Source: a virus
Virus record (IMG/VR): IMGVR_UViG_3300049911_000129
Span: 35,995-99,994 of that record
Direction: 5' to 3' (one strand)
DNA length: 64,000 nucleotides
In this document: positions 1 through 64,000 of the stretch, in pieces
How positions within the stretch are numbered: position 1 is the first letter of the stretch
Layout of the letters: every line of letters starts with the position of its first letter
The notes under the pieces: generated by a model
The model's database searches: none
What the model was told of the DNA's origin: nothing
Seen by the model: the letters and a program-made list of their open reading frames with translations, nothing else
Position numbers and translations under genes: made by a program

Positions 1-2
1 AC

Positions 3-314
3 GGCACCGGATCGCACCGGTGGACGCACAATAAGGGGGTCATCCCGAAGAAGATCTCCGTGCAGGTCGCGCAGGACTCGGGCAACGTCGATGCCCTCAA
101 CCGGCCGGTCCCGAAGCTGGGGACCGTCGTCGCGATGACGATGGCGCTGGTACTCAGTCCGGCCGACGGGCAGTGGGCGGGCTGGTACCCGACCGAGTTG
201 ACGGCGACGGACGTCACTATCCGCTACAGCGTGAATATAACGTACGACGAGGGCCTCTCGTGCGGGTGGATGACGGACGGCAACTCCCTGTTGCGCGTGA
301 TCATCGAGGGTTAG
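3..314 (+). CDS. C-terminal part of a probable tail or fibre structural protein (5' partial)
   Basis: The reading frame is open from the window edge, so the start lies outside; about 103 residues are visible. The pattern of a His-Asn-x-Gly-x-x-Pro turn near the visible N-end, a strand rich in Val, and a late Thr-Ala-Thr-Asp-Val-Thr stretch resembles the small beta-rich domain that often ends phage fibre and baseplate proteins. It sits directly before a virion lysin gene, which fits a tail location. An internal GTG at 60 could serve as a start, but the frame is equally protein-like upstream of it. Function is an inference from pattern and position. Confidence 0.55.
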   Translation, partial: GTGSHRWTHNKGVIPKKISVQVAQDSGNVDALNRPVPKLGTVVAMTMALVLSPADGQWAGWYPTELTATDVTIRYSVNITYDEGLSCGWMTDGNSLLRVIIEG

Positions 315-318
315 GGCC

Positions 319-2892
319 ATGCCCGCCGTACCGGTGCTCAGGGACAGGGTCACGCCGGGCAAGTACGCGCTGGTGCGGACCGCGCTGTCGGCATCCGCCG
401 CCGACTATGCCGGGCGGGCGCAGGCATGCGGGCTCACCGGCCTAGTGTTCAAGCTGAACGACAAGGATAGGCCGATGTCCGAGTGGCTCCCGGACCCGGC
501 CGGCGAGGACTGGCAGAGGCTGCAGTACATGCTGGGGCCGGCCGGAGGGCTAGATGACCTGATCGGCTACGGCCTGAAGGTCGGCGTCGTGTTCGACGCC
601 GGCAGGGGCGCCTACGAGGTCCCGACGGCGGAGGGCTCGAGCTGGGCCGGCATCATGAGGCTGCTCGACCCCTTGGGGACGAAGATCGACTTCTACATGG
701 CCGACATCACCATCGAGCCACGATGGGCGGTTGCTTCGAACGTACAGGCGTACTTCTCCCCCTGGGTCGGTACTCACGCTACGCCGGCGCGCGCGCTTTC
801 GGCGCTGATAACCTCGTCCCGTGTTGCGCAGGCGGGTCGTTTGCGGCCGATCTACCTCATAACCCCGGCTGAGCCGCTGGCTGACTGGTTGGGGCTCTAT
901 AACAACCTGACGTCGGGTCATGACGGCTTCGGCGTACTGGCGTCGACGGATAATGTCTTCTGCAATGCGGTCCTCAACCTAGCGCATCGCGTCGACCCGG
1001 CCAACGGGACATCTGACATCTCGACGGCCTGGCTTTGGCATCAGACCGTCTATGGGACCCAGACCATGGTCCGGGGAGAGTTCGTCTTCGACCTCCGCAC
1101 GACGTCCGCCGATGCGGAGACGCTCAAGGGCATGGTCCAGTACGTGGTGGACGGCTTCGACGTCACTACGTCGGACCTGGGCGCCGGATGCGATTGTACG
1201 TGGCATCCGACGGCGGGCCTGGTCATGTTCGACGATCTCGACGCGATAGAGTCCAAGGGCCTCTACACGGCCGTCGGGGAGGCGATCACCCCGACCGACT
1301 TCTGGGACCTGGACATCTACGAGGGCGGACCGTGCCTCCTGGGTCCAGTGGGCGAACTGGTCTGGTGGTCGCTCGGGCAGGTCCCGGCGCTGGTCGCCGG
1401 CCAGCCGTGGGAGATGCGCCTGGCGGTCGAGAGCTGGCGACTCGGCAGACTACCCAACTGGATCTTCCTGTATGGTCTGCGCCCGTGCGCATCATACGAG
1501 GACCCCAGCTTTCCGTGGTTCTACCCAGGCTGGATTAGCGTCGGATCTTCGTTGATCCTGTTGAATGCCGGCGCGGGCTTCAGCACGCGTGTCGAGGACG
1601 AGCTCGAGGACTACGTCGACCCAGCCACGGGGCTGTCGCACAAGGTCTTCCGCCTGAGTGGGACGCCCAGCGCGGCCGACGCCGACGCTTACACTTTGCA
1701 GCTCACCTTCTATGGTGGGTTCTTGGCCATGAACGAGTGCGGAAGATTCCTACTGGTCGTTACGCCGGCGTCGACCATACTCCCGTCCATCGGATCGGGG
1801 GGCGCTGCATCGGATATGCTGCACCCGATACTGCCGTCCATGGGTGCGCTCGTCTCGCCCTGCATGCCGATACCGACCGGCCCGGGACCGGGACCAGTTA
1901 CACCACCGGGCCCCGGTGGCGTCGGGGACTGCGGGCAGACGACTACGCTCAGCTGCCCGGATGGGACATACGAGGTGTGCAACGCCATACTGAACCTCGT
2001 CTGGGTGGTGGCGGGTCAGACATCTGATTGGGAGGAGATGGCGTTCTACATCGCGGTCATGGTGCGCGAGTCGGCCGGCTACGCGGACGCCGCGGGGGAC
2101 TGCTGCCCCAACCCGGCCCTGAACTGCGCGCTGTGCGCGACGTGCACCCAGAGCGACCACCCGACGACGTGCTGCTGCTCGTTCGGCCTGTTCATGCTCA
2201 ACAGGTGCGGCGGCCAGGGCGCGGGGATGACCTGCGCGCAGCTGCTCGACCCGGCGACCAACGCGAGCGTCGCCATGGCCTCTATGAAGCCGGCTTGGGA
2301 CGCAAACAAGGCGGCCGGGTTGACCGGTATCGCATTGTACAAGGCCGTCGCGGCAGATAGCGGGCACCCAGGCAGTAGCGCCAGCGGCGAGCTGTCGAGG
2401 CAGTGGATCGCCCGCTTCACGCAGTGCCTGGTGGCTATGGGCTCGCTCTCGTTCCCGCTGCCGTCGTTCTGGCTGTCTTGGCCGATGCGGGCGCCGCTTA
2501 CGGCCGACTGCGCGTGGCACATGGCGTCGCCTGAGGCCCTTTCGGCCATCGACATCGGCTGCACCCCGGGCGTCGGGGGAGAGACGATCAAGGCGGCGCA
2601 TGACGGGTATGTGACGTTCGCCGGGCTAGACCCGACGACGGTGGACAACCCGGCCACGGGCTACGGCTACATGGTCGAGATCAGGGACAAGGCGTTCGGC
2701 GAGTACGTTACGAGGTACGGCCACATGAAGGCAGGCTCGCTCATGGTCAGCACCGGCGACGAGGTCGCGCGCGGCGATGGGATCGGGCTTTGCGGAAACA
2801 CAGGGCACTCGACGGGATACCACCTGCACTTCGAGCTGCGGCACAGCGGGGTAACGGTGTGCCCGTGCACATACTTGGAGGGGGGTTGCTAA
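319..2892 (+). CDS. Large virion-associated lysin: SLT-like and M23-like domains
   Basis: 857 residues. The first ~500 residues are not recognised, with a possible barrel-like N-terminal part. A Pro/Gly-rich linker lies near residues 515-535. A lysozyme/SLT-like region follows: Glu584 in an R-E-S-A-G-Y motif, then a G-L-F-M-L-N block and a G-G-Q-G turn, typical of transglycosylases that cut the glycan strand. The C-terminal ~130 residues resemble M23 (lysostaphin-type) endopeptidases: His802 in YGHM, and His835 and His837 in HLHFEL. The first zinc ligand of M23 (the His four residues before Asp745) is Leu741, so the peptidase may be inactive. The middle is unusually Cys-rich. Likely a tail tip or tail lysin used during DNA entry; a tape measure with lytic domains is less likely at this length. 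Confidence 0.75.
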   Translation: MPAVPVLRDRVTPGKYALVRTALSASAADYAGRAQACGLTGLVFKLNDKDRPMSEWLPDPAGEDWQRLQYMLGPAGGLDDLIGYGLKVGVVFDAGRGAYEVPTAEGSSWAGIMRLLDPLGTKIDFYMADITIEPRWAVASNVQAYFSPWVGTHATPARALSALITSSRVAQAGRLRPIYLITPAEPLADWLGLYNNLTSGHDGFGVLASTDNVFCNAVLNLAHRVDPANGTSDISTAWLWHQTVYGTQTMVRGEFVFDLRTTSADAETLKGMVQYVVDGFDVTTSDLGAGCDCTWHPTAGLVMFDDLDAIESKGLYTAVGEAITPTDFWDLDIYEGGPCLLGPVGELVWWSLGQVPALVAGQPWEMRLAVESWRLGRLPNWIFLYGLRPCASYEDPSFPWFYPGWISVGSSLILLNAGAGFSTRVEDELEDYVDPATGLSHKVFRLSGTPSAADADAYTLQLTFYGGFLAMNECGRFLLVVTPASTILPSIGSGGAASDMLHPILPSMGALVSPCMPIPTGPGPGPVTPPGPGGVGDCGQTTTLSCPDGTYEVCNAILNLVWVVAGQTSDWEEMAFYIAVMVRESAGYADAAGDCCPNPALNCALCATCTQSDHPTTCCCSFGLFMLNRCGGQGAGMTCAQLLDPATNASVAMASMKPAWDANKAAGLTGIALYKAVAADSGHPGSSASGELSRQWIARFTQCLVAMGSLSFPLPSFWLSWPMRAPLTADCAWHMASPEALSAIDIGCTPGVGGETIKAAHDGYVTFAGLDPTTVDNPATGYGYMVEIRDKAFGEYVTRYGHMKAGSLMVSTGDEVARGDGIGLCGNTGHSTGYHLHFELRHSGVTVCPCTYLEGGC

Positions 2893-3269
2893 TGCAGCAC
2901 TACGACGCCTGGATTCAGAACGACTACCCGACGCTGGAGGCCGCGTTCGAGCAGGTGCAGGGCATCATCTGCCGCTCGCTGCTGCTCTGCGCGAGCATCG
3001 GCTGCCGGTGCGTCATGGGCAAGGGCGAGCAGCACTGCAGCGAGGTCTACCACGGCAAGGTTCTCCGGGTCTCGGTCAGCGAGGGCCCGACGTGGCTGGT
3101 CATCGCGTACCTGCTCCGCGAGTCGCTGCACGTGCAGATATACCTGGACAGCCTGCCGGGCCTGGACCAGCGCAAGGAGCTGGAGCGCGCCCTACGTGCC
3201 CTCGGCGGCCTGCTGTACTGGACGCAGGACAGCAAGGCGATAACGATGGAGGAGCGCCTTGGACGCTAG
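2892..3269 (+). CDS. Unknown 125-residue protein downstream of the tail lysin
   Basis: The ATG overlaps the TAA of the lysin gene (TAATG), implying coupled translation. This start is preferred over an in-frame one at 2790 that would lie deep inside the lysin gene. The protein has five Cys in its first half, a Val-rich strand, and a Leu/Glu/Arg-rich C-terminal helix. No family recognised; probably part of the tail or baseplate set by position. Confidence 0.7.
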   Translation: MQHYDAWIQNDYPTLEAAFEQVQGIICRSLLLCASIGCRCVMGKGEQHCSEVYHGKVLRVSVSEGPTWLVIAYLLRESLHVQIYLDSLPGLDQRKELERALRALGGLLYWTQDSKAITMEERLGR

Positions 3270-3942
3270 CCTGGCACGGCCATTCGACGCCCACGCTGCA
3301 CGGGAGGCGTGGCTTACAGCCGCCTGGAAGCATGGCGACAAGAAGTCGCAGCGCGTCGCCCAGATGTGCTGCTGGAACAATATCGTAGAGGACATGCGTC
3401 GGCTGCCGGAGAAGCAGCGGCTGGCGATGCTCAGGGACTTCTTCTCCGCCTACCCGGCGGGCGGCGAGCAGATCGCGCGCGCCATCGACACCCTCGGGAC
3501 TGCGGAGCTCTTCGTCCCGAACAAGCCGCTCGCGAGCGTGGCCGGGCCGATCACGGCGTGGGCCGAGAAGCAGGGCATGGAGCTGGAGGGGGTCGACGTG
3601 GTGCCGTGGGGGCCACCGAGGGTGCTCGGTGGGGCATGGCAGGCGCGGCACGTGCAGGCGCGACAGTCGATGGGCGCCCAGGCCGAGGGCAACACATACC
3701 TTCAGCGGCTCGATGACATCCTCACGGCTGTGGTCGCCCTGCAGCGCGCGGCCATGGACAGGGTTGGCCGGCTGGCGCTTCAGGACGTGAGGCTCATAGC
3801 GCAGCGTGCGCTGTGGGACATGGCGGTCGAGGAGGACTCCGGCTGGGGGAACCTCCTGGACGTGGTGTTCATGGGGTTCTGGCCGTGCGGGGTCACACCG
3901 GAGAACGTGTTCGTAGTGGCGCACAGGCCGGCGCAGGAGTAG
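3259..3942 (+). CDS. Unknown 227-residue protein
   Basis: TTG start chosen because a GGAGG-like site (3248-3252 region) lies just upstream and the gene overlaps the previous stop by 11 bases. The protein is mixed alpha/beta with an amphipathic middle (about residues 120-190) and is Trp-rich near the C-end. No motif recognised. It belongs to the same tightly packed run as its neighbours, so a structural role is plausible but unproven. Confidence 0.7.
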   Translation: MDASLARPFDAHAAREAWLTAAWKHGDKKSQRVAQMCCWNNIVEDMRRLPEKQRLAMLRDFFSAYPAGGEQIARAIDTLGTAELFVPNKPLASVAGPITAWAEKQGMELEGVDVVPWGPPRVLGGAWQARHVQARQSMGAQAEGNTYLQRLDDILTAVVALQRAAMDRVGRLALQDVRLIAQRALWDMAVEEDSGWGNLLDVVFMGFWPCGVTPENVFVVAHRPAQE

Positions 3943-3951
3943 GGGGGCGGG

Positions 3952-4674
3952 ATGGCATTCGAGGTCGAGAGGGGACACCTGATCTCCGTGGCGCGGGACC
4001 TGGGAGTGGAGCTGCGCCTGTCCAGCCTGCAGGTCTGGACGCAGACGTGCTTCGCTCAGATCCTCAAGGAGACCGAGACGTATCCGGACGGGACCATGCG
4101 GAACGTCCTTTGGAAGTGGCTCGAGGCGGTGAGCCGGGACGAGGGGATAGGCGAGTGGCCGGCGCGCGCGACCGCGCAGGCGTTCTGGAGGGTGTGGTCG
4201 GCCAGGATGTTCTACCCGGTCGAGTCGCCGCTCAAGGCATGCTCTGCGGCCGTGAGGGAGCACCTCAAGCGCATGGCGGAGACGTCGCCGATCCCGCAGT
4301 CGGCCATCGAGCAGGAGCCGATCGGCGGGCGCGTGGCGTGGACGTCGCTCGACAGGTGGTTCGAGAAGCCGCTCAACCCGGTGTGGCGCGCCAAGTACGA
4401 CGACGCGAACAGGCAGCTGAGGGAGCACTCCGACGACCGGTATGACATGCTGCGGCAGCTGGCGTTCGGGCACCTACAGAACGTCTCGGAGCCGGCGCAC
4501 GCGTCGGCGTACAAGTGGCTGAGGCCGGTGTGGGTCATGGGGCTGTGGGAGGCGTGGGACGAGGCCCCCGCGGTGTGGCTCCCGCTGCTCAGCATCATCG
4601 AGCGGGGGTACCTACCGGTCGGACTGTCGGCGGACGGGCGGTCGTTCCTGGTCGCGTCGCAGGTGCTGCCGTGA
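3952..4674 (+). CDS. Unknown 240-residue protein, Trp-rich
   Basis: A G-rich site precedes the ATG. The protein is mainly helical by composition with about a dozen Trp. No family recognised. It ends at the last gene of the first transcription block; a GTG for the next gene overlaps its TGA. Confidence 0.7.
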   Translation: MAFEVERGHLISVARDLGVELRLSSLQVWTQTCFAQILKETETYPDGTMRNVLWKWLEAVSRDEGIGEWPARATAQAFWRVWSARMFYPVESPLKACSAAVREHLKRMAETSPIPQSAIEQEPIGGRVAWTSLDRWFEKPLNPVWRAKYDDANRQLREHSDDRYDMLRQLAFGHLQNVSEPAHASAYKWLRPVWVMGLWEAWDEAPAVWLPLLSIIERGYLPVGLSADGRSFLVASQVLP

Positions 4675-4901
4675 CGGCCCCGCGGTACCGGTACAGGATC
4701 ATCTCGTTCGACAATGAGCGGATGCGAATCGAGAAGTTCGAGGACTCGTCGGTGCGCGACAGGCGCGCGGCGGCACTCGCGGCCGAGGGTAAGGCGGTCC
4801 TGGTGTGCGAGGTCCTGGACGTGATAGGCGGCGGCGACGAGGGAGCTCCGGGCCCTCTTCCGGGTCCTCTTCCGAGGCGCCAGATACGGCATCGGCGATA
4901 A
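4671..4901 (+). CDS. Small unknown protein (76 aa)
   Basis: The GTG at 4671 overlaps the preceding TGA (GTGA), which decides the start. The N-terminal two thirds form a compact Arg/Glu-rich alpha/beta protein. The C-end carries two repeats of Pro-Leu-Pro encoded by a small direct repeat (about 4852-4880). No family recognised. It is the last gene before the promoter at 4945-4972. Confidence 0.6.
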   Translation: MTAPRYRYRIISFDNERMRIEKFEDSSVRDRRAAALAAEGKAVLVCEVLDVIGGGDEGAPGPLPGPLPRRQIRHRR

Positions 4902-4944
4902 TTCTGCGATCTTTTTGTGCTTTCGGCCGTTCGGGCTGCTCTCG

Positions 4945-4972
4945 TTTGACCCGTTCGGCCGATTATTATAAT
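4945..4972 (+). promoter_or_regulatory. Sigma70-like promoter
   Basis: A perfect TATAAT (4967-4972) stands out in GC-rich surroundings. TTTGAC (4945-4950) lies 16 bases upstream. The segment GCCGATTAT just before the -10 recurs at the promoter at 7665-7670. It drives the small-gene block starting at 5013. Confidence 0.65.
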
Positions 4973-5012
4973 GAAGGGCCGGACATGACGGCCACGGTCG
5001 AGAGGTGAGGAT

Positions 5013-5174
5013 ATGGTGCACATCTACGAGACAGGCAGGCACTACGGCAAGAGCAGGCGCGAGAGCGCGCGGCAGGCACTCAGGGGCGAGGCGTCCCTGT
5101 TCTGGGGCCGCGACGAGCGGCTCGCCTTCCTGGCCGGTTACGGTCGCGGGAGGCAGGAGCGGTCGGCGTCGTAG
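5013..5174 (+). CDS. Small basic protein (53 aa)
   Basis: Starts 40 bases after the -10 box with GAGGTGAGG as ribosome site. The protein is very Arg-rich (13 of 53) with a central helix, so nucleic-acid contact is possible. No family recognised. Its stop codon lies inside the next promoter. Confidence 0.6.
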   Translation: MVHIYETGRHYGKSRRESARQALRGEASLFWGRDERLAFLAGYGRGRQERSAS

Positions 5175-5205
5175 CGTTTCGAGCCTTCGTGCGTTATAGT
5201 ATGTA
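5171..5205 (+). promoter_or_regulatory. Promoter, TAGCGT/TATAGT type
   Basis: TAGCGT (5172-5177), a 17-base spacer and TATAGT (5195-5200). The whole segment matches 7586-7620 closely, with the same spacer, which supports a real promoter class. The -35-like box differs from TTGACA. It overlaps the stop of the preceding gene. Confidence 0.6.
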
Positions 5206-5216
5206 GAGGGCCGCCG

Positions 5217-5594
5217 ATGGCGGTCGCGGTTACGGAAGGGACAAGGCAGATGGCAGACAACGGGCTGTTCGGATATAAGAATGAAGGCGAGCTGCATGCG
5301 GCGTTCGACGCGCGCAAGGCGAGGCGCCTCGGGAAGATGGGCAGGACTGTGGTGATTGACCGCGAGTCGGCGAAGGCCGCGCGGGTGGACGGTCTGCATC
5401 CGGACCGCAAGCCGCTTACGGATACGGAGCTTGTCGGCTTCGACTTGAGCGACCTGAACAACACCACGGAGTTCTGGTGCACATGCGACGACGGGGGACT
5501 CGAGCCGCGTTACGTCCCCGACGGCGAGCACACGCACTGCGGCAAGCACCACTGGGACTGCGCCCGCTGCGGCAGGGTGGTCCAGGTAGGCTAG
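5217..5594 (+). CDS. Unknown protein with C-terminal zinc-ribbon-like cluster
   Basis: 125 residues from the ATG at 5217 (AGAGGG upstream). A second ATG at 5250 is preceded by GGAAGGG and is an equally credible start, giving 114 residues. The C-terminal 45 residues hold a C-x-C, H-x-H-C, H-H and C-x-x-C series that could bind zinc. The rest is Arg/Lys/Asp-rich. No named family recognised. Confidence 0.65.
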   Translation: MAVAVTEGTRQMADNGLFGYKNEGELHAAFDARKARRLGKMGRTVVIDRESAKAARVDGLHPDRKPLTDTELVGFDLSDLNNTTEFWCTCDDGGLEPRYVPDGEHTHCGKHHWDCARCGRVVQVG

Positions 5595-5617
5595 ACGGTT
5601 ATTGAGGAGGCACGGTC

Positions 5618-5860
5618 ATGAAGGCACCAACCATCATTGGCAAGAGAATCACGGCACTCCGCCCCATGACCCCGCAGGAGCAGTCTTCGTGGGGTTGGTA
5701 TGGGGACCCGACGGCAGTCGTCATCGAGCTCGAGGGCGGACTACGGTTCGTCCCGCTGCGTGACGAGGAAGGCAATGGTCCGGGGGCGCTCCTCCTTGAG
5801 GACGACCGCGGCAATGACTACGCCTGCTTCGAGAAGGACGGCAAGGTGCAGATTGCGTAG
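5618..5860 (+). CDS. Conserved small phage protein (80 aa)
   Basis: Strong GAGGAGG site before the ATG. The order of features (I-G-K-x-I, R-P-M-T near residue 15, a Trp-containing segment, then D-E-E-G-N-x-P-G-A-L) matches a small protein common in tailed phages of many hosts, whose function is not known. Likely an early protein because of its place after the early-type promoters. Confidence 0.7.
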   Translation: MKAPTIIGKRITALRPMTPQEQSSWGWYGDPTAVVIELEGGLRFVPLRDEEGNGPGALLLEDDRGNDYACFEKDGKVQIA

Positions 5861-5861
5861 G

Positions 5862-5928
5862 ACCAGGGGGCTTCCGCCCCTTGACACGGTGACCGGGCTT
5901 CGGCCGCCGGGTGAATGGGCAGAAGGTA
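5862..5928 (+). repeat. Leader repeat, copy 1: two hairpins plus GGGCAGAAGG
   Basis: GGGGC/GCCCC hairpin (5867-5880), then a GGC-TTCG-GCC hairpin (5897-5905), then GGGCAGAAGGTA. Nearly identical to 8042-8107. Both copies stand directly before a gene, so they may end upstream transcripts and/or act in the 5' leader. Confidence 0.6.
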
Positions 5929-5945
5929 TCTGAGGAGGTACAAGA

Positions 5946-6983
5946 ATGGCACACAAGGTCGAATCGGCAGCGTACGCTGACGAACCGGCGTGGCACGGTC
6001 TAGGCACGGTAGTCAAGGGCGCGATGTCCTCAGCTGAGGTATGCGCGCTGTCTGGCACCGACTGGACGGTGGGCATCCGGAAGGCGTACACAAGGGGATT
6101 GGGCGGCAGGTTCGTCGAGATGCCCGGGCGCTTCGCGGTCGTTCGTGAGACCGATGGCGCGGTCCTCGGCAACGTCGGGCGCGCGTACCGACCCATCCAG
6201 AACGCGGATGGCATCAGCTTCCTGGACCACCTGGTGGCGACCGAGGAGCTCGGCTACGAGGCGGCTGGTTCGCTCCGCGGCGGTCAGACGTTCTGGGCGC
6301 TGTGCCGGGTCCCAGAGGACATGATCATCGGCAAGCGCGGCGACGTCAGCAAGAGGTTCATCCTCTTCACGACGACGCACGACGGGCTGTCGGCGGCCAG
6401 GGCCATCCCGACGAGTGAGCGGGTCGTCTGCTGGAACACCCTGCAGGCTGCGCTCTGGCACGGCGAGAAGGAGCTCACGGTCCACATCCCCCACACTGGC
6501 GACATCAACCGCAAGATCGCGGTCGCCCGCCAGATCATGGGGATCAGCGTCGACACGTTCAAGCTCTACGGCATCGCCATGAACCAGCTCGCCGACACGG
6601 ACGGGCTGCCGATGATCGAGCCGCTGCTGAACGCCCTCTTCCCCCAGAAGGAAGACCTGCCAGGCGAGGAGAACACGCGCCGGCAGGAGAAGGTCGACGC
6701 CATCGTCAGCCTCTACAAGAGCGACGGCGAGGAGTCGGCCTGGGGGCTGCTGAACGCGGTCACCGCCTGGGTCGACCACAAGTACGTCCCGACGGCTACC
6801 AAGGACGGGTTCCACCGTCCGAAGATCGACGGGCAGTTCCTCTCCACGCTCGCGGGCGCCGGCGCGGACATCAAGTCGCAGGCGGCGAGCATGCTGCTTA
6901 CGACGGCCGGCATCTACGAGAGGATGCAGTCCGACCTCGACGCCCTCAAGGTGCGGGCGGTCAGCATCAGGCAGGGGGGCTAA
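5946..6983 (+). CDS. DUF932 / phage-plasmid-like protein (TIGR03299 type)
   Basis: 345 residues, the usual length of this family. Family hallmarks are visible: A-W-H-G-L-G-T near residue 20, Y-R-P-I-Q-N near residue 85, a G-G-Q-T-F-W segment, and the V-C-W-N-T-L block near residue 165. The family is common in phages and plasmids; its biochemical role is unknown. The GAGGAGG site and the upstream leader repeat support the start. Confidence 0.85.
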   Translation: MAHKVESAAYADEPAWHGLGTVVKGAMSSAEVCALSGTDWTVGIRKAYTRGLGGRFVEMPGRFAVVRETDGAVLGNVGRAYRPIQNADGISFLDHLVATEELGYEAAGSLRGGQTFWALCRVPEDMIIGKRGDVSKRFILFTTTHDGLSAARAIPTSERVVCWNTLQAALWHGEKELTVHIPHTGDINRKIAVARQIMGISVDTFKLYGIAMNQLADTDGLPMIEPLLNALFPQKEDLPGEENTRRQEKVDAIVSLYKSDGEESAWGLLNAVTAWVDHKYVPTATKDGFHRPKIDGQFLSTLAGAGADIKSQAASMLLTTAGIYERMQSDLDALKVRAVSIRQGG

Positions 6984-7021
6984 TTGAGACACAACGGAGC
7001 GGGCTTACTGCCCCTCCGCGT

Positions 7022-7059
7022 GCCCACCGCCTGGTGGGCGCACGATAGGGCAGAAGGCA
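7022..7059 (+). promoter_or_regulatory. Leader hairpin plus GGGCAGAAGG motif
   Basis: Perfect 7-bp hairpin GCCCACC/GGTGGGC (7022-7039, 4-base loop) followed by GGGCAGAAGGCA (7048-7059) and a ribosome site. Same arrangement as the two leader repeats, with unrelated stem sequence. Confidence 0.5.
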
Positions 7060-7072
7060 GAGGAGACAGCAG

Positions 7073-7582
7073 ATGGCTAGGGCAACGAGACGGGAGTTCA
7101 CGGTAGGGCAGGAGGTCATGGTGTGCAATGGGCGGCCGTCGCGCTACTCGCCTCAGGGCTACTGGCAGTTCGCGGTGGTCGCGGAGCCGGACGTCTTCGA
7201 GGGTCGACGCAGCTTCTACGGCAGCCGTGCCAAGCGCCACTACGTCAGGGTCCAGTACGTCAACCACGACGGGACGGTGGAGTCCTGGGTTCACGGCGTC
7301 CTCAACGCCAGGAACGCGATCCTCAGCATGGAGGACTACGAACCGATCAAGGCGGCCCGGCTGGCCAGGGAGCAGAGGGAGCGCGAGCAGCCGGCGCGCG
7401 AGGCGGCCGAGAGGATGCGCGAGTGCGGGTTCTACGCCCGCGAGATCATCGGGTGCGTCCAGGACTACAAGCCGGACGGAGGCCCAGGCTTGGTCGAGGT
7501 GATCACCCAGTACCTCGTCGAGACGTTCGAGAAGACGAAATGGGACGCTGACGCGCGGAGCCGGTACATCGCGACTAGGTAG
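7073..7582 (+). CDS. Unknown 169-residue protein
   Basis: GAGGAG site upstream. The N-terminal ~85 residues look like a beta-rich domain (a T-V-G-Q-E-V start and several aromatic strands). A highly charged Arg/Glu helix follows (about residues 95-125), probably coiled. No family recognised. It is the last gene before a double promoter. Confidence 0.7.
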   Translation: MARATRREFTVGQEVMVCNGRPSRYSPQGYWQFAVVAEPDVFEGRRSFYGSRAKRHYVRVQYVNHDGTVESWVHGVLNARNAILSMEDYEPIKAARLAREQREREQPAREAAERMRECGFYAREIIGCVQDYKPDGGPGLVEVITQYLVETFEKTKWDADARSRYIATR

Positions 7583-7585
7583 GCC

Positions 7586-7620
7586 GTAGCGTTTGGCTAG
7601 TTCGCGCATTATTATATGTG
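7586..7620 (+). promoter_or_regulatory. Promoter, TAGCGT/TATTAT type
   Basis: TAGCGT (7587-7592), 17-base spacer, TATTAT (7610-7615). Twin of the promoter at 5171-5205. An imperfect inverted repeat (GAACGGCCT with AGGCGTTC, about 7620-7642) follows the -10 and could be an operator or short terminator. Confidence 0.55.
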
Positions 7621-7643
7621 AACGGCCTGTCATGAGGCGTTCG

Positions 7644-7670
7644 TGTTTCGGCGGATGTGCCGATTATAAT
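7644..7670 (+). promoter_or_regulatory. Second promoter, TATAAT
   Basis: TATAAT at 7665-7670 in the context GCCGATTATAATAGTGAAGG, close to the sequence around 4961-4977. The -35 region is weak (TGTTTC, 7644-7649). It lies 58 bases before the next gene. Confidence 0.55.
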
Positions 7671-7728
7671 AGTGAAGGCACACGGACTTTAACAATCGTA
7701 TAGGTGCCCTAGCAGAAAGGAACTGGTC

Positions 7729-8037
7729 ATGGCAAATGGTTGGGACACAGTCAAGTTCGACAAGGACGGCACGATCAAGCTAGAGGAGCGCGGGACGGCC
7801 ACAGTCGAGGAGCTCAGGCGTCTGGACGCGGACGACGTCGAGTTTTACGTCGACCGCTTGGTGGACATAAAGCGGGCCCGGGAGCTCGGGGTTCTGGACC
7901 TCATCCGGTGCGCGACGTGCATTCGGCGACTGAGCGCGTATGGCGACGAGCCCGTATGCCTGTGTGAGACGTCGTCTGACGACGAGACGCCAGAAGATCG
8001 CAACCTCACTGAGCTGGCGCACATCCAGCACGGCTAG
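7729..8037 (+). CDS. Small unknown protein (102 aa) with Cys pairs
   Basis: AAAGGA ribosome site. Acidic protein with a C-x-x-C pair and a C-x-C pair between about residues 63 and 82, a possible metal site. Contains an R-A-R-E-L-G-V-L-D helix. No family recognised. Confidence 0.65.
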   Translation: MANGWDTVKFDKDGTIKLEERGTATVEELRRLDADDVEFYVDRLVDIKRARELGVLDLIRCATCIRRLSAYGDEPVCLCETSSDDETPEDRNLTELAHIQHG

Positions 8038-8041
8038 CGGA

Positions 8042-8107
8042 ACCAAGGGGCTTCTGCCCCTTGACCCGGCGACCGGCTTCGGCCGTCGGATGAACGGGCA
8101 GAAGGTA
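8042..8107 (+). repeat. Leader repeat, copy 2
   Basis: GGGGC-TTCT-GCCCC (8047-8060) and CGGC-TTCG-GCCG (8074-8085) hairpins, then GGGCAGAAGGTA. Differs from copy 1 (5862-5928) by few bases. Changes inside loops with stems kept suggest selection on RNA structure. Confidence 0.6.
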
Positions 8108-8125
8108 GCGAAGGAGACGACGATT

Positions 8126-8278
8126 ATGGTTGACCCGAATGCGGTGCCGGTATGGCTGAGGCAGCTGCGCGAGGAGCAGAACGCGAAGCTGGAGGCCAGG
8201 ATACCGCCAGAGAAGCGCGGGAGATTCCGCCTGGTCATGGCGGTCCTCCAGGCGCTGGACGAGCAGCAGAGGAGCTAG
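8126..8278 (+). CDS. Small unknown protein (50 aa)
   Basis: ATG at 8126 chosen because AAGGAGA lies 10 bases upstream and the leader repeat ends just before it. Helical, Arg/Glu/Gln-rich. No family recognised. Confidence 0.6.
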   Translation: MVDPNAVPVWLRQLREEQNAKLEARIPPEKRGRFRLVMAVLQALDEQQRS

Positions 8279-8280
8279 AC

Positions 8281-8679
8281 ATGGGCGACGAGGACGGCAA
8301 GGCAGAGGAGCAGGCGGTAGGGACGGCCGACGTCGGGCTCGCCAACGGGCGGTGCCCGTTCAGGGGCATAGTGCTAGGCGGAGGCGGCGACGCCCACACG
8401 TTCATGGTCGACGAGCGGTGCCCACCTGGCATCCCGGCCATGAGGGTTCGGGTGTATCTCGACAAGAACAAGCCGGACGAGGAGGTCCCCGGCGCGATGT
8501 TGGTGCCGGTACTGCGCGAGGGCACGCCGTGCTACGAGTGCATGGATACGCTTAGGCGCGAGGAGGAGGCGGGGTTCGGCAAGAGCAGGCACAAGATCAG
8601 CGACTTCAAGCCGGCGAGGCGGCGGGCATCCGGGCGGCGCAAGCCGCGGAGGAAGTATGGCTGGCAAGCGAGCCGATAA
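8281..8679 (+). CDS. Unknown 132-residue protein
   Basis: ATG follows the previous stop by two bases. Contains C-P-x-R near residue 24, a Gly-rich turn, a C-x-x-C pair (about residue 82) and a very basic Arg/Lys C-terminal tail that may bind nucleic acid. No family recognised. Overlaps the next gene by 23 bases. Confidence 0.6.
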   Translation: MGDEDGKAEEQAVGTADVGLANGRCPFRGIVLGGGGDAHTFMVDERCPPGIPAMRVRVYLDKNKPDEEVPGAMLVPVLREGTPCYECMDTLRREEEAGFGKSRHKISDFKPARRRASGRRKPRRKYGWQASR

Positions 8680-8926
8680 GTCGAAGGTCTTCGGGACCTT
8701 CATGGTCAACCCGACGACGCAGCTCCGGGTCTCGACGCAGACGAACCCGAAGACCGGGGTGCGTTCGGTCAGCATCAGGAAGTATTGGCTTCCGGCCAGC
8801 GGGGACCGGTTCCTGCCGACGAGGATAGGGGTCGAGATCTACCGCGAGCACGCGACGGGCGTGCTGGACGCCATCGTCGAGGCCGTCAGGGACCTGATGG
8901 CGGCGCCAGTCAAGGGAGGCATATGA
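8657..8926 (+). CDS. Unknown 89-residue protein
   Basis: GGAGGAAG site before the ATG, located inside the end of the preceding gene. A beta-rich middle follows a basic N-terminus. No family recognised. Confidence 0.65.
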   Translation: MAGKRADKSKVFGTFMVNPTTQLRVSTQTNPKTGVRSVSIRKYWLPASGDRFLPTRIGVEIYREHATGVLDAIVEAVRDLMAAPVKGGI

Positions 8927-9120
8927 TGAGCAAGTGCGCATGCGGCGGGAACATGGTCAAGGTCTGGGACACGGAGCAGGACCTGCCGAGGGTGAAGTGC
9001 GACAACCCAATGCACAGCCCGGCGCGCCGCTGGGAGGGTGAGGACGATCCCCTGATCCAGCTGCTGAAGACCCCGGGCGCGTTCGTCATGGACATGACAG
9101 ATCCGGAAGGGATCCGATAG
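8923..9120 (+). CDS. Small Cys-containing protein (65 aa)
   Basis: ATGATG at 8923/8926 overlaps the previous TGA, and GGGAGG lies upstream. Begins with C-x-C and has another Cys near residue 26, a possible small metal-binding protein. No family recognised. Confidence 0.6.
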   Translation: MMSKCACGGNMVKVWDTEQDLPRVKCDNPMHSPARRWEGEDDPLIQLLKTPGAFVMDMTDPEGIR

Positions 9121-9136
9121 CGAAAGGAGAATCGCC

Positions 9137-9766
9137 GTGGTGGCGATGCAAGCGATAGGCAAGAGTAGGGTCGGACGCGTGGGGTGTGGACACCCGGCGC
9201 CGTGCGGGTGCCCATACGGCGGCGCCTGCTGCGAGGACTGCGTACTGCCAGATTGTGTGCTGCCCGACGAGGTCGAGCTCCGCGGCGCTGCCAGGGCGCG
9301 CCCGTCGGTCGACAAGGTCATGATGATACTGGCGGGCATGCTAGCCGGTGGGCCACGGCCGCTGCCGGAGATACGGATGGCCGTGGAGGGCATAGGGTTC
9401 GGCGAACGAACCCTGTACGCGGCGAAGGACACGCTCGGCATCGTCGGCCAGATGTCCCGCGCGGGCGGGCATCCGACGTGCCTGTGGGCGTTGCCGCCGC
9501 GGGCGACCGAACCACTGGTGGAGGACGAGCCGGCCAAGCCGGCCGCCCCCGCGAGGACGGGGCGTATATTGAAGGTAGGGGACCCGTGTCCGCGCTGCCG
9601 CGGGCGGCTATTCAGCGAGCGGGGCGACCTCTACTGTCTGAACTGCGGGTACAGGGAGTCGGACGGCATCGATGCGGCGCTCGCGATGATCACGACTGAG
9701 CGTGCACTTATCCGTCCCGTACCACTTCCTCTGGTTGCTAGAGGTGAGGAGGTCAGCGATGACTAG
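9137..9766 (+). CDS. Winged-helix-like protein with two Cys clusters
   Basis: 209 residues (GTG 9137; ATG 9146 is an alternative). The N-terminal ~40 residues carry eight Cys. The middle (about 55-122) resembles the winged helix seen at the ends of phage replication and primase proteins (P-L-P-E-I-R, G-E-R-T-L-Y-A-A-K-D, W-A-L-P-P). The C-terminal C-P-R-C/C-L-N-C-G-Y forms a zinc ribbon. A DNA-binding regulator or replication accessory is plausible, by pattern only. Confidence 0.6.
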   Translation: MVAMQAIGKSRVGRVGCGHPAPCGCPYGGACCEDCVLPDCVLPDEVELRGAARARPSVDKVMMILAGMLAGGPRPLPEIRMAVEGIGFGERTLYAAKDTLGIVGQMSRAGGHPTCLWALPPRATEPLVEDEPAKPAAPARTGRILKVGDPCPRCRGRLFSERGDLYCLNCGYRESDGIDAALAMITTERALIRPVPLPLVARGEEVSDD

Positions 9767-10223
9767 GATAGCCATCGTAGGCCCGAAGTCGGGCGTCAAC
9801 TCGATGCGTGTGGTCAGCTACGTGCGCGACCTCCCGGTCGGGACGGTAGTGGTCTCGACGGGGGCGAAGGGCGTAGAGGAAACCGCGGCGTGGGCGGCCG
9901 AGGCACGCAGCCTCGAGACGGTCGTCTGCCGACCCGACTGGGACCGCTTCGTCCTCGTCGGCGGCAGGGGCACCGACAAATGGGCCGCGCTCGACGCCAT
10001 GAACAACGACATCGTGGACAAGTGCGACGAGGTGCATGCGTTCCTGCACTGGGGCTCGAGGGACGGCCATGTGCTGTCGGTGGCGGCCAAGGCCCGGCGG
10101 CTCGGCAAGACGGTCATCGTCCGCTGGGACAACGGCAACGAGGCCATAGTCCCACGTCTGCCGCCCCCGCTGCGCGCGTCGCTCGCGCGATTCCTATTCC
10201 CATGGGAGGACGCGTCGCGATGA
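9759..10223 (+). CDS. SLOG/DUF2493-like Rossmann protein
   Basis: ATG at 9759 has GGTGAGGAGG upstream and overlaps the previous gene; an in-frame GTG-like start at 9702 is not needed. 154 residues with a Rossmann-type start (R-I-A-I-V-G), a S-T-G-A-K-G-V-E turn, C-R-P-D-W-D-R and a later M-N-N-D-I-V. This order matches the SLOG superfamily, whose members bind nucleotide-derived ligands. Exact ligand and role are unknown. Confidence 0.6.
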   Translation: MTRIAIVGPKSGVNSMRVVSYVRDLPVGTVVVSTGAKGVEETAAWAAEARSLETVVCRPDWDRFVLVGGRGTDKWAALDAMNNDIVDKCDEVHAFLHWGSRDGHVLSVAAKARRLGKTVIVRWDNGNEAIVPRLPPPLRASLARFLFPWEDASR

Positions 10224-10495
10224 AGGTAGGGGACTACATCCGGCCCAGGGACCGGAAGCGGCAGGACGAGGTCTTCCTGGTCGCGAGCATCGAGCTCGAG
10301 ATAGACGAGGGGTACCTCGCGAGGGGCGGCAACAGGCAGCTGGCGGCGATGCCGATACTGCAGCTGACGGCCCCGCCGGGGTCGCCGTATGGGGACCAGG
10401 TCCTGCGGTCGCCGTGGGACTTCGAGGTCATGACGGACCGGTCACCCAGGACGATGGGGAGGCTCAAGGCGGCTTGGCGCAAGCACGGGGTATAA
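10220..10495 (+). CDS. Unknown protein, paralogue A of a tandem pair
   Basis: ATGA overlap with the previous gene. 91 residues beginning M-K-V-G-D-Y-I and containing D-E-V-F-L-V-x-x-I-E-L-x-I-D-E. The same skeleton is found in the protein at 10514, so the two arose by duplication. Function unknown. Its stop lies inside the next -10 box. Confidence 0.7.
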   Translation: MKVGDYIRPRDRKRQDEVFLVASIELEIDEGYLARGGNRQLAAMPILQLTAPPGSPYGDQVLRSPWDFEVMTDRSPRTMGRLKAAWRKHGV

Positions 10496-10499
10496 TATG
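10489..10499 (+). promoter_or_regulatory. GGTATAAT-type promoter
   Basis: TATAAT at 10491-10496 preceded by GGGG, overlapping the stop of the previous gene. No TTGACA-like box at the usual distance. Member of the recurring GGTATNAT class. Confidence 0.5.
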
Positions 10500-10513
10500 A
10501 TCGGAGGCACGAG

Positions 10514-10792
10514 GTGAGGGTAGGGGACTGGATTCAGAATAGGGAGCGGCCGGACGAGGTATTCTTGGTCGAGGGCATCGAGCTCACGATCGACGAGACC
10601 CTGGTGCACGAGGCCGGCACGGGTCGGGGCTCGAGGCTACTGAGGCAGAGGGCGGTTATGCCGCTCATCGGGCTGAGGGCACCTACGGAGTCTTCGTACC
10701 CGGGCGGGTTCACGCAGTACCCGGCGGACTTCAGGGTCATATCGGTACAGGAGATGGAGGAGGTCAAGGCATCATGGCGAACGAGAAGCTGA
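10514..10792 (+). CDS. Unknown protein, paralogue B of a tandem pair
   Basis: GTG start with GGAGGCACGAG upstream. 92 residues; the start M-R-V-G-D-W-I and D-E-V-F-L-V-E-G-I-E-L-T-I-D-E align with the neighbour at 10220. Having its own promoter between the copies suggests separate expression. Confidence 0.7.
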   Translation: MRVGDWIQNRERPDEVFLVEGIELTIDETLVHEAGTGRGSRLLRQRAVMPLIGLRAPTESSYPGGFTQYPADFRVISVQEMEEVKASWRTRS

Positions 10793-11235
10793 GCCTACCG
10801 CCGGCGGTCATCCGCGCGCTGGCGGCGAGGGCGGTGGAGGTGGACTCGCTGGACGCGGAGATCAAGGCGAAGTCTGCCCGCATGGCGCTGCTGCGCGGCG
10901 AGATACGGGAGACCGTCGAGAAGTACGTCGACCTGGTGCCGCTCGTCGGGGCCAGCAGGATCATCCCGCTGTCCACGGTCGGACGGCAGATCCGCGTGAC
11001 GTACACGACCGGGACGCCCGGCATGGACTACGGCGCGCTCCAGTCGAAGATCGGCGACCGGGTCTTCGCGCGAATCACCAAGGCGACCGCGTGGGAGCTG
11101 GACGTTGACAGGGTGAACAAGGCCATCGAGCGCGAGGAGCTCAAGGAGTCCGACCTCGTGGCCTGCGTTACGGAGGCACCGGCGCGCAAGCCGTCAGTCT
11201 ACGTGGACGACCTGAAGGGGGCAGAGGTATTATGA
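10774..11235 (+). CDS. Unknown 153-residue protein with coiled-coil N-terminus
   Basis: ATG inside the end of the previous gene, with GGAGGTCAAGG upstream. Residues 10-50 form an Ala/Glu/Arg/Leu helix likely to coil. A beta-type segment follows (R-Q-I-R-V-T-Y). Ends with a short acidic tail. No family recognised with certainty. Confidence 0.7.
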   Translation: MANEKLSLPPAVIRALAARAVEVDSLDAEIKAKSARMALLRGEIRETVEKYVDLVPLVGASRIIPLSTVGRQIRVTYTTGTPGMDYGALQSKIGDRVFARITKATAWELDVDRVNKAIEREELKESDLVACVTEAPARKPSVYVDDLKGAEVL

Positions 11236-11522
11236 GCGATGACATCGATGGCACGGTCATAGTCGAGGTCTCGGTGCATACCGTTGGCCGCCCGCTGGTG
11301 GCCAAGGTCCGCGACTTCTCCAACTTCACGACGCTGGAGATCCTGGTCAGTGGGGGGCCAACACGCCCGGACCAGAAGATCGCGTTCTTCATCGGGCACC
11401 ACGACGACGCACAGCTCGAGGCCGTGGTCAACGGCATCCTCGAGGCCAGGCCGGAGCTCAGGGAGAAGCTGGTGCGAGAGGACACGGGTCCGGAGGAGGC
11501 GGTAGGCGATGGGCAGGCGTAG
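11232..11522 (+). CDS. Unknown 96-residue acidic protein
   Basis: ATGA overlap with the preceding gene. Alternating hydrophobic residues in the first half suggest beta strands; the second half is helical and acidic. No family recognised. Confidence 0.65.
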   Translation: MSDDIDGTVIVEVSVHTVGRPLVAKVRDFSNFTTLEILVSGGPTRPDQKIAFFIGHHDDAQLEAVVNGILEARPELREKLVREDTGPEEAVGDGQA

Positions 11523-11952
11523 GCGCATAGCGGACGGCGACCCGCTGCCGACCAAGGTGACGGTAGACGTCTGCCAGTGGTGCGCGGCGCGCGGCCTGCC
11601 GTGCGAGAAGTATGACATCCCCGAGCTCGGGCTGTCGCAGCTAAGCTGGGAGGTCGCGGCGAGGATCGCCCTCGCCTGGAACGACGGCAACGACCTCAGC
11701 CTCATACTCCGGCGGATCCAAGGGGCGATGGCGTCGAGGGGCAACCTCTCGGACAAGCAGGTGCTCAGCGAGATCCAGTCGGCGCTCATGGCCGGCCTCG
11801 GGCCGGCGGCGGAGGGGTCGCTCTACGGGCGGCCGCTGTCCGAGTGGCTGGCGGTCGGGCGCGCGATGCAGGAGTTCGACATCCACGACGCGGACGAGCT
11901 GCGCCGGCGGATGATCTACCTGAAGGGCGTGATTGCGATGGTGGCGAAGTGA
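11509..11952 (+). CDS. Unknown 147-residue protein
   Basis: Overlaps the previous gene by 14 bases, with GGAGGCGG upstream. A C-x-x-C pair near residue 22 precedes a mainly helical body. No family recognised. Confidence 0.65.
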   Translation: MGRRRRIADGDPLPTKVTVDVCQWCAARGLPCEKYDIPELGLSQLSWEVAARIALAWNDGNDLSLILRRIQGAMASRGNLSDKQVLSEIQSALMAGLGPAAEGSLYGRPLSEWLAVGRAMQEFDIHDADELRRRMIYLKGVIAMVAK

Positions 11953-12356
11953 GGCTGATCAGTTGGCTGCAGGACAGGTGGTACGCCGCGAGGTGCTTCG
12001 TGCAGCGCGGCCGCCGCGGCTGGTCGGACGGCGACTGGTGGGTGGGGTACTCATACTTCGGGCGCGTCATGGTCGGTATGCTGACGGAACTGCGGGACAA
12101 GGGCCACGGCTATTGGTGCCCGGACATGCCGTTCCCCAGCAGCTTCTCCCAGGGCGTCGCGTGCGACGATGACGACGCCGACAACGAGTGTCGCCGCTGG
12201 TGGCGGGAGACGCTGACGACGATGATCGAGGGCTTCGAGCGGATGGCCACCGCCGAGGATCTGCTCGGCGACGCCTGGGCGAACCCGGAGACCGATCCGC
12301 AGATCATCGAGGCGCTCAGGCTGTTCGCGCTGTACTGGCCGGCGCTGTGGGACTGA
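11949..12356 (+). CDS. Conserved phage protein (W-S-D-x-D-W type), 135 aa
   Basis: GTG at 11949 overlaps the TGA of the previous gene. The pattern R-G-W-S-D-G-D-W-W near residue 25, a helix ending in K-G-H-G-Y, and a later W-x-x-x-L-x-x-M-I-x-G-F-E resembles a protein widespread in phages of many hosts, with no known function. Role unassigned. Confidence 0.65.
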   Translation: MRLISWLQDRWYAARCFVQRGRRGWSDGDWWVGYSYFGRVMVGMLTELRDKGHGYWCPDMPFPSSFSQGVACDDDDADNECRRWWRETLTTMIEGFERMATAEDLLGDAWANPETDPQIIEALRLFALYWPALWD

Positions 12357-12359
12357 ACG

Positions 12360-13013
12360 ATGCACACGAGCATTAGGCTAGATGCGCTGAGGCTGCCGCT
12401 GGCAGACGAGAGCGTCGACACCATCATCACGGACCCGCCGTGGCACTTCGACCGGCGCGTTAGCGCGAGGGCGAAGGCCGTCAAGGCGACGGACTACCCC
12501 ATCCTGGAGGACCACCAGATGCGGGAGGCGATCGCCGAGGCGTGCAGGGTCCTCAAGCCCGGCGCGCACCTCTATGTGTTCTGCCCCGAGCAGAAGCTCG
12601 GCTGGCTGCTTGGCAACTACCCCCTGATGCTGGAGCACTTCCATACGCTCGTCTGGGTGAAGACGCGCAAGGATGGGACAGACTTGAGGATCGGGCTTGG
12701 GCATTCGTATCGCGTCGCGCATGAGTTCATCGTGTGCTTCTGGCGGCGGTCGTATGACGACGTCAGCGCCGAGATGGCAGGTAAGCCGGTGAAGTTGCGC
12801 CGGCGGCCGCTCATGACTAAGTCTGTTCCGACTGTGTTCTTCGCCCCGCCGATCGGCGGGTCGCGCAAGCCGCCGGAGATCTACGCCGCGCTGGCCCGGG
12901 CGAGCACGCCGCCGGGTGCTGTCATCCTGGACATGTTCGCGGGGCTTGACCCCCTCGGGCAGGCCGGGTTGGACGGGTATGTTACTGTCAGCGGAGACAT
13001 CAGAGCATGGTGA
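12360..13013 (+). CDS. DNA methyltransferase (N6-adenine or N4-cytosine type)
   Basis: 217 residues. Catalytic motif D-P-P-W at residues 25-28, and a late L-D-M-F-A-G-L block near residue 190 resembling the SAM-binding F-x-G-x-G motif but lacking its second Gly. The order catalytic-then-SAM places it in the beta class. It probably protects phage DNA from host restriction or marks it; no recognition sequence can be read. It sits directly before the polymerase gene. Confidence 0.8.
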   Translation: MHTSIRLDALRLPLADESVDTIITDPPWHFDRRVSARAKAVKATDYPILEDHQMREAIAEACRVLKPGAHLYVFCPEQKLGWLLGNYPLMLEHFHTLVWVKTRKDGTDLRIGLGHSYRVAHEFIVCFWRRSYDDVSAEMAGKPVKLRRRPLMTKSVPTVFFAPPIGGSRKPPEIYAALARASTPPGAVILDMFAGLDPLGQAGLDGYVTVSGDIRAW

Positions 13014-15643
13014 ATGACGGTGAGGCTCCGCGCTACAAGCCGCGGACCGACAGGCAGCTGAACGACGTCCGGAACCTGGAGGCGGAGGATGTGCCGCCCC
13101 TGACTCCGGGCGCTACCGCGTTGCGGCGGGACGTGCGCAACCCGCGGTGCGAGGCGTGCCCGCTGTCGCAGGGGGTTCTCAACGTCTGCATGATGGGCGA
13201 CGGGCCGGTCCCCGCCGACGGGATGATCATCGGTTCGGCCCCGGGACTGGTGGACGACAGGGTCGGGAGCCCGCTGCGCAATGAGCCCGGGATCTACCTG
13301 GACGAGATACTCGCCGACGCCGGGGTGGCGCGAGACGACGTCTATGTGACGAGCGCGGTCAAGTGCGCTCCGCCGGCCGCCGGCAACAGGGACGCGGACA
13401 TTAAGAAGGCGATCAAGCCGTGCGGCGTCTACCTCAGGCGGGAGATCGAGGCAGTGAAGCCGAAGGTCATCCTCCTCATGGGCGCACCGGCGCTCAAGGC
13501 CATCACCGGCAAGGAGGCAGTGACATCGGCCAGGGGGCAGGAGTACTTCGACGAGGACCTCAAGGCGTGGGTCATCGTATCGATGCACCCGTCGTGGGTC
13601 CTAGAGCACCCCAACGGCCACGACAACTTCTATGGCGACGTCGGGAGGTTCGTGCGCAGGCTCCGCGGGGAGGCGCCACCGGCCGACCCGGAGGTCAGGA
13701 TCTGCATGACGCGCGAGGAGGTGGATCTCTGCCTCGCGAGGTTCGAGAAGGCCGGCCCGTTCAGCTGCGACCTCGAGACCCAAGGCTTCTTCGACTTCAG
13801 GACCGGCGCCAAGATATGGATGCTCGCGCTGTCGGACGACCCGCAACTGGGCTTCGTCATCCCGCTCGAGCACCCTGAGTCGCCGTGGGTTGGGCACGAG
13901 TCATACCTGCGAGACCTGTGGACCCGCATCGGCGCGCTGCTCGAGGGCGGCAAGACGGTGTGGCACAACGCCAAGTTCGACTCGCGGTGGACATACCGCC
14001 GCGGCATCACACCGAACGTCTGGTTCGACACGGCCACCGCGGCCCACCTGCTGGACGAGAACAGGCCGATAAACCTCGAGGACCTGGCGGTCTCCGAGCT
14101 CGGCGCGTCGCGCTGGGGCAAGGGCAAGATCAAGTTCGATCCGCCCGATCCGCTCGAGAAGATGGCCATCTACTCCGGCGTCGACGTCGCGCATACGCAC
14201 GGGCTCTACATGAAGTTCCGCGAGAAGCTAGGGGCGGACCAGCAGCTCGCCAGGCTGTACAAGTACGCCTGCCTACCGGGGGCGGCCGCGCTCTGCAAGG
14301 CAGAGGTGCACGGCATATGGCTCGACCAGAAGCGGCTGGAGACGCGCGAGGGCGAGACAAAGGTACTCGTGGCGGAGACGGTCGAGAAGCTGTACAACTT
14401 CGTCCCGCCGGCGATGCTCGGCGACGCGGAGGCCCAGGCGGCGAAGTCGAAGCTCGGGCACCCGTTCGGGTCGAGCTCGACATTCCTCCTGGAGTGGCTG
14501 TTCGGGGAGGCGGGCCTCGGGGTCAAGGCGCACAGGCTGACGCCGAAGAAGAAGGCGCCGGCGACCGACAAGAGCGCCCTCGACGAGCTCGCGGGCCAGC
14601 ACCCGGCGATCGACCTCGTGCTGATGCTCAGGCACGCCGAGAAGCAGATCACCTTCTTCAACCAGTGGAAGGAGTTCTTAGGACCCGACGGCAGGCTGCA
14701 CCCGTTCTTCAACATGGTCGGCACCGTGACCGGCCGGAGGAGCTGCGCCACGCCGAACCTGCACCAGGTGCCGCGTGAGGTCTACTTGAAGTCCATCTTC
14801 GGCGCGCCTCCTGGGTGGCGGTTCATCGACGCTGACTACTCGCAGGTCGAGCTGCGCATCGCGGCGTTCCTGTCCGGCGACCCGATCATGCTGCTGGCGT
14901 TCCAGTTGGGGCGGGACATCCACTCCCTGACGGCGGCGCAGGTGACCGGCAAGTTCGGGAAGCTGGTAGACCGGTTCGGCCTCGCCGGGCAGGGCATAGA
15001 GGACCTGCTCCACCACGATGACTTCATGGCCGCTATAGAGTCGGCGGTCACCAAGGTCGAGAGGGATATGGCCAAGGCGGTCAACTTCGGGTTCCTCTTC
15101 GGCATGGGCGCCCGCGGGTTCCAGGTGTACGCGAAGGAGAAGTACGGGCTGACCGTCTCGCTCGAGGAGGCGACGGCGTTCCGGGCCATGTTCTTCGGCC
15201 TGTACCGCGAGCTCCTGTCGTGGCACGCGCGGCAGAAGGCGATCCTGCGGAAGTCGCTGGAGGTCAGGGACCCGGCCGGTCGGCTGCGGCACCTGGCGAC
15301 CATCATGTCGGTCGACGAGGGGCTACGCGCAGAGGCCGAGCGGCAGTCCATCAACTCCCCGGTGCAGGGGTTCGGCGGCGACTTGACGCTGACGTCAGAG
15401 GGCATCTTCGGGCTCGAGCTGGACTGGGACGAGTGCAGGATGGTCGGCGAGGTCCATGACTCGATACTGTTCGAGGTCAGGGAGGACCTGGTTGACAAGT
15501 GGGTACCCGTCATAAAGAAGGTCATGGAGTACCCCGAGCTGCGTGAGCGATTCGGACTGGAGTTCACCGTCCCGCTGGTCGCCGACGTCAAGGTCGGCCA
15601 GCATTGGGGCGAGTGCGAGCTGTGGCGGGAGAAGGCCGCATAG
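13007..15643 (+). CDS. Uracil-DNA glycosylase / DNA polymerase I fusion
   Basis: 878 residues. About residues 30-225 resemble family 4/5 uracil-DNA glycosylases: four Cys placed as for a 4Fe-4S cluster, the G-S-A-P-G motif at 76-80, and a late H-P-S-W. Residues ~240-400 are a 3'-5' exonuclease (Asp255 and Glu257 in DLETQG, then H-N-A-K-F-D and Y-S-G-V-D). The rest is a family A polymerase: Asp610 in motif A, K-A-V-N-F-G-F-L-F-G in motif B, and His817-Asp818 in motif C. It would replicate phage DNA while a tethered glycosylase meets uracil. There is no 5' exonuclease domain. Replicative polymerase assignment is firm; the UDG activity is inferred. Confidence 0.9.
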   Translation: MVNDGEAPRYKPRTDRQLNDVRNLEAEDVPPLTPGATALRRDVRNPRCEACPLSQGVLNVCMMGDGPVPADGMIIGSAPGLVDDRVGSPLRNEPGIYLDEILADAGVARDDVYVTSAVKCAPPAAGNRDADIKKAIKPCGVYLRREIEAVKPKVILLMGAPALKAITGKEAVTSARGQEYFDEDLKAWVIVSMHPSWVLEHPNGHDNFYGDVGRFVRRLRGEAPPADPEVRICMTREEVDLCLARFEKAGPFSCDLETQGFFDFRTGAKIWMLALSDDPQLGFVIPLEHPESPWVGHESYLRDLWTRIGALLEGGKTVWHNAKFDSRWTYRRGITPNVWFDTATAAHLLDENRPINLEDLAVSELGASRWGKGKIKFDPPDPLEKMAIYSGVDVAHTHGLYMKFREKLGADQQLARLYKYACLPGAAALCKAEVHGIWLDQKRLETREGETKVLVAETVEKLYNFVPPAMLGDAEAQAAKSKLGHPFGSSSTFLLEWLFGEAGLGVKAHRLTPKKKAPATDKSALDELAGQHPAIDLVLMLRHAEKQITFFNQWKEFLGPDGRLHPFFNMVGTVTGRRSCATPNLHQVPREVYLKSIFGAPPGWRFIDADYSQVELRIAAFLSGDPIMLLAFQLGRDIHSLTAAQVTGKFGKLVDRFGLAGQGIEDLLHHDDFMAAIESAVTKVERDMAKAVNFGFLFGMGARGFQVYAKEKYGLTVSLEEATAFRAMFFGLYRELLSWHARQKAILRKSLEVRDPAGRLRHLATIMSVDEGLRAEAERQSINSPVQGFGGDLTLTSEGIFGLELDWDECRMVGEVHDSILFEVREDLVDKWVPVIKKVMEYPELRERFGLEFTVPLVADVKVGQHWGECELWREKAA

Positions 15644-15676
15644 CCGCCCGCTGACGGCGCGGCCGCCGGCGATCGC

Positions 15677-15688
15677 GGTATGATAATG
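15677..15688 (+). promoter_or_regulatory. GGTATNAT-type promoter
   Basis: TATGAT (15679-15684) preceded by GCGG, followed by AATGAAGG, in an 85-base gap that is otherwise GC-rich. No -35 consensus. Confidence 0.45.
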
Positions 15689-15728
15689 AAGGCGCGGGCG
15701 TGCGAGACGCTGGAAGGGAAATGGTACG

Positions 15729-15944
15729 ATGGACATACCAGTCAGGCTAGCCCGGAAGGGCGGCAACGCCGGTGAAAAGCAGGCCGGGGTCTACTACGGT
15801 CGGCTCGTCGGCATCGTGTACGCACCACCGGAGGACGACGTCTTCGGGGTGGTGATCATAGAAGATGGGATCTTCAGGCTGGTCCAGCTTGACCAGCTGA
15901 GGGCGGTTGACATGTCCGATCCCCCCGACGGTACGGAAGTATAG
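15729..15944 (+). CDS. Small unknown protein (71 aa)
   Basis: GGAAGGG site upstream and promoter 45 bases earlier. Mostly beta-type sequence (G-V-V-I-I-E, F-R-L-V-Q-L), perhaps a small barrel. No family recognised. Confidence 0.6.
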   Translation: MDIPVRLARKGGNAGEKQAGVYYGRLVGIVYAPPEDDVFGVVIIEDGIFRLVQLDQLRAVDMSDPPDGTEV

Positions 15945-15947
15945 AGG

Positions 15948-16181
15948 ATGACGAATGTCGATCTGGTCATGGCGCCCAGGTACCAGCGTGTACGCGCCAT
16001 TGACAGCCCCGACAACAGGGAGCGCGGCTTCGCAGGCAAGTGCGGTGAGATCCGGCACTACTCGTTTGGCGCGCAATCCTGGATGACCCCTGACGTACCA
16101 CCAAAGTCGTACGTCGACGTCGCGTTCGACGACGGGGCGTATGGGGTCAACATCTACGGTACAGAGCTGGAGGTCGAGTGA
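15948..16181 (+). CDS. Small unknown protein (77 aa)
   Basis: Starts three bases after the previous stop. Composition suggests a small beta barrel (D-V-A-F-D-D-G, final I-Y-G-T-E-L-E-V-E). Likely translated together with its neighbours. No family recognised. Confidence 0.6.
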   Translation: MTNVDLVMAPRYQRVRAIDSPDNRERGFAGKCGEIRHYSFGAQSWMTPDVPPKSYVDVAFDDGAYGVNIYGTELEVE

Positions 16182-16903
16182 TGGACGCACCGGAGTACCC
16201 GAAGATCAAGACGCTGTGGGTCCGCGGCGAGGACCACAAGGTCATACCGTGGGGCTGGAGCCAGCCGGAGTTCGGGTACCTCCGCGACTGCCAGTGGGAG
16301 TTGACCGAGAAGGTCGACGGGACGAATATCCGCGTGGCGCTGGAGCCGTTCCCGGAGTCGGGTGGGAATCCGTTTGACGACTGGTTCCTCGGCCTCTACG
16401 GGCGCACGAACGCCGCGGATATCCCGCCGTTTCTGGCGGACAAGCTCATGAGGCTGTTCACGGCAGACAATCTGAAGGCGCTCTGGCGCGGTCAGAAGGA
16501 CTGCAAGGAGTGCGGCGGCTTCGGTCGCGTCGGTCCGGCGACCTGCGGGTGCGTCGTGCCGTACCCGATCACCCTCTACGGCGAGGGGTTCGGGGAGCGG
16601 ATACAGAAGGTCGGCCACAAGTACATCCCCGACGGCGTCGACTTTACGCTGTTCGACGTCAGGGTCGGCGACGTGTGGCTGAAGCGCGAGGACGTCTACG
16701 AGGTAGCCGATAGGCTGGGGATCTCGCGCGTGCCGGTCGTGAAGGTGGCGACGCTGCATGAGGCGGCCGTCATGGTGCGCAATGGGATCCGATCGGCCTG
16801 GGGCGACTTCGAGGCCGAGGGCGTGGTGGCGCGGCCGACGGTCGAGCTGCAGACGCGGTTCGGCCGGCGGGTCATAGGCAAGCTGAAGACGAAGGACTTC
16901 TAG
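16181..16903 (+). CDS. RNA ligase, T4 Rnl2-like
   Basis: 240 residues. ATG 16181 is preferred over GTG 16178 because GGAGG (16169-16173) is well placed. Nucleotidyltransferase motifs are in order: K44-V-D-G-T-N (lysine that carries AMP), G-R-T near residue 72, a Y-G-E-G-F-G block, F-D-V-R, A-E-G-V-V-A-R and final G-K-L-K-T-K. An inserted C-x-x-C/C-x-C loop (about residues 108-124) may bind zinc and is unusual. It would seal nicked RNA such as cleaved tRNA. An ATP DNA ligase is less likely at this size, as no OB domain follows. Confidence 0.85.
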   Translation: MDAPEYPKIKTLWVRGEDHKVIPWGWSQPEFGYLRDCQWELTEKVDGTNIRVALEPFPESGGNPFDDWFLGLYGRTNAADIPPFLADKLMRLFTADNLKALWRGQKDCKECGGFGRVGPATCGCVVPYPITLYGEGFGERIQKVGHKYIPDGVDFTLFDVRVGDVWLKREDVYEVADRLGISRVPVVKVATLHEAAVMVRNGIRSAWGDFEAEGVVARPTVELQTRFGRRVIGKLKTKDF

Positions 16904-16919
16904 GAAAGGCAGGCACGGG

Positions 16920-17969
16920 ATGTTCGGTAGAGGCGGTAAGGGCTATCCGGACGACAAGGGCTACCCGGGAGATATTCACGGGCGCGACATAGACATAGAG
17001 GCGACCCGAGAGAGGCTTGGCGAGGAGGTTGATCGCGCCAACGATGGGCGGGTGCTGCAGATCGCGCACCACCTGGGCATAGCCCCGGCGTACGTGGAGC
17101 CGCCATGCTATTGTCATACACGCAGTTGCGCTTGCTGCTGCCACCCGCAGTGTGGGCGGTGTTGCGCCTGCAGCAACGACAAGCGCCCGGACTTCGGGAA
17201 GAAGCAGGTCCGGTGCCTCTGCCAGGTGGTGAGGGGCCAGCAGTATCGGCTGATGCACATCAAGTACGGCGATCACGGTGTTGTGACCGCGACGAGCGGT
17301 CCGTACATACGCAGCGGGTCGTGGTGGTTTGACGTGGTGACCTCAAGCGGGTACCACGACCGCCACTCGCTAGTGGACCACAGCGTCGTCCCGATCGTGC
17401 GGGGCCGTTGGAACGAGTCCAACTGGTTGGAGTTCGTCCAGCATGAGACACCCGACGACAAGGGTCGGGCAACCCCGGGCACGCTCTGGCTGTACAAAAA
17501 GTACGCAGAGGCGTTGGCACGGCTCAATGACTGTTGCCGGCGATGTGGGTGCGAGTGCCTGCCGTGCGGGTGCTGTGGCGACCGCTGCTGCCTGTGCTAC
17601 GTGCGGCATGACCGCTGCTATGGCGAGTGCTGCAACGGGCCGAACCAGGCAGCGCGCACGAACTACGGGCCGTGCCACGTTCGGTGCCTCTGCCAGGTGG
17701 TGAGGGGCCAGCGCTACCGGCTGCACTTCCAAGGTCTGGGGACCAAGTTGGTGACCGCGACGAGCGGTCCCTACGAGCGCGACGGGTCGCTGTGGTTCGA
17801 TGCCTGGTACAACGACTGCGGATTCAAGCGTGAGTGCAAGTACTCGCTCGCGGACCTCGGGGTCGTCCGGAGCAGGTGTGGCGCGAACAGCGGGTGGGGA
17901 GGTTGGGCGCAGGGCGACTGGATGGAACACATAGATCCGGCGCACAGCGGCTACCAACTGGACTACTAG
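16920..17969 (+). CDS. Cys-rich protein with two copies of a ~140-residue module
   Basis: 349 residues with about 35 Cys. Two modules each hold a dense Cys cluster followed by C-L-C-Q-V-V-R-G-Q-x-Y-R-L, then V-T-A-T-S-G-P-Y, then W-F-D. The duplication is also plain in DNA (17211-17240 region against 17684-17713 region). Cluster spacing suggests several zinc sites. No known family recognised. The cytoplasmic setting next to RNA ligase suggests nucleic-acid binding, but this is a guess. Confidence 0.75.
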   Translation: MFGRGGKGYPDDKGYPGDIHGRDIDIEATRERLGEEVDRANDGRVLQIAHHLGIAPAYVEPPCYCHTRSCACCCHPQCGRCCACSNDKRPDFGKKQVRCLCQVVRGQQYRLMHIKYGDHGVVTATSGPYIRSGSWWFDVVTSSGYHDRHSLVDHSVVPIVRGRWNESNWLEFVQHETPDDKGRATPGTLWLYKKYAEALARLNDCCRRCGCECLPCGCCGDRCCLCYVRHDRCYGECCNGPNQAARTNYGPCHVRCLCQVVRGQRYRLHFQGLGTKLVTATSGPYERDGSLWFDAWYNDCGFKRECKYSLADLGVVRSRCGANSGWGGWAQGDWMEHIDPAHSGYQLDY

Positions 17970-17979
17970 GATACGGTTG

Positions 17980-18423
17980 ATGGTCAAGAGCAGGGTCGAG
18001 CTCGGGGGCGATCTGGCCGAGCCGGTCTACGCGAGGTTGAAGGAGATCTTCGGCGGGCAGTACGGCGACTACGTCGTGCTGCGGCGTCGGATGCACGACC
18101 TGGCGGGGGACTTCGGCGACGCGGACATGGTCGTGGCCGTCGCGCTCGAGATAGTCGAGGTCGATGGCGCGAGGTTCTCCCCCATATCGTCCCTCGCGTT
18201 CGTGCACTTCGCGTACGTGAGGGAGAAGCTGGGCTGGCCCGACGGGTCCTGGCGCTACGTGAGGTGGCTCTCCGAAGGGGCGGGCGACGAGCGCACGGCG
18301 TCCTCCGTGGACCACTGGCTGTCGAGGTGGCGCGGCGCGTACGAGGACGGCGACCTAGATGCGCAGCTGGGGTGCGCTGCGGCGCTCGAGGGGCTGTGGT
18401 CCGAGAGGGGAGCGGTGATGTGA
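17980..18423 (+). CDS. Unknown 147-residue protein
   Basis: ATG 17980 preferred to the TTG three bases earlier. Helical N-terminal half, beta strands in the middle, helical end. No family recognised. Coupled to the next gene by a GTGA overlap. Confidence 0.65.
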   Translation: MVKSRVELGGDLAEPVYARLKEIFGGQYGDYVVLRRRMHDLAGDFGDADMVVAVALEIVEVDGARFSPISSLAFVHFAYVREKLGWPDGSWRYVRWLSEGAGDERTASSVDHWLSRWRGAYEDGDLDAQLGCAAALEGLWSERGAVM

Positions 18424-18842
18424 GCGAGCTGAGGGTCGGCTACCACTACACCCCATGCGCGATGTGGCCGCAGATAGAGCGCGACGGGCTGGTCCCGCAG
18501 CGGGTCGTCCACCCGGACATCATCAGGCAGTTCCCGAAGCTGCGGGCGACCTGGCTCTGGCCGGAGATGGAGGTTGGCGACGCCCATCTGGGGAACCTCA
18601 TGCGGCAGGTCGCGGTCCACTGCTCCACGCGCACGGTCCTCCTCGAAGTGCGATACCGATCAATTGACGTGTTCAGGCCCGACCTCATATTTGATCACAG
18701 CGCTGCGGTCGGCGCCTGGGTCTACCACGTGGCCGAACCGGGTATTCTAATAATGCGGCGGGTACCGCCGTCTCGGCTTAAGGTGCTCGGCGTATACGAC
18801 CTGGCGCTACTGTTGACGCCGTTGGAGGGGATCAGTGCCTGA
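18420..18842 (+). CDS. Conserved phage protein, possibly ADP-ribosyltransferase-like
   Basis: 140 residues from a GTG overlapping the previous TGA. Starts G-Y-H-Y-T-P...I-E-R-D-G-L-V-P, a pattern seen at the NAD-binding start of ART-like proteins. A V-L-L-E-V-R-Y strand follows, then W-V-Y-H, then R-R-V-P-P-S-R-L. No catalytic Glu can be assigned with confidence, so the ART idea is weak. Contains GGTATTCT near 18741, possibly a promoter for the helicase gene. Confidence 0.5.
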   Translation: MSELRVGYHYTPCAMWPQIERDGLVPQRVVHPDIIRQFPKLRATWLWPEMEVGDAHLGNLMRQVAVHCSTRTVLLEVRYRSIDVFRPDLIFDHSAAVGAWVYHVAEPGILIMRRVPPSRLKVLGVYDLALLLTPLEGISA

Positions 18843-20109
18843 CCTGACGCCCGCGGAAGTGGAGCGCCTCGCGCTGTCTGCAATGAGGACGGCTGACGCC
18901 GTCCAGTGGGCGCTCAAGCGCGGACTTGCCGTAGAGGCTTTCCAGACGGAGGCGGGTGCGGCCGTGTGGTCGCTGCTCAGGGAGCGGGCGCTCTCCGGCT
19001 CGCCGCTGCCGGGACCCGATGACTTGAGGGCCCTCGGGCTGGAGCCGGCCGAGGGGGCGAGGGACTTCCAGACGTACGTCGAGGAGTTGGTCCGCGCCGG
19101 CGTGGCGAGCCAGGCGCGCGCGTCGCTGATGTCGCGGGTCCAGAAGCTGGACGAGGATCCGGAGGGTACCGTCAGGGCCATTGCGGCCGACATGGCGGGA
19201 CTGTCCCTCGGGACCGACCTCCACGTCGGCATGTCCGACAGGGACGCCGCCGACCGCCTCGTGCTGATCCGCGAGCGGGTGGAGGCGAAGTCGGCCGGGC
19301 GCTCGCTGGGCATACCGACCGGACTGCCGGTGTTCGACGACATAGGAGGCGAGTGGCGGCCGGGCGAGGTGGCGACCGTCATGGGCGCGACCGGGTCTGG
19401 AAAGAGCTTCATGCTCGTGTACTGGTGCTGCGTAGCGTACGCGGCCGGGAGGCGGGTCCTCCTGCTGTCGCCCGAGAACACGAAGACCGACATGGAGTGG
19501 CGCGTCGATGTCATTCTGTCCAGGCTCGACTCCGAGGACTGGGGGCTGACGCTGGACGACCTCAGGATGGGCACAGTGGACGTCGCGGCGTATGAGAAGT
19601 GGCTCGACAGGTTCGGGATCCGGGACGACTGGATCACTGTCGACTCCGGGGAGGGCGGCGGGGCGTTCACCGCGGACGACGTGGTGGCCCTCGCGCGCGA
19701 GCACAGGCCGGACATCCTGGCGTTGGACGGCTTCCACCTGCTGGCCGGCAAGGGCAAGAGCTGGGAGGTCATGTTCGACGCCGGCAAGAGGATCAAGGGG
19801 CTCGCCCAGGGGCTGGGGATCCCGATACTCTGCGCGACCCAGGCGACGAGGGAGGCGTCGGTCATACAGGAGGACACTCCGGAGCTGAGCCAGGCGGCCT
19901 ACGGCTACGCCATCATGGAGGACTCCAACAGGGTCGTCGGCATGGCGCGCCAGCGCGGCAACAAGGGCAGGCGCATCTTCAGGGTAACCAAGTGGAGGGA
20001 TGGCCCCGATGTCACGCAGAGGCAGTACCTGAGTTTCGACGTCAACAGGGGGATGATCAGGCAGGTTACGGCGAGGGAGGGGGCGGACGGGCAGGTTGAC
20101 TTCGTATGA
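18835..20109 (+). CDS. Replicative DNA helicase, DnaB-like
   Basis: 424 residues; GTG start overlapping the previous gene by 8 bases. N-terminal helical domain (residues 1-120), then a RecA-type ATPase: Walker A G-A-T-G-S-G-K-S at 184-191, Walker B I-L-A-L-D-G near residue 300, a Gln in C-A-T-Q-A-T, and a C-terminal R-Q-R-G-N-K-G arginine region. It unwinds the fork ahead of the PolA fusion; the primase lies 1.2 kb downstream. Confidence 0.85.
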   Translation: MPDLTPAEVERLALSAMRTADAVQWALKRGLAVEAFQTEAGAAVWSLLRERALSGSPLPGPDDLRALGLEPAEGARDFQTYVEELVRAGVASQARASLMSRVQKLDEDPEGTVRAIAADMAGLSLGTDLHVGMSDRDAADRLVLIRERVEAKSAGRSLGIPTGLPVFDDIGGEWRPGEVATVMGATGSGKSFMLVYWCCVAYAAGRRVLLLSPENTKTDMEWRVDVILSRLDSEDWGLTLDDLRMGTVDVAAYEKWLDRFGIRDDWITVDSGEGGGAFTADDVVALAREHRPDILALDGFHLLAGKGKSWEVMFDAGKRIKGLAQGLGIPILCATQATREASVIQEDTPELSQAAYGYAIMEDSNRVVGMARQRGNKGRRIFRVTKWRDGPDVTQRQYLSFDVNRGMIRQVTAREGADGQVDFV

Positions 20110-20173
20110 TGATTGCGGAAGACCGATCGAAGAATACCCGCGGGGGACGCGCGGATGACGAGGGAGGCATGAG

Positions 20174-20506
20174 ATGATGGGACCGTGTACCGGGGCGACC
20201 GGGGCGAAGGCGCCCTCATGGGAGGAGCAGCGGGAGAAGGCGGCCCTGACCGGTGAGGTGCTGCTATGCAAGGCGAAGATGCTGGTCGAGGAGGCCGGGA
20301 TACCGGGGCTCCAGATCTACACGATCACGGAGGGGCTCGAGTCGCCCGTGCTGCACAGGCGCAGCATACTGGGGCTTGTCGTAGACCAGCGGTACGGGGA
20401 CTGGGTCCTGCAGACGCTGCACGACGACGACGGCGAGGAGCGCGCGACGACCATCTCCGAGCACGAGGCGGCGGACGTCCTCCAGCAGCTACTGGAGCTG
20501 GTGTGA
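20174..20506 (+). CDS. Unknown 110-residue protein
   Basis: AGGGAGG site before tandem ATGs (20174, 20177). Helical N-terminus, beta middle (Y-T-I-T-E-G). No family recognised. Confidence 0.65.
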   Translation: MMGPCTGATGAKAPSWEEQREKAALTGEVLLCKAKMLVEEAGIPGLQIYTITEGLESPVLHRRSILGLVVDQRYGDWVLQTLHDDDGEERATTISEHEAADVLQQLLELV

Positions 20507-20721
20507 TGGCCGACCCGACGGTCGAGGACGACGTCCTCCAGCTCGGAGACGTGGAGACGAGGCGCGGGCTCTACGAGGCGATGACTACGTCGTTCGAGGC
20601 CGTGTTGGCCGCCATGCCGCACATCGGGTGCGACGCGTGCAAGGCGCCGAGGGAGGTCAAGCGGTGCAGGTGCCAGTGCCACATCGACTACTACGTGGAG
20701 GACCTGCCGCTCTATGGCTGA
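20506..20721 (+). CDS. Small Cys-rich protein (71 aa)
   Basis: TGATG overlap with the previous gene. C-terminal C-x-x-C...C-x-C-x-C-H forms a likely zinc site. No family recognised. Confidence 0.6.
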   Translation: MADPTVEDDVLQLGDVETRRGLYEAMTTSFEAVLAAMPHIGCDACKAPREVKRCRCQCHIDYYVEDLPLYG

Positions 20722-20911
20722 TCTGATAAGGGTAAAGCTAGTGAGATACGTGGACCGGAGCGCCAGGGAGTTCGTGGCCATCGTGGTGGACGAGGACCTG
20801 AGCGAGTTCGAGGGCGGCGGGTACGCCCTGGCCGGTATCGTCGAGTTCGACGTCGACGGGGACTCCATCAGGGATTTCCCGATAGACCGGACACTGGTCG
20901 AGGAGCGCTGA
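20714..20911 (+). CDS. Small acidic protein (65 aa)
   Basis: Overlaps the preceding gene by 8 bases. Beta-rich, acidic sequence. No family recognised. Confidence 0.6.
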   Translation: MADLIRVKLVRYVDRSAREFVAIVVDEDLSEFEGGGYALAGIVEFDVDGDSIRDFPIDRTLVEER

Positions 20912-20913
20912 CA

Positions 20914-21339
20914 GTGGCGGATCGGGTCAGCCAGGAGGTGAGGAGCAGGATGATGTCGCGCATACGCGGGCGAGACACCGGCCCGGAGCTGGCGGTCAGG
21001 CGTGCGCTGCACGCGTGGGGCTACCGCTTCCGGGTGTGCTGCGCCGACCTTCCGGGCAAGCCCGACATCTGCTTCCACGCCAGGAGGCACGCGGTCTTCG
21101 TGCACGGCGACTTTTGGCACAGGTGCCCAATTCATACGCATAAGAAGAGGGTCGCGTCCAACGTCAGGTTTTGGGAGGAGAAGTTCGAGAGGAACGTCGA
21201 GCGCGACGCGCGGGTCGCGGCCGAGCTCAGGGCGCTCGGCTGGACGGTGCACGTGATCTGGGAGTGCGAGGTGAAGGACAGGGGCAAGCTGCTGAAGCTG
21301 GCGGCGGCGCTGGGTCCGCCGAGGTTGCGACATGGCTAG
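20914..21339 (+). CDS. Vsr-like mismatch/nicking endonuclease
   Basis: 141 residues, the normal Vsr length. Hallmarks: M-S-R-I-R-G-R-D-T-G-P-E near the start, L-P-G-K-P-D-I with the catalytic Asp, V-F-V-H-G-D-F-W-H, H-x-C zinc-type residues, and V-I-W-E-C-E. Vsr nicks 5' of T:G mismatches that arise from deaminated methylcytosine. In a phage it may repair or cut DNA as a selfish nuclease. GTG start. Confidence 0.85.
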   Translation: MADRVSQEVRSRMMSRIRGRDTGPELAVRRALHAWGYRFRVCCADLPGKPDICFHARRHAVFVHGDFWHRCPIHTHKKRVASNVRFWEEKFERNVERDARVAAELRALGWTVHVIWECEVKDRGKLLKLAAALGPPRLRHG

Positions 21340-22294
21340 CGGGGCCGACAGGCTGCGCAAGCTGGTGGCGGCGTCGTCCGGGCCTGACGTCCTCGCGGTC
21401 CTAGAGACGCTCGGCATCGAGGTCGTGCGCGTGGAGCAGAAGAAGCGCGACCCATGGGCGATGTGCCTCTGCCCGTTCCACGACGATCATGACCCATCGT
21501 TCGCCATCGCCATCGAGAACGGTTACTGGGTGTGCTACGCCAGCTGCGGGGTAGGTCGCCTCGCCGAGCTCGTGGCGAGGGTCAAGGGGATAACGGAGGC
21601 TGAGGCCGACATCTGGCTCGGGTCGGTCAAGGCGCCGGACCCCGGCAATGAAGCGTTGAGGAAGGCCATAGTCGGAACGGGCATCGCGGTGGCGGAAGGT
21701 CCGCCGGTGATGCCGGAGTACGAGCATGGGCAGACGTACAAGTACATGGAGGGGCGTGGTTTCGAGCCTGCGACGCTGAGGGCATGGGACGTGGGGATGG
21801 ACAAGGTGCGGGCCGCTGTCGTGATGCCGATCACGTTCCGCGGCAGGATAGAGGGATTGGTGTACAGGTACGTCAACCCGCTCACGTCGCCCAAGTACGT
21901 CTACACGGCCGGCCTCAAGGCGGGTGAGGTGCTGTTCGGCTGGGACATGATACCGGACGCACCAGACGAGATAGTACTCGTCGAGGGGCCACTGGATGCC
22001 ATGTGGCTGTGGCAGTGCGGGATACCGGGGGTCGCACTGCTCGGGGCGCAGATCTCGAGGGCGCAGGCGTCGCTCATCGCCGGCCGCACGAGGGGGGCCG
22101 TGCTTGCGCTCGACATGGACGAGGCGGGTCAGAGGGGCGTGGCGCAGGCTGCGAGGCTCCTCGGCCACAGGATGCGCGTCAGGGCGGCCATCCTGCCGCC
22201 CGGCAAGAAGGATGTCCAGGAGTGCGGGTGCATAGAGCTGAAGGTCGTGGTGTCCCAGGCGGTCGACGTGGCCACAATCGGGTTCCCGAAATGA
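21332..22294 (+). CDS. DNA primase (CHC2 zinc finger plus Toprim)
   Basis: 320 residues. Zinc motif C-P-F-H...C-x-x-x-C in residues ~45-70. Toprim core L-V-E-G-P-L-D-A (catalytic Glu) near residue 215 and L-D-M-D-E-A-G near residue 262. Makes RNA primers for lagging-strand synthesis. No helicase domain; that function is in the separate gene at 18835. Confidence 0.85.
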   Translation: MASGADRLRKLVAASSGPDVLAVLETLGIEVVRVEQKKRDPWAMCLCPFHDDHDPSFAIAIENGYWVCYASCGVGRLAELVARVKGITEAEADIWLGSVKAPDPGNEALRKAIVGTGIAVAEGPPVMPEYEHGQTYKYMEGRGFEPATLRAWDVGMDKVRAAVVMPITFRGRIEGLVYRYVNPLTSPKYVYTAGLKAGEVLFGWDMIPDAPDEIVLVEGPLDAMWLWQCGIPGVALLGAQISRAQASLIAGRTRGAVLALDMDEAGQRGVAQAARLLGHRMRVRAAILPPGKKDVQECGCIELKVVVSQAVDVATIGFPK

Positions 22295-22329
22295 TGCCGC
22301 CATGTAGGCCCCCATCGCCCCCCGACTGT

Positions 22330-22340
22330 GGTATAATATG
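22330..22340 (+). promoter_or_regulatory. GGTATAAT promoter, extended -10
   Basis: TGGTATAAT (TATAAT 22332-22337) contains the TG of an extended -10 and has no -35 consensus. It lies in a 68-base gap before a new gene run. Confidence 0.6.
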
Positions 22341-22362
22341 ATAAGGAAAGGTTGGCAAGGCA

Positions 22363-23103
22363 GTGGATCTTGAAGGGAGTGGTCATGTGAGCATCCAGGT
22401 AGGCGATAAGCACAGCAACTTGCTGGGCGAGTACACGGCCGTCAAGATCGACGGGGACGATCTCTTCGTCGAGTACACCAGCAGGCCCGGCATCAGGGTC
22501 AAGACGAGCCTCGTCGTGCAGGAGCGGATAGTCGAGAACCTCGCTCGCAAGGAGATGCTGAGGACGAGGCCACCGGAGCCGTCGAGGCGGTCGCGCCGCA
22601 GTTCGACGTTCCAGCCGTTCCGCCCGGCCAAGGCCGATTGGGCGCGGACACCGCTCTACTACCGGACAGTGGGGCTCCTCGCGGCCAACGCGAGCAACTT
22701 CACGTGCGCCGTACCCCACAAGGACATCGACCGGTTCCAGGCGACGTACCGCTCGCTGACCGGAGAGACCGCCGGTTACGACACGCCGGGTATCTCTGAA
22801 CGAGACGTGACGGACATGCGCCGGGACTGGTTGAGGTACGTCTGGTTGAGCTGGAAGATCTCGTTCAACGCCGACGACCACACGGTATTCCGCATACACC
22901 TCATGAGCCAGGAGATACGCGTCGCCAACCCAGATGACGGGTACCCGACGCGGCGCCTCATATCCAACAACGCGCTGTGCTGGGAGCTGGTCGACCTGGG
23001 GTTCAGGCCGGGGCTCAAGCATCAGGACGTGGACGCGATAAGGGCGCTGGTGCCGGCGACGCAGCGGGCGGAGTTCGACCGGGGGTTGGCGGGGTACGTG
23101 TGA
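22363..23103 (+). CDS. Unknown 246-residue protein
   Basis: GTG at 22363 with AAGG upstream; another GTG at 22387 is possible. The first ~60 residues look beta-rich, a basic Ser/Arg linker follows, then a mainly helical domain with many Trp/Tyr. No family recognised. First gene of a promoter-led run with the sigma-like gene. Confidence 0.65.
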   Translation: MDLEGSGHVSIQVGDKHSNLLGEYTAVKIDGDDLFVEYTSRPGIRVKTSLVVQERIVENLARKEMLRTRPPEPSRRSRRSSTFQPFRPAKADWARTPLYYRTVGLLAANASNFTCAVPHKDIDRFQATYRSLTGETAGYDTPGISERDVTDMRRDWLRYVWLSWKISFNADDHTVFRIHLMSQEIRVANPDDGYPTRRLISNNALCWELVDLGFRPGLKHQDVDAIRALVPATQRAEFDRGLAGYV

Positions 23104-23104
23104 T

Positions 23105-23731
23105 ATGGACCCCACGGAGTTCGCCCAGCAGTACGAGCCGTTCATAGCAGCGACGGTCAGACGGTGGGGCATCCCCGGCTGCGACGACGACGACAAGCGC
23201 AGCGAGATATACCACGTGCTCGTCAAGTGCGCCAAGGGGTACGACCAGGCGTCCGGCGTCCCGTTCTTCTTCTACTTCAGGTCGGCGGTGGCCAACCACC
23301 TCGGGAAGGTGTTGACGAGGGGACTCGCCAGGCGCGGGCTGTTGGCTGAGTACAGCTCGCTGTTTCTCTGCGGCATGGGCGAGTTCTACGACGACGACCC
23401 AGAGCTCCGGCAGATCCCGGACCCCAGCCCCGGGCCGGACAGGCTCGCCGAGTCGTCAGAGTTCATGGAGAGGCTCAATAGGCTCAGCCCGGTCGCGCGC
23501 GCCTACATCAGTTGGCGCAGGCTGGGTCCACACTGCGAGCTGCGCGACCCGGTCGACATTAGACTGACTGCGGCGCAGCGCCGGACCGCCAGGGCAGAGC
23601 TCAAGAGGGAGTTGGCCGAGGAACTGCGCGAGTGGCGCAACAGCCTCAGGGTTCCGGTGGACCGCGACGGGAAGCCGGTGCGGAACGTGGCTTCGGCGGT
23701 GCGCTGGGTGCGAGCCGAGCAGATAACGTAG
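23105..23731 (+). CDS. Sigma-70-like transcription factor
   Basis: 208 residues. Residues ~8-70 follow the region 2 plan of sigma factors: an F-I-A-A-T-V-R-R-W start, an acidic D-D-D-D-K turn in place of D-D-L-x-Q-E, then G-Y-D-x-x-S-G-V-P-F-F-F-Y-F and a long helix. The rest contains a helical R-L-S-P-V-A-R-A-Y-I segment like region 4 but no clear DNA-reading helix. It may direct host RNA polymerase to phage promoters. Confidence 0.55.
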   Translation: MDPTEFAQQYEPFIAATVRRWGIPGCDDDDKRSEIYHVLVKCAKGYDQASGVPFFFYFRSAVANHLGKVLTRGLARRGLLAEYSSLFLCGMGEFYDDDPELRQIPDPSPGPDRLAESSEFMERLNRLSPVARAYISWRRLGPHCELRDPVDIRLTAAQRRTARAELKRELAEELREWRNSLRVPVDRDGKPVRNVASAVRWVRAEQIT

Positions 23732-23760
23732 AGACGGAATGGCATATAGGAGGTATCGAC

Positions 23761-24504
23761 ATGGGTGACAGGGGACTCAACTACCTGATGGGGATGCGCG
23801 ACAGGTTCGCGTACCAGGGCGGGAAGATCCGGAAGCTGTGGCTGACCGGCGACGGCGACGTGGCCAAGTTCCGGGTGCTGACCGAGGGGGACGCGATGTT
23901 CAGTCACGTCTTCCACGAAGTGAAGGTCCAGTCTACCAGGAAGGACTTCACGAAGGACGTGATCTGCTCGCGCAGGCTGGACGATGACTGGAACTTCATC
24001 GACCCGATCGAGTCGTGCGCGCAGTGCGTCGCCGGCCTGTACGTGAAGCCCAAGGCCGTGCTTTGGGTCTTCGTCGAGGCGATAGCGCACAACAGCCCGG
24101 CGCAGGACGGGAGCTGGCCGCTCGGCAAGCGCGGACTGCTGAACGTCTACATCGAGACGGTCAACGAGCTGCGCCTGTGGCTGCTTCGCGACCGGATGAT
24201 AGACACCGTCGTCAAGCGGTACGGTGAGAACGGGTCGCTCGTAGACCGCGACTGGGAGCTCGAGCGGCAGGGCGTGACTGGCAAGGGCCCGGTCTCGTAC
24301 ACGCTCATCGGAAAGGACGCGGCACCGCCGAGCGCGGCGTGCCAGAAGGCGATAGCGGAGCTGAGGCCGCTCGAGGAGGTTGTCCTCGAGGAGTTCGGAG
24401 ACCGCAAGCCGGGCGCGCCACAGCAGGCAGTCGTCGAGCCGATCGTGGGGCCGACAAACTCCTCGGGCGGCGGGACGGGCCTCGACGAGGTTACGACGTT
24501 CTGA
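23761..24504 (+). CDS. Probable single-stranded DNA-binding protein
   Basis: 247 residues; AGGAGG site decides the ATG. N-terminal OB-type pattern (R-K-L-W-L-T-G-D-G-D-V-A-K-F-R-V-L-T-E-G-D, with a later F-H-E-V), a C-x-x-C pair (about 81-84), and an acidic/aromatic tail ending D-E-V-T-T-F as in SSBs that recruit partners. Placed directly before recombination genes. Assignment rests on pattern and position. Confidence 0.55.
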   Translation: MGDRGLNYLMGMRDRFAYQGGKIRKLWLTGDGDVAKFRVLTEGDAMFSHVFHEVKVQSTRKDFTKDVICSRRLDDDWNFIDPIESCAQCVAGLYVKPKAVLWVFVEAIAHNSPAQDGSWPLGKRGLLNVYIETVNELRLWLLRDRMIDTVVKRYGENGSLVDRDWELERQGVTGKGPVSYTLIGKDAAPPSAACQKAIAELRPLEEVVLEEFGDRKPGAPQQAVVEPIVGPTNSSGGGTGLDEVTTF

Positions 24505-24950
24505 TGGCCGAGGAGCCGCTGATGGTCTCGGTCTCGCTCGGGGCCACAATCCCGACCGGCGACTACGGCAACCTGAAGCCGCAGCTGGAGATCCACAACG
24601 TGCGGCTGGACCAGCCGCTGGAGCCCCAGCTGGAGCAGGCGCTCGCGGCCGGCCGGGCGGCGTGGCTCGCCATCGATAGTGAGATAGAGGTCCGCATCAC
24701 GGAGATGCTGTCAGTCAGCGCGGGCGGGCAGGCAGGGGTCGGCGTTCGCGAGCGGCTCGCGGCTCTGGAGGCGTTCATGTCCGTGGTCGGCCCGAGCGTC
24801 AAGAACATCGCGGAGGAGGTGCGCAAGCACAAGGCCGCGCTGGAGAAGCCGAAGAAGGCGAAGAAGGCGAAGGTGAAGAAGGGGGTGGCAGTTGAGCACG
24901 GTCAGGATAGTGGAGATAGCGCACGGGAGGCCGGTGATGGACAGAGCTAA
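24504..24950 (+). CDS. Unknown 148-residue protein with Lys-rich tail
   Basis: TGATG overlap. A beta-rich start, then a long helix, then a Lys-Pro-Lys-Lys-Ala tract near residues 115-130 that could bind DNA. No family recognised; perhaps a partner of the SSB-like protein. Confidence 0.65.
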   Translation: MAEEPLMVSVSLGATIPTGDYGNLKPQLEIHNVRLDQPLEPQLEQALAAGRAAWLAIDSEIEVRITEMLSVSAGGQAGVGVRERLAALEAFMSVVGPSVKNIAEEVRKHKAALEKPKKAKKAKVKKGVAVEHGQDSGDSAREAGDGQS

Positions 24951-25197
24951 GATAGTGGGCTACAGCGACAAGGTCGGCATGGTTGGCCTGCTCGCGTTCT
25001 ACGCGTTCCACTTGTGGAACCTGCTGTGGACCAGGGAGACGGCCGGGCTGTCGCTACCGGCGTTCTCTTGCCTGCTGGTCGGGTGCGTCGCGTTCACGGT
25101 CCTCGGGGCCGCGACCGGCAAGGTCGGGCTGCTCGTGGCGAACGGCCTGGCCACGATCGTGACGACGATAACGCTGGGGTTCATTCTGTGGGCCTGA
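24892..25197 (+). CDS. Small membrane protein, PQ-loop/SemiSWEET-like
   Basis: TTG 24892 or ATG 24937 as start. Three hydrophobic segments spaced like one PQ-loop unit: first helix V-G-M-V-G-L-L-A-F-Y, loop T-R-E-T-A-G-L-S-L-P (usual form T-K-S-x-x-G-x-S), then two further helices. The first helix lacks the usual Pro-Gln. SemiSWEETs move sugars as dimers; the phage role is unknown. See also 55243. Confidence 0.5.
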   Translation: MSTVRIVEIAHGRPVMDRAKIVGYSDKVGMVGLLAFYAFHLWNLLWTRETAGLSLPAFSCLLVGCVAFTVLGAATGKVGLLVANGLATIVTTITLGFILWA

Positions 25198-25397
25198 CGC
25201 CGTTCAAGTCGCGCTGCCACTCCGACAAGTGCGACGGGCGAGAGCGGGAGTTCGAGAGGCCGCGCAAGATCATGCGCCTGTCGGACGCCGCGGTGGAGGC
25301 GCTCAAGGTCAGGTTCGCCTGCAAGGTGTGCCACGTCGACCAGGATTTCGTCATGACGCCGGCCAACGCGCTGAAGGCCGGACTGAAGAGCGTATGA
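25188..25397 (+). CDS. Small zinc-ribbon-like protein (69 aa)
   Basis: GTG overlapping the previous stop. C-H-x-x-x-C near residue 10 and C-K-V-C-H near residue 45 give a four-Cys site separated by a charged helix. No family recognised. Confidence 0.6.
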   Translation: MGLTPFKSRCHSDKCDGREREFERPRKIMRLSDAAVEALKVRFACKVCHVDQDFVMTPANALKAGLKSV

Positions 25398-26389
25398 GCG
25401 ACGAGAAGGTGCTGGACAGGGCCGGGCTGGAGATCCTGAGGGCCGAGCTGTCGAAGGACAAGTCCGTCGGCGGCATGCTCTTCTGGGGCAGCGACGAGCG
25501 CCTGGTGATCGAGTGGCTGCCGACCGGGATCGCGCCGTTCGACGCGGCCATGGGCGGAGGCTTCGCCTTCGGCCGGATAACCGAGCTGATCGGCGCGTTC
25601 TCCTCCGGCAAGACGCTGCTCGCGTACATGGCCGTCGTCCAGGCGCAGGCCCGCGGGCTGACAGCGTGCTTCGTGGACGTGGAGAAGTCATACGACCCCG
25701 AGTGGGCGAAGACCCTCGGGGTGAACACCGACGACCTATTGGTCGCGCGGCCGCGGTCCGGCGAGCAGGCCTGGGACATGGTCGAGCAGATGTGCCTCGC
25801 CGGCGTCGGGGTCGTCGTCATGGACAGCATCGCGCAGCTCGTGCCGACGGCGGAGGCCGAGGGCGGGATGGACGATCTCCAGGTCGGCGCCCAGGCGCGC
25901 CTCGTCAACAAGGGGCTGCGCAAGGTCACGCTCGCCAACGAGAAGACCATCGTCATCCTCATAAACCAGCTGCGGTCGGCCGTAGGCGTCAGGTACGGGA
26001 ACCCGGAGGTCCTGCCCGGCGGCAAGGGCCAGGGATTCGTCGCGAGCCAGCTCGTGCGCGTGAGGCGCGGGGACTGGATCGAGGAGGGTACCGGCGACCA
26101 CAAGCGGCGCATCGGATACATACTCATGATACGGGTAGAGAAGTCGAAGCTGGGCGAGCCGTGGCGGGAGGGGAGCGTCCCGTTCTTCTTCACCGGCCAG
26201 ATGGACGAGGCCGCCGCGATGGCCCCGCTGGCCGTGGAGCTCGGGATCGTCACCAAGAGGGGCGCGACATACACGCTGCCCAACGGCGACCGGATCATCG
26301 GGATGGCGAAGCTCAGGGAGGCCATATCGGCCGACGAGGGGCTGCAGGCCGAACTGCGGCAGAAGATAGCGGAGGTTCCGGAGTTCTGA
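25394..26389 (+). CDS. RecA/UvsX-like recombinase
   Basis: 331 residues. Walker A G-A-F-S-S-G-K-T at 67-74, Walker B V-V-V-M-D-S near residue 140, then V-G-A-Q-A-R and I-N-Q-L-R, as in RecA loops 1 and 2. It lacks the long C-terminal domain of host RecA, as is common in phage versions. Promotes strand exchange in recombination-dependent replication and repair. ATGA overlap with the previous gene. Confidence 0.85.
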   Translation: MSDEKVLDRAGLEILRAELSKDKSVGGMLFWGSDERLVIEWLPTGIAPFDAAMGGGFAFGRITELIGAFSSGKTLLAYMAVVQAQARGLTACFVDVEKSYDPEWAKTLGVNTDDLLVARPRSGEQAWDMVEQMCLAGVGVVVMDSIAQLVPTAEAEGGMDDLQVGAQARLVNKGLRKVTLANEKTIVILINQLRSAVGVRYGNPEVLPGGKGQGFVASQLVRVRRGDWIEEGTGDHKRRIGYILMIRVEKSKLGEPWREGSVPFFFTGQMDEAAAMAPLAVELGIVTKRGATYTLPNGDRIIGMAKLREAISADEGLQAELRQKIAEVPEF

Positions 26390-26562
26390 TGCGCCAGAGA
26401 CTGACAATCATCCTGAAGCGCGAGGGCGGGCGCGGCGACCACGTGGAGCGCGGCGAGTGCCTCCTCTACGTGGACGAGACCCCGCGCATCCTGACGCGCG
26501 GCAAGAACAAGGCCGGCAAGCGGCGACAGGGAAAGCAGCGCCCGAAGGTAGTGGATGCCTGA
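26389..26562 (+). CDS. Small basic protein (57 aa)
   Basis: TGATG overlap with recA-like gene. One third Lys/Arg. Starts with a beta-type segment. No family recognised. Confidence 0.55.
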   Translation: MRQRLTIILKREGGRGDHVERGECLLYVDETPRILTRGKNKAGKRRQGKQRPKVVDA

Positions 26563-26941
26563 GTGGGACCGTGAGCCGCCGCAGACGGCGCTGACGCGGC
26601 CGCACAGGCGCCTCATGGACCTGCTGAGGGGCATGGGACTGGAGGTGCGGGCCGAGGTCAGGGTCGGGCGGTACGTGCTCGACATCCTGGTGGACGAGCT
26701 CTGGGTCGGCCTGGAGGCCGACGGCCGGGCAGCGCACGCCGGGCCGCGGAAGCGGAAGCGCGACGCCGAACGGGACGTCTGGATACTGGTCAATGCCGGG
26801 ATCCCAATCCTGCGGGTCAGCGAGTGGGAGCTCAAGACGGCCAATAGACCCGCTTTGAACATGCGGATACACGAGTTCGTTGACTCGCATTCGGAGGACA
26901 CGGAGGAGAGGAGGGCGCGCGGCAGATGGGTGGTCGACTGA
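26555..26941 (+). CDS. DUF559-like endonuclease (PD-(D/E)XK)
   Basis: 128 residues. Y-V-L-D-I-L-V-D followed by G-L-E-A-D-G and later G-I-P-I-L-R matches the DUF559/Vsr-related nuclease core, with Asp and Glu as metal ligands and the usual helix of charged residues between. Function in phages is not settled; repair or host-DNA cutting are options. Confidence 0.7.
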   Translation: MPEWDREPPQTALTRPHRRLMDLLRGMGLEVRAEVRVGRYVLDILVDELWVGLEADGRAAHAGPRKRKRDAERDVWILVNAGIPILRVSEWELKTANRPALNMRIHEFVDSHSEDTEERRARGRWVVD

Positions 26942-27384
26942 GGGAGGTCCACGGGGAGCTGGACTACGACGGTGGGCTGACGCGGCTCAAGCACAAGCTG
27001 CAGGGCGCGCACGCCACGTGGCCACCGAGGGACGGGGTTCTGCAGATCATGCTCGACGAGCAGCAGAGCGTTCTCGACGCGATACAGGAGCGGCTGGGCG
27101 AGTCGGATCTACCGGCGTCGCTGCGGCTCGTCGAGATGGCCGACGCGATTGTTATGGAGGCGGCGGAGCTGAAGGCGTGGCTGCCGTGGAAGCGGTGGAA
27201 GGGCGACTACGGCCGCGAGCTCACCGACGAGGAGGAGGCCGGCGTCATCGAGGAGCTGGTCGACATCCTGCACTTCCTGATGGAGGCGCTCCTGATGGCC
27301 GGCGTGGAGTCGGAGTACGACCTGGGCGCGCTCTATCTCGCGAAGGCCGCCGTCAACAAGAAGCGGCAGGAGGACGGGTACTGA
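26926..27384 (+). CDS. Dimeric dUTPase-family protein (all-alpha NTP pyrophosphatase)
   Basis: 152 residues. Helical motifs E-A-A-E-L-K-A-W-L-P-W-K-x-W-K and E-E-L-V-D-I-L-H-F-L are the metal- and base-binding parts of the dimeric dUTPase family, and the final R-Q-E-D-G-Y is typical. The family includes dCTPase/dUTPases, which fits a phage that replaces dCTP or dUTP pools. It lies directly before the kinase and TS-family genes. Confidence 0.8.
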   Translation: MGGRLREVHGELDYDGGLTRLKHKLQGAHATWPPRDGVLQIMLDEQQSVLDAIQERLGESDLPASLRLVEMADAIVMEAAELKAWLPWKRWKGDYGRELTDEEEAGVIEELVDILHFLMEALLMAGVESEYDLGALYLAKAAVNKKRQEDGY

Positions 27385-27393
27385 TGCCGCGAG

Positions 27394-27406
27394 GGTATCA
27401 TATTAT
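27394..27406 (+). promoter_or_regulatory. GGTATCAT-type promoter
   Basis: TATCAT (27396-27401) in GGGTATCATATTATAGGAGG. The ribosome site of the next gene follows within 15 bases, so the leader would be very short. Confidence 0.45.
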
Positions 27407-27418
27407 AGGAGGGGACGC

Positions 27419-28483
27419 GTGAGATACGGGCCCTACATCGTATTCGAGGGGGCGGACGGGACCGGCAAGACGACGCTGGCCGAGGAGGTCGCCAGGCGGA
27501 CCGGCGTCGGCTACATACACTGCGGACCGCCGGACAAGCCAGCGCTCGAATACTACCTGCAGAAGCTGCGCTCGGTCGAGGGGCCGGCCGTGGTCGACAG
27601 GCTGCACCTCGGGAGCTACTGCTACGGGCTGCCGTTCCGCAACACGGCGGACCTCACGGAGTTCGAGGAGTGGCTGATTGAGGGGTTCCTCTGGGCGCAC
27701 GGTGCGCTCCTCGTCTACTGCACGATCCCACCGGACGTCGTGGACCGCAACCTAGCGCGCGGGCCAGACAACGCGGACGCGGTGATCTACGAGGACCCCG
27801 GGAAGCGGGCGGAGGTTAGGCGCCTCTACGAGGAGAGGATGCTGACGACCGAACTGCTGTCCGTACGGTACGACTACACGAGCTGCGATCACGTCTTCGA
27901 TGCCGCCGCGGCCTACGCCGAGTCCATGATCTACAGCATGTACCGGAGGCGATCCGGCCTCCCGGAGTTCGACGCCATAGGCAACACGGTCGACCCGCAC
28001 TGGGTGCTCGTAGCGGACAGGCCGCACTGGTACGGGCGCGCCCTGGCGAGGGATCGCGGGCAGCGCTTCATGGAGCGGGTCAGCAGGCGGTCGACGGGCC
28101 TCGCGCTGGACGCGGAGTCGGACCGGCACCTGTACATGGCGCTGAAGGCCGCCGGGCTGAGGCTTGGCGACATGTGCCTGTTCAACTCGGTGCAGGGCGA
28201 CGAGCGGACCCTGGCCACGCACTCGCTGGATCTGTCTGACAAGCTGCTGTCGCCGTCAAGGCCGCCGATCGACATCGTCGCCCTCGGGCGGAACGCGGCA
28301 GCTGAACTGTCGTGCGTCGAGGCGGCGTACGGATACAGGATGGTGCCGAGCCCGTCGCACATCCGGCGGGTCCACTACAAGGACGTCGCCAGGTACGGCG
28401 CGGCCATCAGCGGCGAACGCCCGTGGGATGAGGGACAATGCGGCTTCTGCGGCATCGTCCGTTATGAAGGGGGGCAGGCATGA
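27419..28483 (+). CDS. P-loop nucleotide kinase fused to a C-terminal domain
   Basis: 354 residues, GTG start after GGAGGGG. N-terminal ~190 residues are thymidylate-kinase-like: G-A-D-G-T-G-K-T-T at 11-19, D-R-L-H-L-G near residue 60, and a lid with Arg/Asp. The C-terminal ~160 residues are unlike a kinase: L-V-A-D-R-P, C-L-F-N-S, I-D-I-V-A-L-G-R-N-A and P-S-P-S-H-I-R-R recall the order of motifs in the uracil-glycosylase fold, without proven active-site residues. It may phosphorylate a modified dNMP or hydroxymethylated DNA. Between dUTPase and TS-family genes. Confidence 0.7.
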   Translation: MRYGPYIVFEGADGTGKTTLAEEVARRTGVGYIHCGPPDKPALEYYLQKLRSVEGPAVVDRLHLGSYCYGLPFRNTADLTEFEEWLIEGFLWAHGALLVYCTIPPDVVDRNLARGPDNADAVIYEDPGKRAEVRRLYEERMLTTELLSVRYDYTSCDHVFDAAAAYAESMIYSMYRRRSGLPEFDAIGNTVDPHWVLVADRPHWYGRALARDRGQRFMERVSRRSTGLALDAESDRHLYMALKAAGLRLGDMCLFNSVQGDERTLATHSLDLSDKLLSPSRPPIDIVALGRNAAAELSCVEAAYGYRMVPSPSHIRRVHYKDVARYGAAISGERPWDEGQCGFCGIVRYEGGQA

Positions 28484-29370
28484 ACCCGGAGATCATCGTC
28501 GGAGAGTACGCGACGGCCGTCTGGCTTAACGCCATCCTCGCGCTGACCGAGCGGGGCAGGCGGGTCAGCCCGCGCGGCATAGGCACGGTCGAGCTGCGAC
28601 CGGCGATACTCGTCCTGGAGAACCCCCGGATGCGCTGGGTCGAGGTCCCCGAGCGGAAGCTGTCGAAGCGCCTCGGATACCTCGAGGCGCTGATGCTCCT
28701 GGCCGGCGTGAGCTACCCGGACCTGCTGATGAAGGCCGCGCCGCACTACTCCAATTTCGTAAACCCGGGGACGGGCGAGCTCGACGGGGCATACGGGCCG
28801 CGCGTCGGGCCGCAGCTGCCGTACGTCAGGGACCTGCTGAGGCGCGACCCGGACACCAGGCAGGCAGTCGTCACCGTCTTCGGGCCGGCCGACCACCACG
28901 AGTCGCTGGACGTGCCGTGCACGGTCAGCCTGCACTTCATGGTGCGGGACGGCGCGCTAGAGCTCATCACCTACATGAGGTCGAACGATGTCTGGCTCGG
29001 GTGGCCATATGACGTCGTGATGTTCACGGTGCTGCAGGAGGCGCTGGCCACGGACCTGGGGCTGGGGCTCGGGCAGTACACGCACGTGGACGGGTCGCTC
29101 CACCTCTACGACACCAACCGCGACAAGGTCGACCGGATCATCCACAGCTCATGGAGAATCATGCGGGCCCTGGCCTCGCCAGGCGACGCGCCGATGCCGG
29201 ATGGGGCGACGCTCGAGGAGCTGCAGGCGTACGCGGTCGAGGCGCTCGCGGCGTACCGGCGCAGCATCGAGGAGGGCTCTACCACGGAGTACGTCCTGCA
29301 GCGCGGCAGGTGGTTCCCGCCGTTCTTCGACGCGGCCATCCACGCGATGCTGAAGGGGAAGGGGGCGTAG
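28480..29370 (+). CDS. Thymidylate-synthase-family enzyme, probable dCMP (hydroxy)methylase
   Basis: 296 residues. Catalytic Cys147 in V-P-C-T-V-S-L, then M-R-S-N-D-V-W-L-G, and G-S-L-H-L-Y near residue 210. In E. coli TS the Asn after P-F (Asn177) selects uracil; here the matching residue is Asp178 in W-P-Y-D-V, as in T4 dCMP hydroxymethylase. This suggests dCMP as substrate. Product may be 5-hydroxymethyl- or 5-methyl-dCMP. ATGA overlap with the kinase gene supports one pathway. Methyl versus hydroxymethyl transfer cannot be read from the sequence. Confidence 0.8.
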   Translation: MNPEIIVGEYATAVWLNAILALTERGRRVSPRGIGTVELRPAILVLENPRMRWVEVPERKLSKRLGYLEALMLLAGVSYPDLLMKAAPHYSNFVNPGTGELDGAYGPRVGPQLPYVRDLLRRDPDTRQAVVTVFGPADHHESLDVPCTVSLHFMVRDGALELITYMRSNDVWLGWPYDVVMFTVLQEALATDLGLGLGQYTHVDGSLHLYDTNRDKVDRIIHSSWRIMRALASPGDAPMPDGATLEELQAYAVEALAAYRRSIEEGSTTEYVLQRGRWFPPFFDAAIHAMLKGKGA

Positions 29371-29372
29371 GC

Positions 29373-29654
29373 ATGCCGCACATCGAACAGAGGGAGCGCG
29401 ATGGGATAGACCCGCGCCGCGAGGGCCGCAGGAACGGCGGCGAGTGCGAGGGCCCGGGCGAGCTCAACTGGGTGCTGACGGAGGTCATCATCGGATACCT
29501 CCTGGCTAACGGGCTGCGCTACCGGACATGCAACGACATCGTCGGCGCGCTGGACAACGCCAAGGACGAGTTCCAGAGGCTCGTGCAGCACCCGTACGAG
29601 GACAAGAAGATAGCCGAGAACGGGAACGCCTATCCAGAGGAGGTATTGCCATGA
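29373..29654 (+). CDS. Conserved phage protein (DUF6899-like), 93 aa
   Basis: ATG two bases after the previous stop. The pattern G-P-G-E-L-N-W, G-L-R-Y, D-I-V-G-A-L-x-x-A-K-x-E-F and H-P-Y-E-D-x-K-I-x-E-N-G matches a short protein found in many phages of unrelated hosts, usually near nucleotide-metabolism genes. Function unknown. Confidence 0.75.
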   Translation: MPHIEQRERDGIDPRREGRRNGGECEGPGELNWVLTEVIIGYLLANGLRYRTCNDIVGALDNAKDEFQRLVQHPYEDKKIAENGNAYPEEVLP

Positions 29655-30100
29655 ACCTCTACCTCGCCGGCCCGATAACGGGCTGCACCTACAAGGGGGC
29701 GACCAACTGGCGCGCGTCGTTCGCGGAGCGGGCGCAGGAGCTCGGGTACAACGTGTACAGCCCGATGCGGGGCAAGGAGCACCTGTCGCGCGTTCGGCGG
29801 CTCAGGCCGCACGGGTACGACAACCCGACGTCGACCGACAAGGCGATCATGCGCCGCGACTCGTTCGATGTCAGGCGCTCGGACGTGATCGTGGCCAACC
29901 TGAAGGGCGCCACGATAGTGAGCATCGGGACGGTGATGGAGATCGGGTGGGGATACCTGCTCGGCAAGTTCGTCATCGTAGTCATGGGGCACGACGACAA
30001 GGTACACGACCACGCGTTCGTCGAGCAGGCGGCGAGCATCATCGTCGAGACGCTCGAGGACGCCGAGACGGTGCTCGAGGTCCTGGCGGGCAGCATATAG
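29651..30100 (+). CDS. Nucleoside 2-deoxyribosyltransferase-like protein
   Basis: 149 residues, ATGA overlap. Y-L-A-G-P-I-T-G start, S-P-M-R, a D-S-F-D-V-R-R-S-D-V-I-V-A-N-L block, and G-T-V-M-E-I-G-W near residue 95 with the catalytic-type Glu. The family exchanges or hydrolyses nucleobases of deoxynucleosides, fitting a pool-remodelling role beside the TS-family gene. Confidence 0.75.
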   Translation: MNLYLAGPITGCTYKGATNWRASFAERAQELGYNVYSPMRGKEHLSRVRRLRPHGYDNPTSTDKAIMRRDSFDVRRSDVIVANLKGATIVSIGTVMEIGWGYLLGKFVIVVMGHDDKVHDHAFVEQAASIIVETLEDAETVLEVLAGSI

Positions 30101-30111
30101 AGGGAGGCCAG

Positions 30112-30954
30112 ATGGCAACAAAGGGCGGGGGCATAGGCAGACTGCTGCGCCAGCTCGGGTCGGATGACTGGCTCAGCCGGGTAGTGGACAACTACTTCAC
30201 GACCAAGTCCCCGGAGCGGTGGGTCCAGCCGGACTACACGATCCACCCCAGCGGATCCGGCCCGCCATGCGCGTTGGCCATCGAGCTGTGGATGCTCGGC
30301 CACCGCGGCGTTGTCAAGTCGCGCAACCGCCGCCGGATGGACAACGGGACGGACGCCCACAGGCGGTGGCAGCGGTACTTCGCCGAGATGCGGATCCTCG
30401 TGGCCAAGGAGTGGCCGCTGAGGGGCATCGACCCGACGGTGAGCGGGAAGATAGACCTGATCTTGCAGAATCCGGCGACCGGCGGCCTGTCGGTCGGGGA
30501 GATCAAGACGACCAACTCGCGGAAGTTCGCCACGCTGCCGCGGCCGACCGCGGACCGCGCTACTAACGCGAATCTCATGTACGCCTGGGATCGCGAGTGG
30601 TTCCTGCAGTTCGTCTGGTACTCGGTCAACGGCGACTACAACGGTCGGAAGTTCGTCGAGAAGTTCTTCCTGATAGAGAACACCGATGACCAGGACTTCA
30701 GGATAATCTACGTCGAGCCGACGCCGGAGCACGTCGCGGAGGCGCGGCGGGCGGCCGTGGCGGCGCAGGACGCGATACTCGGCGGCGAGCTGCTGGTGCG
30801 CTCGTTCGAGAAGGGCGACCGGGGCTGTAAGTGGTGCGACCACGACGGCGTATGCGATCTGTTGAGTAACGGGGAGGCAGGGATATGGGAGACGGTAAAG
30901 AAGCAGTTCAAGAGGCTAGGGATCCCGCTGAAGACTCCTGGACCTGGCAAGTAG
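30112..30954 (+). CDS. Cas4/RecB-like nuclease
   Basis: 280 residues, AGGGAGG site. H-P-S-G...P-P-C-A, R-R-R-M-D-N-G-T-D-A-H near residue 80, G-K-I-D-L-I-L and V-G-E-I-K-T-T form a PD-(D/E)XK core. The early Cys and the late C-K-W-C-D-H-D-G-V-C could hold a 4Fe-4S cluster as in Cas4. Probable exonuclease for recombination or host DNA breakdown. No CRISPR array is present. Confidence 0.75.
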   Translation: MATKGGGIGRLLRQLGSDDWLSRVVDNYFTTKSPERWVQPDYTIHPSGSGPPCALAIELWMLGHRGVVKSRNRRRMDNGTDAHRRWQRYFAEMRILVAKEWPLRGIDPTVSGKIDLILQNPATGGLSVGEIKTTNSRKFATLPRPTADRATNANLMYAWDREWFLQFVWYSVNGDYNGRKFVEKFFLIENTDDQDFRIIYVEPTPEHVAEARRAAVAAQDAILGGELLVRSFEKGDRGCKWCDHDGVCDLLSNGEAGIWETVKKQFKRLGIPLKTPGPGK

Positions 30955-31421
30955 CGACCGCGAAGGCCGAGGACTACATACAGGAGCACGGGCTTCCGGC
31001 GCCGAAGAAGCCGGTGGGGCTCGGCATGGAGTACGACTTTCCGACCGACGCCCGGTCCCTCGGGAGCGAGAAGCTCGGCGGGCTGCGTCTGATGCTGTCC
31101 GCCTACCACGGCTACGCGCTGTGGCTGACCGGCAAGGAGGAGGTCGAGCTGGACGCGTTCAAGGCCGTCTACGATATGCTGCTCGGCAGGGCGATGGACG
31201 AGGCGCAGCGCGCGAAGGAGAAGCGGGCCGTGAAGGAGATCCTGCGGTCGGTCGCCATCATGGAGAACGAGGACCTGAAGCGCCTGACTCGCGCCATCAT
31301 CGAGAGGGAGGCACGCGTCGGTCGGCTGAAGAATCAGCTGGCCATCTACGAGGCGCACCTGAGCACGCTGTCGCGCGAGCAGTCCAGGCGCGAATCCGAG
31401 GCCCGGACTGGTATTATCTAA
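30885..31421 (+). CDS. Unknown 178-residue coiled-coil protein
   Basis: ATG lies 70 bases inside the nuclease gene, with GGGAGGCAGGG upstream. Residues ~85-170 are a long charged helix with heptad-like Leu/Ile spacing. No family recognised. Confidence 0.65.
   Translation: MGDGKEAVQEARDPAEDSWTWQVATAKAEDYIQEHGLPAPKKPVGLGMEYDFPTDARSLGSEKLGGLRLMLSAYHGYALWLTGKEEVELDAFKAVYDMLLGRAMDEAQRAKEKRAVKEILRSVAIMENEDLKRLTRAIIEREARVGRLKNQLAIYEAHLSTLSREQSRRESEARTGII
31410..31420 (+). promoter_or_regulatory. Possible GGTATTAT promoter
   Basis: TGGTATTAT (TATTAT 31412-31417), inside the end of a gene and right before the next ATG at 31421. If used, the mRNA of that gene would have almost no leader. Confidence 0.3.
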
Positions 31422-31702
31422 TGGGCAGCAGCGGGCCGCAGTCGCGGGAGTGGTTCAGGAAGGGCGCGCACGTGACGGTTCCGTCGCGGTGGCGCCGGTA
31501 CGTGATCTGCTCCGACGACTGCGACTCTTGTCCGCTGGCGATCAACGGGTGCGCCCTGAGGTGCACGAGGTGGGACGACCTGGTGTGCGCGGACTGCCCG
31601 TGCCTGGCCACCGAGACCAAGTCGGGCGTACGGAAGCGCTGCGTAGACCCGTCGCAGGCGACCATCGTCGACATGCCGTGCGGGGACATGCCCCACGCGT
31701 AG
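31421..31702 (+). CDS. Small Cys-rich protein (93 aa)
   Basis: TAATG overlap. Ten Cys in residues ~30-90, including C-x-x-C and C-x-C-x-x-C groups, probably binding zinc or Fe-S. No family recognised. Confidence 0.6.
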   Translation: MGSSGPQSREWFRKGAHVTVPSRWRRYVICSDDCDSCPLAINGCALRCTRWDDLVCADCPCLATETKSGVRKRCVDPSQATIVDMPCGDMPHA

Positions 31703-31709
31703 GCTTTGG

Positions 31710-31732
31710 GCCCGCGATCCGCGGGCTATCAT
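31710..31732 (+). promoter_or_regulatory. Hairpin abutting a -10 box
   Basis: Perfect 7-bp hairpin GCCCGCG/CGCGGGC (31710-31726, loop ATC) immediately followed by TATCAT (31727-31732). Could end the replication-gene transcript and start the packaging/head transcript. Confidence 0.5.
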
Positions 31733-31749
31733 AGATAGGGGGTTGTGCC

Positions 31750-32235
31750 ATGGGTGACGAAGAGGAAGAGACGCCGTTGACCGACAAGAAGTCCGCCGGC
31801 GGACCACCGGGGCCGAGCCTTGTCGACTCGGTCGCGGCATGGGAGCTCCTGAAGGGCGAGATCATAGGCCAGTTGGACAAGCTGACCAGCGCGCTGCAGG
31901 AGGCCGACAACATCAGGGTCTACCTTCAGGCGGAGTACGGCGTCATGGTGCCGGACCTGCTGCCGTTCAACCGCCTCGCCACCAGTGGGGCGCTCGAGAC
32001 GACGGGGGTCGAGAAGGCTGAGCAGGACGGGCCGCTGCCGCCGATCGAGGAGGGCGCAGGCGTACGGGAGTATGTCCCGCCGCTCCAGCGGGCGGTGCAG
32101 ATCACCGAGCCGACGATCGGGCCGGCCGACGTCGAGAAGATCAGGAAGGACTCCTCGATACCGGCTGCCGGCGGCGAGTCCATGGACTCGTTCACGCAGC
32201 GCATGCTCGGCAGCATCGGCAAGACGCTCTCATAG
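31750..32235 (+). CDS. Unknown 161-residue acidic protein
   Basis: First gene after the hairpin/promoter. Acidic, partly disordered ends, with a helical middle (about 25-65). Position at the head of the packaging region suggests a structural or scaffold-type role. No family recognised. Confidence 0.65.
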   Translation: MGDEEEETPLTDKKSAGGPPGPSLVDSVAAWELLKGEIIGQLDKLTSALQEADNIRVYLQAEYGVMVPDLLPFNRLATSGALETTGVEKAEQDGPLPPIEEGAGVREYVPPLQRAVQITEPTIGPADVEKIRKDSSIPAAGGESMDSFTQRMLGSIGKTLS

Positions 32236-32244
32236 GGAGGAATC

Positions 32245-32841
32245 ATGGGCGACATGAAGACACTGGGGCCGGCCGTGTCCGGCATACCGCTCGACACGGT
32301 GGCGCTCAGGGCCATCGAGAACTCCGAGCTCGAGAGGCTCATACCGCGCTTCTACAACCGCGCGGAGCTCGGCGTGGAGCAGTTCCTCGGGGCGAACATC
32401 GAGCTGTCGAAGAACGCAGAGGCGTCGTTCACGCTGCCGGAGGTGGTAGAGGTCTGGTTCGAGAGCTACACGGGCGCCGAGCCAGCACTGAGCTTCCCGG
32501 ACTTCGTCAAGGGAGTGGGATGCGCGGCGCAGGCCGTCAACCCGGCGGACATCGGGATGGTGAAGGCCATGGTCAGGGAACTGTCGACGCGCGTGGCGCA
32601 GGGCGCCGGACTGCCGACACTCGACGAGGCGTTCGTCGACCAGGTGCGCGGGTGCTTCGAGGCCATACTCTCCAACGGCGAGCCGATAAGCTGGCGCGGG
32701 CTGATGGCGTTCACGGTCGGGGCGTTCTGGCTCCTCGGCTTCATCGGCCCGTCGCACCCGAAGCGCGGGATGCAGAGCCCGCTGGCGTTCGTAGAGGGAT
32801 TCGTCAGGCAGTACGCCGCGCTCGGCTACCTGCCTGCGTGA
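32245..32841 (+). CDS. Unknown 198-residue protein
   Basis: GGGAGGAA site. Largely helical, with a hydrophobic stretch near residues 152-166 (too polar around it to be a sure membrane helix). No family recognised. Confidence 0.65.
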   Translation: MGDMKTLGPAVSGIPLDTVALRAIENSELERLIPRFYNRAELGVEQFLGANIELSKNAEASFTLPEVVEVWFESYTGAEPALSFPDFVKGVGCAAQAVNPADIGMVKAMVRELSTRVAQGAGLPTLDEAFVDQVRGCFEAILSNGEPISWRGLMAFTVGAFWLLGFIGPSHPKRGMQSPLAFVEGFVRQYAALGYLPA

Positions 32842-32993
32842 TTGCAAGGGGCCAGGTGAGGGAGCAACGCAGAAAACTACCCCGAGACCCTAATCCGGCG
32901 CGAAGACTTGAGGGAGACGAGGCGGCCGTGCTCGAGCCGCTGATCCCAAGGGGTAACAACGTCCAGTCGCGGGCCGGTAACCTGAGACCCTAG
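32838..32993 (+). CDS. Small basic protein (51 aa)
   Basis: GTG overlapping the previous TGA. Arg/Pro/Asn-rich. It fills an otherwise empty 160-base gap that also contains a direct repeat of GAGACCCTA (about 32883 and 32984). Less certain than its neighbours. Confidence 0.45.
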   Translation: MIARGQVREQRRKLPRDPNPARRLEGDEAAVLEPLIPRGNNVQSRAGNLRP

Positions 32994-33002
32994 GAGGTGA
33001 CG

Positions 33003-33662
33003 GTGGCCAAGAAGGCGATGTTCAGCGAGGACCACCCACTGTGGAACACGCTTCTGGATATGAGGCGCGCCGGGGCCTTCCTCGAGCAGCTCGTAACGGA
33101 GGCGCATCGGCAGGGCTACACCGACCTCACGTACTCCGGCATCATGCACGGGCTGAATCGCTCGGCCGAGTACTTCGGTCAGTCGGTCCGGGGCGCACTC
33201 TGGCTGCGCAACAAGTACGCGGCTAACCTGGCGCTGATCGACACCTTCGACACCATGCGGGCGCTGACGGGCGAGTCGCTGGAGCGGCTCCAGAAGTTCC
33301 ACATCGACATGGCGGCGGCCGACACTGACGCGCGGAAGTTCCTCATCGAGCATGAGTATATCCCTGTGGAGATGAACCGGGCCTACAGGTTCGCCCAGGC
33401 CCTGGCCGAGCTCGAGATCAAGCTCCGCAACGCGCTCGGCGACAAGGCGGTGCCGAGCCCGCTGATGGTAGGGACGCAGAACGTCCTCGTATTGAGTGGA
33501 GGTGATCCGCAGTCATTCGCCGCCGAGCTGGGGCGGGCGTTCAGCGAGCTGATAGGCGCGCCCTCGCCGGAGTTGGCGGCGCTGGAGCAGTTCGGCCACG
33601 ACAACGTGCGGCCGATGAAGGACGAGGGGGAGGACCCGGGCGGCGAGGGGGAATACGAGTAG
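33003..33662 (+). CDS. Unknown 219-residue protein before TerL, possible small terminase
   Basis: GTG 33003 chosen for its spacing to GGAGG (33-base region 32993-32997). Helical throughout with an acidic C-terminal tail. Immediately upstream of the large terminase, the usual place of a small terminase, but no helix-turn-helix is evident. Confidence 0.55.
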   Translation: MAKKAMFSEDHPLWNTLLDMRRAGAFLEQLVTEAHRQGYTDLTYSGIMHGLNRSAEYFGQSVRGALWLRNKYAANLALIDTFDTMRALTGESLERLQKFHIDMAAADTDARKFLIEHEYIPVEMNRAYRFAQALAELEIKLRNALGDKAVPSPLMVGTQNVLVLSGGDPQSFAAELGRAFSELIGAPSPELAALEQFGHDNVRPMKDEGEDPGGEGEYE

Positions 33663-35201
33663 ATGGAGAGGACCGGCGTACCGTTCGCGGAGTTCCCGGC
33701 GCCGCTCACGGACGAGGAGTCCCGGGACATTATGCTGGCGTGCGCCTCGTTCCCGCACTTCATAGAGAAGATCTTCCCGGCGTCGTTCGAGGGCGAGACG
33801 TTCGTCATGGCGGACCGCGGGAGGCACCCGTTCGCCCTGAGCAAGCTGCACTACATGTGGGCCGGCTTCGCGCAGAAGTACCCGCGGCTCTGCGTCATGG
33901 CCCCCAGGCTGCACCTCAAGAGCACCATCCTCAACCACGCCTTCACGCTCTGGCAGATCTTCAAGGCGTGGGCGTTCGTCGACGGCATAGTCGTCTCGTA
34001 CAAGGAGGACCTGGCGCGCGACCACGTCAAGATCGCCAAGCGCCTGGCCAAGGCCAACCGCTACTTCCGGTTCTTCCAGGACCTGAAGCCGCGCTCCGAG
34101 CACGTCATCAGCTTCGTGTGCGGGTTCGGGACAGGCGAGACGTGGCACGCGGCGGTCCAGGGGATAGGCGTCATGGGGGCAAAGCGAGGGCTCCACCCCA
34201 AGTTCGTCATCTGCGACGACATCCTGAGCGACTACACTAACCCACTCGAGCCGGCCGCGATCGCGAAGATAAACTCCGTGTTCAACAACGTCATACAGTC
34301 GCTGCCCGGGCCGGACGATCCGCTGATAGTGGTCGGGACCCCGCAGTCGTACGACGACACGCTCTACAAGCTGCGCGCCAACGACGAGTTCTTCTGGATC
34401 CGCTGCCCGGCGGAGACGGATCAGGCGGACCCGAACAAGGTCGCGTGGCCGGAGCGGTTCGACAGGCGCGTGCTGAGGCAGATCAGGCGCAGGGTCGGCC
34501 GCACGGCGTACCAGGTCGAGTACCTGCTGGTTCCCCTCATGGCCGTCAACAGCCTGCTGCCGCGCGAGGCCGTGGAGCTATGCGTCGAACCCGGGCTGCA
34601 GGCCTTCTCGCTCGACGAGCCGTTCGAGAATCCGGACGGGTGGCCGGTGTACGGCGGCATGGACATAGGCAAGGAGGTCCACCCGACGCACATCGCGATT
34701 GCGGTCCAGGCGCCGGACGGGACGCTCGTGCAGGTGTACCAGCGGTTCGTGGACCACATGAAGTACGGCCAGCAGGCGAAGCTGGTCAACAAGCTGATGG
34801 AGCACTTCAACATTTCGCGGTTATACTACGACTCGACCAGGGCCGAGCTGGACGAGCGCGGGCTCACCAGGCGCGCGTACGGCCGGAAGTTCACGAAGCA
34901 ACGCAAGCCGCAGCTGGCCCTGCTCCTCGAGCGGAGGATCTTCGCGGGGCCGGACGAGGCAGGCCTGGTGCTGCTCCCTGACCCGCGCCAGGTGAGCCAG
35001 ATATGCGCGGTCAACCCGCAGCTGAAGTCGCTCGAGACCTCGGAGGGCCACGGCGACAGCTTCTGGTCGAACGCCCTCATGGTACAGGCGGCCGAGGACG
35101 GGCCGGCCATGACGGTGCTTGGCGACGCCAACGAGATATTTGGCGGGCAGCGCGGGCGGGCGACGTCAGGGCTCCCGCGGGGCTTCGAGAGTGGACGATA
35201 G
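33663..35201 (+). CDS. Terminase large subunit (DNA packaging motor)
   Basis: 512 residues. Deviant Walker A A-P-R-L-H-L-K-S at 80-87, Walker B F-V-I-C-D-D with Asp185-Asp186, and a C-terminal RNase H-like nuclease: Asp334 in G-G-M-D-I-G, a Tyr-Tyr-Asp pair near residue 391 and H-G-D-S-F-W near residue 465. Pumps DNA into the prohead and cuts it. Adjacent to the portal run. Confidence 0.9.
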   Translation: MERTGVPFAEFPAPLTDEESRDIMLACASFPHFIEKIFPASFEGETFVMADRGRHPFALSKLHYMWAGFAQKYPRLCVMAPRLHLKSTILNHAFTLWQIFKAWAFVDGIVVSYKEDLARDHVKIAKRLAKANRYFRFFQDLKPRSEHVISFVCGFGTGETWHAAVQGIGVMGAKRGLHPKFVICDDILSDYTNPLEPAAIAKINSVFNNVIQSLPGPDDPLIVVGTPQSYDDTLYKLRANDEFFWIRCPAETDQADPNKVAWPERFDRRVLRQIRRRVGRTAYQVEYLLVPLMAVNSLLPREAVELCVEPGLQAFSLDEPFENPDGWPVYGGMDIGKEVHPTHIAIAVQAPDGTLVQVYQRFVDHMKYGQQAKLVNKLMEHFNISRLYYDSTRAELDERGLTRRAYGRKFTKQRKPQLALLLERRIFAGPDEAGLVLLPDPRQVSQICAVNPQLKSLETSEGHGDSFWSNALMVQAAEDGPAMTVLGDANEIFGGQRGRATSGLPRGFESGR

Positions 35202-35217
35202 GGGGTAAGATCTGAAT

Positions 35218-35442
35218 ATGCCTAACATAAACACGAGGAGGCAGCACCTGGAGGAGGCCAATAGGCGCCGAGCCCTGAGGGAGCGCGCCGGCAGCTTCGG
35301 CAGCCGCCGCGGCCAGTTCATAGACTTCATGAAGAAGCAGGGCCTGCCAGAAGAGGCGCGCGAGGCGCAGCTGCGCAAGTTCGACGAGATGATCGAGACG
35401 ATGGAGGATCAGGCGGAGGAGCAGGCGGTCGATGGTCTCTAA
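35218..35442 (+). CDS. Small charged protein (74 aa)
   Basis: Highly charged helix (Arg/Glu/Gln), probably coiled coil. Between TerL and portal. No family recognised. Confidence 0.6.
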   Translation: MPNINTRRQHLEEANRRRALRERAGSFGSRRGQFIDFMKKQGLPEEAREAQLRKFDEMIETMEDQAEEQAVDGL

Positions 35443-35752
35443 CAGTTCGGGGTTCCAGCTGCCGTCGCCGATGGCGCGCCGCATGCAGCACCCGCAGCTG
35501 CCTGCCGAGCTGCTGGACCTGACTGAGGACGAGTACGCGGCCAAGCTGCGTGAGTGGGGCTACGGCGAGCACGCGATAGAGCAGGAGCTGGTGCGCTGGC
35601 GGGAGTACGTCGATAAGATGGTGCCGAAGCGCGTGGTTCCCGACGTCGAGGACGGCCCGATCAAGGGCAGGCTGTTCGACTCGTGGGTGCAGGCTAGGCG
35701 GCGTAGGCGGAAGCAGAAGGAAGAGGGTGACGATGGCGAGGCGGAAGAGTAG
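35432..35752 (+). CDS. Unknown 106-residue protein
   Basis: Overlaps the previous gene by 11 bases. Helical, with a basic then acidic C-terminal tail (R-R-R-R-R-K then E-E). No family recognised. Confidence 0.6.
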   Translation: MVSNSSGFQLPSPMARRMQHPQLPAELLDLTEDEYAAKLREWGYGEHAIEQELVRWREYVDKMVPKRVVPDVEDGPIKGRLFDSWVQARRRRRKQKEEGDDGEAEE

Positions 35753-36083
35753 CAAGATACCGGGCTCCGGCTACATGCGGCAGCCAGTGTCGGTCGCCGT
35801 GCTAGAGATGGTCGGCCAGTGGCTCATCGTTGTCGAGGACTTCGAGGACCCGACCAGGCCGTCCGGGATCGTGGTCGTGACGCCAGGGACGCTGACGACG
35901 ACGATCGGGACGGTCGTCAAGGCCGGGCCGGAGTGCGAGTTGATCGGCGTCGTCGAGGGGTCGAGGGTCCTGTTCGAGCAGTGGGCCGGAGGGCGCTGGG
36001 CGCTGAAGGACGGCGCGGGACATGACCTGCATGTTCTAATCATGAGCGCCGATTCGATCCTCGCGCTCGTAGAGGAGGGATAG
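35733..36083 (+). CDS. GroES-like (Cpn10) co-chaperonin, copy 1
   Basis: 116 residues; ATG 35733 preferred to GTG 35727. Pattern of Cpn10: V-V-E-D-F-x-D-P, a Gly-I-V-V-V-T-P mobile-loop region, G-T-V-V-K-A-G-P, V-V-E-G-S-R-V-L-F and final D-S-I-L-A. A phage co-chaperonin could adapt host GroEL for folding the capsid protein, as T4 gp31 does. A second one is at 42432. Confidence 0.65.
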   Translation: MARRKSSKIPGSGYMRQPVSVAVLEMVGQWLIVVEDFEDPTRPSGIVVVTPGTLTTTIGTVVKAGPECELIGVVEGSRVLFEQWAGGRWALKDGAGHDLHVLIMSADSILALVEEG

Positions 36084-38063
36084 ATGGGCGTACTGGACTT
36101 CTTCCGTAGGCCCCAGAGCGGCGTGGCCGCTGCTGCGCCGAGCCCGCAGTTCGGCGGCGAGAAGGGCATGGACTTCTTCTCGTTCCTCGAGTCCCGCCTG
36201 AAGCAGGGCGGGCCGGGGCTGTCGACGGTGCAGTTCGCGCACGACACCATGCTCAAGTCGGCCGCGCAGGCGTCCGGCGGGCTCATAGGCATCAACGACT
36301 ACGGGTTCAAGGGCAAGCGCCAGTACATAGCCGATCGGCGCTACCTGTTGGACCTCTACGTCATCCACTACAACAACGCGGACATCAGGACGGTGACCAC
36401 CCACTTGCGCAACGAGATCTTCCGGCGCGGCATCGAGTGGGAGGCGGCCTTCGAGTGGAAGTGCGGACAGTGCGACAAGGAGTACACCGCCTCCGAGGCG
36501 CGCAAGCTCACGGACAAGGACGGGACCCCGCGGTGCAGGGTGTGCAAGGTCTGGACCAAGAAGGACGCGGACGGGCAGGATGTCCCGCTCGGCGTGGACG
36601 GCGAACCGGCGATAGTGGGGGTCGGTCTCAGCGACAAGCCGCTGCCGGGGGCGCCGGTCAAGCCGCCGCTCTACCAGCCGGACGAGAAGCAGAAGGACAG
36701 GTTCGAGGGGTTCCTGACCGAGGCCAACTACTTCGGGCAGAGCCTCGAGACCGTCCTCAGGGAGTGCGAGGACGACGTCAACACGGTCGACGACGCGTTC
36801 ATATACCTCCGCCCGGAGTACATCATGTCGGAGGAGGACGGGCAGCGCGCGGCCCGCGGCGAGGACGTCCACCCGCGGAAGATCGTGAAGCACGTCCTCA
36901 GGCTCGACCCGGTGCTGCTGGAGTACGACCTCGACTACCGCGGCATCCCCGGCATGCGCCACCACCTGTGCGTCTTCCACCGGGAGAACATCATGGAGGT
37001 GCCGGCCGAGGAGGGGTGGGAAGAGGAGTGGCAGGGCAGGTGCCCCGAGTGCGGGCTCCAGACATACCCGGTCTACTACAAGTACAACGAGCAGTACCTG
37101 CAGGGCGGCTACGGGTCCGCGCAGACGAAGGTCATGTACCTCCTGCGCGACGAGATCATCCACTGGAGCTACTACACGCCGACGGAGCTCTACGGCTACC
37201 CGCCCATCCTGAGCATCTACGAGAAGGCGCTGACGCTCATCGGGATGGACCGGTACGTATACGACTACTTCTACGAGCGCAAGGTCCCGCAGGGCATAAT
37301 CGCGACGACGACGGACGACACGCAGGGCATGGACCAGCGCAAGGCCGCCATCGAGGCGCGCATGCGGCAGGACCCGCACTACATACCGTGGATCGCCGTG
37401 TCGAGCAAGACCGGCCAGGGCAAGACCGAGTTCGTCAGGTTCGCCTACAGCCTGGACGAGCTCAACTACCTGCCGGTCCGCGACGAGATCAGGGAGCGCA
37501 TCGCCGGCCTCTACGGCGTGTCGGCCATATGGATGTCTGACAGCACGGCGGCGGGCGGGCTGAACAACGAGAGCCAGCAGCTGGTCGTCATGAGCCGCGT
37601 GGTCGAGGGCAAGCAGAGGGCGTACCACGAGGCCGTCTTCCCGGCGCTGCTCGCCGCGTTCGGCATCACCGACTGGCACCTGAGGCTGCTGCAGCCTGAG
37701 GAGGTGTCGGAGCTGGCCGAGCTGCAGGTCCGCACGACGAAGATGCAGTGGGCCAGCGGTATGGCCCAGATGGGGTTCGGCATCCGCTACGACCAGGGGG
37801 CCGACGAGTACGAGGTGTACGGCGACGTGAAGCCCGGCACGGAGCGCCCGCAGCAGGGCGGCGAGGGCGGCGGGGCGCCAGGCGGCGCTGCGACTGCGCC
37901 CGGCACGTTCGGGCTGATGGAGAAGGCCGACCCAGGCATGGAGGGCGAGGCCGAGGGCGACGTCGGGGAGGTCATGGAGGAGCCACCGCAGGAGCCGATG
38001 AGCACACGCGGCGACGAGGACGAGGACGCGCGGCTGGGGCTCGAGCCCGGCCTGGAGATCTAG
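36084..38063 (+). CDS. Portal protein
   Basis: 659 residues, starts right after the previous stop. Between TerL and a MuF-like gene, and the central region has the portal-type wing/stem pattern (I-H-W-S-Y-Y-T-P-T-E-L-Y-G-Y-P-P, later L-N-Y-L-P-V-R-D-E-I-R-E-R-I-A). Unusual features: a zinc-ribbon insertion with Cys127, 130, 151 and 154, and a lone C-x-x-C at 320/323. The C-end is Gly/Glu-rich and probably disordered. Forms the DNA gate of the head. Confidence 0.85.
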   Translation: MGVLDFFRRPQSGVAAAAPSPQFGGEKGMDFFSFLESRLKQGGPGLSTVQFAHDTMLKSAAQASGGLIGINDYGFKGKRQYIADRRYLLDLYVIHYNNADIRTVTTHLRNEIFRRGIEWEAAFEWKCGQCDKEYTASEARKLTDKDGTPRCRVCKVWTKKDADGQDVPLGVDGEPAIVGVGLSDKPLPGAPVKPPLYQPDEKQKDRFEGFLTEANYFGQSLETVLRECEDDVNTVDDAFIYLRPEYIMSEEDGQRAARGEDVHPRKIVKHVLRLDPVLLEYDLDYRGIPGMRHHLCVFHRENIMEVPAEEGWEEEWQGRCPECGLQTYPVYYKYNEQYLQGGYGSAQTKVMYLLRDEIIHWSYYTPTELYGYPPILSIYEKALTLIGMDRYVYDYFYERKVPQGIIATTTDDTQGMDQRKAAIEARMRQDPHYIPWIAVSSKTGQGKTEFVRFAYSLDELNYLPVRDEIRERIAGLYGVSAIWMSDSTAAGGLNNESQQLVVMSRVVEGKQRAYHEAVFPALLAAFGITDWHLRLLQPEEVSELAELQVRTTKMQWASGMAQMGFGIRYDQGADEYEVYGDVKPGTERPQQGGEGGGAPGGAATAPGTFGLMEKADPGMEGEAEGDVGEVMEEPPQEPMSTRGDEDEDARLGLEPGLEI

Positions 38064-38942
38064 ATGCCGATCGACCCTGCGGACATCGCGCACCTCACCA
38101 TATACCCAGGCGTGCAGGAGATAGCGCAGAGCCTCGAGGCGGTGCTCGGCGCGTCGTACGAGGGCCTGCTGTCGGAGATAGTCGAGGGCTGGCGCAAGCT
38201 GGGCCCGGACCTCACCCCGAACACGGCGCGCGAGGTCATCTCCGAGAAGCTGCTGATGTGGCCGGAACTGACGGCCGGCGCCTACGCCGACCTGATAGAC
38301 AACATCTTCTACGCCGGGTTCATGGTAGGGGTGGTCGACACCGGCGTGAGGATCGCGCCGGACCACGGGGACGCCATGGCCCTGGAGTGGATCAAGAGCA
38401 ACCCGAACGGCTTCGTGCCGGCGCTCCGGCGCTTCGCCGAGGACGAGCGGAGGTTCTTCGAGGACGTGCTGAGGGACGCGTACGCCGGGGTCGACCGCGA
38501 GGGCAAGGTCCGGCCGTTCAGCTTCCGGAGCATGATCGCGAGGGTCCAGGAGCGCACCGGCGCGGCGAGGTCGGCCGTCGAGCTGGTCGTGCGGACGGAG
38601 ACGGCGAAGGTGACCTCGCTCGGGCGGGTGGCGGCCTGGGCCAACGACGCCGACAGGTACCTCTACGACTACCACTGGGTCGCGACGCACGACGAGCGGA
38701 CGAAGGACGTATCGCTCCTCTTCGAGCGCGACGGCCCGTACGAGTTCGACGGGATCAAGAAGCGGTGGACCGAGGACCACAACAAGCCGTGGCCGGTGGT
38801 CAATAGGCACACCAACAGGCTGGAGTACCAGACATCGGCCTACAACTGCCGCTGCACGGCCGCGCGGACGCCCAAGTCGCCGGAGCGGATGCTCGAGCAG
38901 GGGCTCATAACGCGCGAGCAGTACGAGGCGATGGTCGCGTGA
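38064..38942 (+). CDS. Phage head morphogenesis protein, MuF/SPP1 gp7-like
   Basis: 292 residues. C-terminal half contains R-T-E-T-A-K and Y-H-W-V-A-T-H-D-E-R-T-K-D-V, followed by a final N-C-R-C, the usual signature of this minor head family. Overall length is typical. It sits directly after the portal, as expected; no toxin domain is attached. Confidence 0.8.
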   Translation: MPIDPADIAHLTIYPGVQEIAQSLEAVLGASYEGLLSEIVEGWRKLGPDLTPNTAREVISEKLLMWPELTAGAYADLIDNIFYAGFMVGVVDTGVRIAPDHGDAMALEWIKSNPNGFVPALRRFAEDERRFFEDVLRDAYAGVDREGKVRPFSFRSMIARVQERTGAARSAVELVVRTETAKVTSLGRVAAWANDADRYLYDYHWVATHDERTKDVSLLFERDGPYEFDGIKKRWTEDHNKPWPVVNRHTNRLEYQTSAYNCRCTAARTPKSPERMLEQGLITREQYEAMVA

Positions 38943-38944
38943 CG

Positions 38945-38955
38945 GGTATTATACT
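38945..38955 (+). promoter_or_regulatory. GGTATTAT-type promoter
   Basis: GGGTATTATA (TATTAT 38947-38952) in the 40-base gap before the phosphoesterase gene. Confidence 0.45.
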
Positions 38956-38982
38956 GGTGAGACTGAGAGGGGGTTTGCATAC

Positions 38983-40281
38983 GTGGCTATAATCTGGACT
39001 GACGAGAAGAAGCGCCTGCTTGCCGGGTGCGTGACCAACGAGCTCCTGATGGCCAACTTCCCCGGCTACAGGTTGGAGTACCTCAAGGAGGAGCGGTCGC
39101 GCGCCAGGGCGGCGATCAAGATAGCGGGAGGCGACCTAGTCGAATACTCGCACGGCCGGGGTAAGTCCTACGAGCCCGGTGAGTTGGTGGAGGCCGCGAT
39201 CAAGGCCGAGCAGGAGCGCCAGCACAACAGGGAGATGATCCGCCAGCTGACGCAGATGCAGCGGACCGAGGCCAAGAGGCAGGAGTACATCAGCATGATC
39301 CGCGAGTGCCTCCAGCCGTTCGAGCCCACGCCGCTTCTGCCGCTCTTCGACGGAGTGGCACGCGACCCGGCCACGCACAAGCCGATCCACCGGTGGGTGC
39401 TCGACCTGTCCGACTGGCACCTGGGGCAGCGGACGCCGATCCAGAGCACGGGCGGGATCTACGAGCAGACAACGGAGATCGTCCGCTGGCAGGTTCAGCA
39501 GCTGATAAGCGCCGCGCGCTCCATCTTCGACGTCGAGGTGAAGGGGCAGACGATCGAGGAGATTCTGGTCGTATTCAACGGCGACCTGCACGAGAACGAT
39601 AGCATGCGCCCGGGCCAGGCGGCCAAGATAGATCTGCTGGTGACGCAGCAGGTCGTAGAGGTGTTCGACCTGGCGAGTTACGTCCTGAGGGAGCTGCTCA
39701 CGTTCCCCGGCGTCAAGCGCATCGAGGTGCACAACGTCGGCGGCAACCACGACAGGACGAGCCCCAAGCGCGGCGACGCCGGGCTCGGCGAGCTGGACTA
39801 CGTGGACACGTACGCCTGGCTGATCGGCGAGTTCCTGTCGCGTGCGTTCGAGGCCGAGCCTCGGCTGACGGTCAAGAATTGGGCGACGTACTACGGCTAC
39901 ACCGAGTTCGCCGGCCGCAAGATCATATTCGAGCACGGCTCGTCGTTCAAGGGCGGAGCCGGAAGCTACGGCGGCATTCCGTGGTACCCGATAGTCAACT
40001 CGGCGCGCATGCTCACCGACATGCTCGGCGGCGGGGACCTGGTGCTGTTCGGGCACGTCCACCAGCCGGCCATCCTGCCCATCAGGCAGGACTCCTGGGT
40101 GGTGATCAACGGCGCGCTGCCGGCCACGTCGACGTACCTGCAGTCGACCTACAAGGCGCTGCGGACGCCGACGCAGTGGCTGCTCGACCTACACGAGGAG
40201 CACGGGGTGACCGACTTCAGGCCGCTATACGCGAGGCCAGCGTCGCTGGAGCGCCCCGGCGCGATCTGGAAGAGGGGATGA
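38983..40281 (+). CDS. Calcineurin-like metallophosphoesterase
   Basis: 432 residues, GTG start. N-terminal ~110 residues are a charged helical domain. Metal motifs then appear in order: D-L-S-D-W-H, N-G-D-L-H-E-N-D, G-G-N-H-D-R, E-H-G and G-H-V-H. The family includes nucleases (SbcD/Mre11) and protein phosphatases. In a head-gene setting the substrate is uncertain; DNA is plausible. Confidence 0.8.
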   Translation: MAIIWTDEKKRLLAGCVTNELLMANFPGYRLEYLKEERSRARAAIKIAGGDLVEYSHGRGKSYEPGELVEAAIKAEQERQHNREMIRQLTQMQRTEAKRQEYISMIRECLQPFEPTPLLPLFDGVARDPATHKPIHRWVLDLSDWHLGQRTPIQSTGGIYEQTTEIVRWQVQQLISAARSIFDVEVKGQTIEEILVVFNGDLHENDSMRPGQAAKIDLLVTQQVVEVFDLASYVLRELLTFPGVKRIEVHNVGGNHDRTSPKRGDAGLGELDYVDTYAWLIGEFLSRAFEAEPRLTVKNWATYYGYTEFAGRKIIFEHGSSFKGGAGSYGGIPWYPIVNSARMLTDMLGGGDLVLFGHVHQPAILPIRQDSWVVINGALPATSTYLQSTYKALRTPTQWLLDLHEEHGVTDFRPLYARPASLERPGAIWKRG

Positions 40282-40550
40282 CGAAGAAGGGATTCACGAA
40301 GGAGCAGAAGGCCTACTACAACTACCTGCGGAGGCGGCTGACCGCCGGCGAGGCCGGCCAACGCATAAGCATGGGCGCGGTCTTCATAGCGTCCAACAGA
40401 CTATCGGCCCTCCTGAAGGAGAGGCTGGGGGCGGCCGGCGAGGGCGGGGTCGCGGAGGTGACGGACGAGATGAAGGCGCTGTGCGACCTGCTGTACATCG
40501 ACATGGCGAAGTACGTCATGCAGGACGGGGAAGGCGATGCCCAGCTTTGA
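40278..40550 (+). CDS. Unknown 90-residue protein
   Basis: ATGA overlap. Helical, basic N-terminus with K-E-Q-K-A-Y-Y-N-Y-L. No family recognised. Confidence 0.65.
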   Translation: MTKKGFTKEQKAYYNYLRRRLTAGEAGQRISMGAVFIASNRLSALLKERLGAAGEGGVAEVTDEMKALCDLLYIDMAKYVMQDGEGDAQL

Positions 40551-40986
40551 GGATAGGCTCAGGCGCGCGATGGTCCGCGGACTGCAGGACGCTGGCGAGA
40601 AGATCTTCACGGACTCGGATCGCACGGTCCCGGTCGACACCGGTGAGCTTAAGAAGAGCGGCGTGTTCAGGCGCCTACCTGACGGGTTCGAGATCGCTTA
40701 CAGGTCGGGTCATGCCGTCCCGGTGCACTTCGGCGTCCCGGCGCACGACGAGTGGGTCCGGCGCCACTGGGTCCGGCAGCACAGGATGCGCATCAGGCCC
40801 AGGTCGACAATGGTCGCGCGCCGCCGGACGGTGAATGTCGCCGGGCACCTCAGGGGTCCGTTCAGCAGGCATATGAATGACCGCGCGGCGCGGCCGTGGC
40901 TGCAGGACGCGGTCGACAGGGTCTATCCGGACATCGGGCGGTACATCAAGAGGCGTATCGTGCTCGAGTTCGGAGGGAGTTCGTAG
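40537..40986 (+). CDS. HK97 gp10-like head-tail/neck protein
   Basis: 149 residues. P-V-D-T-G-E-L-K-K-S, then a Tyr-rich strand, V-H-F-G, and a C-terminal R-P-W-L-Q-D-A-V-D-R helix are the recognisable order of the gp10/minor tail family. Probably joins head and tail. Assigned by pattern. Confidence 0.6.
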   Translation: MPSFEDRLRRAMVRGLQDAGEKIFTDSDRTVPVDTGELKKSGVFRRLPDGFEIAYRSGHAVPVHFGVPAHDEWVRRHWVRQHRMRIRPRSTMVARRRTVNVAGHLRGPFSRHMNDRAARPWLQDAVDRVYPDIGRYIKRRIVLEFGGSS

Positions 40987-40988
40987 CG

Positions 40989-41180
40989 ATGACGAGGGTA
41001 TACGACAAGGCCATCAGGCTGGCCCGCGGGCGCGCGTTCGCGCTCGCCGCGGCGGTGCAGAAGTACACAGTGCCGGTCGAGAGTGGCCCGCGGAAGAAGA
41101 CGCTCCGGCGCGTAAACCCGCTCAACACGCCTGACGACGCGGGCGCGAGCTACGGCAGCAACTACGGGGTCGTCTCTTGA
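40989..41180 (+). CDS. Small basic protein (63 aa)
   Basis: ATG with GGGAG upstream, two bases after the previous stop. Arg/Lys-rich first half, Gly/Ser/Asn-rich tail. No family recognised. Confidence 0.55.
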   Translation: MTRVYDKAIRLARGRAFALAAAVQKYTVPVESGPRKKTLRRVNPLNTPDDAGASYGSNYGVVS

Positions 41181-41680
41181 CGCTCATCGCGCTCGACCTG
41201 TCGACGAAGAAGGTCGCGATAGCCGCGTTCGACGGCGAGGCCACCGTCCCGCGGCTGATAGAGGTCGTTGCCGGCGGCGCGCATGCAGTCGATAGGTTCG
41301 ATGCGCTCATGACGAACTTCCGCAACCGGCTCGGGCAGCTCACTCCGGTGGGGCGCGCCTTCATCGAGGACATTTCGTTCGTCAGGGGCCGCCGCGCGGA
41401 GCTCGACCTAGCGAAGGTGCTCGGCGGCGTGATGGCGCACTTGGTAGACGCCGGGATCCCGTACGTGACGGTCAACAACATGGTCTGGAAGCGCGACCTC
41501 GGGCTAGGCGGGCGGGCATCCAAGTCTGACATCGCCGAGTACGTCGCCGGACACTGGTCCGGCTTGAAGATACCGAGCCAAGACACGGCGGACGCGCTCT
41601 GCGTGCTCGAATGGGGTATCATACAATATAGGAAGGGCATATTCGATGGGCAAGAACTCGCAGAGGCGCAGGGCGGCTAA
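41177..41680 (+). CDS. RuvC-like Holliday junction resolvase
   Basis: 167 residues, TTG start overlapping the previous TGA. RNase H-fold acids in order: Asp6 in A-L-D-L-S, Glu in F-I-E-D near residue 64, and Asp pair in Q-D-T-A-D-A-L near residue 142. Resolves branched DNA before packaging, fitting its place among head genes. Confidence 0.75.
   Translation: MTLIALDLSTKKVAIAAFDGEATVPRLIEVVAGGAHAVDRFDALMTNFRNRLGQLTPVGRAFIEDISFVRGRRAELDLAKVLGGVMAHLVDAGIPYVTVNNMVWKRDLGLGGRASKSDIAEYVAGHWSGLKIPSQDTADALCVLEWGIIQYRKGIFDGQELAEAQGG
41615..41630 (+). promoter_or_regulatory. GGTATCAT-type promoter
   Basis: GGGTATCATACAATATAGG, with TATCAT at 41617-41622 and a second TACAAT in phase. Lies inside the resolvase gene, 24 bases before the next ATG. 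Confidence 0.5.
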
Positions 41681-41897
41681 GGCCGCGAGGCCAAGGGGCT
41701 CGGCTGGCCGCGTACCGGGGGAGATGTCGCGCAGGATCCGCAGGGCGATGACACTCGCCCTCGCCAACTCGATCAGGAGGGCGATGCGGACGCAGAGACC
41801 GACAGAGGAGGTCGTCGATGGCGACGAAGGCGAAGACGCAGGAGCGGCCGTCAGCGGTCAGGATCATTGCGCCGATCCATCTGAACAAAGTGATTGA
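41646..41897 (+). CDS. Small basic protein (83 aa), overlapping the next gene by 80 bases
   Basis: Its own promoter and a GGAAGGG site support translation. The first 50 residues are Arg/Lys/Ala-rich, the tail acidic. The tail is encoded in the overlap and may be less constrained. No family recognised. Confidence 0.5.
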   Translation: MGKNSQRRRAAKAARPRGSAGRVPGEMSRRIRRAMTLALANSIRRAMRTQRPTEEVVDGDEGEDAGAAVSGQDHCADPSEQSD

Positions 41898-42063
41898 GCG
41901 CGACAGGTTCTTCTTGTTCGTTGCGGATCTTCTGACGGATCTGGTGGGGCACACCGAGCGGTACGTCGTCGTTTCGCAGTCGCCTGCCGGGCTGGAGATA
42001 GCTCTCGCTAACCACGAGTACGACGCGCGGCATCCGCGCGGGGGAGGGGGCGCCGGTGCCTGA
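41818..42063 (+). CDS. Unknown 81-residue protein
   Basis: ATG with AGGAGG upstream, inside the previous gene. Alpha/beta sequence with a Gly-rich end. No family recognised. Confidence 0.6.
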   Translation: MATKAKTQERPSAVRIIAPIHLNKVIERDRFFLFVADLLTDLVGHTERYVVVSQSPAGLEIALANHEYDARHPRGGGGAGA

Positions 42064-42460
42064 CGAAGAGGGGCCGGGGACGGACGACGAGTTCGACAGG
42101 TTGCTGGACATGTTCTTCGACCTGTTCAGGGCGTGCCCGGATGCGAAGGAGCGCGCGGACGGTATCGCGGAGCAGGAGTACGGCGAGGTCTTGCACCAGT
42201 TCGCGCACCGGATCATGATGCTAGGGGCGGTAGACCTCAGCCGCTGCGACATATCGACGCCAGTCCTGGGGGTCGTCTTCGCGGCAGGCTACGTGAAGCG
42301 GGCGATCGAGGACGCGGCGGGACAGGCACAGGACGCGGAGGGCCAGGCACCGGACATAGAGCTGACGAGTTCGGGGCCGGCCATGAGCCTGGACGCCATA
42401 AGGCAGCTGATGGGGCAGACAGGGGAGTCCGATGACGAAGAAGTACAGTCCGAGGGATAA
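42056..42460 (+). CDS. Unknown 134-residue acidic protein
   Basis: GTG start overlapping the previous gene. Helical first half, low-complexity acidic C-end. No family recognised. Confidence 0.6.
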   Translation: MPDEEGPGTDDEFDRLLDMFFDLFRACPDAKERADGIAEQEYGEVLHQFAHRIMMLGAVDLSRCDISTPVLGVVFAAGYVKRAIEDAAGQAQDAEGQAPDIELTSSGPAMSLDAIRQLMGQTGESDDEEVQSEG

Positions 42461-42767
42461 CATCGTCCTGCTGGAGGTCGTGCGCCCCGGCGAGGAGATC
42501 GTTGGCGGTGGGATACTCATCCCTGACTCGGCGCAGGAGGTCTCGGCCGTCGGTCTGGTGCTGGCGCGGGGACCCGACGCGTACGAGGCGATCAAGCCCG
42601 GGAGGAAGGTCCTGTTTCAGCCGTACCTGGCGGAGCAGGCGTGGGACGAGGACGGCAGGCGGCTCGTCTTCGTGCTCGACGACAACATCTACGCTTGCTT
42701 GGCGTACGACGGCACCGGCCCGATCCCGGACACCCTGCCGGGGGAGCTGCTGAGCGAGGGAACGTAG
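42432..42767 (+). CDS. GroES-like (Cpn10) co-chaperonin, copy 2
   Basis: 111 residues. P-R-D-N-I-V-L-L-E-V, G-G-G-I-L-I-P-D-S-A (mobile-loop region), G-L-V-L-A-R-G, I-K-P-G-R-K-V-L-F and a final D-D-N-I-Y-A-C follow the Cpn10 order more closely than copy 1 at 35733. Overlaps the preceding gene by 29 bases. Probably helps GroEL fold a virion protein. Confidence 0.7.
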   Translation: MTKKYSPRDNIVLLEVVRPGEEIVGGGILIPDSAQEVSAVGLVLARGPDAYEAIKPGRKVLFQPYLAEQAWDEDGRRLVFVLDDNIYACLAYDGTGPIPDTLPGELLSEGT

Positions 42768-42769
42768 CG

Positions 42770-43114
42770 GTGCAGGTCGAGCTGGCGGCGTTCCTGGGAG
42801 TCTTCGCGGCGGCGTGCGCGGTCAACCAGATCTCGCACCTGCTGCTCAACGGCAGCCTGTTCATTTGGCTGCGCCATTGGGCGACCAACCCGGGCAGGGA
42901 GGGTCCGTTCGCGGCCTATACGCGCGGCCTCTTCGGCTGCCGGCTGTGCTTCGCGCAGGAGGTGGCCGCCGTCGTGACGTGGGCGACGCTCGCGCTGGCG
43001 TACTCCGTGGATCCGGGCATGACACCGTGGCAGGGCTGGCTGGGCGCGGCGGTCTTCGGGCCGTTCGCGGTCGGCGGGATAGACTGGCTACTGAACGCTT
43101 GCAGGGAGACGTAG
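42770..43114 (+). CDS. Membrane protein, DUF1360-like
   Basis: 114 residues, GTG start. Hydrophobic segments at about 4-20, 58-76 and 85-105. G-C-R-L-C-F-A-Q-E-V between the first two resembles the Cys pair of DUF1360 proteins. Function unknown. Confidence 0.6.
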   Translation: MQVELAAFLGVFAAACAVNQISHLLLNGSLFIWLRHWATNPGREGPFAAYTRGLFGCRLCFAQEVAAVVTWATLALAYSVDPGMTPWQGWLGAAVFGPFAVGGIDWLLNACRET

Positions 43115-43115
43115 A

Positions 43116-43397
43116 ATGAACCCACTACCATCTGGCGCGCTAGGCCTACCGGTACTGGTGACGTGGCGGGACTCGGCCGAGTACAAGCTCGAGTGGCGGT
43201 CGCAGGACGCGCTGCACGACATGACGCTTGCGACCATCGAGACCGTCGGGTTCCTGGTCTTGGTGCGCGGCGCCGGCGATCAGCAGGACTCCATCGTCTT
43301 GGCCTCCGACCGCGACGGGCACGGCGACTGGAAGAACTTCACCGTCATCCCGGCCGAGAGCATTGTGGGGCTGCGTGTGCTGGAGACCAGGGACTGA
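43116..43397 (+). CDS. Unknown 93-residue protein
   Basis: Starts one base after the previous stop. Beta-rich sequence with short charged turns. No family recognised. Confidence 0.65.
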   Translation: MNPLPSGALGLPVLVTWRDSAEYKLEWRSQDALHDMTLATIETVGFLVLVRGAGDQQDSIVLASDRDGHGDWKNFTVIPAESIVGLRVLETRD

Positions 43398-43400
43398 ACG

Positions 43401-43712
43401 TTGGAGCGTAACCTAGTCAGGTTCAAGAGGGACGGCCGCATAGTCGGCCGGATAGACGCGGACGGGGTTCTGCACTGGACGGACTTCGAGTCGATGCAGC
43501 AGTTCTGCGCGCAGATGCTGACCGGGAGCATGCTCGAGTCTATGCGGCGCGGGCCGGTGACCGAGGTCGTGGCGACGGCGGCCTTCGAGATAGACTTTCG
43601 ATCCGTGGGCGTCGCCGGCGACGGCTCGAAGGCAAGCGTCTCGATCGGGTTCGACGTGGAGGACAGGGTGGAGCTTCCGCGGCCGGAGGAGGTCGCCGAT
43701 GCCGATCTATGA
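43401..43712 (+). CDS. Unknown 103-residue protein
   Basis: TTG start. Beta-type start (R-F-K-R-D-G-R-I-V-G-R-I) and end. No family recognised. Confidence 0.6.
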   Translation: MERNLVRFKRDGRIVGRIDADGVLHWTDFESMQQFCAQMLTGSMLESMRRGPVTEVVATAAFEIDFRSVGVAGDGSKASVSIGFDVEDRVELPRPEEVADADL

Positions 43713-43893
43713 CTTCAGGTGTGAGATCTGCCACCATGTATTCGACAAGCTGACGGCGTGGGATGTCAAGCGGGTTGCGTGTCCGGAGTGTCATGGTGTG
43801 TCCGTGCGCATGCCGGTGCCGACTTCGCCGCCGGTGGCCATCTTCAAGGCCGGGGGATTCACGCGCTCTAGCACGAACGGTGGGCGGCGGTGA
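43699..43893 (+). CDS. FmdB-type zinc-ribbon protein
   Basis: 64 residues. M-P-I-Y-D-F-R-C-E-I-C with C-P-E-C 20 residues later is the classic FmdB ribbon. Seen in several phages near structural genes; role unclear, perhaps transcription or scaffold related. Confidence 0.75.
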   Translation: MPIYDFRCEICHHVFDKLTAWDVKRVACPECHGVSVRMPVPTSPPVAIFKAGGFTRSSTNGGRR

Positions 43894-44783
43894 CCGAGGA
43901 CCGCGAGCCGTACGAGTCGTATGAGGCCCTGGCGCGCGGGCCCATGGAGGGCACCGGGTACTTCAACTGCCCGGTGTGCACATACATGAAGCAGGCGCGT
44001 GGGCCCGATGTCCAGATCCTGTTGGATCGGCGCCACTCGCTGTCGAGGCCGCCGGGGTCGGGTATGGTGACGGCCGTGACGCGCAAGCACATGCCGGTCG
44101 ACCTGGATCCCGCGAGGGCGCGCGCCGAGGAGCTGTTGGTTCTGTACGCCGAGAAGCACCGGCTGCCTGGCATGCTGGACGGGCGTCCGGCGCAGGGGCT
44201 GTATTCGCACTGGCGCGCGTGCTGGGTGCCGATCAACAACCTGGCCATCCCCACGTTTCCGCACGAGCTGGCGGGCATGATGGCCTACGAGACGCAGCAG
44301 GCCGTGGAGTGGTTCCATGACCGGTCGCACGTGCTGGTCGGGGATTCGACCGTCCGCTCGATACCGGACGACGAGGTTGACGAGCGCATAGCCGGGATGC
44401 AGTACGCGATAGACAAGGAGGTCATGAGGATCGACCACGGTGGTGTCATATCTGACTACGTGGACCCCGAGACGATGGTCGGCTACGGGACGTTCCACGA
44501 CTGGTACGGGGCGGCGGCGGGCGAGGAGGGCGCGACGCTTAGGTACGACCTGGCTGCGATGCCGCGCGAGAGGCAGAGGGCGCTGGTCGAGCGGTGGGAG
44601 AGGGCCCACCTAGACTTCCTGGCGGCGCACCAGGACATCGGGTACGACCGGGACTACGGGTACCTTAGGCGGCCGTTCAGGGTCTTCGACCGGCCACCGG
44701 TCGTTAAGCAGACGCCGACGGTCTCGATGTGGCCGGACGCGGCGCGGTGGACCATCTACGGGACCGGCGATCTGGAGTACTGA
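43890..44783 (+). CDS. Unknown 297-residue protein
   Basis: GTGA overlap with the FmdB-like gene. Early C-P-V-C near residue 27, many His/Trp, a helical middle. The pattern does not match a known family. Perhaps a structural protein by position. Confidence 0.65.
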   Translation: MTEDREPYESYEALARGPMEGTGYFNCPVCTYMKQARGPDVQILLDRRHSLSRPPGSGMVTAVTRKHMPVDLDPARARAEELLVLYAEKHRLPGMLDGRPAQGLYSHWRACWVPINNLAIPTFPHELAGMMAYETQQAVEWFHDRSHVLVGDSTVRSIPDDEVDERIAGMQYAIDKEVMRIDHGGVISDYVDPETMVGYGTFHDWYGAAAGEEGATLRYDLAAMPRERQRALVERWERAHLDFLAAHQDIGYDRDYGYLRRPFRVFDRPPVVKQTPTVSMWPDAARWTIYGTGDLEY

Positions 44784-44785
44784 GC

Positions 44786-44974
44786 ATGCGTAAAGATCTT
44801 CGACAGCGGGCGGCGCGGGTGCGCCACGCGCTGTTCGGGCACGGGACGGTAGTCGCGTACCCACCATCGACTGGATCCGCCCTCGGGGTGTTCCTCGAAG
44901 GGGCGCTGTTCTGCCGGTGCGGACATCGGCTCGGGTGGTGGGACGCCGACGGGGGCTGGCACAAGACTAAGTGA
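44786..44974 (+). CDS. Small protein (62 aa) with C-x-C
   Basis: Basic start, then a beta-like segment with C-R-C-G-H. No family recognised. Confidence 0.55.
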   Translation: MRKDLRQRAARVRHALFGHGTVVAYPPSTGSALGVFLEGALFCRCGHRLGWWDADGGWHKTK

Positions 44975-44990
44975 GAAGGAGGCGACGGGA

Positions 44991-45791
44991 ATGCCACGTT
45001 ACGAAGAGCTAGACAATCACCTCGGGCGCACGGTCAGGGCGATCACGCTCGACGGCAAGCGGATAGAGGGCGAGCTGCAGTCGGTCGCGCACCTAGACGC
45101 CGACGACGCGCTCACCATCGGCAACACAAACATCCGCCTCGGCAAGCTTCAGCAGCTGTTCGTGCTGGAGGACGGGGGGAAGTTCAGGCTGTGGCCTCCG
45201 TACGACGCCAATGTTGGCGACATCGCGGATCCGGAGCCGGCCGAGGTCCAGTTCGACCCCGCGCTCTACGACAAGGCCGTCTCGCTGGTGGGCCACGAGG
45301 TGATCGTGTCCGTTGGGACCGATGTCATCTCCGGCATACTGGAGGCGATAAGCTCCGAGACCGACACGCACGGTCCCTCCATGCACATCAGCCGGGGGGA
45401 GGACCAGCCGACAGTAACCGTCAGGCTCGGGGCCGTGACGAGGATCGGCTGCCCGGATGACGACGAGGTCAAGCCGCCGCCTTTGACGGCGGACGAGCTC
45501 GAGCGCGCCATCCTCCCCGGGGCAGACGACTACCCGTTCGCCGGGAAGGCTAAGCGGAAGGCCAGCATCGAGAAGATAGCCGCTTCGGTCATCAAGGTGA
45601 GCAACGAGTACGACGAGCCGATCATCGCCACCATGGCGGCCGCGGCGGGGTTCTACGGCCTCGACGAGACCGCGGTGAGTGCGGTCCAGGCGTTCATCGC
45701 CAGGGCGCAGGGGGCGGCAGAGGAGGCGCAGTACCCGGCCGATGCGACGGTCGATCCGGAGGACGGCGGGCTGCTCGCTCCACCGGCGTAG
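44991..45791 (+). CDS. Protein with two Sm-like (LSm-type) segments
   Basis: 266 residues, GAAGGAGGCGA site. Residues ~5-60 (H-L-G-R-T-V-R-A-I-T-L-D-G-K-R-I-E-G-E-L) and ~90-155 (L-V-G-H-E-V-I-V-S-V-G-T-D-V-I-S-G-I-L) each follow the strand-turn-strand plan of Sm-like barrels. The rest is helical and acidic. RNA binding or a structural barrel are both possible; the assignment is by pattern only. Confidence 0.5.
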   Translation: MPRYEELDNHLGRTVRAITLDGKRIEGELQSVAHLDADDALTIGNTNIRLGKLQQLFVLEDGGKFRLWPPYDANVGDIADPEPAEVQFDPALYDKAVSLVGHEVIVSVGTDVISGILEAISSETDTHGPSMHISRGEDQPTVTVRLGAVTRIGCPDDDEVKPPPLTADELERAILPGADDYPFAGKAKRKASIEKIAASVIKVSNEYDEPIIATMAAAAGFYGLDETAVSAVQAFIARAQGAAEEAQYPADATVDPEDGGLLAPPA

Positions 45792-45813
45792 GTTTCCATG
45801 CGCCGCGCGATCT

Positions 45814-45824
45814 GATACTATTGC
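45814..45824 (+). promoter_or_regulatory. Weak promoter candidate
   Basis: TGATACTAT with TACTAT at 45816-45821 in a 68-base intergenic gap. Poorer match than the other sites. Confidence 0.3.
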
Positions 45825-45859
45825 AGTGCGGCCGCGGATAGGCCGACTGGAGGGGGCTT

Positions 45860-46255
45860 ATGAGCGTCAACAAGTGTATTGAGCTGCTTAAGGCGGCTGC
45901 CGTGGATGCGGCGCCTGGCAGGACCGCTGACGAGACGGCGACTTCGCTGTGTCTCGCGGCCGAGGTGCACAAGGCGGCGGCCGATGGGCTGACGTCCGAG
46001 GTGCTGCTCGATATGAGGTCCACCCGGTGGTCGAGCCTGACAAAGGCCATCGAGGGGGGCTTCCAGCATCTCATCTCGGTGGACAACGGCGCCGTCTACG
46101 CCGAGCTCTGGGCCAAGGGCGACAACTGGTACGCGGTGACCGGCGCGGGGATCAACCTGATAGACGGCGTCCGCAAGGGCATGAACGCGATCGACGCCAC
46201 GCCGCTCTTCCTGAAGGCGGTCTTCGGCAAGCGGGGGAAGGGCTGCTGCGGATAG
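45860..46255 (+). CDS. Unknown 131-residue protein
   Basis: GGAGGGGG site. Helical first half with several Ala/Glu runs, beta strands around W-Y-A-V-T-G, and a final basic C-C-G. No family recognised. Confidence 0.65.
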   Translation: MSVNKCIELLKAAAVDAAPGRTADETATSLCLAAEVHKAAADGLTSEVLLDMRSTRWSSLTKAIEGGFQHLISVDNGAVYAELWAKGDNWYAVTGAGINLIDGVRKGMNAIDATPLFLKAVFGKRGKGCCG

Positions 46256-46788
46256 TGGGCGAGCCAGTCTGTGTACTGAGCTGCGGGGCCGGCGTATACG
46301 AGATAGCCGACGGGCTGTTTCAGTCGCCGGGGCCCGAGACCGAGGCGGACTGGGTCGCGCTGTGGGCGCTCGCCGACATACTGGTGGATCTCAACGGCGC
46401 GCGCGGGTACGACGTGCCGACCAACAGGATGCTGGTGCGGTGGCCGATCGAGGACGGGCCGCTCCCGGACCTCGACGTGCTGAGGCCGCTGGCCGAGCTG
46501 CTTTCCAGGCTGATGGAGGCCGGGCTGAGGGTGGCGGTGTTCTGCGGTGCTGGGTCCAACAGGGCGGGCCTGGTATGCGCGCTGGTCGCACGGGAGCTAA
46601 GCGGAGTCAGTGGTAGGCGCGCCGCCGACCACGTGCGGGCGCTGAGGCCAGGTGCGCTGATCAACGGAACGTTCAACGCATACCTGCATGCGCTGCCCAG
46701 GCTGGAGGAAGAGTTCTACCACGAGACACGCGGGCCAGAGCAGGCCGCGGAGATAAAGGGGCTGCTGAGCCCCGAGGAGAGCGACTGA
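46255..46788 (+). CDS. Protein tyrosine/dual-specificity phosphatase-like
   Basis: 177 residues, GTG overlapping the previous TAG. The P-loop V-F-C-G-A-G-S-N-R-A-G near residue 98 gives the C-x5-R of Cys-dependent phosphatases (Cys as nucleophile, Arg for phosphate). A following helix and A-D-H-V-R-A-L-R-P fit the fold. An upstream W-P-I-E-D could supply the general acid. Substrate unknown; protein or RNA phosphate are options. Confidence 0.7.
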   Translation: MGEPVCVLSCGAGVYEIADGLFQSPGPETEADWVALWALADILVDLNGARGYDVPTNRMLVRWPIEDGPLPDLDVLRPLAELLSRLMEAGLRVAVFCGAGSNRAGLVCALVARELSGVSGRRAADHVRALRPGALINGTFNAYLHALPRLEEEFYHETRGPEQAAEIKGLLSPEESD

Positions 46789-46789
46789 C

Positions 46790-47458
46790 ATGATTAGCTT
46801 CTTGAGGCGTGCGCTCGCGAAGGCTAAGAAGGAGACAGAGGAGACCGGCACCACGTTCGAGGACCTGTGGGAGCCGGGCGACTCGGTCGAGCCGACCGAC
46901 AGCATCTACACCGACGAGACGGAGGACCCTGACGAGGAGTACGCCGAGGTCCACGACGTGGGCGACATCGACGTCGCCGGTAAGGTGCCGGAGGTGGTCA
47001 AGAAGGGCGGCCTGGCGGGGGACATCTTCGAGACCATCCGCGACCTGAAGGAGGCCCAGGCGTCGCTCGCCGAGATCGGCGACTCTCTGGACAACGTGGG
47101 GAAGGCGGCCGCGTGCAAGTCGTGCGGCGGCAGGGTCTCCGGCACGCAGAGGCAGCTGTACCGGCGCCTGATGGCGCAGCGCGGATGGACGCCCGAGAGC
47201 CACCGCGGCTTCTGGTCGAAGATCTCGTCCGGCCTCGAGAAGGACGGCCCTGGTGGGCATAGGGCGTGCGTCGGGCGCATGGAGGGCAAGGTCGACGACC
47301 CGCATGCGTTCTGCGCGTGGGCCGAGGCCGAGTCCACGGGCCAGTGGCCGTCGGAGAAGAAGAGGCTCGATCGCGCGGTGCGCAACGTGCGCAAGGCGTC
47401 GGCCGAGGTCTCGAGGCGCGCCACCGAGCTGAGGAAGGCCACAGGGCGCGGGGAGTAG
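46790..47458 (+). CDS. Unknown 222-residue protein with C-V...C-A-W motif
   Basis: Acidic middle, then C-K-S-C and later A-C-V-G-R-M-E-G...D-P-H-A-F-C-A-W...T-G-Q-W-P, a Cys-containing motif seen in some phage head or protease-region proteins. Function unknown. Last gene before the structured RNA. Confidence 0.6.
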   Translation: MISFLRRALAKAKKETEETGTTFEDLWEPGDSVEPTDSIYTDETEDPDEEYAEVHDVGDIDVAGKVPEVVKKGGLAGDIFETIRDLKEAQASLAEIGDSLDNVGKAAACKSCGGRVSGTQRQLYRRLMAQRGWTPESHRGFWSKISSGLEKDGPGGHRACVGRMEGKVDDPHAFCAWAEAESTGQWPSEKKRLDRAVRNVRKASAEVSRRATELRKATGRGE

Positions 47459-47490
47459 AGCCGCCCCGGCGCTCGCGGAACCGCCGCGGC

Positions 47491-47503
47491 GTGGTATAAT
47501 AAG
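47491..47503 (+). promoter_or_regulatory. GGTATAAT promoter before structured RNA 1
   Basis: TGGTATAAT (TATAAT 47495-47500), extended -10, no -35 consensus. Transcription from it would begin about 10 bases before the outer stem of the RNA. Confidence 0.6.
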
Positions 47504-47506
47504 GAT

Positions 47507-47671
47507 GACGCATTGGCAGGGAGGCCAGGGTAAGGGGGCGAGGGCGAAGGACTACTGGTCCTACCTAGTAGCCGTGCCGAAGAGGCACAGGCCCTCCCTG
47601 CGGGCATTCTAGTGCAAAACGGGTAGCTGACCCGATGTAGCCCCCCGCAGGTGTCCAGACGGTCTTCCGTC
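47507..47671 (+). ncRNA. Structured RNA 1 (new family candidate)
   Basis: Outer stem of 9 perfect pairs: 47516-47524 with 47593-47601. Inside are the core GGCGAGGGCGAAG (47537-47549), hairpin P2 (47552-47571, CTACT/AGTAG plus two pairs) and hairpin P3 (GTGCC/GGCAC, 47574-47588). Two further perfect 5-bp hairpins follow at 47620-47634 and 47658-47671; their membership is unsure. The same plan recurs at 51188-51289 with compensatory change. A 35-codon ORF (47505-47612) covers most of it but starts only 4 bases after the -10. Confidence 0.6.
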
Positions 47672-47696
47672 ATCGCCCCTCGAAGAAGGGTACGGT

Positions 47697-48104
47697 ATGA
47701 GGCTAGTGGCAGTCAAGGGGATACTGGTTAGACTGGTCGCTGCGGCGGCCATTTTGGCGTCTGCGGCGCTCGGGAGCGGCTGCTTCGGAGTCACTTCGGA
47801 GTTCCTCCGGGGCTACAGGGACGGTGCCGGTCCGGTCGAGCACGAGATGCACCTGGTCATGGACGTCATCCCGTGCGAGAGCGAGTGGATCTCGGACAAG
47901 GTCAGCCCGGCCTACCAACGGGGGTTGGCGCAGTTTACGGATGGGACATGGGCGGCCTACGCGCGGTTTGGGGCTGAGACGGACTGGCGGGACCCGTACG
48001 AGCAGGGCTGGGCGGTGGCTAACCTACTCAACGGCCTGCGGGACATTGGGCTGGAACCCTGGTCGACGCAGGGGTGGCCATGGTGCTGGTTGGAGGGACT
48101 GTAG
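47697..48104 (+). CDS. Secreted lysozyme/SLT-like endolysin with lipoprotein-type signal
   Basis: 135 residues. Basic N-terminus, hydrophobic stretch (about 8-26) ending L-G-S-G-C, a lipobox-like or signal-peptidase site. The mature part has P-C-E-S-E-W (catalytic-type Glu), G-L-A-Q-F and N-L-L, as in goose-type/SLT lysozymes. An exported endolysin would not need a large holin pore. First of a lysis run. Confidence 0.7.
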   Translation: MRLVAVKGILVRLVAAAAILASAALGSGCFGVTSEFLRGYRDGAGPVEHEMHLVMDVIPCESEWISDKVSPAYQRGLAQFTDGTWAAYARFGAETDWRDPYEQGWAVANLLNGLRDIGLEPWSTQGWPWCWLEGL

Positions 48105-48106
48105 GA

Positions 48107-48370
48107 ATGAAGACCGGTGGCCTATACATCGATGCGGATGGCGTCTCGGTACCGGTGGCGCATAACATCAGGGCGGCCCCTCACGGGGTTCAGGTCAAGG
48201 CGGGCGCGACGTGGGTCCCTGAGAAGCCGGCTGGGCCAGGCGCACGATTCGGTCCGAACGGTGTGGACCCGGGTCGGTCGGTCAACGGGGTGGATCCAGG
48301 CTCGTCGGTCAACGGGCCGCAGGGTCCCGACGGCATCAGGGGTCCCGACGGCGTTAGGTGTGATGACTGA
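48107..48370 (+). CDS. Small protein (87 aa) with collagen-like tail
   Basis: First half beta-type; from about residue 45 there are repeats of G-V-D-P-G-x-S-V-N and G-P-D-G. Possibly a small virion decoration. The Gly-Pro repeats recall the fibre gene at 63413. Confidence 0.55.
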   Translation: MKTGGLYIDADGVSVPVAHNIRAAPHGVQVKAGATWVPEKPAGPGARFGPNGVDPGRSVNGVDPGSSVNGPQGPDGIRGPDGVRCDD

Positions 48371-48483
48371 TGGATAACGACGACGCGGTCGTGTGGTGCG
48401 TGGTCGTCACGTTGACGGCCGCGGCCGTTCTGCTGGCGGGGTGCCTCGCCGCGATCTGGTGGAGCCTCCCGCTCGGGGGTTGA
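48370..48483 (+). CDS. Single-span membrane peptide (37 aa), holin or spanin candidate
   Basis: TGATG overlap. Acidic first five residues, then a 25-residue hydrophobic helix containing a Cys, then a short end. Size and neighbours suggest a lysis role; not proven. Confidence 0.55.
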   Translation: MDNDDAVVWCVVVTLTAAAVLLAGCLAAIWWSLPLGG

Positions 48484-48485
48484 GC

Positions 48486-48818
48486 ATGATAAGGCTGGTG
48501 GCCCAGCTGGCGCGCGGGTTCGCGCGCTACGTTGGTCTGACGTGGATCCTGGGGTTCGGCGGCATGGCGCTAGCGGCCGCCGGTAGGAGGGACCTCGCCG
48601 GACTCATGTGGGTGTCGCTCGGCGCCGGTAGCGTCGGGGTGGCGTTCGACCGCGCGACCGCTGGCGACTTGCATTTTGACAAGGTGCGCCACGGGTCGTT
48701 GACTGAGGAGGAGGTCGACTTCCTGGTTGGTCATCTGCCGTTCCTCGCGCTCGGGCTCCTGGCCTTGGCGGTCGGGGAGGGGCGCAAGTACGGACGGGAG
48801 GGTGGCCGAGAGGCTTAA
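48486..48818 (+). CDS. Membrane protein (110 aa), holin-like
   Basis: Hydrophobic segments near 15-32, 38-52 and 82-96, ending in a charged basic tail, the usual plan of class I holins. Its last 23 bases form the 5' end of tRNA-Ser(GCT). Confidence 0.55.
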   Translation: MIRLVAQLARGFARYVGLTWILGFGGMALAAAGRRDLAGLMWVSLGAGSVGVAFDRATAGDLHFDKVRHGSLTEEEVDFLVGHLPFLALGLLALAVGEGRKYGREGGREA

Positions 48819-48883
48819 GGCGCCGCGTTGCTAGCGCGGAGGTCCGAAAGGGCACGGGGGTTCGAATCCCTCCCCTTCCGCCA
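48796..48883 (+). tRNA. tRNA-Ser(GCT)
   Basis: Acceptor GGGAGGG/CCCTTCC, anticodon loop TTGCTAG, long variable arm, GTTCGAAT T-loop, encoded CCA. Overlaps the end of the upstream membrane-protein gene. Confidence 0.9.
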
Positions 48884-48900
48884 TGAGAGGAGCGGTAGCG

Positions 48901-49041
48901 ATGGCTAACCTATGCGGCAAGTGCAATGGTCCGGCTATCATGAAGATGACGGACGGCAAGGCCACGGTCAAGGTCTGCGCGTACCACTGGCATATGCTGT
49001 CTGGGCAGGGCTGGAAGCAGGTCTACCCGAAGGGGCGGTAG
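48901..49041 (+). CDS. Small zinc-ribbon-like protein (46 aa)
   Basis: ATG with GGAGCGG upstream. C-G-K-C, then C-A-Y-H-W-H, a small metal site. Its last 10 bases are the start of tRNA-Asp, so gene and tRNA share sequence. Confidence 0.6.
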   Translation: MANLCGKCNGPAIMKMTDGKATVKVCAYHWHMLSGQGWKQVYPKGR

Positions 49042-49106
49042 CTCAGAGGCAGAGCGCCCGGCTGTCGACCGGGAGGTCGCGGGTTCGATGCCCGTCCGCC
49101 CCGCCA
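49032..49106 (+). tRNA. tRNA-Asp(GTC)
   Basis: Acceptor GGGGCGG/CCGCCCC, loop CTGTCGA, T-loop TTCGATG, encoded CCA. Confidence 0.92.
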
Positions 49107-49109
49107 AGT

Positions 49110-49199
49110 TGGGGAGTGGCCGAGTCTGGGTTATGGCGACCGTCTCGAAAACGGTTGGTCCGAAAGGGCACGGGGGTTCGAATCCCTCCTCCCCAGCCA
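49110..49199 (+). tRNA. tRNA-Ser(CGA)
   Basis: Acceptor TGGGGAG/CTCCCCA, loop CTCGAAA, long variable arm sharing GGTCCGAAAGGGCAC with the first Ser tRNA, CCA encoded. Confidence 0.9.
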
Positions 49200-49208
49200 T
49201 TATGATGA

Positions 49209-49286
49209 CACCGTCCCGCAACGGACGAGGCTTAGGGCGGTAACCAGTCCGCATGGGAAGCGAGCGGTTGACCAGGGGCGGTGCCA
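49209..49286 (+). ncRNA. Structured element A in the tRNA array, not a standard tRNA
   Basis: Nine-pair outer stem CACCGTCCC (49209-49217) with GGGGCGGTG (49275-49283), one G-T pair, directly followed by CCA. No T-arm consensus. Contains GGACGAGGCTTAG (49223-49235), close to the core of structured RNAs 1 and 2, and a GCGG/CCGC hairpin. The inside fold is only partly clear. Confidence 0.45.
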
Positions 49287-49289
49287 GTG

Positions 49290-49366
49290 GCCGGAGTAGC
49301 TCAAGTGGGGAGAGCGGCTGTCTTGTAAACAGCGGGTTGGGGGTTCGAGGCCCTCCTCCGGCTCCA
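49290..49366 (+). tRNA. tRNA-Thr(TGT)
   Basis: Acceptor GCCGGAG/CTCCGGC, loop CTTGTAA, CCA encoded. Confidence 0.92.
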
Positions 49367-49377
49367 GTATGGTGCGG

Positions 49378-49453
49378 TGCGGGGTGGAGCAATGGTTAGC
49401 TCGGCGGCCTCATAAGCCGTAGGTTGAGGGTTCGAATCCCTCCCCCGCTACCA
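49378..49453 (+). tRNA. tRNA-Met(CAT)
   Basis: Loop CTCATAA, CCA encoded. T1-T72 mismatch and an A11-T24 pair are initiator traits, but the anticodon stem lacks three G-C pairs. Initiator, elongator or lysidine-type Ile cannot be separated. Confidence 0.88.
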
Positions 49454-49456
49454 CAA

Positions 49457-49533
49457 GCCGAGGTAGCTCAGCTAGGTAGAGCGCCTGGTTGAAGGCCAGG
49501 GCGTCGGCGGTCCGATTCCGTCCCTCGGCACCA
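49457..49533 (+). tRNA. tRNA-Phe(GAA)
   Basis: Acceptor GCCGAGG/CCTCGGC, loop TTGAAGG, CCA encoded. Confidence 0.92.
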
Positions 49534-49534
49534 A

Positions 49535-49613
49535 GGGCCCGTAGCTCAGTTGGATTCAGAGCGCCTGCCTTCGAAGCAGGGCGTCGGGGGTTCGAGTCCC
49601 TCCGGGCCTTCCA
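49535..49613 (+). tRNA. tRNA-Arg(TCG)
   Basis: Acceptor GGGCCCG/CGGGCCT with a terminal G-T pair, loop CTTCGAA, CCA encoded. Confidence 0.9.
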
Positions 49614-49614
49614 T

Positions 49615-49690
49615 AGGGGCGTAGCTCAATTGGGAGAGTGCCTGTTTTACAAGCAGGAAGTTGGGGGTTCGACTCCCTCCGCCCCTACCA
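49615..49690 (+). tRNA. tRNA-Val(TAC)
   Basis: Acceptor AGGGGCG/CGCCCCT, loop TTTACAA, CCA encoded. Confidence 0.92.
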
Positions 49691-49691
49691 C

Positions 49692-49766
49692 GGGCCGGTA
49701 GCTTAATGGGAGAGCGGGTGCCCTGCAAGCATTCAGGCGGGAGTTCGAATCTCCCCCGGTCCACCA
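49692..49766 (+). tRNA. tRNA-Ala(TGC)
   Basis: Acceptor GGGCCGG/CCGGTCC, loop CCTGCAA. The G3-T70 wobble in the acceptor is the alanine identity signal. Confidence 0.9.
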
Positions 49767-49779
49767 TCTTAACAAACGT

Positions 49780-49856
49780 GGCTCTCTAGCCCAATTGGTA
49801 GAGGCATCTGCCTTAGAAGCAGATCAGTCAGAGTTCGAATCTCTGGGGGGCCACCA
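49780..49856 (+). tRNA. tRNA with anticodon TAG (Leu), short variable loop
   Basis: Acceptor GGCTCTC/GGGGGCC with several G-T pairs, six-pair anticodon stem, loop CTTAGAA. The variable loop has only about five bases, whereas bacterial Leu tRNAs have a long arm. Shares its D-arm with the tRNA at 50480. Confidence 0.8.
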
Positions 49857-49859
49857 TGA

Positions 49860-49936
49860 GCGCCAGTAGTTCAATTAGGTAGAGCGCCTGCCCTCCAAGC
49901 AGGTTGTTGGGGGTTCGATTCCCCCCTGGCGCTCCA
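49860..49936 (+). tRNA. tRNA-Gly(TCC)
   Basis: Acceptor GCGCCAG/CTGGCGC, loop CCTCCAA, CCA encoded. Confidence 0.9.
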
Positions 49937-49938
49937 GT

Positions 49939-50013
49939 GCGGGGGTAGCTCAGCGGCAGAGCGCCTGCTTGCCATGCAGGAGGTCGTGGGTTCGAGCCCC
50001 ATTCCCCGCTCCA
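49939..50013 (+). tRNA. tRNA-Gly(GCC)
   Basis: Acceptor GCGGGGG/TCCCCGC, loop TTGCCAT, CCA encoded. Confidence 0.92.
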
Positions 50014-50014
50014 G

Positions 50015-50091
50015 AGGCGGGTAGCTCAGTCTGGTAGAGCAACGGCCTTATAAGCCGTATGTCGGAGGTCCGATTCCTCCCCCGCCTACCA
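50015..50091 (+). tRNA. tRNA-Ile(TAT)
   Basis: Acceptor AGGCGGG/CCCGCCT, loop CTTATAA. Reads ATA, a codon host cells often read poorly. Confidence 0.9.
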
Positions 50092-50167
50092 GGGCCGGTA
50101 GCTCAGAGGATAGAGCGGCGGTTTCCTAAACCGCGGGTCGCGGGTTCGAGTCCCGCTCGGCCTTCCA
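50092..50167 (+). tRNA. tRNA-Arg(CCT)
   Basis: Acceptor GGGCCGG/TCGGCCT with terminal wobble pairs, loop TTCCTAA. Starts at the base after the previous CCA. Reads AGG, which is frequent in these phage genes. Confidence 0.9.
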
Positions 50168-50168
50168 G

Positions 50169-50243
50169 AGGCGGGTAGCTCAAAGGCAGAGCAGGGGTCT
50201 GATATGCCTCAGGTTGGAGGTTCGAGCCCTCCCTCGCCTACCA
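50169..50243 (+). tRNA. tRNA-Ile(GAT)
   Basis: Acceptor AGGCGGG/CTCGCCT, loop CTGATAT, anticodon stem with wobble pairs, CCA encoded. Confidence 0.88.
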
Positions 50244-50246
50244 CCC

Positions 50247-50321
50247 ACCGGGGTGGCGCAATGGTAGCGCGGCTCCCTGTTAAGGAGACGGTTGCAGGTC
50301 CGAGTCCTGCCCCCGGTGCCA
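50247..50321 (+). tRNA. tRNA-Asn(GTT)
   Basis: Acceptor ACCGGGG/CCCCGGT, loop CTGTTAA, CCA encoded. Confidence 0.92.
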
Positions 50322-50322
50322 A

Positions 50323-50396
50323 GGCCCGCTCGTCTAAGGGCAGGATGCCTCCCCCTCAAGGAGGCGGTGTCGGTTCGAATCCGGCGCGGGCTACCA
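50323..50396 (+). tRNA. tRNA-Glu(CTC)
   Basis: Acceptor GGCCCGC/GCGGGCT, loop CCCTCAA, CCA encoded. Confidence 0.9.
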
Positions 50397-50404
50397 ATAA
50401 GATC

Positions 50405-50471
50405 GCGGGGGACTGTGCGAGGCCGGGGGTACGCGACCCCGGTACGAGGGTAAACTCCCTCCAGCCCCCCA
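50405..50471 (+). ncRNA. Structured element B in the tRNA array, not a standard tRNA
   Basis: G-run 50407-50411 can pair with the C-run 50465-50470. Inside are GCGAGGC (50417-50423), a perfect CCGGGG/CCCCGG hairpin (50423-50442) and a perfect GAGGG/CCCTC hairpin (50446-50461). No anticodon arm or T-loop can be drawn. The order outer stem, GCGAGG core, two hairpins is the same as in structured RNAs 1 and 2. Confidence 0.5.
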
Positions 50472-50479
50472 TCATAGTT

Positions 50480-50556
50480 GGCGTCGTAGCCCAATTGGCA
50501 GAGGCACCGGCTTCAAGACCCGGACAGTGCAGGTTCGAATCCTGCGGGCGCCACCA
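50480..50556 (+). tRNA. tRNA with anticodon CAA (Leu), short variable loop
   Basis: Loop TTCAAGA with a C-C mismatch closing the stem; D-arm almost identical to the tRNA at 49780. No long variable arm. The acceptor's seventh pair is G-G. Leucine identity is uncertain. Confidence 0.75.
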
Positions 50557-50557
50557 T

Positions 50558-50633
50558 ACGGACGTGGCTCAGCGGCGAGAGCGGCCGTCTCCAAAACGGC
50601 TGGTCGGAGGTTCGAGTCCTCCCGTCCGTGCCA
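50558..50633 (+). tRNA. tRNA-Trp(CCA)
   Basis: Acceptor ACGGACG/CGTCCGT, loop CTCCAAA, CCA encoded. Confidence 0.92.
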
Positions 50634-50708
50634 GGGGGCGTAGCTCAGCGGTAGAGCGGCGGACTCTTAATCCGCGCGGCGGGGGTTCGAATCCCTCCGC
50701 CCCTACCA
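50634..50708 (+). tRNA. tRNA-Lys(CTT)
   Basis: Acceptor GGGGGCG/CGCCCCT, loop CTCTTAA. Begins at the base after the previous CCA. Confidence 0.92.
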
Positions 50709-50709
50709 T

Positions 50710-50784
50710 CAGCGCGGTAGTGTAAGGGTAGCACGATAGGTTGTGGCCCTGTTAGTGCGGGTTCGAATCCCGCCCCGCTGACCA
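50710..50784 (+). tRNA. tRNA-His(GTG)
   Basis: Loop TTGTGGC. Position -1 is T facing A73 instead of the usual G-1/C73, and the acceptor has a C-C mismatch at pair 6. CCA encoded. Confidence 0.85.
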
Positions 50785-50785
50785 T

Positions 50786-50859
50786 TCTGGGGTAGTTTAG
50801 AGGTAGAACGGGTGGCCCTGGACCATCAGGCGGAGGTTCGAGTCCTTCCCCCAGAGCCA
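50786..50859 (+). tRNA. tRNA-Pro(TGG), copy 1
   Basis: Acceptor TCTGGGG/CCCCAGA, loop CCCTGGA, CCA encoded. Confidence 0.9.
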
Positions 50860-50874
50860 GGAATCGAGGCGTAT

Positions 50875-51066
50875 ATGCGAGAGTTGGTGGTCGTCTTGGT
50901 CGCGGCGTCGGCGGCGGCGCTCCTCGCCCGGTGGATGTGGGATGCGCTGGTGACGAAGTGGCTGCTGTGGCTGGTCATGGACAGCGGCATCCCGCTGGGC
51001 CGGGCAGGGCCGTGGGTGTTCGCGCTGGCCATAGGGCGGTGGCCGCACAAGAGGCCGAGCGGGTAG
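50875..51066 (+). CDS. Small membrane protein (63 aa) inside the tRNA array
   Basis: ATG 50875 chosen because the upstream frame is tRNA-Pro. Hydrophobic residues 4-20 and 27-36, then a Trp/Pro-rich end. No family recognised. Confidence 0.6.
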   Translation: MRELVVVLVAASAAALLARWMWDALVTKWLLWLVMDSGIPLGRAGPWVFALAIGRWPHKRPSG

Positions 51067-51069
51067 CGT

Positions 51070-51147
51070 CTGGGCGTAGCTCAGTCAGGGCAGAGCTCCT
51101 GGCTTGGGACCAGGGGGCCGGCGGTTCGAATCCGTCCGCCCAGACCA
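51070..51147 (+). tRNA. tRNA-Pro(TGG), copy 2
   Basis: Acceptor CTGGGCG/CGCCCAG, loop CTTGGGA. Same anticodon as copy 1 but a different body, so not a recent duplicate. Confidence 0.9.
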
Positions 51148-51154
51148 CAACTGC

Positions 51155-51165
51155 GGTATAATATA
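51155..51165 (+). promoter_or_regulatory. GGTATAAT promoter before structured RNA 2
   Basis: TGCGGTATAATATA, with TATAAT at 51157-51162. Mirrors the promoter in front of structured RNA 1. Confidence 0.6.
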
Positions 51166-51168
51166 GAT

Positions 51169-51295
51169 GGAAGGGAACCGCCCGATGGCAGCGGGGGTGA
51201 GGCAGGGCGAGGCGAAGCGCCCTCGAGGCGCTCTCAATCGGTTGCCGAACCGGCCTGGTGGATGAGTCAGGGAAGTCCTGCCCCCCTGCACGATG
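51169..51295 (+). ncRNA. Structured RNA 2 (homologue of structured RNA 1)
   Basis: Outer stem of 9 pairs with one bulged C: 51188-51191 and 51193-51197 with 51281-51289, extended by CAGG (51203-51206) with CCTG (51277-51280). Core GGGCGAGGCGAAG (51205-51217), hairpin P2 AGCGCC/GGCGCT (51216-51232) and hairpin P3 CGGTT/AACCG (51239-51252). Compared with RNA 1 the outer stem carries an A-T to G-C exchange, a compensatory change. No convincing ORF covers the element. Confidence 0.6.
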
Positions 51296-51297
51296 AT

Positions 51298-51328
51298 GGG
51301 CCGTTGGCCGAGCGGCTGAAGAGGTAAC
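51298..51328 (+). pseudogene. Possible 5' half of a class II tRNA, truncated at the HNH gene
   Basis: TTGGCCGAGCGGCTGAAG (51304-51321) looks like the end of an acceptor stem plus a Ser/Leu-type D-arm. No matching anticodon arm or T-arm follows; the HNH start codon comes two bases later. It may be a tRNA broken by the nuclease gene. Confidence 0.35.
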
Positions 51329-51329
51329 A

Positions 51330-51755
51330 ATGACGGGGCGTAAGGACGCAGTTCTCGGGATGGCGCACGGTACGGCCTGCGGTCGGCTGCGGAAGGCGGT
51401 GCTATTCTCCCTGATTCAGCAACTCGGATTGGCCGCCTGCGCGCGGTGCGGCGGCGAGATTGCGTCGGCGGAGGAGCTCTCGCTCGACCACGTGGTCGAT
51501 TGGGAGGGGGCAGAAGACCCGTGTGGTGTATTCTTCGATCTCGACAACGTGACGTTCAGTCATTTGGCCTGTAACAACAGGGCGCGCTCCAAGCGCGAGT
51601 ACTGCGCGAAGGGGCACGCGTATACCAGCGCGGGAGTATTGGAGCGGGGCTCCGATGGAGTAGTGCGTCGCCGGTGTGGCATTTGCAAACGGGCGGCGAA
51701 TCGAGATAGCATGCAGCGGATCCGTGGCAGAGTGGCCGATTGCGGCAGCCTGTAG
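51330..51755 (+). CDS. HNH endonuclease, probably a homing nuclease
   Basis: 141 residues. C-x-x-C near residue 38, L-D-H-V-V-D-W (HNH His), N at V-T-F-S-H and H-L-A-C-N-N-R complete the His-Me finger; further C-x-x-C pairs near the end bind zinc. No intron partner is visible, so it is a free-standing gene between structured RNA 2 and tRNA-Tyr. Its last 38 bases are also tRNA-Tyr. Confidence 0.75.
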   Translation: MTGRKDAVLGMAHGTACGRLRKAVLFSLIQQLGLAACARCGGEIASAEELSLDHVVDWEGAEDPCGVFFDLDNVTFSHLACNNRARSKREYCAKGHAYTSAGVLERGSDGVVRRRCGICKRAANRDSMQRIRGRVADCGSL

Positions 51756-51807
51756 AGCTGCTCTCCTTAACTGGGGCGCGCCTGTTCGAATCGGGCCGGA
51801 TCCACCA
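51718..51807 (+). tRNA. tRNA-Tyr(GTA)
   Basis: Acceptor GGATCCG/CGGATCC, loop CTGTAGA, long variable arm as in bacterial Tyr tRNAs, CCA encoded. Overlaps the 3' end of the HNH gene. Confidence 0.9.
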
Positions 51808-51856
51808 ATAACGTAGGGCCTTCACGGCCCACCAACAAGGAAAGGCGCGCGGGCAC

Positions 51857-52708
51857 ATGGGTGCGATGGTATTCAACACGAGGGCGCTGGGGCGCTTCTG
51901 GTACTGGATCGAGGAGCGGCACCGCATCTACATGAAGCGTCAGGCCGGCGAGCTGGCCCCGTGGACGCTCGACCCGGTGCTGCGCGACTACTTCTTCTGC
52001 AACGTCTTCAGGGAGCTGGACCCGGGGACCGTGTGGCTCAGGCAGGGCTGGACCGACCGGCACGGGTACGGGTCCGACGCGTTCGACGGCCCGACGCTCC
52101 TGTTCAACATCATCAAGTACCGGCTGTTCGGGACCGAGCGCGCCGGGGCGGCACTCGGCTACCAGACTGCGTGGGACGACTCCATGGCGGCCATCACCAC
52201 CCGACTGCTCACCCAGGCGCGGATGGACGGGCCGATCTACACGGCGGCCTACATGCACTCCGGCGGGCTGGCGGACCACGTCAAGCTGCTCGGCGACGTC
52301 TGGGCAGACAGGCACAACCTCTACGGGAGGATCGTCGCGGACCGCACGATCCAGGGGGCGACGAAGATCCTGACGGAGATCCCGCACTTCGGGCCGTTCA
52401 TGGCGTACGAGGTGGCCACGGACCTCAGGCACACGCCGGTGCTGGACGGTGCGCCGGACACGATGACGTGGGCCAACCCGGGCCCAGGCTCCTGGCGCGG
52501 GCTGAGGAGGATCTTCCCATACGTCAGCAAGGCGGAGGCCGTGGCGGCGATGGCACTGCTGCTGCTCTGGTCGCAGAGCAAGCTGGCGGCCTACGTGCCG
52601 CCCCTCGAGATGCGCGACATCGAGCACAGCCTCTGCGAGTTCGACAAGTACGAGAGGGCCTCGCAGCCCGGCGTGGTCGGGCTGAGGCGGTATGGGGTGA
52701 AGGCATGA
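51857..52708 (+). CDS. DNA base hypermodification protein (HMUDK helical domain / aGPT-PPlase-like family)
   Basis: 283 residues. F-W-Y-W-I-E-E-R-H-R-I-Y near residue 13, P-W-T-L-D-P-V-L, C-N-V-F-R-E-L-D-P, and later F-G-P-F-M-A-Y-E-V are hallmarks of the helical, glycosylase-related family linked to 5-hydroxymethyluracil DNA kinases and thymidine hypermodification in phages. No P-loop kinase is attached; the kinase could be the protein at 27419. ATGA overlap with the RlaP-like gene. Which base is modified is not known. Confidence 0.75.
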   Translation: MGAMVFNTRALGRFWYWIEERHRIYMKRQAGELAPWTLDPVLRDYFFCNVFRELDPGTVWLRQGWTDRHGYGSDAFDGPTLLFNIIKYRLFGTERAGAALGYQTAWDDSMAAITTRLLTQARMDGPIYTAAYMHSGGLADHVKLLGDVWADRHNLYGRIVADRTIQGATKILTEIPHFGPFMAYEVATDLRHTPVLDGAPDTMTWANPGPGSWRGLRRIFPYVSKAEAVAAMALLLLWSQSKLAAYVPPLEMRDIEHSLCEFDKYERASQPGVVGLRRYGVKA

Positions 52709-53412
52709 TCACACTACTGGAGGTCCTGGTGGGCAGCCGGGCGTACGGCACGGCGACGGACGGAAGCGATATAGACAGGCGAGTCGTCTTCGCCCACGGC
52801 ACGCGCGACCTGCTGTCCGTGGACGGCCGCGGCAACTGCCCGTTGAAGGACACTGTCTGGGACGAGAAGGCCCACGGCGGCGACGAGGACGTGACCGGCT
52901 GGGAGGTCGGCAAGTTCGTCAAGCTCGCGCTCAACTGCAACCCGACGATCCTCGAGGTGCTTTGGGCGCCTGACTACAGCGAGCCGCACTACCAGGGCAC
53001 GAAGCTGCGGCGGATCAGGCGCGCGTTCCTGAGCCGCGATCGCATCTTCGAGTCGTTCAAGGGCTACGCGTCGAACCAGGCCAAGAAGATGCTCTTCGAG
53101 CCCGGCGCCGGCATCTGGACCGTGCGCAACTGGAAGTTCGCCGAGGCCTACATGCGCTCCCTCTATCAGGGCGTGCAGCTGCTGGGGACCGGCGAGCTGC
53201 CGGTGGACTTCACCGACAAGCGGCACGTCAACATCATGGGGACGCTCCAGATGATCAAGCGCGGCGAGGTGCCTAAGAGTCAAGTGATCGAGGCGGCGGA
53301 CGCGCTCGAGCGCATGATGCTCACGGCCTACACGGCCAGCGAGGTACCCGGCGAGCCCGACCTGGTCACGATCAACGACTACCTTACGGAGATGCGGTTC
53401 GCCATGTGGTGA
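52705..53412 (+). CDS. RlaP-like DNA polymerase beta-superfamily nucleotidyltransferase
   Basis: 235 residues. G-S-R-A-Y-G-T...G-S-D-I-D-R-R at residues ~9-27 supplies the GS and the Asp pair for two metals. N-P-T-I-L-E-V-L-W, and later Y-A-S-N-Q-A-K-K and R-N-W-K-F-A fit the RlaP/YcgL family tied to RNA repair. It may add or mend nucleotides at cut RNA ends together with RtcB and the RNA ligase. Confidence 0.75.
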   Translation: MITLLEVLVGSRAYGTATDGSDIDRRVVFAHGTRDLLSVDGRGNCPLKDTVWDEKAHGGDEDVTGWEVGKFVKLALNCNPTILEVLWAPDYSEPHYQGTKLRRIRRAFLSRDRIFESFKGYASNQAKKMLFEPGAGIWTVRNWKFAEAYMRSLYQGVQLLGTGELPVDFTDKRHVNIMGTLQMIKRGEVPKSQVIEAADALERMMLTAYTASEVPGEPDLVTINDYLTEMRFAMW

Positions 53413-53429
53413 GCCGAGGGGAGGAAGCA

Positions 53430-53720
53430 ATGAAGATCGGTCCGTACAAGAGCGGCTTCATCTGGGTGGCAGACGGCATCGGCGAGGTGCTGTCCGGCCT
53501 CTTCGACTTCGACGTGAGCCTCAAGATCTCGCTGCTCGAGATAGCCGTCGGCCTGCAGGTGTTCGGAGTCGGGTTCGACCTCTGGGTCGGCGCGAGCGAC
53601 TTCTACGGCCACGCGCAGGTCGGGCTGTCCCTCTACACGCCGGTCGTCGGCCTCAACGTCGAGGGCGGGGTGAAGTGGGTCGGGAAGCTCGACCGCCCCG
53701 AGGAGTCGGGCGAAGACTAG
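53430..53720 (+). CDS. Unknown 96-residue protein
   Basis: GGGGAGGAAG site. Alternating hydrophobic residues (V-S-L-K-I-S-L-L-E-I-A-V-G) suggest an extended beta sheet, perhaps a barrel. No family recognised. Confidence 0.6.
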   Translation: MKIGPYKSGFIWVADGIGEVLSGLFDFDVSLKISLLEIAVGLQVFGVGFDLWVGASDFYGHAQVGLSLYTPVVGLNVEGGVKWVGKLDRPEESGED

Positions 53721-53726
53721 ACCGCG

Positions 53727-53737
53727 GTACAATGGAT
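53727..53737 (+). promoter_or_regulatory. GGTACAAT-type promoter
   Basis: GCGGTACAATGG (TACAAT 53729-53734) in a 40-base gap; AGGAGG and a GTG follow. Confidence 0.4.
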
Positions 53738-53760
53738 GCAGTAAGGCACAGGAGGTAACG

Positions 53761-54243
53761 GTGCGCGAGGCAAAGGGCAGGATATTCGGGTACGAGGGCG
53801 CGGATGCCCTCTGCATCCCGATCCTCGGATACTCGCTGTGCAGCGGCAGGGCGCGGGTACCCATCGACTTCATACGGGAGCTGAACTGGGCGGGGTGGGA
53901 CCACTTCTGCAACGTGGCGTGCGACCTGCTGCGCGACCATCCGGAGTACCGCTACAGTGCGGTCGCCGACGTCATGAAGCCCGGCCGCGGCGCTCCGACG
54001 CTCCTGGCGCTATCGGTCATACCGAAGTACGGCTGGGGGTTCGACGAGGAGTGCGCCATGGGCAGCATCGCGCGGCTCACTGAGAAGGCAGACGTACTCG
54101 GTCTCACCAATGTCGTGGTGCCTGATCCCGTGCACTGGGGCGAGTACGAGCCGCCAGTCGCGGCGCGTTGCCGGAGGCTCAGGGCCGCGCTCAGGGCCGC
54201 GCTGGACGACAGGTTCGTCATGGTCAGGCAGGCGCGCGAATGA
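53761..54243 (+). CDS. Macrodomain-like protein
   Basis: 160 residues, GTG after AGGAGG. A-D-A-L-C-I-P-I-L-G-Y near residue 14 and L-A-L-S-V-I-P-K-Y-G-W followed by a helix and L-T-N-V-V-V-P resemble the order of ADP-ribose-binding macrodomains, but the Gly-rich phosphate loop is not clear. If right, it could remove ADP-ribose placed by host defence. Confidence 0.45.
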   Translation: MREAKGRIFGYEGADALCIPILGYSLCSGRARVPIDFIRELNWAGWDHFCNVACDLLRDHPEYRYSAVADVMKPGRGAPTLLALSVIPKYGWGFDEECAMGSIARLTEKADVLGLTNVVVPDPVHWGEYEPPVAARCRRLRAALRAALDDRFVMVRQARE

Positions 54244-54533
54244 TCGGCGGCAGCGGGTATGCTTTGATCGGCGTCCTGATCGGCGGGGCGGCCGAGCTCA
54301 TCGCGTGGGGCATCGAGGGATCGGACGACTCATCTGATCAGCCGCTGTACTCGAAGCTGTGGGACCGACTGCGGCCGGTGCGGCAGGAGTACGCGGCGGT
54401 GCTGTTAGTCCCGATGCGGTACGGGCGCATCGACATCAGGGCTGTGGAGGACATTAGAATGGTGAGCAGCTGCTGGCCATACATCACAAGGCAGGCGGAC
54501 GGCAGGCTGACTCCGGAGAAGATGGTGCGGTGA
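54240..54533 (+). CDS. Unknown 97-residue protein with hydrophobic N-terminus
   Basis: ATGA overlap. Gly/Ile/Leu-rich first 25 residues may be one membrane helix; the rest is alpha/beta. No family recognised. Confidence 0.6.
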   Translation: MIGGSGYALIGVLIGGAAELIAWGIEGSDDSSDQPLYSKLWDRLRPVRQEYAAVLLVPMRYGRIDIRAVEDIRMVSSCWPYITRQADGRLTPEKMVR

Positions 54534-54534
54534 T

Positions 54535-54906
54535 ATGGAAGAGGACGAGCTGAACGAGAGGGTGGTCAGGACCGGCAAGAAGGGCGCGGACTACATCAAT
54601 GGGCTCACGGACTCGTTCCGCGAGGGGTACCCGGTAGTCTATGCGCACCTGCTCCACATCCTCGGTGGCGACATCGAGGACGACGGGGACAGGCCGCGTT
54701 CGCTCGAGCGCTCGACCGAGCTGCTGGAGAACGCGCACCCGATGCTCGCCGCGCTTGCGGTGTGCATGTCGAACCTCGTCGGCCACGGGTGCATCATACC
54801 CGCCGAGGCGCAGCTGCTGCTGGTCTCGCGGACTCTCCGCGACGCCGTCGGGTATGGGTACCTGCAGGCGATACGCGACATGCTGGACGAGGAGATCACG
54901 ATATGA
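54535..54906 (+). CDS. Unknown 123-residue helical protein
   Basis: Starts one base after the previous stop. Largely helical, acidic at both ends. No family recognised. Confidence 0.65.
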   Translation: MEEDELNERVVRTGKKGADYINGLTDSFREGYPVVYAHLLHILGGDIEDDGDRPRSLERSTELLENAHPMLAALAVCMSNLVGHGCIIPAEAQLLLVSRTLRDAVGYGYLQAIRDMLDEEITI

Positions 54907-55262
54907 TAGCCGAGATCATCGGCGTCGCCTTCCTGGTCGCGGTTACGGCGCTCTCGGTGGTCGCCGTGGTGCGCGGGCGCAGGCGGCAGCGCAGGTACGA
55001 CGACATCCTGGTGGAGGTCCTGAAGGTGGGCAACTCGGCCCTGCTGATGGCCGTCACCACGGCCATCGCGTGGCGGAAGGAGTATGACAGGGCCATGGGG
55101 ATCCTGGAGGACCTCGACGCCTGCCTGGACTTCGAAGAGCCGCTGAGCTACTACAACGTACACCCGTGGCCGTCTGAGAGGGCGAGACTGAATAGCGTAT
55201 TCGCTAGGGCGCGCGAGCTGCTGCAGGGCGTGGAGTCAGGAGATGTTCGGACTGACCCCTGA
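54903..55262 (+). CDS. Membrane-anchored protein (119 aa)
   Basis: ATGA overlap. Residues 4-23 form a membrane helix followed by R-G-R-R-R-Q-R-R, so the body should be cytoplasmic. The body is helical. No family recognised. Confidence 0.65.
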   Translation: MIAEIIGVAFLVAVTALSVVAVVRGRRRQRRYDDILVEVLKVGNSALLMAVTTAIAWRKEYDRAMGILEDLDACLDFEEPLSYYNVHPWPSERARLNSVFARARELLQGVESGDVRTDP

Positions 55263-55524
55263 TATGATCCTGGCGACCGCCGCGGCCGGCCAGTCGGTGC
55301 TGTTCTACCCGATGGTCGTGCGCAACTGGCGGCGCCGTTACTGCCACTTCCCGCTCTGGGTCTCGACCCTGAAGCTGGTGTTCCTGGCGGAGGCGTTCGT
55401 CGGGTTCATGGCGGCGGATCTGCCGATGGCAGCCGTGGTGGTGGTGATAGACGCCGGCGCGTGGGTCGTGCTCGCCGCGCAGCGTCAGGCATTTGGCGAT
55501 GGGTCGAACGGAGGTGTCCGATGA
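55243..55524 (+). CDS. Small membrane protein, possibly PQ-loop-like
   Basis: 93 residues with three hydrophobic segments. G-Q-S-V-L-F-Y-P-M-V-V-R-N-W-R-R-R followed by F-P-L-W-V-S and two more helices recalls a PQ-loop unit, as does the protein at 24892. Weak similarity; function unknown. Confidence 0.5.
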   Translation: MFGLTPDMILATAAAGQSVLFYPMVVRNWRRRYCHFPLWVSTLKLVFLAEAFVGFMAADLPMAAVVVVIDAGAWVVLAAQRQAFGDGSNGGVR

Positions 55525-55820
55525 ACCCGCCGGTGGAGCCGGGCCAGATCTGGGCCAGCAAGGACGAGCGCGACATGGTGCTGGTGGTCGTGCCGCTCAA
55601 GCGGCCGGCGCCGTACAGCGGCGGGACGACGGAGAAGCGCTACGAGCGGAGGACGTTCAGGATCGCCCGCATAGTCGGGCAGAAGGCGGTGGTGGTCAAC
55701 ACGGTGACCGGCCGCAGCACGGGGATCTCGCTCAGGCGGCTGAAGTATAGCCTGGGCTCGCGGGGGTATGAGCTGGTAACGGACATAGACAGGGAAGGGG
55801 TAGATGGCGATGGTATCTAA
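55521..55820 (+). CDS. Unknown 99-residue protein
   Basis: ATGA overlap. P-G-Q-I-W-A-S-K-D near the start and basic beta strands (R-T-F-R-I-A-R-I-V-G) suggest a small SH3-like barrel. No family firmly recognised. Confidence 0.6.
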   Translation: MNPPVEPGQIWASKDERDMVLVVVPLKRPAPYSGGTTEKRYERRTFRIARIVGQKAVVVNTVTGRSTGISLRRLKYSLGSRGYELVTDIDREGVDGDGI

Positions 55821-56328
55821 GATCGTTACGGAGAAGGGCACAAGGCGGCCGGTGCTGCACCAGGTGTGCGCCGAGGTGCTGGACGAGGACGAGGCGATCT
55901 ACGGCGAGGCCCGGGCGGTGGCGGCCAAGCTCGTCGACACGCTTAAGGCGCACCCCGATGCGGTCGGCTTGTCGGCCCCGCAGATCGGGGCCTTGGTGCG
56001 CGTCATCGCGGTGCGGACCGACTTCGAGCATAACGAGCAGGTCGTCGCGCTGTTGAACCCCGTGGTCGAGCGCAGGGTAGGGTGGCGGATGGTCGACGAG
56101 GGCTGCCTGTCGCTCCCTAAGCGGACGTTCAGGGTGCAGCGCTCGCAGGTTGTGTGCGTACGCGCCCAGAGCTCGTTGGACGGCGCCACGGTGAAGATGA
56201 CCGCGCGTGGCATGCTGGCCCAGGCGCTCGAGCACGAGATAGACCACCTCGATGGGGTCCTCGTGTCGGACAAGGGGACCGAGCGCGACCTGGCGGCCAA
56301 GGTCATAGACCCCTGGGCGAAGAAGTAG
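55804..56328 (+). CDS. def: Peptide deformylase
   Basis: 174 residues, normal for the family. All three motifs are present: G-L-S-A-P-Q-I-G (55-62), E-G-C-L-S (99-103, Cys101 binds metal) and H-E-I-D-H (144-148). It removes the formyl group from new proteins. Phage versions are known in cyanophages and others and may favour phage proteins late in infection. No C-terminal extension. Confidence 0.9.
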   Translation: MAMVSKIVTEKGTRRPVLHQVCAEVLDEDEAIYGEARAVAAKLVDTLKAHPDAVGLSAPQIGALVRVIAVRTDFEHNEQVVALLNPVVERRVGWRMVDEGCLSLPKRTFRVQRSQVVCVRAQSSLDGATVKMTARGMLAQALEHEIDHLDGVLVSDKGTERDLAAKVIDPWAKK

Positions 56329-56329
56329 G

Positions 56330-56515
56330 ATGGCGCATTCCGAGACCTGGGCGGTCTGTCCGCACTGCAACTGCGCGCTCCAGCTCCCGATGGACGTGTG
56401 GGGCGTGCACTACTGGCAGCTGCCGCGACACGGGCGCATGCGGCACATCTTCGGGACCTCGTTCTTCGTGGTGTGCCTGGGCAGCGGGGAGAGGGCGACG
56501 CCGCATGAGCTGTAG
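56330..56515 (+). CDS. Small protein (61 aa) with one C-x-x-C pair
   Basis: C-P-H-C near the start, then His/Trp/Arg-rich sequence. Possible half zinc ribbon. No family recognised. Confidence 0.55.
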   Translation: MAHSETWAVCPHCNCALQLPMDVWGVHYWQLPRHGRMRHIFGTSFFVVCLGSGERATPHEL

Positions 56516-57506
56516 CGCGGGGTGGGTCAACCGGCTGTACATGGGCGACAACCTGTCAGCCATGCGCCTCCTGCTCGAGGATCCGGAGGTGCGTGGGAAG
56601 GTCGACCTGGTGTACATCGACCCGCCGTTCGGGACTGGTCGGCGCTTCGAGCTATGCGACGGGCGCGTGGCTTATGATGATACGCTCAAGGGCCAGGGGT
56701 ACCTGGACTTCCTGAGGCCGCGCCTCGAGCTGCTGCGGGGGCTGATGGCAGAGGGCGGCTCGATATACGTCCACGTCGACTGCAAGGTCGGCCACCGTGT
56801 CAGGGTCATCATGGACGAGGTCTTCGGGGCCTCCAACTTCCGGAACGACATCACGAGGGTCAAGTGCAACCCGAAGAACTTCAAGCGCTACGGCTACGGC
56901 AACACCAAGGACGTGATCCTCTTCTACACGATGGGGAAGAGCGCGACCTGGAACCACCCGCACGAGCCGTTCACGGACGAGGAGCTGCGGAGGCTCTACC
57001 AGAAGGTCGACGCCCACGGGCGGAGGTACACGACGACGCCGCTCCACGCGCCGGGCGAGACGCGGGACGGCCCCAGCGGCCAGCCGTGGAACGGCCTGAA
57101 GCCACCCGCCGGAAGGCACTGGCGCTGCCCGCCGGACGAGCTGACCAGGCTCGACGAGGAGGGGCTGATCGAGCGGTCGGCCGCGGGCAACCCCAGGAAG
57201 AGGCTCTTTGCTGACGAGGCGATCGCGCGGGGCCGGATGGTGCAGGACGTCTGGGTGTTCAAGGACCCGCAGGCGCCGCTGTACCCGACCGAGAAGAACC
57301 TGGACATGCTGAGGCGCATCGTCGGGGCCTCGAGCAACGTCGGCGACCTGGTGCTGGACTGCTTCTGCGGCTCAGGCGGGACCCTGGTGGCGGCGGAGGA
57401 GAGCGGCAGGCGCTGGATCGGGATAGACAGCTCGCAGACGGCGATGAGCGTGTGCGAGTGGCGGCTGATAAACGAGGTGGTGCGTGTCAACCCAGACGCT
57501 GGTTAA
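56505..57506 (+). CDS. DNA methyltransferase, Mod/DNA_methylase N4/N6 type
   Basis: 333 residues; ATG 56505 preferred over a frame running back to 56154 inside the deformylase gene. D-P-P-F-G-T-G near residue 40, Y-I-D context, a variable middle (probable target recognition), P-T-E-K-N and D-C-F-C-G-S-G-G-T near residue 285 give a beta-class order. No restriction partner is visible. Second methyltransferase in the window, unrelated in length to the one at 12360. Confidence 0.85.
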   Translation: MSCSAGWVNRLYMGDNLSAMRLLLEDPEVRGKVDLVYIDPPFGTGRRFELCDGRVAYDDTLKGQGYLDFLRPRLELLRGLMAEGGSIYVHVDCKVGHRVRVIMDEVFGASNFRNDITRVKCNPKNFKRYGYGNTKDVILFYTMGKSATWNHPHEPFTDEELRRLYQKVDAHGRRYTTTPLHAPGETRDGPSGQPWNGLKPPAGRHWRCPPDELTRLDEEGLIERSAAGNPRKRLFADEAIARGRMVQDVWVFKDPQAPLYPTEKNLDMLRRIVGASSNVGDLVLDCFCGSGGTLVAAEESGRRWIGIDSSQTAMSVCEWRLINEVVRVNPDAG

Positions 57507-57765
57507 GGCCTGGTTGGTCATGGCAGACAGCCTAGATGGACTTTACGATGGGCTCCTGCCGCTCCGAGAGATCATGGTTCCGGAGCCGCCGCCGCAGCGG
57601 TACTACATGCCGCACGCGGTGCGCCTGAGCAGCATCGTGGTGTCTGACGAGGTGTACGGGCCGCCGAACCCGTCGATGGTCATCACGGACGAGTTCCAGT
57701 ATGTTGGATTCGAGCGGCACCTCGGCCGCCATGTGTACCGCTATGCCAGCCACAAGGCGGTATAA
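57484..57765 (+). CDS. Unknown 93-residue protein
   Basis: GTG inside the end of the methyltransferase gene. Pro/Tyr-rich middle (P-P-P-Q-R-Y-Y-M-P). No family recognised. Its stop lies in the next -10 box. Confidence 0.55.
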   Translation: MSTQTLVKAWLVMADSLDGLYDGLLPLREIMVPEPPPQRYYMPHAVRLSSIVVSDEVYGPPNPSMVITDEFQYVGFERHLGRHVYRYASHKAV

Positions 57766-57769
57766 TGTG
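57759..57769 (+). promoter_or_regulatory. GGTATAAT-type promoter
   Basis: GCGGTATAATGTG (TATAAT 57761-57766), 14 bases before an AGGAGG site and the next ATG. Confidence 0.55.
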
Positions 57770-57785
57770 ATCAGGAGGTAAGGTC

Positions 57786-58136
57786 ATGGCTAGCAGGTAC
57801 AGGGGCTACGGCGGGCACACGGTCGAGAGGTTGACGGAGGTCGGCTGGGAGGCGCTCCCGCTGGAGCCGAGCCTCAAGGTCAACAACCACTCCCCGACGG
57901 GGTTCAGCTGGGGCTACCTTGGCAGCGGACCGTCGCAGCTCGCGCTCGCGATCCTGTTGGACGCGACACAGGCCGGGACTCGCGGCGCGATCGAAGTCAC
58001 CGGCGTATATCAGCAGTTCAAGACTGAGGTGGTGGCCGGATGGCCGATCGACGGGACGTGGGAGATTAGCGCGGACGAGGTATTCGATTGGCTGGCCCAA
58101 TGCGGTGGCCCGATACGCCCGCTCATGTATGACTGA
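57786..58136 (+). CDS. DUF6166-like protein
   Basis: 116 residues. [23 protein letters not shown] followed by Y-Q-Q-F-K and a final helix with W-L matches a small protein frequent in phages and plasmids. Function unknown. Confidence 0.75.
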
Positions 58137-58330
58137 TGCGCTACCTACACGCCGTCGAGAGAATGGTCCGCGAGCTGGACGCGGACATCTACGTGATCAA
58201 CGACCGGTATACGCTCAACGTCAGCACGCTCAGGGACGAGGTGCGGTACCAGAACATGGAGACCGGCAGGTTCGTTACTCGCGCCAGGGCCATGATGATG
58301 GTCAGGGCAGGAAGGGTGAAGGCACAGTGA
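58136..58330 (+). CDS. Small unknown protein (64 aa)
   Basis: TGATG overlap. Basic at the end, with V-I-N-D-R-Y and R-D-E-V-R-Y strands. No family recognised. Confidence 0.6.
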
Positions 58331-59322
58331 AGAAGTGGATCATAGTGGCATTGGCGGGGTTCGCCGCGGCGGTGGCCGTGGTGCTGGCCTCTGCGGCGTA
58401 CACGCCAGCATCGGGTTGCGTGAAGGTAACGATATGCCACGCAACCACCTCGGTGACGAACCCGTACAACAAGATCGATGTTGACGAGGACGCGGTCGAT
58501 GGGGTAGGGCATAGCGACCACACCAAGCATATCGGCCCGGTCGCGACGAGTGAGCAGGTGGCGCAGGCGCTTAAGGATGCGCACAGGGATTGGGGCGACA
58601 TCATTCCGCCGCACCCTGGCAACTCGCTGAACTGGACGGCGGACGGCATTGCGCTCTACAACAACGGTTGCAACTACGTGACGCCGTCGACCAATACGCC
58701 GACTGCGACCAACACGGCGACGCCTACGCCTACGGATACGGCTACGCCTGAGCCGACGGCAACGGATACGCCTGAGCCGACGGCAACGAATACGCCGGTC
58801 CCGACCGCGACTGACGTCCCGCCGACGGATACCCCTGAGCCTACGGCCACAAACACACCGGAGCCGACGGCCACGGAGGTCCCGCCGACCGATACGCCGG
58901 AGCCGACTGCTACGAACACGTTGGAGCCTACGGCGACTGAGGTCCCGCCGACTGATACCGCGGTGCCTACGGCGACGCTGACCCCGACTCCGGTGGATAC
59001 GGCTACCCCTGTCCCAACGGACACGGCTACCCCGCTTCCGACGGACACGGCGACGGCGACCCCATGGCATCGCGAGCATACGGCGACTCCAACGCCCGTG
59101 TACGTCGCGCCGCTGCCTCCGGTCGTGTTGCCAGCGCCGGTCCACGAGATAGTCGAGGCGCCAACGCTGACGCCGCCCGTGAGTGCGCTCCCCAGCTCGG
59201 GGGACGGCACGGGGTCGGTCGACCGCGGCGACGTAGTGGTCTCGCTGCTCATGGCGACGTTCTGCGTCATGGCGGCCACGGGCATCCTGCTCGTGTTCAG
59301 GCGCATCCTGAGGGAGGAATGA
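58327..59322 (+). CDS. Secreted surface protein with Thr-Pro-Glu repeat stalk and C-terminal anchor
   Basis: 331 residues, GTG overlapping the previous TGA. Signal-like helix at 4-25; residues ~30-115 hold C-H-A-T-T-S...N-P-Y...H-S-D-H...I-P-P, a small extracellular domain known from Actinomycetota and Chloroflexota. Residues ~120-250 are tandem (T-P-E/V-P-T-A-T) units. Then L-P-S-S-G, a membrane helix and R-R-I-L-R-E-E, a sortase-type layout. The repeat style is that of Chloroflexota surface proteins, suggesting transfer from the host. Likely placed on the infected cell surface. Confidence 0.75.
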
Positions 59323-59510
59323 TGGACCTCTGGGATCTGGAGCCGGGCAACAGGGTCAGGACGGTGGACCTGGGGGTGGCCGAGGTGGTCGCCCCCACCG
59401 AGGACGGCGAGTGGATCCTCGTCCGCTACGTGGAGTTCAACGGCGACCCGAGGATGGTCGGGACCGAGGACCTCTGCTCCGCGGACGAGATAGAGGGGCT
59501 GGACGACTGA
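59322..59510 (+). CDS. Small acidic protein (62 aa)
   Basis: ATG 59322 chosen over 59319 for spacing to GGGAGG. Beta-type sequence (V-R-T-V-D-L-G-V-A-E-V-V), perhaps a small barrel. No family recognised. Confidence 0.6.
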   Translation: MDLWDLEPGNRVRTVDLGVAEVVAPTEDGEWILVRYVEFNGDPRMVGTEDLCSADEIEGLDD

Positions 59511-59511
59511 C

Positions 59512-59910
59512 GTGGGCAAGCTACTGCTTCTGAAGGTCTTCTACCTGTCCGGCGGCTTTTACTCCGGGTGGCAGCAGCGGCTCATGCGCGAGTGCGCTGG
59601 GCTCAGGGCGGTCAACCCGGAGACCGACGGCAGGCAGAACGCCATCTACGCCTTCGTGGAGGATGACCTGTCGGCCATAGACGCCGCGGACGGCGTCATC
59701 GCGAGGTGGGACGCCTACCCGCACGTGGAGGGTATGATAGCTGAGGTCGGGTACGCGACCGCGAAGGGCAAGCCGGTGCTGCTGATCCTGGACGGCGTGG
59801 AGGTGCCGAATGCCTTCGTCCTCGGGCTGGCCAAGCGGGTCTTCGTGGGCATGGACGCGTTCATCGCCTGGTGGAACGGTAGGGTACACACTAAGGCAGG
59901 TGTGATGTGA
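59512..59910 (+). CDS. Nucleoside 2-deoxyribosyltransferase-like protein, copy 2
   Basis: 132 residues, GTG start. Y-L-S-G-G-F-Y-S-G-W-Q near residue 11, D-x-x-x-I-D-x-A-D, E-V-G-Y-A-T-A-K-G-K-P-V with the catalytic-type Glu. Similar fold to the protein at 29651 but different sequence. Could act on nucleotides or RNA ends; placed directly before RtcB. Confidence 0.65.
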   Translation: MGKLLLLKVFYLSGGFYSGWQQRLMRECAGLRAVNPETDGRQNAIYAFVEDDLSAIDAADGVIARWDAYPHVEGMIAEVGYATAKGKPVLLILDGVEVPNAFVLGLAKRVFVGMDAFIAWWNGRVHTKAGVM

Positions 59911-61082
59911 GAGTGATTCCGAAGAGCAACACCCAGGGTCCGTGCGTGGACATATACAATTGGGCTGACGACATCGAGGGCGGCGCACTCGAGCAGGCGT
60001 TCAACATCGCAAAGCTCCCGTTCGCGTTCCACCACGTGGCCGTCATGGCCGACGGGCACCAGGGATTCGGCATGCCGATCGGCGGCGTGCTTGCGACGCG
60101 CGGGGTGATAGTCCCGAACGCGGTCGGCGTCGACATCGGCTGCGGGATGGCGGCCGTCAGGACCAACCTGTTCGACTACGACCTCCAGCCGGACGCGCTC
60201 AAGCAGGTCATGGCGATCGTGCGCGGGACGGTGCCGCTCGGCCTCGGCCAGCGGCAGGCGGAGCCGCAGGACTGGGAGGGGTTCGACCGCGCCCCGCGCC
60301 TGTTCGTCATCCAGCGGCAGCTGGAGGCGGCCAGGAAGCAGCTCGGGACGCTCGGTGCGGGCAACCACTTCATCGAGATACAGGCCGAGGAGCACGGACC
60401 GGTATGGGTGATGGTCCACTCCGGCAGCCGCAACTTCGGGCTGCAGGTCGCCGGCGAGTACCACAAGGCGGCCAAAGTCATGTGCGAGCGCTGGCACTCC
60501 AAGATCCCGACGCCCGACCTGGCGTTCCTGCCGATAGAGACGCTGGAGGGCAAGGACTATCTGGAGGGCATGGGATACTGCCTGGAGTTCGCCAGGGAGA
60601 ACCGCGCCGTCATGATGCGGCACGTCATCGAGGCGCTCGATCAGATCACTGGCGCGGTGCGTGTCGTGGTGTCGCTTGACGTCCACCACAACTACGCCCG
60701 CTGGGAGCAGCACTACGGGCAGAGCGTCCTCGTCCACCGGAAGGGTGCGACGTATGCGGGCGCCGGGTCGGTTGGCATCATACCCGGCTCGATGGGCACC
60801 GCGAGCTACATCGTCCGCGGGCTTGGCAGCCAGGCGAGTTTCGACTCGTGTTCGCACGGGGCTGGCAGGCGCATGAGCAGGACGGCGGCGAGGCGGGACC
60901 TCGACCTCAACCTTGAGCAGGCCAAGATGACGGCGCTCGGGGTGGTCGGCGGGCCGCGGACGGCCGCGGACCTCGACGAGGCGCCCGGAGCGTACAAGGA
61001 CATAGACGTGGTCATGGCCGCGCAGAGGGACCTCGTGGAGGTCAGTAACAAGCTGCGGCCGCTGGCCAGTCTGAAGGGATAG
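59907..61082 (+). CDS. rtcB: RtcB RNA ligase
   Basis: 391 residues, GTGA overlap. V-G-V-D-I-G-C-G-M (metal Asp and Cys), G-A-G-N-H-F-I-E-I (Asn and His), H-S-G-S-R and the C-S-H-G-A-G-R loop with His317, which carries GMP in the reaction, are all present. It joins 2',3'-cyclic phosphate or 3'-phosphate to 5'-OH RNA ends, the ends left by anticodon nucleases. No archease gene is seen. Confidence 0.92.
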   Translation: MRVIPKSNTQGPCVDIYNWADDIEGGALEQAFNIAKLPFAFHHVAVMADGHQGFGMPIGGVLATRGVIVPNAVGVDIGCGMAAVRTNLFDYDLQPDALKQVMAIVRGTVPLGLGQRQAEPQDWEGFDRAPRLFVIQRQLEAARKQLGTLGAGNHFIEIQAEEHGPVWVMVHSGSRNFGLQVAGEYHKAAKVMCERWHSKIPTPDLAFLPIETLEGKDYLEGMGYCLEFARENRAVMMRHVIEALDQITGAVRVVVSLDVHHNYARWEQHYGQSVLVHRKGATYAGAGSVGIIPGSMGTASYIVRGLGSQASFDSCSHGAGRRMSRTAARRDLDLNLEQAKMTALGVVGGPRTAADLDEAPGAYKDIDVVMAAQRDLVEVSNKLRPLASLKG

Positions 61083-61086
61083 GGGC

Positions 61087-61308
61087 ATGACGCAGAGACT
61101 ATCGGGGGGCGAGTTCCCCCACACGATCAAGGAGTGGCCGCGGTTCTCCTGGCGCGTGCTGTGGGCGTTCGTCCGCCAGTGGGGTCCGTGGCAGTTCAGC
61201 CACCATGGCGACATGGAGGCAGGCGGCGCCAGACATCTGATCCACGAGTATCGCGCATGCACGTTTCCTGGATGCGATGCGCGGCAATGGAGGAGTCGTT
61301 GGGTATGA
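61087..61308 (+). CDS. Small unknown protein (73 aa), Trp-rich
   Basis: Trp (seven), Arg and His rich, with F-P-G-C-D near the end. No family recognised. Confidence 0.55.
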   Translation: MTQRLSGGEFPHTIKEWPRFSWRVLWAFVRQWGPWQFSHHGDMEAGGARHLIHEYRACTFPGCDARQWRSRWV

Positions 61309-61487
61309 ACAATGAGCCGGTGTGGCTGACGGAGTACTGGGACATGTACATTGACCTCGTCACCGAGGCGACGGCCAGCGTGTGGGAGCTCCACGGCGGC
61401 GGGTCCTTTGTCGCGATGCTGCTGGTGCACTCGGCGGAGTTCACCGCGGAGATCTCGGCGGCAACCTTGGAGGCTATGGGCGTATGA
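61305..61487 (+). CDS. Small unknown protein (60 aa)
   Basis: ATGA overlap on both sides. Helical, acidic. No family recognised. Confidence 0.55.
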   Translation: MNNEPVWLTEYWDMYIDLVTEATASVWELHGGGSFVAMLLVHSAEFTAEISAATLEAMGV

Positions 61488-63085
61488 AGGGCGCGGCGTA
61501 CTATGACAGGGTCTATAGGTCGGGAAAGTACGGGATAAGCGAGGGGCGCGCGCGGGTCGTGGCCGGGCTGTGCCGCGGGTCCGTGGTGGACCTCGGCTGC
61601 GGCGAGGGGATACTCGGTAGGTTGTACAGCGGGCGGTATGTTGGCGTCGACTTCTCGTTCCAGGCCATTGGGATCGCTACGGAGCGTGATCCGCACTTGT
61701 CGGACGTGCACCGGTATCTACGGCTTGACTTCCTGACGGACCCGCTGCCGAAGGTAGAGGCCGACACGGTGGTGCTGGGCGAGGTGCTCGAGCATCTGAC
61801 CGCCGCGGCTCAACACAAGTTGCTCAAGAGGATCACGACGGCATATCCTAAGGCGCGCCTGGTCGCGACGGTCCCCGAAGGTGACTCAATACCAGACCCG
61901 TCGCACGTACGGACGTTCGAGCGCGAGGATCTGCTGTTCGCCATGCTCTCGCACTACACATGGGCGACGCTGCGCAGGTGCCCGAAGCCATGGCTCTGCG
62001 CGACCGCGAGCCAGGAATGCGCCCTGTCCGTGGCGTTGATAGTCAAGGACGAGGAGCCCATGCTCGAGGGCTGCCTGGCGTCGCTCCGCGACATCTGGGA
62101 CGAGCTCGTCATCACCGACACCGGATCGACGGACCGGACCATCGAGATAGCCGAGGAGTTCGGCGCGCGCATCGAGCATTTCCCGTGGATCAACGACTTC
62201 GCGGCGGCTAGGAACTACTGCGAGTCCAAGTGCACCGGGAACTACGTCTACTGGATCGACGGCGACGAGCAGCAGGTCGAGGGACACGATGTGATACTCG
62301 AGATAGTCGCTGCGGGCAAGGCGGACGGGGTACAGCCGGTACTCGTGCTGTCGCGATCGCCCAATGGCAAGCCGGCGAAGACGTTCGCGCGCCAGGAGCT
62401 GCTCCACAAGCTCGACGGCAAGTGGCGGTGGATCGGGGCGGCCCACAACTACCTGGAGGGGCCAGGCCACTACATCGACCGCCGCATCGTGGCGGAGCAC
62501 TTCGACAGGCCGGGCGGCGACAGGCCGAACCTGGCCGACATGCTCGGGGCGCTGCGCGGCAACCTCGGCGACGGCTTCGACGAGCGGCACATGTACTACC
62601 TGCTCCGGCAGCACTGGTACCAGAGACACTACCAGGAGACCATCGCGCTCGCCGACCTCGCGCTTGCGCAGCCGCCCAGCTGGCCGATCCAGCGGTCCGA
62701 GATAGCCTTGACGGCCGGGCACGCCTGGAAGGCTCTGAAGCGCCTGCCGGAGGCGAGGCTCGCGTACCTCCGCGCGCTGAAGGAGTACGGGGAATGGGCC
62801 GAGCCGTACTACTGGCTCGGGATGCTGTGCTATGAGAAGGGCGACTGGCGCGGCGGGGCGGCCTGGTTCGCAGCGGCCCTTCCGTTCGACCCGCCGACCA
62901 ACTACTTTACCGATCGGTCCATCTACGACTGGCGTCGGTACGATCAGCTGGCCGTCTGCCTGTACAAGCTAGGGCGCTACGGCGAGGCTCTGCTGTACGG
63001 CGCCACGGCTCTCAACGCGCTGCCCGACGACCCGCGCATCAAGGACAACTTCGAGCACTACAAGAAGGGGGCCAAACGCGCGTAA
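61484..63085 (+). CDS. Methyltransferase - glycosyltransferase 2 - TPR-like fusion
   Basis: 533 residues; ATG 61484 overlaps the previous TGA. Residues ~1-175 are a class I SAM methyltransferase (D-L-G-C-G-E-G near residue 37, a V-L-G-E-V-L-E-H block near 97). Residues ~180-400 are a GT-A family 2 glycosyltransferase (A-L-I-V-K-D-E-E, D-T-G-S-T-D-R-T, Y-W-I-D-G-D-E as the metal-binding acid site). The last ~120 residues look like TPR helices. Targets may be hydroxymethylated DNA, virion protein or cell-surface sugar. Confidence 0.8.
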   Translation: MKGAAYYDRVYRSGKYGISEGRARVVAGLCRGSVVDLGCGEGILGRLYSGRYVGVDFSFQAIGIATERDPHLSDVHRYLRLDFLTDPLPKVEADTVVLGEVLEHLTAAAQHKLLKRITTAYPKARLVATVPEGDSIPDPSHVRTFEREDLLFAMLSHYTWATLRRCPKPWLCATASQECALSVALIVKDEEPMLEGCLASLRDIWDELVITDTGSTDRTIEIAEEFGARIEHFPWINDFAAARNYCESKCTGNYVYWIDGDEQQVEGHDVILEIVAAGKADGVQPVLVLSRSPNGKPAKTFARQELLHKLDGKWRWIGAAHNYLEGPGHYIDRRIVAEHFDRPGGDRPNLADMLGALRGNLGDGFDERHMYYLLRQHWYQRHYQETIALADLALAQPPSWPIQRSEIALTAGHAWKALKRLPEARLAYLRALKEYGEWAEPYYWLGMLCYEKGDWRGGAAWFAAALPFDPPTNYFTDRSIYDWRRYDQLAVCLYKLGRYGEALLYGATALNALPDDPRIKDNFEHYKKGAKRA

Positions 63086-63110
63086 CGCGGGTCCTCGAAT
63101 CGGCCCGTGC

Positions 63111-63122
63111 GGTATACAATAT
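63111..63122 (+). promoter_or_regulatory. GGTATACAAT promoter candidate
   Basis: GTGCGGTATACAATATGG; TATACA 63113-63118 or TACAAT 63115-63120. About 80 bases before the next supported gene, leaving a long leader in which no further structure was recognised. Confidence 0.45.
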
Positions 63123-63203
63123 GGGTGTCCTGCGGATTCGCGGGGCGCCCATTATCTATGCTTGAGGGGAGGTGGTCGACCATGACCAAGGTAGGTGACG
63201 GCG

Positions 63204-63395
63204 ATGACGCACAAGCCGGCGACTTATACTGTCATACGCACGCAGACGGCCAAGTTCCTCTACCTCTATTTCTCCAAGGTTGCACCCCGCGGGCCGGCTT
63301 CCGAGCGCGTGCTCATGGCCATATCGGCCGACCTCAGGCGCAGCCTCGTTGATGCCGGGGTCGATCCGGACGGGGCTTCGGGCGGGGGCGCGTAA
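63204..63395 (+). CDS. Small unknown protein (63 aa)
   Basis: ATG 63204 (GTG 63195 alternative), AGGTAGGTGA upstream. This frame has the high third-position GC of its neighbours, unlike the frame starting at 63182. Basic, alpha/beta, Gly-rich end. No family recognised. Confidence 0.55.
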
Positions 63396-63412
63396 GACCT
63401 ACAATTGATCAG

Positions 63413-64000
63413 ATGGTAGAGATCCGACCGGCCAATTCCGCGCATGACACGCCGTATACTGGCGCGCCCTCGTGGGTCAGCAACCCCGACGACCCGCTGT
63501 TCTTCATCATAGACCGCGGGACGAACCAGGAGCTCGTGATCAACCTCTGGAAGCTCCTGGACATGGGCGTTGTCCTCGTTGAGCACAACGCGCTAGAGGG
63601 GCCGTTCGGCGGCACTGTCGGGGGGGCGACCGGGGCGACTGGCCCGACCGGGTCGCAGGGGCCCCAGGGCAGTGTCGGGCCTACCGGCACGGCCGGTCCG
63701 CAGGGTAGCCTCGGCCACACCGGGACGGCTGGTCCACAGGGCTCCGTGGGCCCTACTGGCACGGCTGGGCCGCGTGGATCGCTTGGCCCTACAGGAACGG
63801 CTGGCCCCCAGGGGTCGCAAGGCCCTACGGGGACCCAGGGACCGCAGGGAAGCATCGGTTTGACCGGGACGGCAGGACCTCAGGGATCGGTCGGCCCCAC
63901 TGGCACCGCAGGACCTCAGGGATCGGTCGGCCCCACTGGCACCGCCGGACCTCAGGGATCGGTCGGCCCCACTGGCACCGCCGGACCTCAGGGATCGGTC
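63413..64000 (+). CDS. Collagen-like fibre protein (3' partial)
   Basis: A 64-residue N-terminal domain ([14 protein letters not shown] near residue 21) is followed by uninterrupted Gly-x-y triplets such as [12 protein letters not shown], running off the window. Such triple-helical segments occur in phage tail fibres and appendages. No ribosome site better than GATCAGATGG is seen. The end of the gene and any receptor-binding tip lie outside. Confidence 0.75.
63868..64000 (+). repeat. 36-bp tandem repeat inside the collagen-like gene
   Basis: At least 3.5 almost identical copies of a 36-base unit encoding [12 protein letters not shown], differing mainly at one Ala codon (GCA/GCC). Earlier triplets are more diverged, so the array looks recently expanded. 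Confidence 0.8.

Follow-up and report, generated by a model that had tools for sequence, protein, structure and literature searches.

Two putative noncoding leader RNAs behind their own promoters around a phage tRNA array

The window analyzed here is a 64,000-nucleotide stretch (positions 35995 to 99994) of a 99,994-base IMG/VR virus record. It carries 24 tRNA genes between 48796 and 51807, as detected with ARAGORN, together with genes for a 5-hmdU DNA kinase-like protein (51857 to 52708) and an RtcB RNA ligase (59907 to 61082). Two stretches of the plus strand, designated RNA1 (47516 to 47601) and RNA2 (51188 to 51289), are the subject of this study. RNA1 lies 1.2 kb ahead of the first tRNA gene, with ORFs in the interval, whereas RNA2 has tRNA-Pro on one side and the remnant of the original tRNA-Tyr, which is now interrupted by an HNH gene, on the other. 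No terminator-like site was found on the plus strand from RNA1 to the array, or after RNA2.

Relatives were sought with five proteins, namely, the terminase, the portal, a 222-aa protein, a 46-aa protein of the array, and an SLT-like protein. The IMG/VR protein search returned a close relative, G001 (55.5 kb; terminase 96% identical), a distant relative, G005 (106 kb; terminase 71%), and a related 4-kb fragment, G004. Searches with the five proteins yielded no further close kin, one scan of a genome collection yielded no relatives, and blastn searches of INPHARED with RNA1, RNA2, and the element at 50407 to 50469 described below gave no match. Metagenomes are the sole source of this phage group so far. 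The array of G005 is homologous to that of the window and contains 26 tRNAs; G001 has no tRNAs, and its contig stops before the array. Each RNA was compared between two sequences, RNA1 between the window and G001 and RNA2 between the window and G005.

As proposed in a first-pass annotation of this DNA, each RNA lies behind its own promoter. The −10 motif GGTATAAT is found on the plus strand at 47493 to 47500 (an extended −10, TGGTATAAT) upstream of RNA1 and at 51155 to 51162 upstream of RNA2, and both RNAs start within ∼30 nt of it. The whole phage record contains five copies of the motif, every one on the plus strand, compared to none of a reversed control motif, and the other three copies (10489, 22330, and 57759) directly precede protein genes. 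We consider GGTATAAT a credible promoter motif, from which transcription would start at 47507 for RNA1 and at 51169 for RNA2. The copy upstream of RNA1 is the same in G001, and the G005 position aligned with the copy upstream of RNA2 reads GGTATTCT. Since the leaders at 10489, 22330, and 57759 fold no better than shuffled sequences (z of +1.0, +0.2, and +0.5), structured RNAs are not a property of this promoter class.

RNA1 belongs to a noncoding 5′ region on the plus strand that extends from the predicted start at 47507 to 47696, immediately before the start codon of the SLT-like gene (47697). This region is ∼90% identical in G001, the one close relative in which RNA1 was found, and indels break any reading frame. 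A 35-codon ORF at 47505 was rejected because the seven window/G001 substitutions, counted from its ATG, fall at codon positions 1, 3, 2, 2, 2, 2, and 2, and because a 1-nt insertion at 47594/47595 in G001 shifts its frame. With five of seven substitutions at position 2, in addition to the frameshift, conservation does not track the codons of this ORF, which bears out the earlier description of RNA1 as noncoding; in genuine genes of the same pair of genomes, by contrast, positions 1, 2, and 3 diverge by 0.068, 0.048, and 0.176, respectively. By eye, the shifted frame of G001 stays open into the downstream gene, which we take as chance.

Divergence from G001 drops exactly at the promoter. Promoter and leader differ at 7 of 114 nt (6%) and the next 89 nt at 9, compared to 8 of the 34 nt immediately upstream of the promoter and 315 of 1348 fourfold sites (23%) in flanking genes, and the contrast is significant (p = 3e-6 and 0.0025). 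The quiet block takes in the leader, the start codon, and the opening 31 codons of the SLT-like gene; 1 of 20 fourfold sites differs within these codons, versus 22 of 52 farther along the gene. This pattern would suit a cis leader that includes the start region and also a short recombination tract, which two sequences cannot separate.

RNA1 (47516 to 47601) folds better than its shuffled versions (z of −2.6), beating 197 of 200. The outer 9-pair stem described previously does exist in the window, where the 9-bp inverted repeat is present and the stem is part of the best fold, along with rival inner structures; as a conserved element, however, it did not hold up, as it carries a U opposite C, one G-U wobble, and an inserted U in G001, whose best fold moves to another helix. 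A consensus fold of the window and G001 sequences instead comprises helix P1, in which GGG-GAGGGC of the core pairs with GCCCUC-CCU, and the hairpins P0, P2, and P3. The core GGGCGAGGGCGAAG (47536 to 47549) supplies the 5′ strand of P1 and a joining GAAG, and the 3′ strand of P1 (47591 to 47599) consists of the same bases as the 3′ arm of the outer stem, so that the two folds compete. The outer pair of P0 (47514 to 47527) is U-A in the window and G-C in G001, a compensatory change, while an A-U pair becomes G-U in P2 (47549 to 47573) and a U-A pair becomes U-G in P3 (GUGCCgaagaGGCAC, 47574 to 47588), whose pairing probability is ∼1.0. All seven substitutions are compatible with this fold (two in the compensated pair, one in the P0 loop, one filling a bulge, and three giving wobbles). 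Among simulated mutants, 12% show at least one double change with no broken pair (p ∼ 0.12), and the consensus energy does not stand out from that of random mutants (p = 0.43). The predicted fold with the core in the main helix is plausible but weakly supported.

The syntenic counterpart of RNA2 in G005 (L147:6503-6606) likewise lies between tRNA-Pro and tRNA-Tyr, and its ends align with those of RNA2, a noncoding structured spacer or leader. An 8-bp helix, P1b, formed by GGCAGGGC (51201 to 51208) and GUCCUGCC (51275 to 51282), recurs in G005 as GGCGGGAC/GUUCCGCC and is preceded by GUGA in both sequences; between the two, one pair is compensated (A-U to G-C) and two changes are one-sided. Only 1 of 10,000 shuffles reproduced this recurrence, in a test framed after the helix was seen, and P1b is slightly suboptimal in G005 (−40.5 versus −41.8 kcal/mol). 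The RNA2 fold itself is no better than those of shuffled sequences (z of −1.45 for 51188 to 51289 and −0.36 for 51169 to 51295), and the MAFFT alignment of RNA2 with its G005 counterpart ignores the helices. RNA2 had been described as having a 9-pair outer stem with two inner hairpins; we found an outer stem broken into 7 bp and 8 bp by a 3-nt bulge, and three inner hairpins in the best fold.

The 13-nt core reported to be shared by the two RNAs is present as GGGCGAGGGCGAAG at 47536 and as GGGCGAGGCGAAG at 51205 to 51217, with no other copy in the window. The two RNAs had accordingly been presented as homologous, which would make them paralogues within a single new RNA family, an idea to which we now give little credence. 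In addition to GGGCGAGG(G)CGAAG, they have in common the preceding GGGT(A/G)AGG and similar promoter distances, and their pairwise similarity reaches p = 0.009 compared to shuffles under one strict scoring scheme; across four schemes, however, p ranges from 0.009 to 0.077, which is marginal. A covariance model built on the RNA1 members from the window and G001 gave 125 bits for these two members, followed by coding sequence at 19, 17, and 14 bits; it did not recover RNA2 at E ≤ 10 and found nothing in G005, which has no RNA1 homologue. MAFFT left the cores of RNA1 and RNA2 unaligned and ignored their helices. The core forms a helix strand in RNA1 but a joining region in RNA2, and it is missing from the G005 counterpart of RNA2. 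When IMG/VR was scanned with two patterns (promoter plus core and extended core), the returns were G001 and apparent chance matches at four other loci, none of which has tRNAs or resembles the array. A candidate third homologue in G005, L147:2281-2346, was dropped, as it lies inside a possible 76-codon GTG ORF (∼L147:2149-2380, by eye). From these comparisons, homology of RNA1 and RNA2 is unproven and appears unlikely; given also the damage to the outer stem in G001, the A-U/G-C difference between their outer stems is not covariation of homologues.

Rfam 15 models matched only tRNAs at gathering score over the window and gave only chance matches over RNA1 and RNA2 at E ≤ 10, the tmRNA, RNase P, 6S, group I intron, Y RNA, GOLLD, and ROOL models included, and ARAGORN detected no tmRNA. 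The earlier judgment that the fold is not that of tmRNA, RNase P, 6S, or a group I intron agrees with this outcome, as no Rfam family matches either RNA at E ≤ 10. The bacterial Y RNA motif is GNCGAA(N)G in a stem. Similar motifs, GGCGAAGG and GGCGAAGC, occur in the window RNAs, and GGCGAAG in both cores, together with the RtcB gene, would suit RNAs that serve a Ro60 protein as Y RNA-like scaffolds, in cooperation with the phage RtcB. We rejected this identity, which is extremely improbable: neither this phage nor G001 or G005 has a TROVE (Ro60) domain (these records may be incomplete, and a host Ro60 is possible), no Rfam match was obtained at E ≤ 10, and the motif in RNA1 shares bases with a helix strand and is missing from the G005 counterpart of RNA2.

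The array contains a further structured element. Positions 50407 to 50469 of the window and L147:4145-4207 of G005 fold as three-way junctions with the same first helix, whose outer pair is G-C in one and A-U in the other. Hairpins P2 and P3 of the junction differ in sequence between the two yet are base-paired, the joining stretches are similar (GCGAGG versus GCAAGU), and the flanks ATCGC and ATCAT match, with the element at different positions in the two arrays. A descriptor of the first helix found only these two matches in the 4.46 Mb searched, once duplicated loci and hits to the element read in reverse were discounted. This junction is a better-supported conserved RNA than RNA1 or RNA2. 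Together with their G005 counterparts, all three might constitute a class of small structured RNAs, new in kind and associated with the tRNA arrays of this phage group, that have the joining sequence GCRAGK in common and make or guard the array tRNAs with RtcB, a proposal that we regard as rather doubtful. At present, the evidence backs noncoding leaders, each with one relative, rather than a new RNA family, and the find is a modest one.

We tentatively favor the reading, possible rather than probable, that RNA1 and RNA2 are noncoding structured 5′ leaders of two separate transcripts around the tRNA array and act in cis. Both transcripts would start at GGTATAAT promoters, with RNA1 heading a transcript of small ORFs, the first encoding the SLT-like secreted protein, that continues into the tRNA array, and RNA2 heading a short tRNA-Tyr unit that is now HNH-split. 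The leaders may fold near the 5′ end as they emerge and so protect the transcript; alternatively, they may, like put of phage HK022, aid polymerase across the long untranslated tRNA region, or they may govern how accessible the first start codon is. Joint conservation of the RNA1 element, the start codon, and the downstream gene is expected for a cis leader, and RNA1 is unlikely to be a short RNA on its own, as no terminator-like site separates it from the array. Proximity to promoters, the lack of a downstream terminator, and the retention of RNA1 with the start of the next gene thus favor cis leaders, and for RNA2 the place between tRNA-Pro and tRNA-Tyr kept in G005 and the compensated helix support the same reading. 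Against it, recombination rather than constraint could have produced the tract of low divergence in G001, each RNA is represented by only two sequences, the consensus energy of RNA1 and the fold of RNA2 are no better than those of randomized sequences, and G005 is without RNA1. The other three GGTATAAT promoters drive genes without such a leader, which is therefore not required by the promoter class.

Two further explanations, both of which we consider unlikely, carry some weight. RNA1 and RNA2 might be independent stable noncoding RNAs that are processed from the array and act in trans, like T4 RNAs C and D, GOLLD, and ROOL. The adjacent tRNA array, a frequent setting of GOLLD and ROOL (PMC12286853), would fit such RNAs, as would the presence in the array of at least one other structured non-tRNA element in common with G005 (50407 to 50469; L147:4145-4207) and the RtcB gene carried by both phages; however, neither RNA has a terminator after it, RNA1 is separated from the first tRNA by 1.2 kb with intervening ORFs, and the RNA1 homologue of G001 is linked to the start of the next gene rather than to tRNAs. 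It is similarly conceivable, at no greater probability, that these stretches have no RNA function at all, being GC-rich spacers whose folding reflects their composition and whose common short word is fortuitous, with the similarity to G001 marking a recombination tract. The z values of RNA2 (−0.36 to −1.45), the limited RNA1-RNA2 similarity (p of 0.01 to 0.08), the ordinary consensus energy of RNA1, and the continuation of the low-divergence block into coding sequence are consistent with this explanation, whereas the performance of RNA1 against shuffles, the onset of the block exactly at the promoter (p = 3e-6), and the recurrence of P1b in G005 with compensation argue against it.

Noncoding RNAs near phage tRNA arrays are a recurring, largely unexplained class, to which RNA1 and RNA2 would add small, promoter-proximal examples. 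The stable RNAs C and D of phage T4 are small non-tRNA RNAs inside a phage tRNA cluster; RNA1 and RNA2 differ from them in having their own promoters. GOLLD and ROOL are noncoding RNAs often found beside phage tRNA islands (PMC12286853), and RNA1 and RNA2 also adjoin a tRNA array, but GOLLD and ROOL are much larger (above 800 nt for many GOLLD RNAs), and the Rfam models that exist for them give no match here. The closest working analogue is put of phage HK022, where putL and putR are two leader RNAs of ∼70 to 100 nt, each 3′ of its own phage promoter, that form stem-loops and have some sequence similarity (PMC9378689). RNA1 and RNA2 likewise lie just downstream of a phage promoter, within ∼30 nt of the −10 motif. 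The put RNAs consist of two stem-loops, whereas the predicted folds of RNA1 and RNA2 have three or four helices, and the put copies share sequence similarity, whereas RNA1 and RNA2 are not demonstrably homologous. Furthermore, put is defined by antitermination via the β′ zinc-binding domain of RNA polymerase, and from RNA1 to the array there are no intrinsic terminators to read through. Should RNA1 and RNA2 prove to act as leaders in the manner of put, they would point to a way for phages to carry transcription through several kilobases of tRNA genes that are not translated.

Inside the tRNA array of both this phage (G000) and its distant relative G005 lies an RNA with a three-way junction (window 50407-50469; L147:4145-4207, L147 being coordinates on the G005 locus). 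Its array position differs, Glu-Leu in one phage versus Val-Ala in the other, and the two copies have common flanks and show compensatory changes; no Rfam family matched. Between tRNA-Ser and tRNA-Asp, a gene for a 46-aa protein (window 48901-49041; L147:2825-2965) is 85% identical between G000 and G005 at the protein level; the protein had no match in Pfam and, within IMG/VR, was found only in this phage group. Each array also has a stretch about as long as a tRNA (window 49206-49286; L147:2701-2798) whose ends are complementary over a long run and precede a CCA; ARAGORN and Rfam called no tRNA at either, and these are perhaps decayed or unusual tRNAs.

Downstream of RNA1, probably a noncoding leader, a gene (window 47697-48104) encodes an SLT-like protein (Pfam SLT, score below the cut-off) with a lipoprotein-like signal. 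Compared with the close relative G001, the DNA of the signal part is nearly identical and the mature part is strongly diverged. At the RNA1 slot, G005 (L147:2090-2440) instead has a possible ORF of 76 codons with a GTG start, together with a promoter-like site and a strong intrinsic terminator.

In G000 the original tRNA-Tyr gene (window 51298-51324 and 51825-51834), whose G005 counterpart is intact, is interrupted by an insert containing an HNH endonuclease gene (window 51330-51755) and a second, complete tRNA-Tyr unlike the original (window 51718-51807). The insert is apparently a mobile element that supplies its own replacement tRNA. Alongside their large tRNA arrays, both larger phages, G000 (window 59907-61082) and G005, encode the RNA ligase RtcB, which could possibly repair tRNAs against anticodon nucleases.
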